From positions 1 to 38,464 of the IMG/VR virus record IMGVR_UViG_3300042560_002307: a stretch of 38,464 bases of DNA. One strand, written 5' to 3'. How positions within the stretch are numbered: position 1 is the stretch's first letter; every line of letters starts with the position of its first letter. Below are positions 1 to 38,464 of the stretch, piece by piece. The notes under the pieces are model-generated. The model saw only the letters and a list, made by a program, of their open reading frames with translations. It did not search any database and was not told the origin of the DNA. The position numbers and the translations under genes are program-made. Source of the stretch: a virus.

Positions 1-1
1 G

Positions 2-3000
2 GTCGCCAGAGTAAATGAAGAGCTAACAATCTCTCCCGCTTCTACTGCTCAAGCAGCATTTAATTTTAATACCAAGACAGTCTTTACTTCTAAACTTTAC
101 AAAAACGATAAACTATTAAGTAAGGACGGCACCACTGCTTCGGTTCTAAGTGATGATCAACCTTTTGATTTATCAACTAACGTCGTACTTACTACCGATG
201 GAGATTTTACTCTAGCTTCTAATTCTAAGATTGTAACTAAGAGTGCGGTAGGAACTGGCAACAACTCAGTATTAGAGCAACTTCATCCTGGAGATTATAT
301 AAAACTTTCTACTGATCCTGACACGTTCTATACCAAGATTAGAACCGTAGTCGATGCTCAGAAAGTTATCTTAGAAGAGCCTTATCCTGTTGGCGGCTCT
401 GGCTCTGGAAACTTGAGCATTTGGAACAGCCCTCAAATTGAGATCGCCGCAAATGGCGAAGACAATGATACCGAGCTTGTGAGCTTTGGTCCCAACGATT
501 TTGGAAACCCTAGTCAGGCTTTGGCATCAGAAGTAGCCCAAAGAATGGACACTGAGATTCACCAATCTAGAGTTGAACTAGCCGTAAACTCCACAAGAGT
601 TAAGGTTATATCAGAGGTTGAGAATAGTGCCTCTTCTAGCATGAAGGTTGTGGGTGGGGGAGCGGCAGTTAACTTAGGATTAGCCACTGTCTCCGCACTT
701 ACTGGAACGCTTAGCTTGACTGGCGGTGGTAAAGTTGTTAGCGGAGTAGGTACTCAGTTTTTATCAGAACTTGAAGAAGGGCAATGGATCAAAGCAAATG
801 CGCATGGAAAAGGCTCTTGGTCTAGAGTCGAAACTATCGAAAGCAATACTTTGGCCTACCTTAAAGAAGGCTATCGAGGCCCTAGCATCAGTGGAGCTTG
901 CAGCAAGATTAACAAAGGAACGTTGCAACAAGGCACAAATAAAGACTACGTTTTAAACCGCTCAAATGGCATGATTGAACTTATGCAGCCCCTTGCTGCT
1001 AATGACACCTTGAGTATTGGATCTATTAATACTAGAGCATTTATTGACTCTTTGCCCGAAACATTTAACTTCTCAATCCTAGGAGCTTCGTCTACTTTGA
1101 TTGTTCGAGTAGATGGCGGTTTTTCAGGTACGGTTTCTACGGACGACGCAGTACCTCCATACAATTTTGTAATCGCCAGCAACTTGGCAAACTATCCTGC
1201 AGGATTTTTCGTAGGGTTTCACATCGAGTTTACCAGCGGCAATAACATAGGACAGACCGACATCGTCAGCGCCTACAACCCAACTACCGGACAGCTCAAC
1301 TTAGTCACTGGTACTACTAATCCAATTCTTATCAACGATAAGTTTGTGCTGTCGCAAGTCATTCAACTGAATCACGCCGCTAGTTTTGCTGATCCTGCTA
1401 ATGCGTTTGCATCAGAAGTTGCAGCAGCTATTAACGCCCAGATCTTGGGAGGTTTGGCAAAAGTTAATGCGGTTAATAACTCAGTGCGCCTTCAAACAAC
1501 TTCTTTCTCCGAATTAGGATCTTTTCAAGTAATAGGCGGAAGCGCAAACACGGTACTAAATTATTCAACTGCGGTGCAAGTAAACCAAGAAACAAATTTA
1601 GCTTTTATTGCATCTACAAATTCAGACCGAGATGGTCTGTCAGGCTCTCTTGGATACACTTTGGGACCAAGTCAATCACTTGTAATAATCGTAGATGGTG
1701 ACGTAGTAAACAAGACCTTTGTAGTACCCTCAGCTATCACTGGCACGGTATCTACCGGAGGAACGGGATCTTTTATAGCCGCTGGATTGATTAGCGATTA
1801 TCCACAAAACGGCTTCTTTAATGATTATTGGCTGTTCTGGACAAGTGGTTTGTTAGCAGGCAAGGTGCAAAAAGTCACAGGCTACAACGGCGTTACAGGA
1901 CAAGTAACAGTTGCTGATGTATTTCCAGTTCCAGTAGGAGCTTCAGCCCTCGGGGATGCTTTTGCAATCGTACCTCGAACTGCAGAAAATATCGTATCGC
2001 ATTTGAAGAATCTAAACATCTCTACGGTTTCTACAGCTTTAGATGCAGAAGTTACCGGAGCTAGCGGAGACTTTGTTCAGCTAGTATCTAAGACTCCTGG
2101 TTCACAGGGTAAAGTTTTTGTGTCTGGTGGAACTGCAAACTCCATAGAGATTGCAATTCAGACCATCGTAGCAGGATCTCCAGTGAACGACGTGACGACC
2201 AATTCTATTGCAGGCCTTGCAAAAGGACTTCCTGTAAATCTGCAAGCAGGTGGAAAGGTCACAACTGGAGACGGTTCGGCACCTTTTGATACTTTTATCT
2301 CCTCAGCTTTCATCACAACTCTGCCTGCCTATTTTACAGGCTTAGAGTTAGAGTTCACTTCAGGATTGAACGCAGGACATAAATCATTAATCTCGACCTA
2401 TACGAACACTACAGGACAATTTATATTAGCTTCGGCGCCTTCAAATCCAATCAGCGTCAATGACACCTTTGTCATAAACCGTTTGGCATTTGTTACCAAT
2501 ATCGTAGGCTCTACGGCTCCTTACACCATCTCTTTAAACGACTCTGCTAATGCAGCAATCGATGTAAGCGGCTACACAACTGAGCGTCAAGGAGCTATTG
2601 CAGATTATAACGGTTTAAAGTTTGAGCGGGTTCAAGTAGAGGGCACAGATGGGTATAAGTATTACACTGGACTTATCCAACTTTCCCAGTGGACTATTGA
2701 TGGTCTAGACCGTGATCCTAGCAATTATCCTGGAATTGGAGCAGCCGGAACTCAGTTTGAAGTTATCCCTCCAGTTCTAATCAACGTTCGCTTGATCTTG
2801 AACATCACTACTGATGAAGGTGTAAGTTTATCTTCGGTCTTAAACGAAGTACAAAGTGCCGTGCTTGGATACGTAAATTCTAGAAAGGTCGGACAAGAGG
2901 TAGTCCTTTCAGAGATCGTAGCAGCAGCACAATCTGTAAATGGAATCTTTGATGTAGAAATTACTAACCACACTGCAAATATAGTAGTGGCCGATGGCGA

Positions 3001-3040
3001 GCTTGCTCGCTTGGCGGTAGAAGACTTGGTGATCGGCTAA
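2..3040 (+). CDS. Baseplate J-like tail protein (5' partial)
   Basis: The frame is open from base 2 to the TAA at 3038-3040 (1012 codons visible), so the gene begins before the window; a TTG at 413 is an internal codon, not a start. The last ~90 residues, from about base 2770, read like the C-terminal domain of baseplate J/gp6-like wedge proteins: a beta strand (INVRLILNITTDEGV), a helix, then GQEVVLSEIVAAAQSVNGIFDVEI. The rest is a string of repeated beta modules. A VGTxxL..L.PGDYIK module occurs at about 184-400 and 706-900, an ASEVAxxINxQ...GGSAN module at about 500-690 and 1390-1560, and a ~75-residue TGTVST...FTSGxNxG module at about 1127-1350, 1741-1977 and 2248-2490. The following gene shares some of these. 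Its stop overlaps the next start (TAATG). The J-like role is inferred from the C-terminus and the J-I-fibre gene order; the repeats make the protein much longer than a simple J protein. Confidence 0.72.
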   Translation, partial: VARVNEELTISPASTAQAAFNFNTKTVFTSKLYKNDKLLSKDGTTASVLSDDQPFDLSTNVVLTTDGDFTLASNSKIVTKSAVGTGNNSVLEQLHPGDYIKLSTDPDTFYTKIRTVVDAQKVILEEPYPVGGSGSGNLSIWNSPQIEIAANGEDNDTELVSFGPNDFGNPSQALASEVAQRMDTEIHQSRVELAVNSTRVKVISEVENSASSSMKVVGGGAAVNLGLATVSALTGTLSLTGGGKVVSGVGTQFLSELEEGQWIKANAHGKGSWSRVETIESNTLAYLKEGYRGPSISGACSKINKGTLQQGTNKDYVLNRSNGMIELMQPLAANDTLSIGSINTRAFIDSLPETFNFSILGASSTLIVRVDGGFSGTVSTDDAVPPYNFVIASNLANYPAGFFVGFHIEFTSGNNIGQTDIVSAYNPTTGQLNLVTGTTNPILINDKFVLSQVIQLNHAASFADPANAFASEVAAAINAQILGGLAKVNAVNNSVRLQTTSFSELGSFQVIGGSANTVLNYSTAVQVNQETNLAFIASTNSDRDGLSGSLGYTLGPSQSLVIIVDGDVVNKTFVVPSAITGTVSTGGTGSFIAAGLISDYPQNGFFNDYWLFWTSGLLAGKVQKVTGYNGVTGQVTVADVFPVPVGASALGDAFAIVPRTAENIVSHLKNLNISTVSTALDAEVTGASGDFVQLVSKTPGSQGKVFVSGGTANSIEIAIQTIVAGSPVNDVTTNSIAGLAKGLPVNLQAGGKVTTGDGSAPFDTFISSAFITTLPAYFTGLELEFTSGLNAGHKSLISTYTNTTGQFILASAPSNPISVNDTFVINRLAFVTNIVGSTAPYTISLNDSANAAIDVSGYTTERQGAIADYNGLKFERVQVEGTDGYKYYTGLIQLSQWTIDGLDRDPSNYPGIGAAGTQFEVIPPVLINVRLILNITTDEGVSLSSVLNEVQSAVLGYVNSRKVGQEVVLSEIVAAAQSVNGIFDVEITNHTANIVVADGELARLAVEDLVIG

Positions 3041-4929
3041 TGAGTAAGTTTAAACGTCTGTCTCAAGCTTTGCCTGGCCTCTACCGACCTGAAGTCAACA
3101 CCATGATCGGCGGACTTCTTAAGGCCTGGGGCCTTGGAGATGATGACGTCGTAGTGCAGCTTAAGGAAGCAAAGAAGCAGATCTTCACACAAGAAGCTTC
3201 TGACAGATACTTAGACTATTTGGCGAATAATGTCGGCGTGAGCAGAACAGCGGAGTTAGGAATTGAGGATAAGGATTTTAGAAATCTTATTCCTGTCTTA
3301 TCTTATTTTCCAAAACAAGTTAGACAGACTATCATCTCCCTTCTTGACGTATTTTGGGGGCCAGGCTTTACTAGAGCTAACATAAACTCCGGTAACATTG
3401 AACCCTACGACTTCTCTCCTGAAACAGTACTTACTGGACAGGTTACATTCAAAACGGGAGAAGTCATCGTTACTGGAGTCGGCACGCAATTTTTAACACA
3501 AGTACAACCTGGCTCGTACATTAAAGCAGCATCGTTAGATGCCGTTTTTTATGCTAAAGTTTCTGCGGTATTGGATAATACAACTTTAATTCTCAGCGCC
3601 GTACCTGAGAATATGCCAACTTCCGTAAACGTTTCTGCGGTAAAGGCGAATGTTTTAGAGCTTGAATATGAAGTAGATAACGGAGCAGATAAACGAAGAA
3701 TTCGTTTTAAGCCTAACTTATTTCAGGACCTCACCGCTGTTACAGCGCAAGAACTAGCTAATGCCATAAATCAAGATCCAGAGCATAACAAAAACCTAAC
3801 CGCTTCTGTATTCATTGATCCGCTTGCCGGAAACAAACTTAACCTACGAACAAATACGCCTGGACTTCAAGGCTCTATTCAAATTCTTGGAGGCTCTGCA
3901 AACGATCCTACTAAGTTAAACTTTTCTTTGGACAAGCAAATTGAAACCAAATGTTCGGTTTATGAAGTCAATGCAAATGAGATAGTCATAAGAATTCCTT
4001 CATCCGTACCAGTTTTACGTCGCCGTTTACAAGGTAGCGCACACCCAAAGCAAACTAAAACTGAGATCCTTTCTAATCAAGCTTCTTACGATTTCTCAGC
4101 TTTAGCGCCAAGCTCAACCTTGACCTTAGAAGTTGATGGTAATCCTTACACGGTAACTTTTACCAACGCTTTACATTTTCAAGATCCCACGGCAGTGACT
4201 GCAGAAGAGGTAGTTAGAGTTATCAATTCCCAGCTCAACTTCTTGGAGGCTTTTAGCGACGGCATCTTAGGGCGAAATAGAGTGGGACTCAGAACCACAG
4301 AGGGTTCTATGGAGTATCAAATTATTGGAGGTACAGCGAACGCTATCTTAGGTTTCCCTACTAGCTTGCAGCAAGACCCCGATTTGATCGTAGCCAATTA
4401 TCCTTCGGCTTATATATTTGACCCAATCGGTCAACTATTTACTGTTACCGGCAATCTATCAGACACCACCGCACAGGTCGATGAGGGCACTATTAGTTCT
4501 ACTTTGGCGCTATCTGATGCCTCAGATTTTCCTAATCAACCAGGGCAGCTTTTGTTAAACTTTGGTAGAAACAACCAAGAAGGCCCTATTAATTATAACT
4601 CCAGGCCTAATAACTCAACGCTCCTTATAGATGCCAGTTACGTATTTCAAAAAACACATGCGGCAGGAGCTACAGTTAACTACGTAGTTAATACACCGAC
4701 GCTTCCTAGAGTTACTGGCGATGACTATCCAGTTTACGTTACCGGCTCTCAAGAAGCCCGAAGTGCGGCTGAAAAGTTGATAAAACAACTCCTAGCTGCT
4801 GGAGTAGTGGTACGTTTCATAGTTGAATTCCCTGAGGTACTTTTTGAATGCTATTGCCAAGGTTGCCGCCCTAGTGATAGCCCTGATCTGGTAGGTAGTC
4901 GTACTGGCTTGCCGCCACTTACGTTTTAG
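3040..4929 (+). CDS. Tail/baseplate protein in gpI position, with repeated beta modules
   Basis: A 629-aa protein translationally coupled to the J-like gene by TAATG. The N-terminal ~115 residues are helical (LYRPEVNTMIGGLLKAWG, then RYLDYLANNVGVSR and FRNLIPVLSYFPK) and resemble the start of P2 gpI-like or related tail proteins that link the baseplate to the fibres. The remainder carries the same modules as the upstream gene: VGTQFL...PGSYIK at about 3430-3610, and two VDG...TAxELxxxINxx...GGSAN/GGTAN modules at about 3655-3930 and 4090-4370. The C-terminus has a compact cysteine cluster (ECYCQGC) close to the end, which could bind metal or form disulfides. In P2-like phages the order is J, I, fibre; the same order here is the main support. 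The homology is not certain. Confidence 0.5.
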   Translation: MSKFKRLSQALPGLYRPEVNTMIGGLLKAWGLGDDDVVVQLKEAKKQIFTQEASDRYLDYLANNVGVSRTAELGIEDKDFRNLIPVLSYFPKQVRQTIISLLDVFWGPGFTRANINSGNIEPYDFSPETVLTGQVTFKTGEVIVTGVGTQFLTQVQPGSYIKAASLDAVFYAKVSAVLDNTTLILSAVPENMPTSVNVSAVKANVLELEYEVDNGADKRRIRFKPNLFQDLTAVTAQELANAINQDPEHNKNLTASVFIDPLAGNKLNLRTNTPGLQGSIQILGGSANDPTKLNFSLDKQIETKCSVYEVNANEIVIRIPSSVPVLRRRLQGSAHPKQTKTEILSNQASYDFSALAPSSTLTLEVDGNPYTVTFTNALHFQDPTAVTAEEVVRVINSQLNFLEAFSDGILGRNRVGLRTTEGSMEYQIIGGTANAILGFPTSLQQDPDLIVANYPSAYIFDPIGQLFTVTGNLSDTTAQVDEGTISSTLALSDASDFPNQPGQLLLNFGRNNQEGPINYNSRPNNSTLLIDASYVFQKTHAAGATVNYVVNTPTLPRVTGDDYPVYVTGSQEARSAAEKLIKQLLAAGVVVRFIVEFPEVLFECYCQGCRPSDSPDLVGSRTGLPPLTF

Positions 4930-4961
4930 GATAAACTCTAGCATGAGCATGGTAAAATTAT

Positions 4962-4972
4962 TGCTATATAAT
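4962..4972 (+). promoter_or_regulatory. Possible extended -10 promoter before fibre gene
   Basis: The 66-base gap between two tail genes holds TGC followed by TATATAAT, which fits an extended -10 element (TG at 4962-4963) or a consensus TATAAT at 4967-4972. No convincing -35 hexamer is visible at the right spacing. A short inverted repeat, GCTAT (4963-4967) and ATAGC (4977-4981), covers the same bases. The Shine-Dalgarno AAGGACGAG follows at 4984-4992. This is one of the few gaps in the tail module large enough for a promoter. Confidence 0.4.
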
Positions 4973-4995
4973 AAAAATAGCATAAGGACGAGATA

Positions 4996-7104
4996 ATGGC
5001 ACTTTTACAACAAACACGCATTTTGCCAAACCAGCGTTTAGATCTGCCCGACTATAGAAATATAGAAGATTTTGCCTGTGCGGATTTTAAAGCCATTCAC
5101 AAAAACATCTGGGCTAACAACAACTTTGTAATGTCCGGTTTTGCGCCCACTCCTGGTAGTATCGGTTCTGATACTCTTGCCCTTGTAGTTGCCAACTCAT
5201 CCTGCATGCTAGGCCAAGATGATGGCGTTCTTTATATTGGCGCCCCCAGTCTTGCAAACCTATCCACCGATGCCCTAACTCCTGGATCGGTGAACTACGT
5301 TGAACTCACTATTCAAAAGGATACTGGTGGAGCTGATTCCAGAGCATTTTGGGACCCAACTGCTAACGGCGGTTTGGGTGGCGAGTTTTCTCAGATCGTA
5401 GATACCTATGTATTTCTGAAGCCCAGCTTTTCCATTAATACGTCAAACTTTACCGGCGATGCTAATAAGATTAAGATCTGTAAAGTAACCGTAAATGGTT
5501 CTGGAATTATTACTGCCATCGAAGACAGTAGAAATCTGTTTTTCAGACTTGGAAGAGATGGCAATCCAGGTTTTACCTTTCCCTGGTCTACTCGAGTAGA
5601 ACCTTTAGTCACTAACTTTACTGGCGCTGATAAAGATATTAAGAATCTAAAGCAGTGGGCCGACGCTGTTATGGACGGCCTAAGAGAGATCAAAGGCACG
5701 ACCTACTGGTATGAAGCCCCTGCGGTTTCGTTTCCAGGAGCTTTTGCCAATCCTAATCTTTCAACTTTGGCAGGAGCGACAAGCAGTGCTCGCTTCTCTT
5801 GGGACGGCTCGTTCCTTCAAATTACGGACGATGCTGGTTCTCCTTTAGACACGGATGTACTAGCTTATCTAAGAATTTTCTCAACCTCAGTAAACTTGGC
5901 ACTCACTAGACAAGCTGGAGCAAACCAGATCGGGCTAGCAAACCAAGAGATTTTGTGGATAGAAATCCCAAGCCCTTACGTCAACACTACATACGATGGA
6001 GTAGGTTTGACCGCATCAAATTACCGAGTTTCGGCCTTGGGCTCGGTGCCGCTTGATGAAAAATCTTACTGGCTTGCCTATCGGGAAGGTTCTAAGCTTT
6101 ATGTTCGAGGCCTAGGTGAGCTTGATCCTGGAGAGTCAATAGAGATCACAGATCAAATTCCTGAAGCTCTAGAACAGTTTTTAGGTTTTAACCCCGAAAC
6201 GGCAACTAGCGTACCATACACCTCGTTTCCAAATCCGCTACTTTACGGAAACGTTTTCACCAACTCTTCAACTTTAGTAGCCGCTATCTCCGCAAACACG
6301 GCTAACATCAACGCCTTAGGTGCGATGTTAGATACGAATGTTTACGAAGAGCGTATGGCCGTTGTAGCAGGGGCTCCCGCCGATGATAATGAAATCACCG
6401 GTCCAGTAGCACCTTCTACGATAATTACGCTTCCTTTAGACTCTCGAGATTCTAACGTTCAAGAACAATACCTCGTAGGCGCTGGCCTTTTATCAGTGTA
6501 CTTAAATGGTCAACTATTAGAGTTAGGCGTAGACTGGAATGAAGTCGGAACCGTTGGCACCTTAAGTGACGATATAGAAATTTTGCAAAGCTTAGTAGTT
6601 GGAGATCGACTCATATTCCGTATTGGATCTTTGGGTGGTTTTAACGTAGGCGCTTCTGTAGGAGAAGCTAACACAGCTTCTAACTTAGGAGCTGGAGCCC
6701 AGGTCTTTAAACAAAAGACCGGAGTAGATTTAGAACTTAGAACTTTGGTAGCTGGAACTAACGTAAGCATCGCTCAGACTTCTAATACGCTTATCATCTC
6801 AGCTTCTGCCGGTAGCGGCGGTTCTAAGACGGTTAATCAAACGACAACCGATTATACGCTCTTAGGTACAGACGATCACCTGCGAGTTGATGCTGGGTTA
6901 GGCCCCAGAACAATTACGCTGCCTGATGCTTTTGCTTTAGTCGGTAAAGTTTACACCATTAAAAAAGTAGACTCTTCTGCAAACGTTGTAACGATAGTTA
7001 CCAGCTTAAGTCAGCTTATCGATGGTAATCCAAGTGAACCTTTAGCAGTTCAATATGAGAGTATCACTTTGATCTCTAATGGTGTTAGTTGGGATATTAT
7101 ATAA
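4996..7104 (+). CDS. Tail fibre protein (702 aa)
   Basis: ATG preceded by AAGGACGAG. The protein is long, rich in beta strand and Ser/Thr/Asn/Gly, and lies directly after the gpI-like gene where fibre genes usually sit. The N-terminal region (about residues 1-200) probably attaches to the baseplate. Residues about 470-545 contain a compact module (VYLNGQLLELGVDW ... VVGDRLIFRIG) that recurs as almost the whole of the 99-aa protein at 9535. A helical stretch around residue 560 (GANTASNLGAGAQVFK-like) precedes a distal segment (residues ~610-702) of short beta repeats ending in ISNGVSWDII, typical of fibre tips. No enzymatic motif is seen. The fibre role is inferred from composition, length and position. 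Confidence 0.65.
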   Translation: MALLQQTRILPNQRLDLPDYRNIEDFACADFKAIHKNIWANNNFVMSGFAPTPGSIGSDTLALVVANSSCMLGQDDGVLYIGAPSLANLSTDALTPGSVNYVELTIQKDTGGADSRAFWDPTANGGLGGEFSQIVDTYVFLKPSFSINTSNFTGDANKIKICKVTVNGSGIITAIEDSRNLFFRLGRDGNPGFTFPWSTRVEPLVTNFTGADKDIKNLKQWADAVMDGLREIKGTTYWYEAPAVSFPGAFANPNLSTLAGATSSARFSWDGSFLQITDDAGSPLDTDVLAYLRIFSTSVNLALTRQAGANQIGLANQEILWIEIPSPYVNTTYDGVGLTASNYRVSALGSVPLDEKSYWLAYREGSKLYVRGLGELDPGESIEITDQIPEALEQFLGFNPETATSVPYTSFPNPLLYGNVFTNSSTLVAAISANTANINALGAMLDTNVYEERMAVVAGAPADDNEITGPVAPSTIITLPLDSRDSNVQEQYLVGAGLLSVYLNGQLLELGVDWNEVGTVGTLSDDIEILQSLVVGDRLIFRIGSLGGFNVGASVGEANTASNLGAGAQVFKQKTGVDLELRTLVAGTNVSIAQTSNTLIISASAGSGGSKTVNQTTTDYTLLGTDDHLRVDAGLGPRTITLPDAFALVGKVYTIKKVDSSANVVTIVTSLSQLIDGNPSEPLAVQYESITLISNGVSWDII

Positions 7105-7554
7105 ATGACGTACAATCCTAGACTTAAAGGTGCCATCTTAACTGTGGGCTCTGTAAGTTCGGAGCTTCCAGAACGAATTAATGATAGCGGCAGTTCCATA
7201 AATAAAACTGATCCTATCAGATTAGACGCTTCTGGAAACATCCAAAAAATAGATCCTTCAGTAGAAGCGCAAGCCTTAGCTTGCATCGGAGTTGCTAAAA
7301 GCTCGATATCTAACGGCTCCTCTACAGCAATCGTAAGTCAAGGACGCTTAGAAGATGTTACAACCGCAGGAACTTTTGGAGATCCGTTATACGTATCAAA
7401 ATCTGGAGGCTTAACGAATGTAAAACCTTCAGTAGGCGTTAATGGTTTTGTAGAAGGTGACTTTGTAATTTTCGTGGGTATCGTAGCCAAAAACCAGACT
7501 AATCCGCTACTAAAAGACCTCATGATAAACATCCGAGTAGTCGGTCAGTTATAG
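7105..7554 (+). CDS. Small fibre-associated or decoration-like protein (149 aa)
   Basis: Starts directly after the TAA of the fibre gene, so probably translationally coupled. The sequence is beta-rich. The segment ALACIGVAKSSISNGSSTAIVSQG, then GDPLYVSKSGGLTNVKPS, then FVIFVGIVAK, resembles DUF2190/decoration-like small beta domains in which a parameter value is followed by GxPLYVS and GIVA. The C-terminal ~125 residues of the 572-aa fibre at 7778 show a related pattern (YVIGIALATS ... GKPVYLTTSGGFSV ... VVRIGMI). It may be a stand-alone version of that tip domain. Function is not established; a structural role is likely from context. Confidence 0.5.
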   Translation: MTYNPRLKGAILTVGSVSSELPERINDSGSSINKTDPIRLDASGNIQKIDPSVEAQALACIGVAKSSISNGSSTAIVSQGRLEDVTTAGTFGDPLYVSKSGGLTNVKPSVGVNGFVEGDFVIFVGIVAKNQTNPLLKDLMINIRVVGQL

Positions 7555-7583
7555 CAAAATTTTTAAGGTGAAAAGGGTATACT

Positions 7584-7778
7584 ATGGAAGAGCGAATTCG
7601 AAAAGTTGACGTGAGTAAATTGACTCCCGAACGTGCCGATGAGTTGTCAAAGCAGATCGGCGATAAGGTTGTTCAAATTCAAGCCGAAGCTCTTGAAAAG
7701 ATTAATAAAGTTTTAAAGGTATATGGCATGCAAGCCAGCCTTTTAGTAGAGATACAAAAGCTCGAGGAATCTAAATAA
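7584..7778 (+). CDS. Small helical protein in tail module (64 aa)
   Basis: A short, charged, probably all-helical protein (LTPERADELSKQIGDKV, QAEALEKINKVLKVYG, LLVEIQKLEESK). A purine-rich AAAAGGG lies just before the ATG. Its stop overlaps the start of the next fibre gene (TAATG), which supports it as a real gene. Not recognised; an assembly aid or small structural protein is possible from context only. Confidence 0.55.
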   Translation: MEERIRKVDVSKLTPERADELSKQIGDKVVQIQAEALEKINKVLKVYGMQASLLVEIQKLEESK

Positions 7779-9496
7779 TGGCTGATATAAATATTTTAAG
7801 CAGGTTAGTAAGCGGCGTACAAAGAAACGTAGATCTGCAACAAAACTCCTTAGTGGTAGGAAGTCTAAAAGTTGGAGCGACGTCTCCAACTGAACTGACT
7901 AAGACTATCTTAGACAACTTGGTAGGTTTGCAGAACGGTAGCGATGTTTCCGCAACGCTGCACCATCACGACGGTCGTTACTTCACGGAAACCGAGATCG
8001 GAGCTACGGGAGCTACTTCAGGTGCTGATAGAGTAGGGGTGAATAATACCCCCACAAACTATACCGCTGCGGCTCAAACAGTTCAAGACCATCTTGAAGG
8101 TATCGATGCTGCTTTAACGGCTGCGGGTAACGAGCGTTCAGACAGCTTGTTTAGGATTGTTGACAACTTAGACAACACTAAGAAGCTTGCATTTGAAGCT
8201 TCTGCAATTGCCACAGGAACAGTTCGTACCATCTCTATGCCTAATGCCAACGTGAACTTAGCTGATGTAAATCAGGCAGTTCTACAAGACGGCACTAGAG
8301 CAATGACTGCCAATTTATCCTTGGGCAGCTTTAAGATTACTAACTTGGCGAATGGAACTAGTCCAAACGATGCTGTAAATCTTTCGCAACTTGATGCAGC
8401 TATTGCAGGCCTTGACTTTCAAAAAGACATCGACGCCCTAGTTGCAAACGCATCAACCACAGCTCCTGGCGCAGGCTTACCAGCAGCAGCTACCGGACAA
8501 CGTTATATTTTGGAGTCCGGCACCGGCTCATTGGCAGGCGGTTGGGGAGCCATTGCTGGAGTAGGCAATAACGACATCGTAGAGTACAATGGTACGGCGT
8601 GGGTAGTTTCTTATGACGTATCTGTTCGAGGCGAAGGCGCTTTAATCTGGAATAGAGATCAAAACTATTTCATGCGTTGGGATGGCTCTGCTTGGAATGA
8701 GTTCGGCGGTTTAGCTGGAATCACAGCAGGAGCAGGACTTCTAAAGTCTGGTAACGTTCTATCTATTGAGCTTGACACCGATGCGGGCCTTGAACTCGAC
8801 GTTCCTGGAGATGCCGGTAAGCTTAGAGCTAAAGTAGACAACTCTACCATTGAACGAAGTGCCAGCGGCCTTCGAGTTAAAGCTTTAGGTATTTCGGCAA
8901 GCGAGATCGCCGCCGACGCCGTTACAACCGCAAAGATCTTAAACGCAAACGTCACCACAGACAAGTTAGCGAATAGTGCAGTCACCTCTGACAAATTAGG
9001 AGCTACTTCTGTTACGGCAGCTAAACTTGGCAGTGACGTAGCCGGTTCAGGTTTGAGTGGCGGAAACGGTTCAGCACTTACGGTAGCTTTTGCACCGTTG
9101 ATGCAAAAAACCATGGTTGCCGGTGAGAGCTTTGCCGCTAATACTAGCTTCTTAGTGCGTATCGCTAGAACAGGTGAGACGACAACTCGAGTTTATAAAG
9201 CAGATAATAACGCAACTTCAGCAGACAACTTCTACGTAATCGGGATCGCCTTAGCCACCTCAGCGGTTGCGGCGGGTGGTAATATTAACGTTATTCTTTT
9301 TGGCTCTCATACCTTGGGCTCTTCAGATGCCGCTTTTTCTGCTACGGATGTAGGCAAACCAGTCTACCTAACTACCTCAGGTGGCTTTAGCGTCACCGCA
9401 CCTACAGCAGCAAATACGGCAGTAGTACGTATCGGAATGATAGAAGCTACCAATAGACTGTTAGTAATGCCAATGCAGCTTAACGGTGTTAACTAA
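7778..9496 (+). CDS. Tail fibre protein (572 aa)
   Basis: Classic fibre signatures are visible: HHHDGRYFTETEI near residue 65, a repeated structural unit in QDGTRAMTANLSLGSFKITNLA and NGTSPNDAVNLSQLDA, and a DUF2793-like segment (GQRYILESGTG ... NDIVEYNGTAWVV ... GSAWNEF) around residues 235-310. A run of AVTTAKILNANVTTDKLANS-type repeats follows at about residues 380-420, of the kind seen in triple-stranded beta fibres. The last ~125 residues form a separate tip domain related to the 149-aa protein at 7105. Translationally coupled to the small gene before it. Role: receptor recognition or a side fibre at the baseplate. The family call is firm; the exact position in the virion is unknown. Confidence 0.75.
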   Translation: MADINILSRLVSGVQRNVDLQQNSLVVGSLKVGATSPTELTKTILDNLVGLQNGSDVSATLHHHDGRYFTETEIGATGATSGADRVGVNNTPTNYTAAAQTVQDHLEGIDAALTAAGNERSDSLFRIVDNLDNTKKLAFEASAIATGTVRTISMPNANVNLADVNQAVLQDGTRAMTANLSLGSFKITNLANGTSPNDAVNLSQLDAAIAGLDFQKDIDALVANASTTAPGAGLPAAATGQRYILESGTGSLAGGWGAIAGVGNNDIVEYNGTAWVVSYDVSVRGEGALIWNRDQNYFMRWDGSAWNEFGGLAGITAGAGLLKSGNVLSIELDTDAGLELDVPGDAGKLRAKVDNSTIERSASGLRVKALGISASEIAADAVTTAKILNANVTTDKLANSAVTSDKLGATSVTAAKLGSDVAGSGLSGGNGSALTVAFAPLMQKTMVAGESFAANTSFLVRIARTGETTTRVYKADNNATSADNFYVIGIALATSAVAAGGNINVILFGSHTLGSSDAAFSATDVGKPVYLTTSGGFSVTAPTAANTAVVRIGMIEATNRLLVMPMQLNGVN

Positions 9497-9516
9497 GGCT
9501 TGATTATCGCAAGCTT
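9496..9516 (+). promoter_or_regulatory. Small stem-loop between fibre genes
   Basis: GCTTG (9498-9502) pairs with CAAGC (9510-9514) around a 7-base loop, extendable by a G-T wobble and an A-T pair, starting at the stop codon of the fibre gene. No U-run follows, so it is not a clear terminator; mRNA stabilisation or attenuation is possible. Confidence 0.3.
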
Positions 9517-9534
9517 GTAAGGTAGAGTGATGAC

Positions 9535-9834
9535 ATGGGTAAATTTTTAAGGCTTGTTAATGGGATTCCAAGAAGCGTCGAAGAAGCCGCTTCATTGCCC
9601 ATTTATGACGAGTCTATTGATGTATCCTCTACCATCACCGCCGGAACCAACGTAACTCTCCCAGCAAGTGGTACCTATGAGGGGCAAGAGTTAGAAGTGT
9701 ACTTTAATGGTCAGGTACTAGACGATGTGGTAGACTATACTTTTGTAGGAACTATCCCTCGCACTCAGGTGCAGTTTACTTTTAACTTGGAGCCTGGTGA
9801 TAGAATAAGATTTAGAAGGACTCGGAGTGTATAA
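9535..9834 (+). CDS. Small beta-domain tail protein (99 aa)
   Basis: ATG with AAGGTAG upstream. Nearly the whole protein is one beta module: ITAGTNVTLPASGTYEGQELEVYF, NGQVLDDVVDYTFVG, then LEPGDRIRFRRTRSV. The same module (VYLNGQLLELGVDW ... VGDRLIFRIG) is embedded in the 702-aa fibre at about 6415-6640. Its stop overlaps the start of the giant fibre gene (TAATG). It is probably a structural connector or tip piece. Function not known from sequence. Confidence 0.55.
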   Translation: MGKFLRLVNGIPRSVEEAASLPIYDESIDVSSTITAGTNVTLPASGTYEGQELEVYFNGQVLDDVVDYTFVGTIPRTQVQFTFNLEPGDRIRFRRTRSV

Positions 9835-12800
9835 TGCAAAAATTTGACGCAAGACAGAGTATTTACAGAGGCACGCTGGATCAACTTAGCACTGCTAATA
9901 ATCCTGAGCTTGACAATCTGTTGAAAGCTACTAACGACGATTTGACGGCGTTGCTGAGAGTCTCCGCTAATAGCCCTGCTGATCTGATTGTTAACGTCGG
10001 CGCCGGTGAACTTCTAAATACGGAGTCTAACCGTAGACGTGCAATTCCTCATATTGGATCTGCGTATGTGCAGTTCTCTTCTGGCACAGTCACGTTTCCT
10101 GCGGCGTCTGGTGGAAACATCGTTTGTGCTCCTGGCAACTCAACCGTATTGAACGTAGCAAGTGGAAATTATGCTGCAGTATTAATCTACTTGGATGGCG
10201 CTGGGGATCTAAACGCCATTGCTGGGGCTGATGCGGCCACCGAGACTGCAGCCATCACAAACCTACCTCCTGCACCAGATGAGACTCTAGCTGCGGGATT
10301 TGTTGTAGTTCGTAACGTCGCTGGCGTAATTCAAAGCCTTACTCAAAACAGCATTCGACAGTTTGGTACAGGTACCGGCGGCGGTGGGTCTGGTTCAGGC
10401 AACGAATTGCTTGAATCACTTAAGAATCAGTTTATCGATAGCTATTTTCAACTTTTAACACCTAACATTTTTAGGGTAGATAAAGGCACTAAGGTTGATG
10501 TTTCTTCTACTGGCGCCTACAGCTTAATCGATAGGTCTTTTAATTTTGCAGCTAGCTCCGTTCAAACTTTTGTATCGACAGATATGCTAGATCCGCAAGA
10601 GTTTCTGGCTAACGCAAATAGTCTAGAAGAAGTTGAAGTATCAGTTTATTGGCGTTTAGCGAACATCGATACATCTGCTGTATATCAAGTATCCCGAAAC
10701 GGCGGCTTAGAATGGCAAACGCTCAGCATGGAGCGAATCGGCACCACTGATATGTATCGTGGATACCATAGATTTGCTGATGAAGTAGCAAATCAAACAC
10801 TCTATTCTCCGGCTGTGTCTGGAGATCTGAATGCTTCAAATGAGCTTAGCCAATCCTTCGTTGTTCCTGCTGGCGAAAAGAAGTTGATTAAAGGCGCCAC
10901 TTTAACACTCACTAAAACTGGAACACCAGCAGGTAATATTTTTGTCAGCATCTGCGCTGATAACGCTGGAAGCCCTGGCACGGTTTTATCTGAAAGTTCT
11001 GCAATTACAGCTAACAGCTTAACAACTGGCAGCAATACAGTAAGTATTCCGGATGTATACCTCGCAGCAGGAACTTACCATATTAAAGTTCGCACAGACG
11101 CTGCTTATAAGGCCTCTTATGTAAACGGAGTTACAGAATTAAACCTAAGTGGCAGCACGGTAGCTGGGCTTGATCTTGACTTGCGACTGCGCATCTCTAG
11201 CTCTAATACTGCTGGAATTAAGAAGCTAGAGGGTTATGGAATCTTCTACGATAAAGCTTTATCAGCTAATGCTGCAGATGGTTCTATCAACACAGAAACG
11301 TTTGAGTTTAGCGGCTCTTTAAATACCTTTGAGTTTACATTAACAAAATTCGTTCCGCATCCAGATCTTTTAAAAGTCTACGACATCAACACCGGACAGG
11401 TTTATGTTCATGGAACTTTTGGGCTTGATGGCCAAAAAGTTATATTTGAGTCAGGTCAGTTTTTGCAGCCTGGTCAAACTATTAAATTAAAGTTTGTTCA
11501 GATTGAAGGCTCGGCTTTTGACACATCAGATGCAAATGCGTTATCGATTGCTTCAATTAATACGAACCTAGATGCTGTAGGCTCTCAGATCGAAGAGCTT
11601 GATTTTGTAAATATTCCTAAGATCGTGGCTCCAAACACTGCGATTGTTAATCGTGCTCCTATTATTGATTTGAGTCAAGACCTTAATGCTCGCATGGGTA
11701 TCAACAGGATCATGACCCAGCAGGTTGCTAGGATTCAAAACGAGTTTGGACCTAACGGAGAATCTGTTTTTAGAGCTGTAAATGATCGTCTTGATCAGGT
11801 TAGATATGTCGGAAGTGGATGGAATTCTGCTGTAAATAGTTTTGGTCAAGTAACTCAAACTGCAAATGTCGGCGATTATGTAGAAATAGCTTTCTATGGA
11901 ACGGGGTTAAATTTACTTACTTTAGCGGGCACTGTTGGCACTGACTATCGCATCTCTATAGATGGTGGAGCTGAAGGGGCAAACTTGTTCCCTGTGGGAT
12001 CAACAATTCTTGGCGGCAGAAATTATACACCCAATCAATTAATAAATATCGCATCCAACCTATCTTTAGGCGTCCATACGGTAAAAGTTAGATTGGCCGC
12101 TTTCGCAGCATACAATCTTAATGTTTACGGCTTCGAAATCCTAAACGAAACTCAAAACATCCGAGTTCGCCCAGGCACTCAGCTTGTTAAAGGTAAAGCT
12201 CGTACTCTTGGGAGCGAAGATCAAGAATCTTTTAACTCAGGCTTTGAGCTTGGAACTCTTGGAACTCGTGGCGGTCGGGTAGTTATCTATCAAAAAGCTG
12301 ATGGGTCAATTGGTAAAGCTGTAACGCCGACTGATGCGACGCAGTTGAATTTGGCTTCTGCTAATCATGCTAGTGAGGAAGTTGTAAGAGTTTATTCACC
12401 GAGAGAATTTGGGGCCGGTAGAGCAGACGATTTCAGCACCTTATCCTCTTCAGGTTCAAATAGAGCTTTTACCTTAGATGATGGCACGACAACTTTGGTA
12501 GCTGCAAATGGACGGGCCGTAACAGCAACGGTAGAAGGTGTTGGAGTTGCTTCTGGAACTACAAACTTTTTAACTTTCACTTTTGTCGGAACTGCTTTAG
12601 ATATTGTTTTGGCTGACGACGGTGTAAATACTAGAAATTTTGGAGCTATTCAAATAGACGGCGCTTCAAGCATTGGAACTATTTTTAATACTTCAACAGC
12701 CTCAGTAAGAGTTACAAGGATTGTTTCGGGTCTCCCTTATGGCACGCATACCGTAAAGTTTACTAACGGCGCTGCTGGTCTAGACTCCCCTTTAATAGCA

Positions 12801-13877
12801 AGCTTCATCGTCTACCAACCCAAAACTCCATCCATCCCTACCGGCGCAAAAGCTATCGCAGCTTATAATGTGATGGCAGATTTTGTTGCAAACTCTACCG
12901 CTGGAGTAGATAGACTTGCTACAGGAATTTTAAGAAAAGCTGTTGTAAGAGAGGCTCAGTATATTGGAGCATGGGACACTTACACCGTAGATGCTACTCT
13001 GCTAGGCGGAGTAAATTTTGGAAAAAGTAGCGGCTTATCTGGAAATGAGGATTTGATTAGAGTTTTTTGGGGGACTGGTTTAGACTTTAGATGTATAGTT
13101 TCGACAGATCGCCCTTCAAATGTTGACGTATTTTTAAACGGAATCTTAGTTTCGACTGCTAACTTTAACATAAACGGAACTGGAACACCGACTTACGGCT
13201 CAATTACGGTATCCACCTATGGCGGCACGACTTTTACTCCAGGAACAGGTAAAGTAAGTTTTAATGGAACAACAGCTCAGGGTGCTGGTTTTAGAATTTC
13301 AGGTTTGTCTTTAGGCCTTTGGTCTTTTAGATTAGACAACAACACGTCTGGAGCTGGAAACTGGACAATTGCGGCTTTTGACATCATCACTCCGATCCAC
13401 AGTCCGAAGTCAAACCTTTTCACAACCGCACAGAACACTCTATCTATCGGCTCTCAAGGTATCGAAGATCTTCGTAAGATCAAGGCGCTTGAGCAGATCA
13501 CAGATCAGAAAGCTATTAGTCAAGCAGTAGGTATAGCTTCTAGTCCTACAACTAGTTCAACAGTTTTCGTTCCTGTACCTGACTTGAGTGTGACCCACAA
13601 TGTTAAAACAGGTAGGATTAAAGTGTCCTATACTGCTCAGGTTCAAAGTACCGGAATAAACCAAAACACAGATTTATCAATTTATGTAAATGGAGCGCAA
13701 CAATCACCTCCTAAAGGTTATCAAGCTTTTGCAAATAATGCTAACGGTTTAGTAACAGACTCCTTTTTTATAATACTCCCTGTAGGAGTTAATAAGATTG
13801 ACGTTTATTGGAGAGTGACTGGCGGAACTTCTACGGCAAATGGAGTACAAAGAAATCTCACTGTGGAGGATGTTTAA
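9834..13877 (+). CDS. Giant multidomain tail fibre / adhesin (1347 aa)
   Basis: The largest protein in the window. An N-terminal region of ~185 residues (VGAGELLNTESNRRR ... ETLAAGFVVVRN) ends in a glycine-serine linker (GTGTGGGGSGSG), followed by a helical stretch (LLESLKNQFIDSYFQLL). A CBM-like beta domain follows around residues 345-460 (SQSFVVPAGEKKLIKGATLTL ... YLAAGTYHIKVRTD). From about residue 650 onward three related beta modules share the pattern FxGTGL...IxxDG...LSxGxHTVKV...F: about 660-770, 890-1000 and 1040-1190. The C-terminal ~110 residues are another beta domain (FVPVPDLSVTHNVKTGRIKV). The modules look like carbohydrate-binding jelly rolls, but no catalytic motif is visible. 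Likely a receptor-binding fibre. Confidence 0.65.
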   Translation: MQKFDARQSIYRGTLDQLSTANNPELDNLLKATNDDLTALLRVSANSPADLIVNVGAGELLNTESNRRRAIPHIGSAYVQFSSGTVTFPAASGGNIVCAPGNSTVLNVASGNYAAVLIYLDGAGDLNAIAGADAATETAAITNLPPAPDETLAAGFVVVRNVAGVIQSLTQNSIRQFGTGTGGGGSGSGNELLESLKNQFIDSYFQLLTPNIFRVDKGTKVDVSSTGAYSLIDRSFNFAASSVQTFVSTDMLDPQEFLANANSLEEVEVSVYWRLANIDTSAVYQVSRNGGLEWQTLSMERIGTTDMYRGYHRFADEVANQTLYSPAVSGDLNASNELSQSFVVPAGEKKLIKGATLTLTKTGTPAGNIFVSICADNAGSPGTVLSESSAITANSLTTGSNTVSIPDVYLAAGTYHIKVRTDAAYKASYVNGVTELNLSGSTVAGLDLDLRLRISSSNTAGIKKLEGYGIFYDKALSANAADGSINTETFEFSGSLNTFEFTLTKFVPHPDLLKVYDINTGQVYVHGTFGLDGQKVIFESGQFLQPGQTIKLKFVQIEGSAFDTSDANALSIASINTNLDAVGSQIEELDFVNIPKIVAPNTAIVNRAPIIDLSQDLNARMGINRIMTQQVARIQNEFGPNGESVFRAVNDRLDQVRYVGSGWNSAVNSFGQVTQTANVGDYVEIAFYGTGLNLLTLAGTVGTDYRISIDGGAEGANLFPVGSTILGGRNYTPNQLINIASNLSLGVHTVKVRLAAFAAYNLNVYGFEILNETQNIRVRPGTQLVKGKARTLGSEDQESFNSGFELGTLGTRGGRVVIYQKADGSIGKAVTPTDATQLNLASANHASEEVVRVYSPREFGAGRADDFSTLSSSGSNRAFTLDDGTTTLVAANGRAVTATVEGVGVASGTTNFLTFTFVGTALDIVLADDGVNTRNFGAIQIDGASSIGTIFNTSTASVRVTRIVSGLPYGTHTVKFTNGAAGLDSPLIASFIVYQPKTPSIPTGAKAIAAYNVMADFVANSTAGVDRLATGILRKAVVREAQYIGAWDTYTVDATLLGGVNFGKSSGLSGNEDLIRVFWGTGLDFRCIVSTDRPSNVDVFLNGILVSTANFNINGTGTPTYGSITVSTYGGTTFTPGTGKVSFNGTTAQGAGFRISGLSLGLWSFRLDNNTSGAGNWTIAAFDIITPIHSPKSNLFTTAQNTLSIGSQGIEDLRKIKALEQITDQKAISQAVGIASSPTTSSTVFVPVPDLSVTHNVKTGRIKVSYTAQVQSTGINQNTDLSIYVNGAQQSPPKGYQAFANNANGLVTDSFFIILPVGVNKIDVYWRVTGGTSTANGVQRNLTVEDV

Positions 13878-13878
13878 T

Positions 13879-14217
13879 ATGATTACTCTAGACTTAAACT
13901 GGAAACAATTCAACGTCTCCTTGTCAAAGATCCGAGAGTGGGTAGATGCAAACATCACCACTCCTTGTGTCGGTATATCTGCTAACTCTAAACTTCAGAT
14001 TCACTTTGAGCAAGAACCAGAAGAGCTTGACAAAAACGCTCTACTATCTTACTACGAGGCTATTGACGAGGAGTCTATCGAAGCTACTTCTTATCAAACA
14101 AGAGAACAAGAAGAAGCAGCTAGGCAAGCAGACTTACAAGCAAAGCAAAATTCTGCTAGGGCGAAGCTCTTGGCTTTGGGATTGACCGAAGACGAGATCG
14201 CAGCTATACTGAGGTAA
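13879..14217 (+). CDS. Small fibre-associated protein with AKLLALGLTEDEI tail (112 aa)
   Basis: The frame is open from 13840, but the ATG at 13879 is chosen because GGAGG at 13865-13869 sits 9 bases upstream; earlier ATGs fall inside the preceding gene without a ribosome site. The N-terminal half is a small domain (LDLNWKQFNVSLSKIREWVD). The C-terminal half is a charged helix (QTREQEEAARQADLQAKQ) ending in ARAKLLALGLTEDEIAAILR, an ending common in small phage proteins encoded beside fibre genes. Possible fibre assembly or attachment factor; function not established. Confidence 0.55.
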   Translation: MITLDLNWKQFNVSLSKIREWVDANITTPCVGISANSKLQIHFEQEPEELDKNALLSYYEAIDEESIEATSYQTREQEEAARQADLQAKQNSARAKLLALGLTEDEIAAILR

Positions 14218-14220
14218 TTA

Positions 14221-15003
14221 ATGGGACAAAAGTTTTTTGAAGATAAAATTGGAGCTTTGAGTCATTCGTCTGGTAACATTTTTTTGGCAGCTTCAAGGCT
14301 TACCATCGGCGGACAACAATACGCTACTTCCAACTTGAGCGTGGCCCTGCCTAGCATGACAGCCAATACTCGGTATCAGGTGTTCGCAGTACAAAGCGGC
14401 GGCGTAGTCAGTCTTGTTATCAGTCAGAATGAGAATAGCGTAGGCCCTGCTGGTTATGTTAGCTGGAAGCTTGTTGGTAGTTTGTATGCAAATGAAGCCC
14501 TTTCTTTTGGTGGATTTTTAAATATTAAAGGTGTACCTAGCTCAGACGAGATTTCTCATAACGCCTCTCTTAGTACTTCAGGTGGTTCTTTAACTTTAAA
14601 CCCTACAGGGGCTGTTCAGCCTGTAGGTTATTGGAAAAGAATTGGGGATGCAATTGAATATTTACAATCTTGGAAAAATGGTTCTGGCGGCGCTGCTACA
14701 GGAACTGCTGGTAACTTATTAATTTCTGGACCTACTAATTTAATTTGTAATAACGCTAATAGGCCTAGTGACGGAAATTATGGACCCTTTATAGGCGTTA
14801 CACACGGCTATAATGTTACAGAAGGCGCAGTTAGTAGTGGAGTTTATGTCTCGGGCGCTCCAAATTCAAATAGGTTTCAAATTGCGAATGACGCTTCTGG
14901 CTCGGTCTACACGTTGGCTGATGTCAACGCAAATTTTGGAATGAATTTTATCGTCAGATACAGAATCGTTGGTTGGTCCAACACTCCGATAGAGGCTCTC
15001 TAA
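14221..15003 (+). CDS. Tail fibre / receptor-binding type protein (260 aa)
   Basis: ATG follows a GAGGTAA ribosome site and the preceding stop. The N-terminal part is helical then beta (SRLTIGGQQYATSNLSVALP, TANTRYQVFAVQSGG). The C-terminal ~140 residues (GYWKRIGDAIEYLQSW ... NFIVRYRIVGWSNTPIEAL) match the general form of collar or tip domains of fibres, which often end in a tryptophan-containing YxIxGW strand. Lies between the giant fibre set and the glycine-rich adhesins. Likely a host-binding protein; exact receptor unknown. Confidence 0.6.
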   Translation: MGQKFFEDKIGALSHSSGNIFLAASRLTIGGQQYATSNLSVALPSMTANTRYQVFAVQSGGVVSLVISQNENSVGPAGYVSWKLVGSLYANEALSFGGFLNIKGVPSSDEISHNASLSTSGGSLTLNPTGAVQPVGYWKRIGDAIEYLQSWKNGSGGAATGTAGNLLISGPTNLICNNANRPSDGNYGPFIGVTHGYNVTEGAVSSGVYVSGAPNSNRFQIANDASGSVYTLADVNANFGMNFIVRYRIVGWSNTPIEAL

Positions 15004-15049
15004 TATGGCCGTCAACATCTTTATCAAAATTAATATGGAGTAATAGTAA

Positions 15050-15697
15050 ATGGTTAAGGTAAAAAGAATTGTAGATAAACAGCCAACTATTACAAGATTG
15101 ACTTCTGGTTCTGGAACTTATAGTCCTCCTGTAGACTGTATACGTATTAAGGTTACTATGGTAGGTGGTGGTGCCGGAGGCTCTGGCCAGAACAATGCTG
15201 GAGGTGCAGCAAACGGCAGTGCCACAACTCTTGGTACTTGGACTGTCGGCGGAGGTATTACTTATGCCAACAGCACTAATAATACTGTAACTAATACTCC
15301 AACTATCACTGGAGTGTCGCATCTTATATTAGCGCAAAGAGGCGGAAGTCTTGCTTATTCAGCAAGCGGCAACAACAATAACTTTGGAGCTTTACCTGGA
15401 GGTACTGCCGGAGGCGGAACTGTATTAGGTAATTATTCTTTAGGAACAGTTTTTGGCGACGTAGGTAAAGATAGTCCTGCTAACACAGGAAATGGCGGTT
15501 CTGGCGGGGGCGCAACAACATCTTTGAACGCTGTAGGTGGTTTGGGCGGCGGCGGCGGAGCAAGTGCTGTATTTTTTGTTGATCAGAATCTCTTAGCTAG
15601 TTCTTACTCTTACTCTATTGGTTCAGGCGGAGTAGGTGGTTCTGGTGGCGGCGCTGGCGGTTCTGGTGTTATCATTATTGAAGAGTTTTATTTCTAA
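15050..15697 (+). CDS. Glycine-rich adhesin-like tail protein (215 aa)
   Basis: A GGAG ribosome site precedes the ATG. After a short start, LTSGSGTYSPPVDCIRIKV introduces a glycine-rich domain (VGGGAGGSGQ ... GGLGGGGGAS ... GVGGSGGGAGGSG) ending in the strand GVIIIEEFYF. The same architecture forms the C-terminal half of the next protein. Glycine-rich domains with polyglycine helices form the host-binding tip of gp38-type adhesins in T-even-like phages; a similar receptor-binding role is inferred here, without evidence of direct homology. Confidence 0.62.
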   Translation: MVKVKRIVDKQPTITRLTSGSGTYSPPVDCIRIKVTMVGGGAGGSGQNNAGGAANGSATTLGTWTVGGGITYANSTNNTVTNTPTITGVSHLILAQRGGSLAYSASGNNNNFGALPGGTAGGGTVLGNYSLGTVFGDVGKDSPANTGNGGSGGGATTSLNAVGGLGGGGGASAVFFVDQNLLASSYSYSIGSGGVGGSGGGAGGSGVIIIEEFYF

Positions 15698-15706
15698 GGA
15701 GCTATT

Positions 15707-17170
15707 ATGAGTTTAACAAGCAAAAGCACCCTCTCTCTAAAGAAGAGAGACGTGCAACAGCAAAGACAAGCTGGCACAGCATATAGACGCCTGGTATTTG
15801 CTCATAAAGCTAACGCTGGAGAAACGGGCATCAACTTTACTGCTCTAGTTCAACCTAGCGAGATGGCAGCCCTTGGCTTCGTCAACCCCAACGCAGGCGA
15901 CATTCTTGCTGCAAACATCCTATTCTACAAAAAGAACCTAACGATCATCAGTTCTGCTAGAGGCGTTCTGATGCAGGATCTTTCCTATACTGTACCAACT
16001 TCGTCAAGAATTGAGTTTCAAGGCTTCACTGCGCTGCAGGACGAGATCTTCACCTGTATTTTAGAAACAGGAGTAAGAGATGGTCTTACTATGGTCGATG
16101 CGTCTCCTATCGTTGCTACCGGAGAGCTTGCAGTTGGAGCTACGGACTTTAACGTCGGTACTCCATTTGAAGTAAATAAATATGATGCACAACAAATTGG
16201 TGCAGTTTTAGTCTTTAGAAACGGACAGATTCAATTCAGAAATCCAGGCAACGGAACTACTGGTGGAAACTATCAAGAAGTTAATAATGGGTCTGGTCTT
16301 GGAACTGTAATTCGTTTTAACACGGCCCCCTCAGCCCAGTCGGATAATATCGTTGTCTGGGGACACTTGATGGCTGAAAGGCCAGATGGCAGTATGATGG
16401 CTGCGATTGAATCTTTGGCTGGTCAGATTGATCAGATGATCCCCACCTTAGCAGCAGTTGCGGGCGTGCCCGAGACGACTTTTCAAGGAGCGCCTAATAA
16501 TCAGGATCTTAAAGCTTTTGGTGATACAGTTTTATCTCAAGGTGCTAGAATTACATCTCTAGAAAAAGCACCGCAAATATCGGTACTAACTTCCGGCTCT
16601 GGCACTTACGTTGTTCCTACGGGAACGAGGTATTTACGTGTCCGTGTCGTGGGCGGAGGCGGTGGTGGAGGAGGCGGCGGCGGTGCCGGTTTCTCAAATG
16701 GAGCTTCTGGTGGAAATACAACTTTTGGATCACTTAGTGCTAACGGTGGAGCAGGCGGAACACAAACAGCATCAAATGCCGTAGGGGGAGTCGCTTCAGG
16801 CGGTGACATCAATATCAATGGCTCAAACGGCGGTCCAAGATGGTCTGTTAGCGGCTTTCCAGCAATGGGCGGTATGGGCGGCGCAAATCCTCTTGGAATG
16901 CCTGGAGCAAATGGCGAATTGAATGGCGGCAGCGGAACAATCGGTGGCGGCTTCGGCGGCGGCGGCGGAGGCGGTGGCGCTTCTTCAGCAAATCCGAATG
17001 GCGGCGGCGGCGGAGCAGGCGGCGGTTACTGCGAAAAATGGATCTCGTCTCCAGCAGCAAGTTACGCTTATGCAGTTGGAGCTGGAGGAACGGGTGGCAC
17101 AGGTGGCGCAAACGGTGCTTCAGGCGGTAATGGAGCTGGCGGCGTTGTTATCATTGAAGCTTACGCATAA
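15707..17170 (+). CDS. Tail protein with glycine-rich C-terminal adhesin domain (487 aa)
   Basis: AAGGAG precedes the ATG. Residues 1-~280 form an N-terminal region (RLVFAHKANAGETGINFTAL; ANILFYKKNLTIISSARG; VLVFRNGQIQFRNPG) that probably attaches to the tail, followed by a helical neck (MMAAIESLAGQIDQMIPTLA). From about residue 285, LTSGSGTYVVPTGTRYLRVR opens a glycine-rich domain with long Gly runs, ending in GAGGVVIIEAYA, paralogous to the preceding protein. The DNA under the Gly runs (about 16650-17030) is strongly G-rich on the + strand. Likely receptor binding. Confidence 0.62.
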   Translation: MSLTSKSTLSLKKRDVQQQRQAGTAYRRLVFAHKANAGETGINFTALVQPSEMAALGFVNPNAGDILAANILFYKKNLTIISSARGVLMQDLSYTVPTSSRIEFQGFTALQDEIFTCILETGVRDGLTMVDASPIVATGELAVGATDFNVGTPFEVNKYDAQQIGAVLVFRNGQIQFRNPGNGTTGGNYQEVNNGSGLGTVIRFNTAPSAQSDNIVVWGHLMAERPDGSMMAAIESLAGQIDQMIPTLAAVAGVPETTFQGAPNNQDLKAFGDTVLSQGARITSLEKAPQISVLTSGSGTYVVPTGTRYLRVRVVGGGGGGGGGGGAGFSNGASGGNTTFGSLSANGGAGGTQTASNAVGGVASGGDININGSNGGPRWSVSGFPAMGGMGGANPLGMPGANGELNGGSGTIGGGFGGGGGGGGASSANPNGGGGGAGGGYCEKWISSPAASYAYAVGAGGTGGTGGANGASGGNGAGGVVIIEAYA

Positions 17171-17181
17171 AGGAATTAATT

Positions 17182-18168
17182 ATGTCAAATTTAACACCAA
17201 GAATTAATAGATTCGAATCAAACCTCATCATAGATGGCGCCATGGAAATGTGGCCTGAAGGGACGAGTAGGACGATAAGCTCAGGTAGTGCGCTATACGG
17301 TTCTGTTCTGATGTATGCCGAAAACGATGCGACCTCTGTGTCTGTGACCAACTCTAGACAGGCAGATGTTCCTTCTGGAACTACTCTGCAGTTCTCGAAC
17401 CGCCTGTCCAAAACGGCTGCTGGAACCCTTGCTTCAAACACTTCGGTTCGACTAAGATATAATATTGAGGGTTATGATATTGCGACTATTCGCAATCAGG
17501 AATTTTCTTTAATTTTTTGGGTTAAAAGCTCGGTAGCTTCAAGTAGAACTATTTCTTTAAGAAATACGGGATCTACACATTCTTTTCTTAAACAATATAA
17601 TATTAACACTGCGAATACTTGGGAACTTAAAGCTGTACGGTTCTCTGCTCTAAGTGCTTGCCCAGGAACACTGGATTTAACGAATGGAACTGGCATCAGT
17701 ATAAGTTTCGGCGTAGTCCTAGGGACCAATCTTCGAAACTCCACCACAAACTCTTGGGTTACTGGTAACTTCTTATCCGGTATCGGTGAAGACACAACTT
17801 GGTTAACAGGTACCAATCATGACTTCAGCATCGCAGGTGTAATGGTTCTTCCTGGCAACTGGGAAGGACTGACTGCGGCGCAGTATAACTTCGTTAGGGC
17901 TGGTAAGAATTTTGAAGATGAACTTGCTATGAGTCAGCGATATTTTGAACTAGTCCCTGGAACTACCACTAATACTAGACCTCAGTATTTTCATTACCAT
18001 TATAAGACAATAAAAAGAGCAACTCCAGTTGTCGGACTATTTTCAGGAAGTCTTGGCGGTGCTGATTTAGCAGGAAGTCCACATCCAGAGTGGTCTTTTA
18101 GATGTCCAAATGCAATAGTCGGAGGCAGCGCCACTGATTGGCTAGTTTCAGCAGACGCTCGCTTTTAA
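17182..18168 (+). CDS. Tail protein, carbohydrate-binding-like paralog 1 (328 aa)
   Basis: AAGGA precedes the ATG. The opening NLIIDGAMEMWPEGTSRT is a variant of the NLLINGxxxxWQRGTS motif found in many phage tail and appendage proteins. The middle is a beta sandwich (FSLIFWVKSSVASSRTISLR; ANTWELKAVRF) resembling carbohydrate-binding folds, and the end contains the paired ELAMSQRYFE and YKTIKRATPVV signatures of the same family. Paralogous to the next gene along its whole length, so a tandem duplication is likely. Role inferred as appendage or receptor binding. Confidence 0.6.
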   Translation: MSNLTPRINRFESNLIIDGAMEMWPEGTSRTISSGSALYGSVLMYAENDATSVSVTNSRQADVPSGTTLQFSNRLSKTAAGTLASNTSVRLRYNIEGYDIATIRNQEFSLIFWVKSSVASSRTISLRNTGSTHSFLKQYNINTANTWELKAVRFSALSACPGTLDLTNGTGISISFGVVLGTNLRNSTTNSWVTGNFLSGIGEDTTWLTGTNHDFSIAGVMVLPGNWEGLTAAQYNFVRAGKNFEDELAMSQRYFELVPGTTTNTRPQYFHYHYKTIKRATPVVGLFSGSLGGADLAGSPHPEWSFRCPNAIVGGSATDWLVSADARF

Positions 18169-18182
18169 TAAAAGGATAAAAT

Positions 18183-19235
18183 ATGGCAAAAACTCCAGAA
18201 ATAGATTTAAGAGATACCAAGCTAGTGGACAACTTGCTGATCAACGGCAGGTTAAATTATTGGCAAAGAGGCACTAGCGCAAGTTTAAATTTAACTACTG
18301 CAACTAATGGCACCGCTCGAGTGGCCGATAGATTTGCAGGATTTGCTAACCGAGTTACAAATAATCAAAATTACACATGGTCACAACAAGCTGATGTGCC
18401 AGCAGCTATTGAAACTGGAAGCGTACTGCCTTTTAGTATCAGGTGTACGGCAAATTTGAATCACGCTTTTACGGGAGAAGATAGAGTTAATGGACTTTTT
18501 CAAATCATAGAAGGGTCTCTAGTAAGCTCCATTGCACAAAATCAAAAATTACATGTCAGTTTTTGGTTTAAGTCTAACATCGCTATTCCCGTGGCTGCTA
18601 TCAGAGTTGCACTATCTACAAATGGAGCCTCTATCGCTAATAGTTATGTGACTACTTTTTCATACACAACGGCTAATGCGTGGCAAAAAGTAAGTTTTGT
18701 TATAGACCTTCCAGGCGTAAACTTTCATACGGGGGCTGGAGCAGCAATTGCCTTAAATCTTTTAGATATAGCTGGATCAACTAGCGTTCTTCAAACCTCT
18801 TCTTTAAATACGTGGCTTAGCGCAGACAAGACCACAACTCCCACTGCCACTAACTGGGCAGCCACGTCTGGAAACTGGGTACAATTTGCAGGACTATCTA
18901 TCACTACTAATGAGGTGGCAAATGTTCCATTGGCTGCAAGGAACACGCTTGAAGAGTTAAGACTTTGTCAGAGATATTATGAGGTTTCCTCTGGAAGAAA
19001 TATATCAAGAACAAATGCTTCACCATCTTGGTCCCTTACATACCCAGAAGCAGTTTACTTAACTTTCAAAACAACAAAAAGAGCTACTCCTCTTGTGACA
19101 GTTCAAACAGACGCAAATTCTCATACTATGACTGCAACACCTACTGTTGATGGAATACAGTATGCTGCGCCGCAGAATGGAGTCGGAACTTTTTATGTTT
19201 ACGTCCTTGGATTTACGGCAGACGCCGAACTTTAA
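18183..19235 (+). CDS. Tail protein, carbohydrate-binding-like paralog 2 (350 aa)
   Basis: AAAGGA precedes the ATG. The canonical NLLINGRLNYWQRGTSAS lies at the N-terminus (residues ~18-35), followed by VADRFAGFANR, then a beta-sandwich middle (KLHVSFWFKSNIAIPVAAIR; ANAWQKVSFVIDLPG) and a C-terminal ELRLCQRYYEVSSG with FKTTKRATPLVTV. Clearly the same family as the preceding gene but well diverged, so the duplication is not recent. Likely part of a host-binding appendage. Confidence 0.62.
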   Translation: MAKTPEIDLRDTKLVDNLLINGRLNYWQRGTSASLNLTTATNGTARVADRFAGFANRVTNNQNYTWSQQADVPAAIETGSVLPFSIRCTANLNHAFTGEDRVNGLFQIIEGSLVSSIAQNQKLHVSFWFKSNIAIPVAAIRVALSTNGASIANSYVTTFSYTTANAWQKVSFVIDLPGVNFHTGAGAAIALNLLDIAGSTSVLQTSSLNTWLSADKTTTPTATNWAATSGNWVQFAGLSITTNEVANVPLAARNTLEELRLCQRYYEVSSGRNISRTNASPSWSLTYPEAVYLTFKTTKRATPLVTVQTDANSHTMTATPTVDGIQYAAPQNGVGTFYVYVLGFTADAEL

Positions 19236-19259
19236 TTAGTTTTATAAAAGGAGAACGAT

Positions 19260-19760
19260 ATGAAATTTGTTATTATCAATAAACAATCTCTGGAAATCAT
19301 GGGCCACTACGAAGCTGACGCTAAAGATGACTCTTCAGCTAATAGAAGCTGGCTTTTAGCTGAGCCAGTCTGCGCACATCTTGAGATGCCAGAAGGATTA
19401 GATCCTGATTGCCTTAAAGCTGTTCAAGTTGAAGAATCATTTGATCCTGAAACTCAGTTGATCATTCCTGCTCATCTTGCGGTTCAAGAAGACGCTGCTA
19501 AAATCGCTGCTAAACTTGCAGCTAGTAGAGAGGCTAAGCTCGGTGCTCTCAGAGCCCTTCGTGCTCCTAAGCTCGCTCGTGTTGATCAACTAGTCAACAT
19601 CGCATTCCTTAATTCTTGGACTGCTGGAGAAAAAGCTGAGCTTAAAGATCATCGTGCTGCTCTATTAAACATCACCGAACCTTACAAAGCCGATGCTTCG
19701 TTGCTTGACGATCTTGACATTGAAGCTATTGAATGGCCTGAAGAACCTTCTGAATCTTAA
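19260..19760 (+). CDS. Tail-fibre-associated accessory protein (166 aa)
   Basis: A strong AAAAGGAG lies before the ATG. The N-terminal part (MKFVIINKQSLEIMGHYEAD ... LEMPEGLDPDCLKAVQV) is a small alpha/beta domain, the middle is a basic helical stretch (REAKLGALRALRAPKLARVD), and the end (LNSWTAGEKAELKDHRAALL, then DDLDIEAIEWPEEPSES) matches the pattern of small phage fibre-assembly or DUF4376-like proteins in which an RxxLLDIT-like helix precedes a terminal WPxxP. It closes the tail module. Fibre assembly chaperone is the best guess; not proven. Confidence 0.5.
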   Translation: MKFVIINKQSLEIMGHYEADAKDDSSANRSWLLAEPVCAHLEMPEGLDPDCLKAVQVEESFDPETQLIIPAHLAVQEDAAKIAAKLAASREAKLGALRALRAPKLARVDQLVNIAFLNSWTAGEKAELKDHRAALLNITEPYKADASLLDDLDIEAIEWPEEPSES

Positions 19761-19765
19761 ACAGT

Positions 19766-19816
19766 CCCCAAGAGCTTCCTCTCCCTTGAAATATAGGTGA
19801 AGAAGCTTGGGGTTTT
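19766..19816 (+). terminator. Hairpin terminator at end of tail module
   Basis: CCCCAAG with following CTTC (19766-19778) pairs with GAAGCTTGGGG (19802-19812): 11 base pairs interrupted by a 2-base bulge, with a 23-base loop, followed at once by TTTT and further T-rich sequence. It sits 6 bases after the stop of the last tail gene and overlaps the stop codon of the convergent gene on the other strand. The loop is long for an intrinsic terminator, which lowers certainty; the T-run is on the + strand only. Confidence 0.6.
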
Positions 19817-20807
19817 AGCTTTTAGCTTTTTCGTAGATCTTAAGAATAGCGTTCTTAATATGAGAACTAGCTCTAAGATTATCTTCAAAGCCTTTTCGGT
19901 CTGAAGAGGCTCTTCGCTCTTGACTAAAAAATGCGTGCATGACTTCAGGCATAGGTCCTGGTTCATTTCCAAGCATAGCTTCGAACAGGTCGTTTCGAAC
20001 TTCTACGCTTTCGTTTACTCGCTTCATAGGCAATTTGATCCACCAGCGATCACCGAAGACTTCTCTGTGAACCCACAGCATCTTCATCGTGATGTCTCTG
20101 ACATACCACAAACCATCTTTAGGATAAAGCGCAGGCCAAAAAGCCCAGTACCAACCGCCCATCAGTAGCCAATGAACCCAGAACGCCACCTTCATGGCAA
20201 AGCTCTGTTTGTAGGCGACAGCCAGCAAAGAGCTAGTTGTGTAGAACTGAGGTCCTGCAGCGGGTTGACCTAGCTTTAGAAACTCACTATCAGGGCACCA
20301 ATTAATACCAAAGTTGTTACATCGGTTAGATACGTCGCCATCGTTCACTTCATCCCACGATCTAGTCCCTAGATGCTTCAAGTAATTCCAAGCAGCTTTA
20401 ACAGCAGCTTCTTTAGGCTTCTGATCTTCCGGCATCTGCACATAAGCAAACGCCCAGCATCCAACGCAATCTCCAGAAACACGTTTTAAATTTTTGGAAC
20501 CATCAGCACCAATAGCCCTTAAGAAATTACCATCTTCATCTAGAAGCAACTCCATCCCACGCTTTCCTATAAACCCGTACTGAGTCAAGGCGCCATGGTC
20601 GTCATCGTTATCTAACAAAGCCCCATCAAGCCTTGTTGCTCTACCAACCTCGAAGTCAGGTTCCCAATGTACTGGACTAGATTTGTCAACTTTCTTAAAG
20701 ATGAATAGTCTCCAGTATGCCCAAAGCAAAGGGTATAAAACGTAAACAATGATTTGAAATGGCAAACCAACCAAGAGGAAGATAAGCCAGCGAGTAAGAG
20801 CGACCAT
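19815..20807 (-). CDS. Membrane protein of unknown function (330 aa)
   Basis: Runs opposite to the tail genes. AAAGGAGG lies 6 bases before the ATG on the minus strand, one of the best ribosome sites in the window. A hydrophobic N-terminal segment (LIFLLVGLPFQIIVYVLYPL, residues ~8-27) followed by WAYWRLFIFKK and a second hydrophobic segment around residues 205-228 (AFWVHWLLMGGWYWAFWPAL) predict two membrane spans. The middle is soluble, with GDCVGCWAF and NNFGINWCP cysteines and a GKRGMELLLDEDGNFLR segment. The C-terminal tail is charged. Downstream of, and likely co-transcribed with, the UvsW-like helicase. Not recognised; no lysis or transport motif is evident. Confidence 0.7.
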   Translation of the reverse strand: MVALTRWLIFLLVGLPFQIIVYVLYPLLWAYWRLFIFKKVDKSSPVHWEPDFEVGRATRLDGALLDNDDDHGALTQYGFIGKRGMELLLDEDGNFLRAIGADGSKNLKRVSGDCVGCWAFAYVQMPEDQKPKEAAVKAAWNYLKHLGTRSWDEVNDGDVSNRCNNFGINWCPDSEFLKLGQPAAGPQFYTTSSLLAVAYKQSFAMKVAFWVHWLLMGGWYWAFWPALYPKDGLWYVRDITMKMLWVHREVFGDRWWIKLPMKRVNESVEVRNDLFEAMLGNEPGPMPEVMHAFFSQERRASSDRKGFEDNLRASSHIKNAILKIYEKAKS

Positions 20808-20826
20808 AGAGGCCTCCTTTATATAG

Positions 20827-22269
20827 CTATTTTACCGCATATTCTTTATAGATTTCATGCCGCTCTAGGGCGTGTTCTTCTAGGTAGCCGCCGTCTTTAT
20901 CTGTGAAGTCGTATATGACAGCCTCTGACTTACCTTTGGCGATGCGTAGGACTCTGCCTATGTTTTGAATGACTTGAGACCTAGCTTTACCTCCGCCAGC
21001 CATGATGAGAATCTCAGCGCAAGGAAGGTCTACGCCTTCACCGATTACTGAGGTTCCGATCAGGCAGTTAAGATCTCCTTCTTTAAAATCCTTCATCATC
21101 TTTTGACGCACTGCGTCTTTCTCTTCGCCGTGGATAAACTGAGCCCACGGGATCATCTCTTTAAGCATCTCGCCGTGCTCTTTGTATTGAACTAGAATGA
21201 GGACCTTCTTTTTCTTAAGCTCCGCCGCAATGCCAGCGATGATACCGTTACGTTCAACGTTGTCAACGATGCCCTCACGATAGACTTTTTGATAGGCCGT
21301 TTCTCGAAGTCTCATCTTGAGGTCTAAAATTTCAAATCTAGGTTTTACGAGAAACCCCTCTTTGATGGCATCTTGAACCTTGTACTCATAGAGTACCTCG
21401 CTCAAAACACCTTCAAGAGCTAGGTCAGCGCCGTCGTTTCTGAAAGGCGTAGCGGTAAGGCCGATGCGGTAGTACACGTGTTTGAGATGGTTGAAGTTGA
21501 CGTCCTGATAGGTTATAGCTGCCGAGTGATGAAACTCGTCGATGAATACGGCATTTACATCTTTGAAGGCTCCGGCAGGAATTTTAACCAAAGACTGAAT
21601 GTTGCAGATCGAGATGGGCTTTTTAAGCTTTACGGTTTTACTATTTAGCACTTCGACGCTACCGCTGCCGAAGAACCTGATCATTACTTCTTCCATCATG
21701 TCTGTAATATTTTTGGACGGTGTGATGATCAAAGTTTTGACACCCAAGGTCCATATCATCTTAGCAGCGGTGACAGTCTTACCGGTACCGGTCGGTAGCA
21801 CAACAATACCCCTGCCGTCAACTAAAAGATTCTTAACGGCAGTTTTTTGATAATGCCGAAAGTCAGGAAAGGGTGTTTTGTTCATGATCTTAACCGAGTT
21901 GCGTTTCGGTTCGATACGTTTGTCTTCAATCTCAAACTTAAGGTTTTTAGCCTCTAGCCAATCCAGCACCCTAGGTAAAAGCCCAGCCGGAAACTCTGAA
22001 TCGTTTAGAAGCGTAATCTTACGCTGTTTCTCTAGTTCATTCGCTTGTTTAGTCAGTATAGCTCGCTGCTGGCGTAGGGATTTATCATCGCCGCCAAAAG
22101 CTGAGTTATTCAGTTGGGAGTTGACTCTACGTAGTTGTTTTATTACTCTATGAAACTGATAGTCAACTTGTTGGTCAATATATGAAAGATGGTCCTGCAA
22201 GGCTTCGTAGTCTTCACGACCTAAACCTCGCAGTTGACAAACGGAATTAGAAAGGGCAATATGAACCAT
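20827..22269 (-). CDS. uvsW: UvsW-like SF2 DNA/RNA helicase
   Basis: 480 aa with a complete superfamily 2 motif set: a Q-like start RHYQKTAV (~138-145), Walker A LPTGTGKT (158-165), DEFH (244-247), TATPFRNDG (272-280), motif V GTSVIGEGVD (405-414) and motif VI QNIGRVLR (435-442). The ~130-residue N-terminal extension is helical and may help bind DNA. UvsW of T4 unwinds R-loops and branched DNA, supporting the switch to recombination-dependent replication; UvsX-like and UvsY-like genes occur further along, consistent with that role. An in-frame stop lies just upstream of the ATG, so the start is fixed, but the ribosome site is weak. RadD/RapA-type or other phage SF2 helicases are the alternative. 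Confidence 0.85.
   Translation of the reverse strand: MVHIALSNSVCQLRGLGREDYEALQDHLSYIDQQVDYQFHRVIKQLRRVNSQLNNSAFGGDDKSLRQQRAILTKQANELEKQRKITLLNDSEFPAGLLPRVLDWLEAKNLKFEIEDKRIEPKRNSVKIMNKTPFPDFRHYQKTAVKNLLVDGRGIVVLPTGTGKTVTAAKMIWTLGVKTLIITPSKNITDMMEEVMIRFFGSGSVEVLNSKTVKLKKPISICNIQSLVKIPAGAFKDVNAVFIDEFHHSAAITYQDVNFNHLKHVYYRIGLTATPFRNDGADLALEGVLSEVLYEYKVQDAIKEGFLVKPRFEILDLKMRLRETAYQKVYREGIVDNVERNGIIAGIAAELKKKKVLILVQYKEHGEMLKEMIPWAQFIHGEEKDAVRQKMMKDFKEGDLNCLIGTSVIGEGVDLPCAEILIMAGGGKARSQVIQNIGRVLRIAKGKSEAVIYDFTDKDGGYLEEHALERHEIYKEYAVK
22234..22262 (+). promoter_or_regulatory. Candidate sigma70-type promoter for the chaperonin-replication operon
   Basis: A perfect -35 TTGACA (22234-22239) is followed after exactly 17 bases by CAATAT (22257-22262), which keeps the two most important -10 bases (A at position 2, T at position 6). 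It overlaps the start of the divergent helicase gene and would begin transcription about 35 bases before the first + strand ATG. The -10 is only a half match, so this is a candidate. Confidence 0.4.
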
Positions 22270-22304
22270 GAGGATATTGTCTCACAGGTACGAGGAGGAA
22301 GCAA

Positions 22305-22529
22305 ATGTCAAATGATCCAATACGAGTTCGCTGCATGGAGTTTTTGCACTCTCAGCTAGAGAAAAAAGCTATTCCACATATCCGACCTGGAATGCTGGAA
22401 GATCTCATCGCTTTAGTTGAAGGTGTGCGTTCTGACCTAGCCGCTCAAGTTATGGCGCAGCGCATGGCCGAGCAAGCTCGCATGGCAGAGTTGGAAGAGA
22501 AAAACAAAACTGAGGTCTCCGATGAGTAA
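22305..22529 (+). CDS. Small helical protein overlapping the chaperonin gene (74 aa)
   Basis: A very strong GAGGAGGAAG lies before the ATG, and the stop overlaps the chaperonin start by 8 bases, so the two are almost certainly co-translated. The sequence is charged and helical (RVRCMEFLHSQLEKKAIPHI; GMLEDLIALVEGVRSDLAAQ; RMAEQARMAELEEKNK). It lies where GroES would sit in a bacterial groESL operon, but it is shorter (GroES is about 95 aa), predicted helical rather than beta barrel, and has no recognisable mobile loop. Function unknown; a chaperonin partner is possible from position only. Confidence 0.7.
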   Translation: MSNDPIRVRCMEFLHSQLEKKAIPHIRPGMLEDLIALVEGVRSDLAAQVMAQRMAEQARMAELEEKNKTEVSDE

Positions 22530-24183
22530 ATTAATTCTTGACTCTCAGAGCACCAAACAAAAAGCTCTGGAAACTATTTCTGAGATGGCAGCGGTCGTTA
22601 AAAAAACACTAGGCCCTGGCGGAAACCCTATCATCCTACAACGCCAAGGACAAAACCCAGACGGCACTCAGATTGGGCCTTTGATTACTAAAGACGGCGT
22701 CTCCGTTGCAGAGCACGTAGCTTACCGCAACAACACCAAGGACACGATTGCCAAAGCTATTCTTCAGGTAGCAAAGAACACCGTCAACCAAGCAGGCGAT
22801 GGCACCACCACAGCAGTCGTACTTGCAGAAGCTATCTATCGAGCTGGCTACAAATACATCGAACAAGGTCGTAACTCTATCCAGCTTTACGAAGAGCTAA
22901 ACCGAGCAAAGAATCAAGTAGTAGACGCTATTAATAAAGTTAAGAAAGATATCTCAGAGGAAGAAGTTAAGAGTGTAGCTCAGATCTCGGCTAACGGAGA
23001 CGAAGAGATTGCTAACATCGTATACGAAGCTATCATGGCTGTGGGAGAAGACGGCCACATTGCTCTTGAAGAAGGTTCTTCTCGAGAGACTGAACTTAGC
23101 AAGATTGAAGGCGCTGTTTACAAACAAGGCTGGACTTCATTTGGACCGCATGGTTCTTTGTTGGTAACAGATAAGACTCGGGATATCTGCGAGATGCGAG
23201 ATCCGGCTGTTCTTTTGTACGCTGGTACCTTAGACGACGTACACTCGTTGGGCAGCTTGATTCAAAAAGTTTATCAACTAGATCCCCAAACCAAGCAGCT
23301 TGCTAACGTCGTACCCTTTTTGATTATTGCAAACGAATTTTCAGATCAGGTAAAAGAGTTTATCCTGCAAAACCGTATGCAAGGTGGCTATCCTATCGCC
23401 GCTATCAAAGCGCCTTTCGACGGTTCTCCTAATGCTCGCACCGAGATGCTTGAAGATCTAGCTGCGCTTCTAGGCGCTAAAGTATCCGCTAAAGGCATCT
23501 TAGACTTGAAGCAAGTTACGGAAGAGCATCTAGGCTCGTGTGCGAAAGTAGAAATCTCTCGTAACGAGATGGTCGTATTTGAAGGCTCCGGTGATGAGGA
23601 GCAAATCATTCAACGAGTAGAAGATCTTAAAAAACTATCAGAATCTAAGCTTCATGAGTTTGATCGTGAGAATGTTCGCATTCGCATCGGAAAGCTAACC
23701 GGCGGAATTGCTATCGTTCGAGTGGGCGGTAACTCAGAGCTAGAGATTCTAGAGAAAAAGGATCGTATCGAAGATGCTCTATGTGCCGCTCGGGTAGCTA
23801 TTCAAGACGGCATCGTAGCAGGTGGAGGATATACACTCTACCAAATCAGTCAACAATTATTTTCTGAGAAGGCTGATGAGGCTTCGGTGATCATGGCTGA
23901 AGCTTTGCAAGCTCCTATTAAACAGATCATCTCTAACGTAGGGGAAAACCCAGACGTGGTTTTAGCTAGAATGCCTAGTCGAAAAGGCTATGACGCTAGG
24001 AACAAGCGGTATGTAGATCTTATGAAAGAAGGCATCATTGATCCGGCTAAGGTGACGAAATCTGCGCTCGAGAATGCGGTCTCTATTGCAGGCTTGCTAC
24101 TTACTACTGGCGGGGCTATCGTTATAGATGACACCCCAGTACCTGGAGTGACTAATCCTTTACACGCACTACTAGGCGGATAA
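22522..24183 (+). CDS. groEL: Phage GroEL-like chaperonin
   Basis: 553 aa, co-linear with bacterial group I chaperonin (548 aa in E. coli). Visible landmarks: TLGPGGN (29-35), ITKDGVSV (55-62, Asp58 matching the ATP-site Asp52), AGDGTTTA (91-98, Asp93 matching Asp87), VEGMQ-like EGAVYKQG in the apical part (~196-204), IKAPFDG (~295-301), EDALCAARVAIQDGIVAGGG (417-436, Asp418 matching the catalytic Asp398) and ILDPTKVT-like IIDPAKVTKSAL (505-516). ATPase residues are intact, so it should be active. Differences: an ~8-residue insert in the equatorial stem loop (after residue 40), a rewritten apical helix H region with an insert near 253-264, and no Gly-Gly-Met tail. It folds proteins in a double ring; phage targets are unknown. 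Phage chaperonins of the EL/OBP type are reported to work without a co-chaperonin. Confidence 0.95.
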   Translation: MSKLILDSQSTKQKALETISEMAAVVKKTLGPGGNPIILQRQGQNPDGTQIGPLITKDGVSVAEHVAYRNNTKDTIAKAILQVAKNTVNQAGDGTTTAVVLAEAIYRAGYKYIEQGRNSIQLYEELNRAKNQVVDAINKVKKDISEEEVKSVAQISANGDEEIANIVYEAIMAVGEDGHIALEEGSSRETELSKIEGAVYKQGWTSFGPHGSLLVTDKTRDICEMRDPAVLLYAGTLDDVHSLGSLIQKVYQLDPQTKQLANVVPFLIIANEFSDQVKEFILQNRMQGGYPIAAIKAPFDGSPNARTEMLEDLAALLGAKVSAKGILDLKQVTEEHLGSCAKVEISRNEMVVFEGSGDEEQIIQRVEDLKKLSESKLHEFDRENVRIRIGKLTGGIAIVRVGGNSELEILEKKDRIEDALCAARVAIQDGIVAGGGYTLYQISQQLFSEKADEASVIMAEALQAPIKQIISNVGENPDVVLARMPSRKGYDARNKRYVDLMKEGIIDPAKVTKSALENAVSIAGLLLTTGGAIVIDDTPVPGVTNPLHALLGG

Positions 24184-25335
24184 ATGGCTAAGAAAAAATG
24201 GAACCCCGATGCAGTTTGGCTTTCTTACTCAGGAGCAAGTACTTTTAAGTCTTGCCCTGAGAAGTACTATCTTCAAAAGGACTGGAAGGCTAAGGGAAAC
24301 TTTAGCTACTTTGTTTTTGGGTCCGCTGTAGAGTCAGGGGTTACAGAGGCCTTTATTAGCCGAAAGCGGGATAAGATGCTTGCCGCTTTTGAAAAGAACT
24401 GGGCTTGCGAGAACGCTGGCAGCACGGCGACTGACGAATGGAAAAAAGAAAAGCCCATCTTTGACAACGTGGACATTGAGTACTCGGCAGGAGACGTTGA
24501 TTTAGACTTGTTAGAAGGCGAGGATGTGCGCCTTGACCAATGGGTTACAGAGTTATACAAAGATGTCGAGCTTACATGGAAGCCTCAGATCTTTGCTATC
24601 TTTGACAAGATAAAAAATAAGGTGGGTCTGACTTCTACGGAAGACCGTTTTTATAAACGAGTGGCTTGGCTTTCTATGAAGAAAAAGGGCGAGTATATGC
24701 TCAACTCCTTTTTTGAGCAAGCTTTGCCTAAGATAAAAGGCTTGGTAGAAATTGAAGGTAAGCCTGCGGCTCAGATGCGAATTGATATTCCTTCTGACGA
24801 CGGCGACAACATCGTAGGCTACGTAGACTACGTCGTAGAGATGGTAGACGGTCGCATTGTAATTTTAGATTGCAAAACGGCAGCTTCTCCCTACGATGAG
24901 CACGCTCTGCTTACTTCGGAACAGTTGAAAACTTATGCTGCAGCTTTAGCTAGCAAACTTGAATCTGATCCCGAGATTGGCTATCTTGTTTTAGTAAAAA
25001 AGCTAGTTATCGAAAAGAGCTGCTCTTCTTGCGGACACGTCAGAGAGAACTCAAAGCTTAAGAACTGTACTTCTTGTGAAGGCGGCAAGTACGATAAAGG
25101 TACTTATTCTGCTGAAGTTCAAATGATGACCAGGCAGATTAAAGATGAAGAGATGGATGATCAACTCGATGATTACTCTCACATCGCAGACGCAATACGC
25201 AATAAAGTTAGGTTTAAAAATCCATCAAACTGTTTTAGCTTTGGACGTAAATGCGAATTTTACGATCACTGCCATAAAGGAAAATCACTAAATAAACTTC
25301 CAAACTTGGAAAAGAAAGAAAAAGGAGGCCGCTAA
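24184..25335 (+). CDS. PD-(D/E)XK nuclease with Fe-S cluster (Cas4/AddB-like)
   Basis: 383 aa, starting right after the chaperonin stop. The nuclease core is clear: YVDYVVEMVDGRIVILDCKT (214-232) provides the Asp and the DxK (Asp215, Asp229, Lys231), followed by EQLKTYAAAL (246-255) with the QxxxY motif. A single N-terminal cysteine (Cys24 in TFKSCPEKYYL) and three at the C-terminus (Cys350, Cys357, Cys363 in NCFSFGRKCEFYDHC) form the four-cysteine 4Fe-4S pattern of AddB and Cas4 nucleases. A second CxxC...CxxC zinc-ribbon-like pair (280-298) is inserted between them, which is unusual. The usual GxxxH position reads GSAVE. Likely processes DNA ends for recombination or packaging intermediates; no CRISPR context. 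Stop overlaps the next ATG. Confidence 0.85.
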   Translation: MAKKKWNPDAVWLSYSGASTFKSCPEKYYLQKDWKAKGNFSYFVFGSAVESGVTEAFISRKRDKMLAAFEKNWACENAGSTATDEWKKEKPIFDNVDIEYSAGDVDLDLLEGEDVRLDQWVTELYKDVELTWKPQIFAIFDKIKNKVGLTSTEDRFYKRVAWLSMKKKGEYMLNSFFEQALPKIKGLVEIEGKPAAQMRIDIPSDDGDNIVGYVDYVVEMVDGRIVILDCKTAASPYDEHALLTSEQLKTYAAALASKLESDPEIGYLVLVKKLVIEKSCSSCGHVRENSKLKNCTSCEGGKYDKGTYSAEVQMMTRQIKDEEMDDQLDDYSHIADAIRNKVRFKNPSNCFSFGRKCEFYDHCHKGKSLNKLPNLEKKEKGGR

Positions 25336-25856
25336 TGGCTAAAGGAAGACTGCCCGAAGGGTACATCAGTGCTCAAGATCTTATTAAGAAGTTTCGCAAG
25401 GAAAATCCCAAAGCGGCGATTTCTACCGCAGCGCAACTTTTGACTGCCGGAGAAGAAGCGATCATCGTAGTGACTGCTTCAGTATCTACCGGTGAGGCCA
25501 CGTCAAGTGGTATGTCTCAAGGACTACTTCTTGATGATAAGGCAACAGAGAAAGCTGAAAGCTCAGCAATTCGACGAGCCCTAGTTAACCTAGGATACGA
25601 TTCAGTCGAGTCAGAAGATGAGGCGGAAGAGAAAGAAGAAAAACAAGAAAAGAAGGAAAGCCGCTTTGGGAAAGCAAAGCGAGAAGAGCCTAAAGAGGAA
25701 GAAGCTGAAGAAGACGATGAGGCCGAAGAAGAGGAAGAAGAAAAGCCTCGTAGTCGCTTTGGGGGAAAGGCTGCCAAAGAAGAATCTGAAGAAGAGGAAG
25801 AAAGCGAAGAAGGACAATCTCGTTTTAAGCGAGGTTCTAGGTTTCAACGGAGCTAA
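25335..25856 (+). CDS. Putative Rad52-like ssDNA-annealing protein with acidic tail (173 aa)
   Basis: Residues 1-~90 are a compact domain with the ordered elements TASVSTGEATSSGM and LDDKATEKAESSAIRRAL followed by NLGYD. This resembles the core of Rad52/Sak-type annealing proteins, where a beta strand is followed by a helix with KAxxxAxKRAL and then a G. From residue ~92 the tail is strongly acidic with Glu/Asp runs, interrupted by repeated SRFG/SRFK/SRFQ motifs (ESRFG, RSRFG, QSRFK, GSRFQ). Acidic tails on ssDNA-binding proteins commonly recruit partners. Between a nuclease and a replication operon, an annealing or SSB-like role is plausible. The family call is tentative because the core is short. 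Confidence 0.45.
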   Translation: MAKGRLPEGYISAQDLIKKFRKENPKAAISTAAQLLTAGEEAIIVVTASVSTGEATSSGMSQGLLLDDKATEKAESSAIRRALVNLGYDSVESEDEAEEKEEKQEKKESRFGKAKREEPKEEEAEEDDEAEEEEEEKPRSRFGGKAAKEESEEEEESEEGQSRFKRGSRFQRS

Positions 25857-25858
25857 AA

Positions 25859-26137
25859 GTGAATCAGCGAATCTTTATACGCTACCCTAATCGAAAACTG
25901 TATGATGCGGCTAACTCTTGCTATGTTTCCGCAGCAGCAGTTTTAGATATGATCAGAGGCGGCGTTGATGTAAAGATAGTTGATAAAGCTAATATGGTTG
26001 ATGTTACTGGGGCTGTTTTAATAAAAGCAGTTGTTGACGAAAACATTTCACAGTTCTATACTGATGAAAGTGTACACCTTCTCATGAAGATTATTCGTGA
26101 AGGTGGTTTTGCAGAATATAGTAAAAAACTTCTATAG
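25859..26137 (+). CDS. Stand-alone PhaR-type (PHA/PHB regulator) DNA-binding domain protein
   Basis: 92 aa beginning at GTG (25859), with GGAG at 25849-25852. Residues 4-~65 match the PHB/PHA accumulation regulator DNA-binding domain closely in pattern: RIFIRYPNRKLYDAANSCYVS, then AVLDMIRGGVDVKIVDK and DVTGAVLIKAVVDE, the signature order of PhaR (R..KYPNRRLYDT..S.Y). In bacteria PhaR represses polyhydroxyalkanoate granule genes and has a further C-terminal region, absent here. No PHA gene is nearby. Sandwiched 2 bases after the annealing protein and 8 before the next gene, in the replication operon. It may act on phage or host promoters; target unknown. Confidence 0.8.
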   Translation: MNQRIFIRYPNRKLYDAANSCYVSAAAVLDMIRGGVDVKIVDKANMVDVTGAVLIKAVVDENISQFYTDESVHLLMKIIREGGFAEYSKKLL

Positions 26138-26145
26138 GAGGAAGT

Positions 26146-26745
26146 ATGGGATTCACAAGAGAGAAACGAAATGGTGCCGCTCGAGAAGAACGTAACAGTG
26201 GTGGTCGAGAAGAGCGTAGCGAGAGACGTTCTAGCAGACGTGATGAAGGCCGCTCTTCATCTCGTAGTAGCACACGAGGAAATGGCGAATATGCCTTTAC
26301 CAACATCGGTTCGGTAAAGCAAGGTCGAAACATGACCGATAAAGATGCGGCTGAGTTGAAAGGCTGTGGCGAGTCTATCAAGCTACAACTCTACATGCCT
26401 GCTGTTAATCAGGTTGTGCTCAGCAAAGATGCTGTTATGGGAATTAAGTTGGGACGACGTAGCGACGATAAAAACTTCGTGCTCGGTCAAGCTTATCTTC
26501 CGATGGGCTCTTTGACTCCTACTAAAAAGACTAATGATGATCTAGCTGACTTCTTGGGTGAGTTTTCTAAGATTGAAGACTTTGATTTGATTGCTCAAAT
26601 CTACTTGCCCAAGGATGTTAAGACGGTGACGCTAAACAACGGCGCTACACTTTTGTTAACTTTTAAAACCGGAGACAAAGCCGAAGATCTTAAGTTTGTA
26701 CTTGGTACTTTGGCGCTTGCAAACGATAGCTCTAACGAGGACTAA
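26146..26745 (+). CDS. Arg/Ser-rich N-terminal protein in replication operon (199 aa)
   Basis: AGGAGG lies just before the ATG. The first ~48 residues are a disordered, highly basic Arg-Ser-Glu-rich stretch (REERSERRSSRRDEGRSSSR within it). The C-terminal ~150 residues form a folded domain (YAFTNIGSVKQGRNMTDKDA; IKLQLYMPAVNQVVLSKDAV; VTLNNGATLLLTFKTGDKAE). Not recognised. Its position between the annealing/PhaR genes and primase-helicase, and its basic tail, suggest nucleic-acid binding, possibly an SSB-like or loader role; this is inference only. Confidence 0.6.
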   Translation: MGFTREKRNGAAREERNSGGREERSERRSSRRDEGRSSSRSSTRGNGEYAFTNIGSVKQGRNMTDKDAAELKGCGESIKLQLYMPAVNQVVLSKDAVMGIKLGRRSDDKNFVLGQAYLPMGSLTPTKKTNDDLADFLGEFSKIEDFDLIAQIYLPKDVKTVTLNNGATLLLTFKTGDKAEDLKFVLGTLALANDSSNED

Positions 26746-26748
26746 TCA

Positions 26749-28959
26749 ATGCTTATTCGTGTTACCCAGACCGTCCAAGATAAAGGTCGGCTGGTAGCAC
26801 CAGAAGAGCTTGACGCTATCGTAAGTTCCGACCGTAAGGTTGACTGGTACTACTCGCCCTTTTTATATGGTGACGATGCAAAGCAGTACGTAGAGGCCAA
26901 CAATGGCTCTATCTCAGGCTATTCCGGTGAGACCTGGACCGATACTTTGTATTGGGACTTGGACTCTGAGGATGACCTAGATAAAGTCATCAAGGCTACG
27001 GTCAGCCTTTTGGACAAGTTGTTTGACATCGGCGAAGGCTTCGGCGATGCCGTGGAAGTTTACTTCTCGGGCAACAAAGGGGTACACATCTTACTGCGTA
27101 CCAAGAATAAGTTCAAACCTACCGAGGTTTCTCGAATTTGTTATAACATCGCCAAAGAAGCGGACATACTTTCGGTGTTTGACACGGTCGTGTACAATCC
27201 TACTAGAATATTTCGAGTAGCAAATACTAGACATAAAAAGTCAGGTTTATATAAGATTCAGCTTCGTCTATCTGAGATTGCAGATGCTTCTTTTGACGTG
27301 GCGGCTATTAAAGAGCTTGCTAAAAAGCCACGATTTAATGTAGAAGAAACGGCTAAGCCAGTAGAAGCCGCACTTCTTTTAGAACGCTATAAAGAAAAAA
27401 GCTCTAAGACCAACGTCGTAGATCTCAAGAAGTTTGAGGGCGGAGGTACGGTAGAAAGTACTGCTGATGTCGTAGTGCCTGAAGGCATGAGACGATGTAA
27501 CTATCTTTTGGAACTGGGACACTTTGGTAAAGGAGAGCGAAGTAACGCTCTTATAAGAATCGCTTCATATTGCAAACTTAAGAAGGGTTTAGACAAAGAT
27601 CAAACTCGTCAAATTTTATACCTTGCCATGGAGCGTAGGGCCGCCTTAGGACTAGGTTCTGAAACTTGGGACGAGAAGGAAATCGAAAGCACAGTTTTAA
27701 ATCAGGTGTTCTCTGACCGATGGAGAGACGGTTACTTTACTTGTACCGGAGAAAAGGCAGACGTGTTCTTGCAGGGGATTTGTGACAAGGGTCCTGGCTG
27801 CTGCATGATCAAGCCTAAGCCTCAGGTAATGACCATGGGGATCGAAGCTCTGATTGAGCAGTACAAAAAATACGCCTCTGAATCTCCCGAGATCTACCCC
27901 AAGTTTGGAATCGATTGGTTGGATAAGTATATCCGTTTGCGCCCTAGGAACTTCTCTATGATCAACGGCGCTAACGGCTCAGGCAAAACTAGCTTGGCTA
28001 CGCAGCTTATTGACAACTTGAATAGACAGCAGTTGTATCACTTTTTCTTTTCAGCGGACATGGCGGATTCGTCGTTGTTTGAAAAGCTGGGTGCGAAGTA
28101 CACTCAGTACGATCAAGCGCAGATTGAGTCGGCTTTTCAACGTGTTATTAAAGATCAGAAGCCTTCGCAGAAAGATCAAGATATAGTTTCCGAAGTCATA
28201 ACTAAGCTTAAAGCAACTTTGCCATATACGATTTTTGACTTCTCGTCCTCCATTCAGTCTGATTATATTGAGAAGACCATTAGGGAGACTGAGGCGGCGA
28301 AAAGTATCAAGGTGCGTTTGGCTATCATCGACTATGCCGGACGAATGAAGTCAGAGCACGACAACGCATACATGAACGCTACGCAGAACGCCACCGACGC
28401 TAATACGATTGCCAAGCGTTGTGATTGTCACCTAGTTTACATCTCTCAGATTGCTCGAGAACAGGGCGACCATATTAAGCCTTTGCGCACGAGCCGAGTA
28501 TCTAAAGATTCGGGAGCTTGGGAAGAGAACGCTACGGCAGTACTAAACGTATGGCGTCCTATGGGCTTTGATCCTGCTATTGATCGATATATTCACCTGT
28601 TCATAGGTAAAAACCGAGGCCCTGGCGTGAGTGCCGAGCATGTCATGTGGTGGGATGGTAAAGAGGGCTCGTTTAGAGAGCTTAACGATGATGAGTATGA
28701 GCATTACGTAGAGTTATGTCAGCAGAACTACGAACGAAGGGGCACTGAGGCTCCGCACAGAGACGGCTACGACAATAGGTCTGGCGATCAGATTCGAGCT
28801 TCTAACTCAGCATTTGACAGACGAGGTCAAAGAGACGATAATGATGAAAGCGATGAAGAATATGAACGTAGAACAAGAGGCGAAGGTTATTCAGAAGAAA
28901 GAGTCCAAAAAGGACTACGTGCTTCTGAAGGACGAAAGCAGTTTAAGCAAGATGCTTGA
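26749..28959 (+). CDS. Primase-helicase: archaeo-eukaryotic-type primase fused to DnaB-like helicase
   Basis: 736 aa. The N-terminal primase domain shows YWDLDSED (Asp70, Asp72), the loop FSGNKGVH (106-113) and IFRVANTRHKKSGLYK (154-169), the three motifs of archaeo-eukaryotic primase/PrimPol folds. A linker with cysteines (Cys332, Cys345, Cys351, Cys352) may bind metal. The C-terminal RecA-like helicase shows Walker A GANGSGKT (407-414), Walker B LAIIDYAGRM (Asp528), ISQIAREQ (565-572) and KNRGPG (621-626), matching DnaB-type helicases. The fusion replaces the separate bacterial-type primase and helicase of T4. The last ~100 residues are charged and overlap the start of the polymerase gene. 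It unwinds and primes at the phage fork. Confidence 0.85.
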   Translation: MLIRVTQTVQDKGRLVAPEELDAIVSSDRKVDWYYSPFLYGDDAKQYVEANNGSISGYSGETWTDTLYWDLDSEDDLDKVIKATVSLLDKLFDIGEGFGDAVEVYFSGNKGVHILLRTKNKFKPTEVSRICYNIAKEADILSVFDTVVYNPTRIFRVANTRHKKSGLYKIQLRLSEIADASFDVAAIKELAKKPRFNVEETAKPVEAALLLERYKEKSSKTNVVDLKKFEGGGTVESTADVVVPEGMRRCNYLLELGHFGKGERSNALIRIASYCKLKKGLDKDQTRQILYLAMERRAALGLGSETWDEKEIESTVLNQVFSDRWRDGYFTCTGEKADVFLQGICDKGPGCCMIKPKPQVMTMGIEALIEQYKKYASESPEIYPKFGIDWLDKYIRLRPRNFSMINGANGSGKTSLATQLIDNLNRQQLYHFFFSADMADSSLFEKLGAKYTQYDQAQIESAFQRVIKDQKPSQKDQDIVSEVITKLKATLPYTIFDFSSSIQSDYIEKTIRETEAAKSIKVRLAIIDYAGRMKSEHDNAYMNATQNATDANTIAKRCDCHLVYISQIAREQGDHIKPLRTSRVSKDSGAWEENATAVLNVWRPMGFDPAIDRYIHLFIGKNRGPGVSAEHVMWWDGKEGSFRELNDDEYEHYVELCQQNYERRGTEAPHRDGYDNRSGDQIRASNSAFDRRGQRDDNDESDEEYERRTRGEGYSEERVQKGLRASEGRKQFKQDA

Positions 28960-31261
28960 CTATGTCCTAGGTCTTAACTATGTCGCATTCGACATTGAGA
29001 CCAACGGACTAGGCGAGCATAAGGTGCAAACTATCGGTGTGGCCGTGTCAGGTCACTTTGATGTTGGCTATTATGCTGCCTTTTATGACTGGAATCCAGT
29101 TACCAAAAAACTCGTGCGCCTTATCAGCGAAGAAGCTGAGCGTAAGTTTATCGCCGACCTTTGCAAGATTCTAAGCACTAAAAAGTTAATCCTACATAAC
29201 GCCCTTTTCGACGTGACCGTGTTTAGACATCAGTACGGTATTAACCTGACTGATTCAGTCTACTGTGATACGATGCTGCTCAAGCACACCTTGGATGAAG
29301 AGCGCCCTTTCGGTTTGAAGGATTTGGCCGTCCTCTATAAGGAAGAGATTGGCATACCTAAAGAGGACGTGGCTAATCAAGAGCAGTTGGAACTGGCCGA
29401 AAGTGTTAAGCGTAACGGCGGTAAATGGACGAATGATGATAAAGAGATCTGGAAGGGCGAAGTTGATATCGTAGGCTACTACGCCTGTGCGGACGTTGAC
29501 TTGACGCTTAAGATCTTTGATTACTTCGAGGATCGACTCTTTAAAGAGAAGTTGGACGAATTCTTCTATGAGCAAGAGGTCATGCCGCTGTTCAGGGAAG
29601 CTACTACTCAGATGAAGTACAACGGCGTTTACGTTTCAGTGCCGTATTTTGAAGACCTTAAGAAAGAGATCACAGGGCAGATCGAGACGTTGCGTCGAGA
29701 GATTTTCGAACTTATCGAAGATGACGTACAGGAGTTCGTTCAAAAGCTTGTACGAGAAAGTGTTGATGTAACCAAGACCGGAACCTTTGCGCAAGAGCTT
29801 TTAGCGTACTACGCCATTACTCCACCAGTTGCTAAGAAGACTGGCAGGGTTACTTTGGCTAAATCGGCGTTACACGCTTTATGCGAAGAGTATCCAGGGC
29901 ATCCGGCTTTGGCGTGGTTAACTTACGAACCTATCATGGCCTCTCGTTTAGAGATCGGCGAAGATGGCAAGTTCGTTCATACTAAGCCCGAACGAGTTTA
30001 CAGCGTAGATCCTGACGAACCAGAGCTTGATGAGGATGTTGTACTCGAGATCAAGAAGAAGATCTATCTTGAGCGCAACCCTGAAAACCCTTTTATATTT
30101 AACTTAAACTCTAATCAGCACTTGGCCTGGTTGCTGTTTGATAAGTATGACTGCGAACCTGGGGAGCTTTCTCGTAAAACGCAACGACCTAAGGTTGATG
30201 CTGACTCGCTTGAGAAGTATGATCATCTGCCATTTATCAAAAAACTTCTTGAAGCTAAGAAGCTAGAGAAGATGTTATCGACCTACATTCTGCCTATCCT
30301 TGAGATACACGATGACGGATGGATTTACCCTTCGATGCAAGCCTGGGGTACGACTTCAGGTCGTTATTCTTGCGGAGGCGGATTGAATCTTCAGACACTT
30401 CCACGAGATGATAAACGTATTAAAGCAGGATTTATTGCCCCGCCTGGATACTCTATAGTCAACGCCGACTTTGCGGCCCTAGAGCCTAGGATTTTCTCGT
30501 GGGTCTCAGGCGATGCCGGTCTTAAGATGGTTTGGCAAAAGGGCCTTGACCTATACTCGCAGATCGCTATCGACGTGTTTGGTCTGGATGGCGTCAGCGC
30601 AGATCCAAATGCCAAGAACTTCCTTAAGAAAGTCGATCCTGATGCTCGACAAAAAACTAAAGTGTTTACCTTGGCGGTTCCTTACGGGGCTAATGCGTGG
30701 AGGGTCGCAGCATTGATGGGAATTGAAGTCGATGCTGCACAAGAGATCGTAGACAACTATCTTGATAGCTATCCGCAACTAAAAACGTACATGGCTAATC
30801 AAGAACGCTCAGCTATGCGTAACGGTATGGTGCGGACTAAGTTTGGTCGTGTACGCCATTTGCCAGGATGCAAGAAGCTTTACGAAAAGTACGGCACCAG
30901 AATCATGGATAAGCGTGCCATGAAAGGAATTCTTGGCGAAGAAGTTGGAAACGAGATGTACTATAAGTTCAGAAATTATTTGAACAATAGTAAAAACTTT
31001 CCGATTCAAGCGACTGCTGCCCACGTGTGTAATGCTGCTTTGATTAAACTTTCTCGACTATTTAAAAAGAATAAGATCGATGGCTGGATCGCCCTTCAAG
31101 TGCATGACGAAATTACCTGCATAGTACGAGAAGATCAAGCCGAGTTTGCTTCAGAACTTTTAAAAGAATCGATGGAAAAAAACGTAATTACTGAACGAAT
31201 TGATATTCCAATTCTGGCCGAGCCCATTATCGCTGACTCACTTGCAGACGCAAAAGATTAA
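28841..31261 (+). CDS. Family A DNA polymerase with 3'-5' exonuclease
   Basis: The frame is open from a TTG at 28814, but ATG 28841 (after AGAGA) is preferred; the region before the exonuclease domain (KKDYVLLKDESS) is conserved in type, so the gene must overlap the helicase by at least ~60 bases, and by 119 with this start. About 806 aa. Exonuclease motifs: VAFDIETNG (Asp51, Glu53), HNALFDVTVF (Asp124), YACADVDLT (Asp218). Polymerase motif A NADFAALEPRI (Asp543), motif B RQKTKVFTLAVPYG, motif C LQVHDEITC. Motif B has Leu where E. coli Pol I has Phe762. NFPIQATAAHVCNAAL before motif C is typical of phage family A enzymes. It lacks the 5' nuclease domain. Replicative polymerase of the phage. 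Confidence 0.93.
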   Translation: MMKAMKNMNVEQEAKVIQKKESKKDYVLLKDESSLSKMLDYVLGLNYVAFDIETNGLGEHKVQTIGVAVSGHFDVGYYAAFYDWNPVTKKLVRLISEEAERKFIADLCKILSTKKLILHNALFDVTVFRHQYGINLTDSVYCDTMLLKHTLDEERPFGLKDLAVLYKEEIGIPKEDVANQEQLELAESVKRNGGKWTNDDKEIWKGEVDIVGYYACADVDLTLKIFDYFEDRLFKEKLDEFFYEQEVMPLFREATTQMKYNGVYVSVPYFEDLKKEITGQIETLRREIFELIEDDVQEFVQKLVRESVDVTKTGTFAQELLAYYAITPPVAKKTGRVTLAKSALHALCEEYPGHPALAWLTYEPIMASRLEIGEDGKFVHTKPERVYSVDPDEPELDEDVVLEIKKKIYLERNPENPFIFNLNSNQHLAWLLFDKYDCEPGELSRKTQRPKVDADSLEKYDHLPFIKKLLEAKKLEKMLSTYILPILEIHDDGWIYPSMQAWGTTSGRYSCGGGLNLQTLPRDDKRIKAGFIAPPGYSIVNADFAALEPRIFSWVSGDAGLKMVWQKGLDLYSQIAIDVFGLDGVSADPNAKNFLKKVDPDARQKTKVFTLAVPYGANAWRVAALMGIEVDAAQEIVDNYLDSYPQLKTYMANQERSAMRNGMVRTKFGRVRHLPGCKKLYEKYGTRIMDKRAMKGILGEEVGNEMYYKFRNYLNNSKNFPIQATAAHVCNAALIKLSRLFKKNKIDGWIALQVHDEITCIVREDQAEFASELLKESMEKNVITERIDIPILAEPIIADSLADAKD

Positions 31262-31270
31262 GAGGTGTGT

Positions 31271-32572
31271 ATGAAGACAAAAAAACCTGCTGCTAAAAAG
31301 CCGAAAGAGATCGTAAAGCTGTTTTTGAGCAGTATGAAAAAGATTGCAAAGCAACTCGACAAGCCCGCCGAGGACATCACTGCAGCGCAGTTCTGGGCCA
31401 ATGATCCCAACGATATACCTGAGTGGGAAGTTCGTCGAGTCGGCGGTTTTAAGAATCTTAAGGATCTTTACTTTCCGAAGTCAGAGGAAGATCTCGTAGT
31501 TAAAAAGACTGCGGAGCTTGTTAGTTCGCATCGAAAAAAGATTGAGAATCAACTAGGCACTCGAGCAATGCTTAACAAAGAGTTCGCCGAATCATTCCAA
31601 GAGACCGTTTCTAAGATCGATTTTAAGATCCACAAACCTGTTAAGGATACAAAGATCATCAAAAAACCTAGTGCTCGCACGCTAGTTGCGCACATGTCAG
31701 ATACGCATTTTGGTTGTAACGTAGACTCGGCTGAGATGGGCGGTCTTAATCGTTACGACTGGACTATCGCCTCTCGACGAGCCGCCTTGTTCGCAGAGCA
31801 GATCGTTAAGTACAAGCCGCACTATCGCAAAGAAACTGATCTTGTATTGGTAATCAACGGAGACATCATCGCCGGTATGATTCACAATCAAGAATGGTTT
31901 GTAGACCTTTTGACTACTCAGTTTGCGGGAACTCTCAGCATCCTCACTCAGATGATCTCTTATCTGGCACAGAACTTTCGAAATGTTAAGGTCGTATTTC
32001 AGCCTGGAAATCATGGTAGATCTATGCACAAAGCTTCAACTGAACGAGGCACTACCCACAAGTGGGACTCGTATGAGACGCAGATCTACATCGCCATTCG
32101 AGAAGTTTGCAAAGCCAAACTACCGAACGTTACTGTAGATATTCCGGTGAGTCCATTTGCGATCTTTGAAGCCCAAGGTCACAACTTCTTCGTTACACAC
32201 GGCGACACGGTTATCAACGTGGGAAATCCTGGAAAGGCGATCAACATCGGCTCGATCAACAACCAAGTTAACAAGCTCAACGCTTCGCACTTGGGCGGTA
32301 ATAAGAAGTTTGCTGGGGTGATCATAGGACATGTCCACACTCCTACCCTACAGCTTATGGAGTCTGGTTGTATGTTAATCATCAACGGTTGTTTGAGCGG
32401 CCTTGATCCTTATGCTAACTCTATTGGAATCTTTGATTCTAATCCTACGCAGCAAATCTTTGAAGTAACCGAGAAGCATGCCGTAGGTGATGTACGCTTT
32501 ATTCAGGTAAAGGATGCTGACAATAACACGGCTTTGGATAATATTATCGAGCCTTTCAAAGGACTGTTCTAA
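31271..32572 (+). CDS. Calcineurin-like metallophosphoesterase
   Basis: 433 aa from ATG 31271, chosen for the AGAGG site 5 bases upstream over an earlier GTG at 31265. The five metallophosphoesterase blocks are intact (~144-356): SDTHFG, NGDIIAG, PGNHGR, VTHGD and IGHVHTP. The N-terminal ~130 residues are helical and basic, including a segment around 40-70 (WANDPNDIPEWEVRRVG, then GFKNLKDLYFP) that looks like a small DNA-binding helix module. Comparable enzymes include SbcD/Mre11 nucleases, but no SbcC/gp46 ATPase is nearby. A nuclease or phosphatase in DNA processing is likely; substrate unknown. Stop overlaps the next ATG (TAATG). Confidence 0.85.
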   Translation: MKTKKPAAKKPKEIVKLFLSSMKKIAKQLDKPAEDITAAQFWANDPNDIPEWEVRRVGGFKNLKDLYFPKSEEDLVVKKTAELVSSHRKKIENQLGTRAMLNKEFAESFQETVSKIDFKIHKPVKDTKIIKKPSARTLVAHMSDTHFGCNVDSAEMGGLNRYDWTIASRRAALFAEQIVKYKPHYRKETDLVLVINGDIIAGMIHNQEWFVDLLTTQFAGTLSILTQMISYLAQNFRNVKVVFQPGNHGRSMHKASTERGTTHKWDSYETQIYIAIREVCKAKLPNVTVDIPVSPFAIFEAQGHNFFVTHGDTVINVGNPGKAINIGSINNQVNKLNASHLGGNKKFAGVIIGHVHTPTLQLMESGCMLIINGCLSGLDPYANSIGIFDSNPTQQIFEVTEKHAVGDVRFIQVKDADNNTALDNIIEPFKGLF

Positions 32573-33033
32573 TGAAAGGCAAAAGAAAACCATTTAGTAA
32601 AAGTTTACACGGTGCGCATGATGACAAGGCTCGTAAAGCTGCTATTGAGTTCTTTACTCGCAAAGGTTTTCACGCTATCGAGAATCCCAACACCAAAGGT
32701 GTAGATATCTTGGTGTTTGATCCTAAGAACAATGATACTCATCACGTACATTTTTATGTCGAGGTCGAGGTTAAAAACAACTGGGCCGCTAAAACGTTTC
32801 AGTATGATACGCTCCAAATCCCCGAAAGAAAGGGTAAATACCTGGAGATGTACGGAGATAAGATTTTATACATGATCTTCTCAAAAGACTTGACACAGGC
32901 CTTAATTGCCGATAGTGTTAGTTTTAAGAGCGCAAAACTAAAAGAAGTTAGCAACAAGTACATGTACAGCGGCGAGTACTTCTTTCAGGTTCCAGTTAAG
33001 GACTGCGAGCTTGTGCAGATGGAGGAAAAATGA
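32572..33033 (+). CDS. PD-(D/E)XK-like nuclease candidate (153 aa)
   Basis: Translationally coupled to the metallophosphoesterase. A helical basic start (HDDKARKAAIEFFTRKGFHA) is followed by TKGVDILVFDPKNND (Asp in the PD position) and FYVEVEVKNNW, which together fit the D...ExK order of restriction-like nucleases (about residues 43-70). The rest (RKGKYLEMYGDKILYMIFSK) fits the remaining core strand and helix. The E of ExK is in EVEVK. Likely a small endonuclease acting on DNA during replication or recombination; the family is known for divergence, so certainty is moderate. Overlaps the next gene by 4 bases. Confidence 0.6.
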   Translation: MKGKRKPFSKSLHGAHDDKARKAAIEFFTRKGFHAIENPNTKGVDILVFDPKNNDTHHVHFYVEVEVKNNWAAKTFQYDTLQIPERKGKYLEMYGDKILYMIFSKDLTQALIADSVSFKSAKLKEVSNKYMYSGEYFFQVPVKDCELVQMEEK

Positions 33034-33806
33034 AAGTAGTATCATTCACAGGACCTAAAGGTAGCGGTAAAGACACTTCGGCAGATCTGTTAAAAGCTGA
33101 GGGCATTGCAGATGGCAGTATTTCGTTTGCAGGGCCTCTCAAGAAGATCTGCATGGAGGTGTTTCAACTGCATCACAACTACATGAATGATCCTATTCTT
33201 AAAGAAAAACCTCTGAAGGAACCTATTACTATCACTCCCAAGTTACTCCGCAAGGTCAACCAACTTATGATGGACTACTTGGATATCGACGAGTTTTATT
33301 ACAATCCTAATAAAGCTTCCGTAGTTGGGCTTGAAGGTCAAATCCTTAGCTCTCCTCGAGAAATTCTTCAAATCATCGGTACTGAGTGGATTCGTAATCG
33401 CATTCATCCTGATTGGCACCTGCAAGCTGCGTTTGCTAAGAAGGCTATGTCGCAGCTTAATCCAGATGGTTTGTACTGCGTTACTGACGCCCGCTTTCCA
33501 AACGAGTATCAATTCTTGGCCGACCGCTTTGGAGAAGACTTCCGAGGCTTTTATGTAGAGCGCCCTGAAGCTGAAGAGCGCCTAGCGCAGAGTACTCATG
33601 CCTCTGAACTTCAAGTACTTGAAGTAAAAAAACTAATTACCTCTGAAAACATTTTAGTTAACAACGGTTCCATCGACGATCTTAAAAAGAAGCTGCTCAG
33701 CCTTAAGCTGAATGGCGCTGATGTGACCGCAAAACCTAAGACGAAAGGACAGTCTGGCAAGTTTAAATTTGCCAAGGCTGGAAAGAGCGATGAGGGAAGC
33801 TTCTGA
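33030..33806 (+). CDS. Deoxynucleoside monophosphate kinase (T4 gp1-like)
   Basis: GGAGG precedes the ATG. 258 aa with a P-loop SFTGPKGSGKDTSAD (residues 5-19), then SISFAGPLKKICMEVF and the LQIIGTEWIRNRIHPDWH stretch (~115-135) after SPRE, which recalls T4 gp1. VTDARFPNEY (~151-160) is the DVRF-type motif of the family. The C-terminal ~40 residues are basic and low complexity (AKPKTKGQSGKFKFAKAG). The enzyme phosphorylates dNMPs for phage DNA synthesis. The preceding genes make DNA, so context fits. The start of the next gene overlaps its end by 17 bases. Confidence 0.85.
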   Translation: MKVVSFTGPKGSGKDTSADLLKAEGIADGSISFAGPLKKICMEVFQLHHNYMNDPILKEKPLKEPITITPKLLRKVNQLMMDYLDIDEFYYNPNKASVVGLEGQILSSPREILQIIGTEWIRNRIHPDWHLQAAFAKKAMSQLNPDGLYCVTDARFPNEYQFLADRFGEDFRGFYVERPEAEERLAQSTHASELQVLEVKKLITSENILVNNGSIDDLKKKLLSLKLNGADVTAKPKTKGQSGKFKFAKAGKSDEGSF

Positions 33807-34398
33807 AACCGGACTCCCTGAGTTTGTGGAGTTTGAGACGAAGTATAAAATCGACGATCCCAAAATTCTTTGGGATTTTAAACACTTAGTTGAAACGGAA
33901 CTGGGTCGTAAAGACTTTTTATACGTACAGTCTGACGACTGCTATTACGTAAAAGATGAAGATTTTGTACGCTATCGCTTCTCCGATAATAAAAAGGATA
34001 AGCGTTCAGAGTTAACTATCAAACGTAAGATTGGCGAAAAGAACAACATCATTCGAGAGGAAGTCAATCTTCGAGTTGACAACAACACTTTCGACACCGT
34101 TGAGCGTTTTATTAAGTTGCAAGGCTTTGAGTTCAACTTTCGCATCAACAAGCAATGCCACATCTACCACGGCCCCGATTGTACTTTGGTGTTTTACTCC
34201 GTCCGTGACTTGGAGACCAATGAACTGTCCCATTTTATAGAAATTGAAGTTACTGAAGGCGCAGGCTTTACAGAAGAAGAATCTTGGAACATAATTAAGA
34301 AGTATGAAACAGCGTTATCGAAACTTGGTGTCTCTGCTCAAAGAAGGTCTCGGAAATCTTTATTTGAAATGTACAAAAGAGAGGTTAAAAATGTCTGA
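33790..34398 (+). CDS. CYTH-domain protein (triphosphatase-like)
   Basis: ATG 33790 is chosen over a TTG at 33769 because GGAAAGAG sits just upstream; 202 aa. CYTH signs: EFVEFETKYKIDDP near the N-terminus (the ExExK strand), FVRYRFSDNKKDKRSELTIKRK (~45-75) with alternating Arg/Lys, EEVNLRVD, LVFYSVRDLE and SHFIEIEVTEG (the acidic late strand), then KSLFEMYKRE. The CYTH tunnel binds triphosphates: class IV adenylate cyclases, thiamine triphosphatase and inorganic triphosphatases. The substrate here is unknown. Placed after dNMP kinase, a nucleotide or tripolyphosphate role is plausible. Confidence 0.75.
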   Translation: MREASETGLPEFVEFETKYKIDDPKILWDFKHLVETELGRKDFLYVQSDDCYYVKDEDFVRYRFSDNKKDKRSELTIKRKIGEKNNIIREEVNLRVDNNTFDTVERFIKLQGFEFNFRINKQCHIYHGPDCTLVFYSVRDLETNELSHFIEIEVTEGAGFTEEESWNIIKKYETALSKLGVSAQRRSRKSLFEMYKREVKNV

Positions 34399-34627
34399 CG
34401 TATTAATCCTGGCCCTTGCCGTCGTTGTCCCCTTTGGTCTAGTTATCCTAGGCGCTTACAAGCTGATCACTCGCAAGAGACGTCCTAAGCTGACGTTAGT
34501 CGAGCAGCCTTTTTCGGATGATGAAGTTAAAATCGCTGAAGAAACCGTTAAAGAGGTGGTGGCTAAGGCTAAAAAGATCAATAAAAATAAATCTCGTAAA
34601 GGTAAACGTCGTGCTAAAAAGAATTAA
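34391..34627 (+). CDS. Single-span membrane protein with basic tail (78 aa)
   Basis: The true start is ATG 34391 (AGAGAGG upstream); the longer open frame from 34304 runs inside the CYTH gene. A hydrophobic segment LILALAVVVPFGLVILGAY (residues ~4-22) is followed by a stop-transfer basic region and a charged helix, ending in KKINKNKSRKGKRRAKKN. The topology fits an N-out, C-in small inner-membrane protein. Overlaps the CYTH gene by 8 bases. Function unknown; a component of a membrane gene block. Confidence 0.65.
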   Translation: MSDVLILALAVVVPFGLVILGAYKLITRKRRPKLTLVEQPFSDDEVKIAEETVKEVVAKAKKINKNKSRKGKRRAKKN

Positions 34628-34925
34628 AGATCTAATACTAAAGTCCAATCGCATCGGCTTACCATTGCCCATGGCCCACGATTCGGTTACTGGCAAACCC
34701 AGCGTAACCCTTCTGATGTTTTATACTGGACTAGTTTTGTCAATTATTTCCATCGTGCTGCTGCATGATAACCCTGACAAGTATCTGTCGGCCACCTTAG
34801 TGACCCTATTGTTCCTAAGCTTAGGATTTGTCTTTTATCGTATGCGGACGCTTGACAAAGTCAAGTTTGACCTGGATGATAAGAGTATAGAGCTAGATGG
34901 AGAAGACGATGAGCCGAAGTCATGA
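34611..34925 (+). CDS. Two-span membrane protein (104 aa)
   Basis: The start is uncertain. GTG 34611 is preferred because AAAGGT lies about 7 bases upstream; the frame is open further upstream to 34518, inside the previous gene, and an ATG at 34671 has no good ribosome site. Two hydrophobic segments: VTLLMFYTGLVLSIISIVLL and LSATLVTLLFLSLGFVFYRM, separated by HDNPDKY. The tail is acidic (LDDKSIELDGEDDEPKS). Small two-span proteins like this can be holins, but nothing else here proves a lysis role. Confidence 0.6.
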   Translation: MLKRIKDLILKSNRIGLPLPMAHDSVTGKPSVTLLMFYTGLVLSIISIVLLHDNPDKYLSATLVTLLFLSLGFVFYRMRTLDKVKFDLDDKSIELDGEDDEPKS

Positions 34926-35142
34926 AGTGACTCAGGAAGCTGAAGAGCTGATTCAGAGGGCGATTAACAGCCCTCAAGGTATAAAGCTGCTCAGCACTAT
35001 CGGTTCCTGCAGGACGCTGCCTCAGCTAGAGTCTTGTAAACATTGGATTGAAAGAGTTGTAAAGAGTCCCGAAGAGCGCACGGTTCTTTATAGCTTTGTA
35101 AATTTGCGCTTTGGTCAGATTGATTGCGGTATGGATGTTTAA
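34909..35142 (+). CDS. Small soluble protein (77 aa)
   Basis: ATG 34909 with GGAGAAG just before it; an ATG 12 bases earlier is possible. Helical sequence (EVTQEAEELIQRAINSPQGI; QLESCKHWIERVVKSPEERT; LYSFVNLRFGQIDCG) with three cysteines. Overlaps the membrane protein by 17 bases, so it is co-translated. Not recognised. Confidence 0.55.
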   Translation: MSRSHEVTQEAEELIQRAINSPQGIKLLSTIGSCRTLPQLESCKHWIERVVKSPEERTVLYSFVNLRFGQIDCGMDV

Positions 35143-35144
35143 CC

Positions 35145-35158
35145 CCAGCGGAAGCTGG
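35145..35158 (+). promoter_or_regulatory. GGAA-tetraloop hairpin upstream of exported-protein gene
   Basis: CCAGC (35145-35149) and GCTGG (35154-35158) form a perfect 5-bp stem closed by the GNRA-type loop GGAA, in the 29-base gap before an AGGGAG ribosome site at 35161-35166. GNRA hairpins stabilise RNA and could set translation or protect a processed 5' end. No T-run follows. Confidence 0.45.
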
Positions 35159-35171
35159 AAAGGGAGATAGT

Positions 35172-35501
35172 ATGAGTTTGTTGAAGAAAGTTGCAGTTCC
35201 GGCGTTGCTGGTATTGTCGTTGACTCAGTCCGGAGTTTTGATTAAGCAGGCTTTGGATGATAAGGCTTTGGGAGAGAGTCGGTATTCTGAAGTTTCGCAA
35301 GAAAACCCAGTTTGTCTTGCCGAAAAGGGCTCTCCAAGTGCGTTTATCGTCATGGAGTCAGATGATGAGTCTAAAGTTTATCGAGGCTTGCGAATCTTGG
35401 TGATGTTTCCCATTCCGTTTGAGCAATCATTTCGTGATCTAAATTCTCGAAAGGATTTGATCCGAGTTGATTGCCGAGACGGTAAACCAATGGACAACTG
35501 A
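35172..35501 (+). CDS. Exported or membrane-anchored small protein (109 aa)
   Basis: ATG 35172 after AGGGAG; the frame is open earlier but those codons lie in the preceding gene. The N-terminal SLLKKVAVPALLVLSLTQSG is a signal peptide or anchor (positive residues then a hydrophobic core). The mature part has two cysteines (NPVCLAEKG and VDCRDG) that could form a disulfide outside the cytoplasm. No lipobox is evident. Function unknown; could act in the envelope during infection, for example superinfection exclusion or lysis control, from context only. Confidence 0.6.
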   Translation: MSLLKKVAVPALLVLSLTQSGVLIKQALDDKALGESRYSEVSQENPVCLAEKGSPSAFIVMESDDESKVYRGLRILVMFPIPFEQSFRDLNSRKDLIRVDCRDGKPMDN

Positions 35502-35502
35502 T

Positions 35503-35919
35503 ATGCAAGTCAATTTAAAGTATCTTGGTATCTATACTTTAGTCGTAGTCGCTTTGTCAGTTACCGCTACAAAGCGGCTTTGGCCTACTATCGATACTCA
35601 GATAAAAGTAGAAGAACGAGAAGTGGTTAAGAAGGACATCAAAACCATCATCAAGGAGCAAACGAATCCTGATGGGTCCTCTACTAAAGAGACTATCATC
35701 GTAGACAACTCCAAAGAGTCTTCTACAAAGAAGTTTGAACAGATAACTACTAAAAAGAACGACTGGTTTGTAGCTGCTGGTGCGGAAGCTAGGCTAAATG
35801 GTCTAAATGATCCTATCTATCGATTAGAAGTTAATCGTAGAATCTTAGGAGATATTTATGTCGGAGCTTCTGGTAGAACGGACGGCACTGTAGGATTGCA
35901 GGTCGGATTTTCATTTTGA
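35503..35919 (+). CDS. Membrane-anchored envelope protein with beta-rich C-terminus (138 aa)
   Basis: ATG 35503 immediately follows the stop of the previous gene; the open frame extends upstream to 35467 within that gene. An N-terminal hydrophobic segment (YLGIYTLVVVALSVTATK, residues ~6-23) is followed by a charged linker (VEEREVVKKDIKTIIKEQ) and a C-terminal strand-rich region (WFVAAGAEARLNGLNDPIYR, then GDIYVGASGRTDG, VGLQVGFSF). The Phe-terminated last strand and alternating pattern recall outer-membrane or spanin-type linkers, but no homologue can be named. A cell-envelope-spanning role is inference. Confidence 0.55.
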   Translation: MQVNLKYLGIYTLVVVALSVTATKRLWPTIDTQIKVEEREVVKKDIKTIIKEQTNPDGSSTKETIIVDNSKESSTKKFEQITTKKNDWFVAAGAEARLNGLNDPIYRLEVNRRILGDIYVGASGRTDGTVGLQVGFSF

Positions 35920-35926
35920 GGTTTAA

Positions 35927-36325
35927 GTGGTAAACAAGAATCACAACGAGTTGATTTATGAAAAAGTAGATCAAGAGCTAATGATCGACATCAAAAACCT
36001 TAACGGTGAATTGATGGATCAAGCTCTTTTGATGCGTAAATGGACTAAGGCTAAGTCGATGGCGTCTAAAAGAGCTAAAGCTATTCGCAACAAGCTAGAA
36101 TACACCAAGGCTCAAATTTATCGAGATGGTGTTCGCAAGGGCTGGCGGGTCGGCGACATTCAAGCCGAAGTTACAGCTAATCCTACCGTTCAGGAGTTGA
36201 CAAATGAACTCACTGAGGCAGAATATGAGCTGGAGCAACTAGAAGGTATCGTGCGTGCCTTTTATCAAAAGCACGATGCTTTAAAAGATCTGTCTGCCAA
36301 TGTTAGAAAAGGAGTGGAGGATTAA
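35927..36325 (+). CDS. UvsY-like recombination mediator candidate (132 aa)
   Basis: Starts at GTG (35927) with TGAGG upstream. The stop is directly followed by the UvsX ATG. The protein is highly charged and helical, with the order DQELMIDIKNLNGELMDQAL, LLMRKWTKAKSMASKRAK, RNKLEYTKAQIYRDG, then ELTEAEYELEQLEGIVRAFY and KHDALKDLSANVR. Length (T4 UvsY 137 aa), the two-part helical layout and the spacing between a W-containing K/R helix and the terminal helix agree with UvsY, which loads UvsX on gp32-coated ssDNA. The neighbour supports it strongly. Sequence identity is low by eye, so the call rests on layout and context. Confidence 0.55.
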   Translation: MVNKNHNELIYEKVDQELMIDIKNLNGELMDQALLMRKWTKAKSMASKRAKAIRNKLEYTKAQIYRDGVRKGWRVGDIQAEVTANPTVQELTNELTEAEYELEQLEGIVRAFYQKHDALKDLSANVRKGVED

Positions 36326-37354
36326 ATGTCCCGATTTAAAAGAAACAAAGATGAAGAAGTAGCTTCAGAAGTTCAAGCTGAGGTCACAGAAGAAGCGTCG
36401 AACACAACTGATAAAAAGAAATCAGCTTTTGCAGGCGCAATCAAAAAGTTCGGCGATTACATGAATGCCGAATTTAAGAAAGAAGTAGCAAAAGTTCACG
36501 ACATCGAAGATCTGGGAAAGATCGTAGTGAACGACTACGTACCAATGCCGCAAGCTTTTCAAGAAGCTATTGAGTTGCCAGGTATCCCCATGGGTGTTAT
36601 TACCTGCGTCTACGGAAAACCTGATACCGGCAAGACTACGCTTTTGATGGAAGCAATCAAGGGCTGTATTGAAAAACAGATCGTGCCTATCTTGATTCTC
36701 ACTGAGCATAAGTTCGCTTATGATCGCTTGGTTGCCATGGGCGTAGACATGCTTCCTATCATCGTTACGGTGGATAGTATTGAAGAAGGGTACGACGTTA
36801 TAATTAAGATGCTCCGAGACCTGCAACAAAACAAGCTGAAATTTACGGACGCTGAAGGAAAAGAGCAGGTGATCGACATGACTGATCTGTCATGTATGTT
36901 CCTTTGGGACTCTATCGGAAACATCATGTCTCAGAAAGAAATGGATGCTGAGACTGAAGATTGGGATAAGGGTATGATGAAGACGGCTAAAGCTCTTCGA
37001 GTTTTGACTCGTAAAGTTAACTCGTTGCTAAATAAGGTTCGGCAAAAGGCCGGAATCCTGTTCCTGAATCAGTCGTACATGCAGACTTCACCAAACGGCA
37101 TTCAAAGCGAAATCCCAACCGGTGGCGATGCCATCCCTTACTCTTCGGCTTTTGTTTTGCGAACTCGCAAACGTAAGCGTTTGGACGCACAGGTCAAAGG
37201 TAAAGATCTGGATATTGGCTTGGAAACTATCATTGAAGTTGTAAAGAATCATATTACTAACAGAAAGCTTACGGCTTCGGTATTTACCGTAGCTAAAGGA
37301 ATGATACCGGCCACCAAAGAAGCCCTAGATGAGTACAAGAAGACACTGCGATAA
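36326..37354 (+). CDS. uvsX: UvsX/RecA-like recombinase
   Basis: GGAGG precedes the ATG. 342 aa with Walker A GKPDTGKT (97-104), the LTEHK strand carrying the catalytic glutamate (Glu127), Walker B MFLWDSIGNI (Asp195), LFLNQSYMQT (246-254, the RecA NQ sensor) and the GGDAIPYSS segment (267-274) matching the DNA-binding L2 region TGGNALKF of RecA. The N-terminal ~65 residues are charged. UvsX forms filaments on ssDNA and drives strand exchange; with UvsY-like and UvsW-like proteins in the window, a full T4-style recombination-dependent replication set is present. Directly follows the mediator gene. Confidence 0.9.
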   Translation: MSRFKRNKDEEVASEVQAEVTEEASNTTDKKKSAFAGAIKKFGDYMNAEFKKEVAKVHDIEDLGKIVVNDYVPMPQAFQEAIELPGIPMGVITCVYGKPDTGKTTLLMEAIKGCIEKQIVPILILTEHKFAYDRLVAMGVDMLPIIVTVDSIEEGYDVIIKMLRDLQQNKLKFTDAEGKEQVIDMTDLSCMFLWDSIGNIMSQKEMDAETEDWDKGMMKTAKALRVLTRKVNSLLNKVRQKAGILFLNQSYMQTSPNGIQSEIPTGGDAIPYSSAFVLRTRKRKRLDAQVKGKDLDIGLETIIEVVKNHITNRKLTASVFTVAKGMIPATKEALDEYKKTLR

Positions 37355-37383
37355 GTATGTCTAATGCTCACAAGGGAGGCCGC

Positions 37384-37758
37384 ATGGGACGCCGGAATGC
37401 CGATAAGGAGCTGGATCAGCTCCAAAGGCTTAAGTACGAGAATCAAAAGCTTAAGAAAGAAAACAGCCGTCTTCGCAAACTAATTCAGCGAGGGCAGGCT
37501 GATCAAGACCTTCTTCAAGAACTGATTGAAAAGCAGAACGCTGAAGTAGAGCTTGAACAACAAGAAAAAGTGTTGAAGAATAAATGGGGATGCCACGAGT
37601 GTAACGAAGGTGTGTTGAAGATTCACATCATGAAGCGTCTAGATGGGGTGTTTTATTGGCGCCTTTGTAGCAATCCAAACTGTGGACACAAGACCAAGCT
37701 TCAACGTTACACCAAAGACGTAGAAGGGATTAAACATGAAAGTGCCGAAGATACTTAA
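37384..37758 (+). CDS. Coiled-coil zinc-ribbon protein (124 aa)
   Basis: GGGAGG lies 4 bases before ATG 37384; an in-frame ATG 27 bases earlier (37357) is possible but lacks a ribosome site. Residues ~5-75 are a heptad-like coiled coil (LDQLQRLKYENQKLKKEN, LRKLIQRGQADQDLLQEL). The C-terminal part has CHEC and CSNPNC pairs (a zinc ribbon) separated by ~20 residues. Such proteins can bind nucleic acid or RNA polymerase. Not identified more closely. Confidence 0.65.
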   Translation: MGRRNADKELDQLQRLKYENQKLKKENSRLRKLIQRGQADQDLLQELIEKQNAEVELEQQEKVLKNKWGCHECNEGVLKIHIMKRLDGVFYWRLCSNPNCGHKTKLQRYTKDVEGIKHESAEDT

Positions 37759-38089
37759 AGACTGGTGGCAAAGATTCGAACTATACTCCTTTTGGGATGA
37801 AGATGGACTTGAGGGTAAGATACCTTTGATCAGCTTCTCTCTTGACTGGTTTGTAGGCGAGCACCGTCCGGCAGCTTACTACGACTACAACGATACGAAC
37901 CGATGGCGCTATCTTTTTGTGGACTTGTGTATCTCTCGCAGACAGACTAGGATGTACCTTCCGTTTAAAAAGCTTCCTGACTACGTGCCTACTGGTAAAA
38001 CTATGTTGCGCACCAGGGGAATAGGCGCCATCAATAAAGACAAAAAAAGCGAGTTCTTGGAGATGCTAAATGGCTCTAAGAAAGTTTAA
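37736..38089 (+). CDS. Conserved-looking hypothetical protein (117 aa)
   Basis: AAGGG precedes the ATG, which lies inside the end of the zinc-ribbon gene (23-base overlap). The N-terminus is aromatic and basic (KVPKILKDWWQRFELYSFWD), the middle is rich in Tyr/Asp/Arg (HRPAAYYDYNDTNRWRYLF), and the end is basic. No domain recognised. Overlaps the next gene by 20 bases. Co-transcribed with DNA-metabolism genes. Confidence 0.6.
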   Translation: MKVPKILKDWWQRFELYSFWDEDGLEGKIPLISFSLDWFVGEHRPAAYYDYNDTNRWRYLFVDLCISRRQTRMYLPFKKLPDYVPTGKTMLRTRGIGAINKDKKSEFLEMLNGSKKV

Positions 38090-38378
38090 ATGCGAAAGCT
38101 GCGAGCATGAATGGTCTAGGATACTTAAGGTTTCCGAAAGTACCTGCCCTAAATGCGAAACCCCTACGTCTGCACAACTTCCGATTGAGGTTAGTTCGAC
38201 GATTTACGAGACCAGAGATAAGTATCGAGGTACGCAAGTTCGTAAGAACCAAGAGCAGATGATGCGAAAGCGTATGAGAGACCATCACGACAAGTACGAG
38301 CTTGCTGAAAAGATAGACAAGCACGGCATGGATGACGCTAAGAGGAACGGATGGCTAAAAAAAGTCAAAAAAATCTAA
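38070..38378 (+). CDS. FmdB-like zinc-ribbon protein (102 aa)
   Basis: GGAG lies 7 bases before the ATG. The N-terminus has FKCESCEHEWSRILK (CxxC) and STCPKCETPTS (second CxxC), the zinc ribbon of FmdB-type small regulatory proteins. The C-terminal ~50 residues are strongly basic (KNQEQMMRKRMRDHHDKYEL) and could bind nucleic acid. Its role is unknown; other phage zinc ribbons act in transcription. Overlaps the start of the resolvase gene by 28 bases. Confidence 0.7.
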   Translation: MALRKFKCESCEHEWSRILKVSESTCPKCETPTSAQLPIEVSSTIYETRDKYRGTQVRKNQEQMMRKRMRDHHDKYELAEKIDKHGMDDAKRNGWLKKVKKI

Positions 38379-38464
38379 CAACCGTACTTGGCTTAGACCT
38401 TTCTACTACGTCAACGGGCTTTGCCTTGATTGACGCAGACACCAAAGGCCTTTTAAAATATGGT
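38351..38464 (+). CDS. ruvC: RuvC-like Holliday junction resolvase (3' partial)
   Basis: ATG 38351 with AGAGG 5 bases upstream; 38 codons are visible before the window ends. After a basic start (MAKKSQKNLTTV) comes LGLDLSTTSTGFALID, the first strand-turn-strand of the RuvC/RNase H fold with the catalytic Asp and the STTSTG motif. RuvC-like phage enzymes resolve recombination junctions before packaging. The position at the end of the recombination operon fits. Only the first motif can be checked here. Confidence 0.75.
   Translation, partial: MAKKSQKNLTTVLGLDLSTTSTGFALIDADTKGLLKYG

Follow-up and report, generated by a model that had tools for sequence, protein, structure and literature searches.

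A phage GroEL without a detectable Cpn10 and the small helical protein encoded before it, a putative accessory

Introduction

Does a phage GroEL that is preceded by a gene for a small helical protein, and accompanied by no GroES, act alone or with that protein as its partner? The question is raised by a 38,464-base viral record, itself a fragment, the whole of which is referred to here as the window. Phage chaperonins that work without GroES are already known. These include EL (gp146) and OBP (gp246) from Pseudomonas phages and AR9 (gp228) from a Bacillus phage, all of which are reported to be co-chaperonin-independent (PMC7185714, PMC9598537, PMC5934643), and the locus described here is a variant of that theme. 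E. coli GroES had no effect on the ATPase activity, protease protection or refolding associated with the EL chaperonin, and the authors of that study, who observed no GroES interaction, left an unrelated co-factor possible (PMC7185714). A sequence-only reading of the window had proposed that its chaperonin may work either without a co-chaperonin or with the neighbouring small protein as a new type of cofactor or substrate adaptor.

Locus and genomic setting

The elements of the locus, in window coordinates, are the following.

22293..22298, + strand: AGGAGG ribosome-binding site of the small gene (anti-SD pairing -11.8)
22305..22529, + strand: small gene encoding a 74-aa protein, predicted helical, acidic (pI 5.1), of an undescribed family
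22512..22516, + strand: GAGGT ribosome-binding site of groEL, located within the small gene (sequence)
22522..24183, + strand: phage chaperonin (groEL), 553 aa, a group-I-type Cpn60
24184..25335, + strand: PD-(D/E)XK (RecB/Cas4-like) exonuclease, the next gene after groEL (Pfam; syntenic in relatives)

The small gene and groEL share the 8 bases 22522-22529, as the sequence-only reading had described, and its placement of the ribosome-binding site among the best in the window also held: the AGGAGG of the small gene is the top Shine-Dalgarno site among the 33 window genes scored, with the GAGGT site of groEL ranking 11th. In the window, a consensus scan ahead of the small gene returned no sigma-70 promoter. 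The tailed-phage origin of the window is indicated by PHROG matches that include a baseplate protein, a DNA polymerase, a UvsX-like recombinase and helicases. A close relative (G002) additionally encodes a tail sheath, portal, terminase and SPO1-like major head protein, and the phage clade is of the myovirus type. All genomes of this clade, which comprises the window and loci L001, L002, L003, L084 and L141, are metagenomic.

To the left of the small gene lies a divergently oriented helicase gene. To the right of groEL follow, in order, the exonuclease, a 173-aa acidic-tailed protein, a PhaR-like 92-aa protein and a 199-aa protein, and then a primase-helicase, the DNA polymerase and a second exonuclease, an arrangement that places the chaperonin at the head of a replication block. 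With the exonuclease gene directly adjoining groEL, no Cpn10 is found at the downstream position in the window.

Two further proteins of this neighbourhood are recorded here. The 92-aa protein (25859-26137) carries the DNA-binding domain of PhaR-type regulators of PHB/PHA accumulation (Pfam PHB_acc_N, 3.6e-15) and has orthologues in G001, G002 and G003, and an ORF of similar appearance is present in the distant relative L159 (1918-2157). On the - strand, positions 19815-20807 encode a 330-aa protein with hydrophobic stretches, which is adjacent to the helicase in L001 as well and to which neither Pfam nor PHROG gives a match.

The chaperonin: nucleotide site, inserts and docking surface

The large ORF matches Pfam Cpn60_TCP1 (E 9.7e-56) and the PHROG groEL family (2e-115), and is 33% identical to E. 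coli GroEL. Prediction of its structure alone, one of the checks that the sequence-only reading had suggested, returned an AlphaFold (AF2) model with a chaperonin fold (mean pLDDT 88.6), for which the best PDB matches by Foldseek are GroEL/Hsp60 structures (GroEL, E about 1e-47). All 15 of the ATP-site positions compared are identical to those of E. coli GroEL, including GPxG, D52, DGTTT and D398, and the Asp residues at the E. coli D52, D87 and D398 positions are kept in all six clade members. The earlier description of an ATPase-competent chaperonin with every key Asp in place is thus upheld at the level of predicted function, the nucleotide site being intact by alignment.

The same description had noted an equatorial insert, a rewritten apical region and the lack of a GGM tail, and alignment bears out each of these. 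The insertions lie at the following positions.

22654..22674, + strand: 7-aa equatorial stem-loop insert, chaperonin residues 45-51 (alignment)
23140..23154, + strand: 5-aa apical insert, residues 207-211, in the segment of GroEL that holds Y199, Y203 and F204 (alignment)
23287..23313, + strand: 9-aa apical insert after helix H, residues 256-264 (alignment)

The equatorial insert is present in 6/6 clade members and absent from E. coli GroEL, that of Bacteroides phage SJC03 and the other GroELs compared. The 9-aa insert forms a low-confidence block of the model (pLDDT 67), and a further two residues after helix I are likewise particular to the clade in comparison with the GroELs of E. coli and of a broad range of phages. 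At five and nine residues, the apical inserts look too short to form a lid of their own as in group II chaperonins. In place of the GGM tail, the clade chaperonins have a conserved C-terminus, NPLxxxxG. In a chaperonin tree that does not include EL, the stem leading to the clade is long, at 1.46 changes per site.

Eight classical positions of GroES and substrate docking were scored (Y199, Y203, F204, L234, L237, L259, V263 and V264); E. coli GroEL has YYFLLLVV there and the window chaperonin WLLGIKLQ. Among the five clade members scored, only 0-1 of the eight are identical and 4-6 are still hydrophobic, and Lys replaces L259 in all six members of the clade. By comparison, 5-8 of the eight are retained in nine phage GroELs encoded next to an upstream Cpn10. 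The loss of docking identity follows overall divergence in part, as the remainder of the apical domain is also less conserved in the clade than in the Cpn10-adjacent GroELs (identity 0.32 vs 0.54). Moreover, in a marine phage lineage that has the docking residues LHFQLKLM, Lys at 259 among them, the gene right after groEL encodes a Cpn10. Thus, changed docking residues are no proof of Cpn10 independence, and their use as such was abandoned.

This surface bears on the possibility that the phage chaperonin takes the GroES of its host as lid, the small protein being unrelated or modulating that interaction. Bacteria nearly always have GroES, and both the group I fold, with its 33% identity to E. 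coli GroEL, and the compatibility of altered docks with a Cpn10 in the marine lineage lend the idea some credit. However, the near-complete replacement of the docking residues, with Lys at L259 throughout the clade, stands against the conservation seen in the nine GroELs with an upstream Cpn10, and the marine lineages with changed docks bring a Cpn10 of their own. Recruitment of host GroES is regarded as unlikely.

Search for a phage-encoded Cpn10

The sequence-only reading had stated that there is no GroES, and had named a GroES elsewhere in the same genome as a finding that would count against it. Since the window is a 38-kb fragment, the search was extended to relatives of 111-118 kb, namely G002 (118 kb), G003 (111 kb), G007 (116 kb) and G020 (113 kb, the contig of L141), together with G001. 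G002, G003 and G007 share a common gene order and content but are circularly permuted, and the ends of each map inside the other contigs, so these three are near-complete. Pfam Cpn10 gave no match at E<=10 in the window, G001, G002, G003 or G007, and none at E<=0.001 in G020, which was checked by Pfam only. A custom profile, for which 20 diverse Cpn10s served as input (among them marine ones, gp31 and pv27), reached a best E of only 2.8 on the family contigs. As a control, T4 gp31 was still detected when left out of training, with E 0.0024, and E for other divergent phage Cpn10s was about 1e-5 or lower. Profile-profile comparison of the conserved gene groups with Cpn10 gave probabilities below 2%, as against 50-98% for left-out controls. 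For scale, a Cpn10 is nearby at 64 of 91 phage groEL loci (53 downstream, 11 upstream), and 14 of the 18 whole phage records tested contain one.

A Cpn10 too divergent for sequence profiles could still be encoded elsewhere in the clade genomes, and an ORF next to groEL in L075, Cpn10-like by eye, did escape the first profile when left out. The improved profile nonetheless recovers the left-out proteins of gp31, pv27, L138, L139 and L081, which makes a hidden homologue of this kind highly improbable. Judged by these profile searches, the clade has no detectable phage Cpn10, and it is probable that its chaperonin uses none of phage origin.

The small protein

The 74-aa ORF is, by its pattern of substitution, a real coding sequence: comparison with L001 gives an in-frame pN/pS of 0.22 and zero stops, whereas the two other frames give 0.75 and 2.03 with 7 stops each, and homologues occur in five related contigs. 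The helical character claimed for the product is reproduced by its AlphaFold model (mean pLDDT 83), which predicts a helix of 15 residues (5-19), a loop and a helix of 44 residues (30-73).

22362..22391, + strand: best-conserved segment of the small protein, the loop of residues 20-29 (KKAIPHIRPG) that joins the two predicted helices

Mean pairwise identity reaches 0.55 in this loop and 0.22-0.50 elsewhere in the protein. The conservation peak thus falls at the end of helix 1 and the loop after it, with isoleucine 26 and glycine 29 invariant. Overall, identity to the protein of the window is 29-72% in a five-sequence alignment, and the five proteins scored have pI values of 4.8-6.1 (below 5.5 in four, 6.1 in the fifth). 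As the small proteins of L002 and L003 are 34-40% identical and their chaperonins 61-77%, the small protein evidently evolves the faster of the two, a point against the accessory role proposed below.

Nothing significant was found for the small protein in Pfam, PHROG or PDB sequences, and Foldseek finds nothing similar to its model in PDB or BFVD. Homologues beyond the clade are absent from viral_contigs and the phage collection, and a scan of genome_contigs with the chaperonin alignment produced no finds. It is also not a GroES/Cpn10, as there is no Pfam match, a profile-profile probability of 0.07% and an all-helical AF2 model in place of the β-barrel with mobile loop that constitutes the Cpn10 fold. 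The small protein therefore represents a new, undescribed family, and is the interesting part of the locus.

Linkage of the small gene to groEL

A homologue of the small gene (67-77 aa) directly precedes groEL in 6/6 clade members, which runs counter to the other finding that the sequence-only reading had named against itself, absence of the small gene beside groEL in relatives. The overlap between the two genes is 20 bases in L001, 4 in L003, 8 in L084 and 17 in L141, and a 9-base gap separates them in L002. The helicase gene that adjoins the small gene is interrupted in L003 (3241-5716, - strand) by an insertion resembling an intein (Pfam Intein_splicing 9e-9, Hint 1e-4). Conversely, the small gene is absent from all 17 of the other phage records examined as whole records, among which are chaperonin-less relatives and carriers of a Cpn10-Cpn60 pair.

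The DNA polymerase served as an independent marker, for which 24 related loci were collected. In the resulting tree, the six lineages with small gene and GroEL, the window included, form one clade with support of 100/100. Its nearest relatives (L145, L146, L148 and L163) have neither gene, as is true of most others, and L149 and L156 have a GroEL with Cpn10, acquired separately, and no small gene. This distribution fits a joint gain of the small gene and groEL, but is suggestive only. The clade represents a single evolutionary event, so co-occurrence carries little statistical weight. Likewise, the synteny seen in relatives extends equally to the helicase, exonuclease, primase-helicase and polymerase genes nearby, and adjacency of the small gene to groEL is accordingly weak evidence on its own.

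These reservations give room to a second account, in which the chaperonin works alone in the manner of EL, OBP and AR9 (PMC7185714, PMC9598537, PMC5934643) and the small protein, an early phage product with no link to it such as a regulator or host-takeover factor, heads the block by chance. The small gene is the first after the divergent helicase gene, where small early genes are typically found, synteny covers the block as a whole, and the weak, non-significant profile matches of the small protein are to phage DNA-binding and regulator families (E 0.024-0.1). An unrelated neighbour is harder to reconcile with the chaperonin-less polymerase relatives, in which the small gene occurs in 0/11 whole records, and the acidity of the protein does not suggest a DNA-binding role. 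A lone chaperonin beside an unrelated gene is plausible, if on the doubtful side.

Proposed mode of action and comparison with known systems

The preferred reading is that of a Cpn10-free chaperonin cycle with the small protein as a dedicated accessory, to which a probability of roughly 0.4 is assigned. The ATP-driven, group-I-type chaperonin of the clade would do without its own partner of the Cpn10 fold, and would bind and release phage client proteins through an open-ring or lid-independent cycle resembling that proposed for EL (PMC7185714). Early replication proteins are plausible clients, given that the chaperonin is encoded at the start of the replication block. The small protein would dock on the chaperonin through its conserved loop and helix 1 and act as its regulator, as a substrate adaptor or as a lid of a non-canonical kind; that it acts with the chaperonin at all is proposed tentatively from its sequence and gene linkage. 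A stronger version, in which the helical protein is a non-Cpn10 co-chaperonin, that is, a coiled-coil cofactor or lid that replaces GroES and has co-evolved with the rewritten apical surface and equatorial insert, is considered rather unlikely. The interpretation offered by the sequence-only reading is thus sustained in part: the lack of a phage Cpn10, the constant presence of the small gene and the changed docks speak for it, adjacency is weak alone and the docks are not decisive, and the partner role is putative. The clade supplies a specific small neighbouring candidate in six natural variants and so permits a simple biochemical test. If the proposal is true, this would be, to our knowledge, the first non-Cpn10-fold partner of a group-I-type ring.

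The clade resembles EL, OBP and AR9 in having a phage GroEL-like protein with a conserved nucleotide pocket and an altered apical domain (PMC7185714, PMC9598537, PMC5934643), encoded in a phage genome without detectable Cpn10 (for the clade, three near-complete relatives, and the contig of L141 by Pfam). EL is far more distant, however, as the clade profile gives 124 bits to it (6tmt) and 350-410 to bacterial GroELs, and its description includes no dedicated small partner (PMC7185714). Flavobacterium phage immuto 3-5A and Bacteroides phage SJC03 likewise place a small ORF 2-13 bases before groEL, arranged as for a single transcript, but theirs encodes a true Cpn10, and their chaperonins, about 35% identical to those of the clade, keep 7-8 of the eight docking residues. 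T4 gp31, an analogue of Cpn10, has a mobile loop and works with the host GroEL. A similar role is conceivable for a small phage protein, although that of the clade has a predicted fold made of helices only and fails to match the profile of Cpn10.

Other phage groEL loci

Virioplankton chaperonins are reportedly the subject of a paper by Marine and co-workers, in which members of the clade may already be included. At L034 and about 35 marine-type loci, groEL is preceded by a conserved ORF of 94-100 aa (MTYLYYKTS...) and immediately followed by a Cpn10 of 85-102 aa, the groEL-groES order being the reverse of that in the bacterial operon. The upstream ORF had been entertained as a second GroES replacement, and was dropped in view of this downstream Cpn10. 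Finally, L060 (4774-7368) and L061 encode a phage GroEL of 865 aa, in which some 320 additional residues lie close to the ATP-binding region. The ORF also gives a weak homing-endonuclease match (E 0.0025), and probably has an intein inside the chaperonin.
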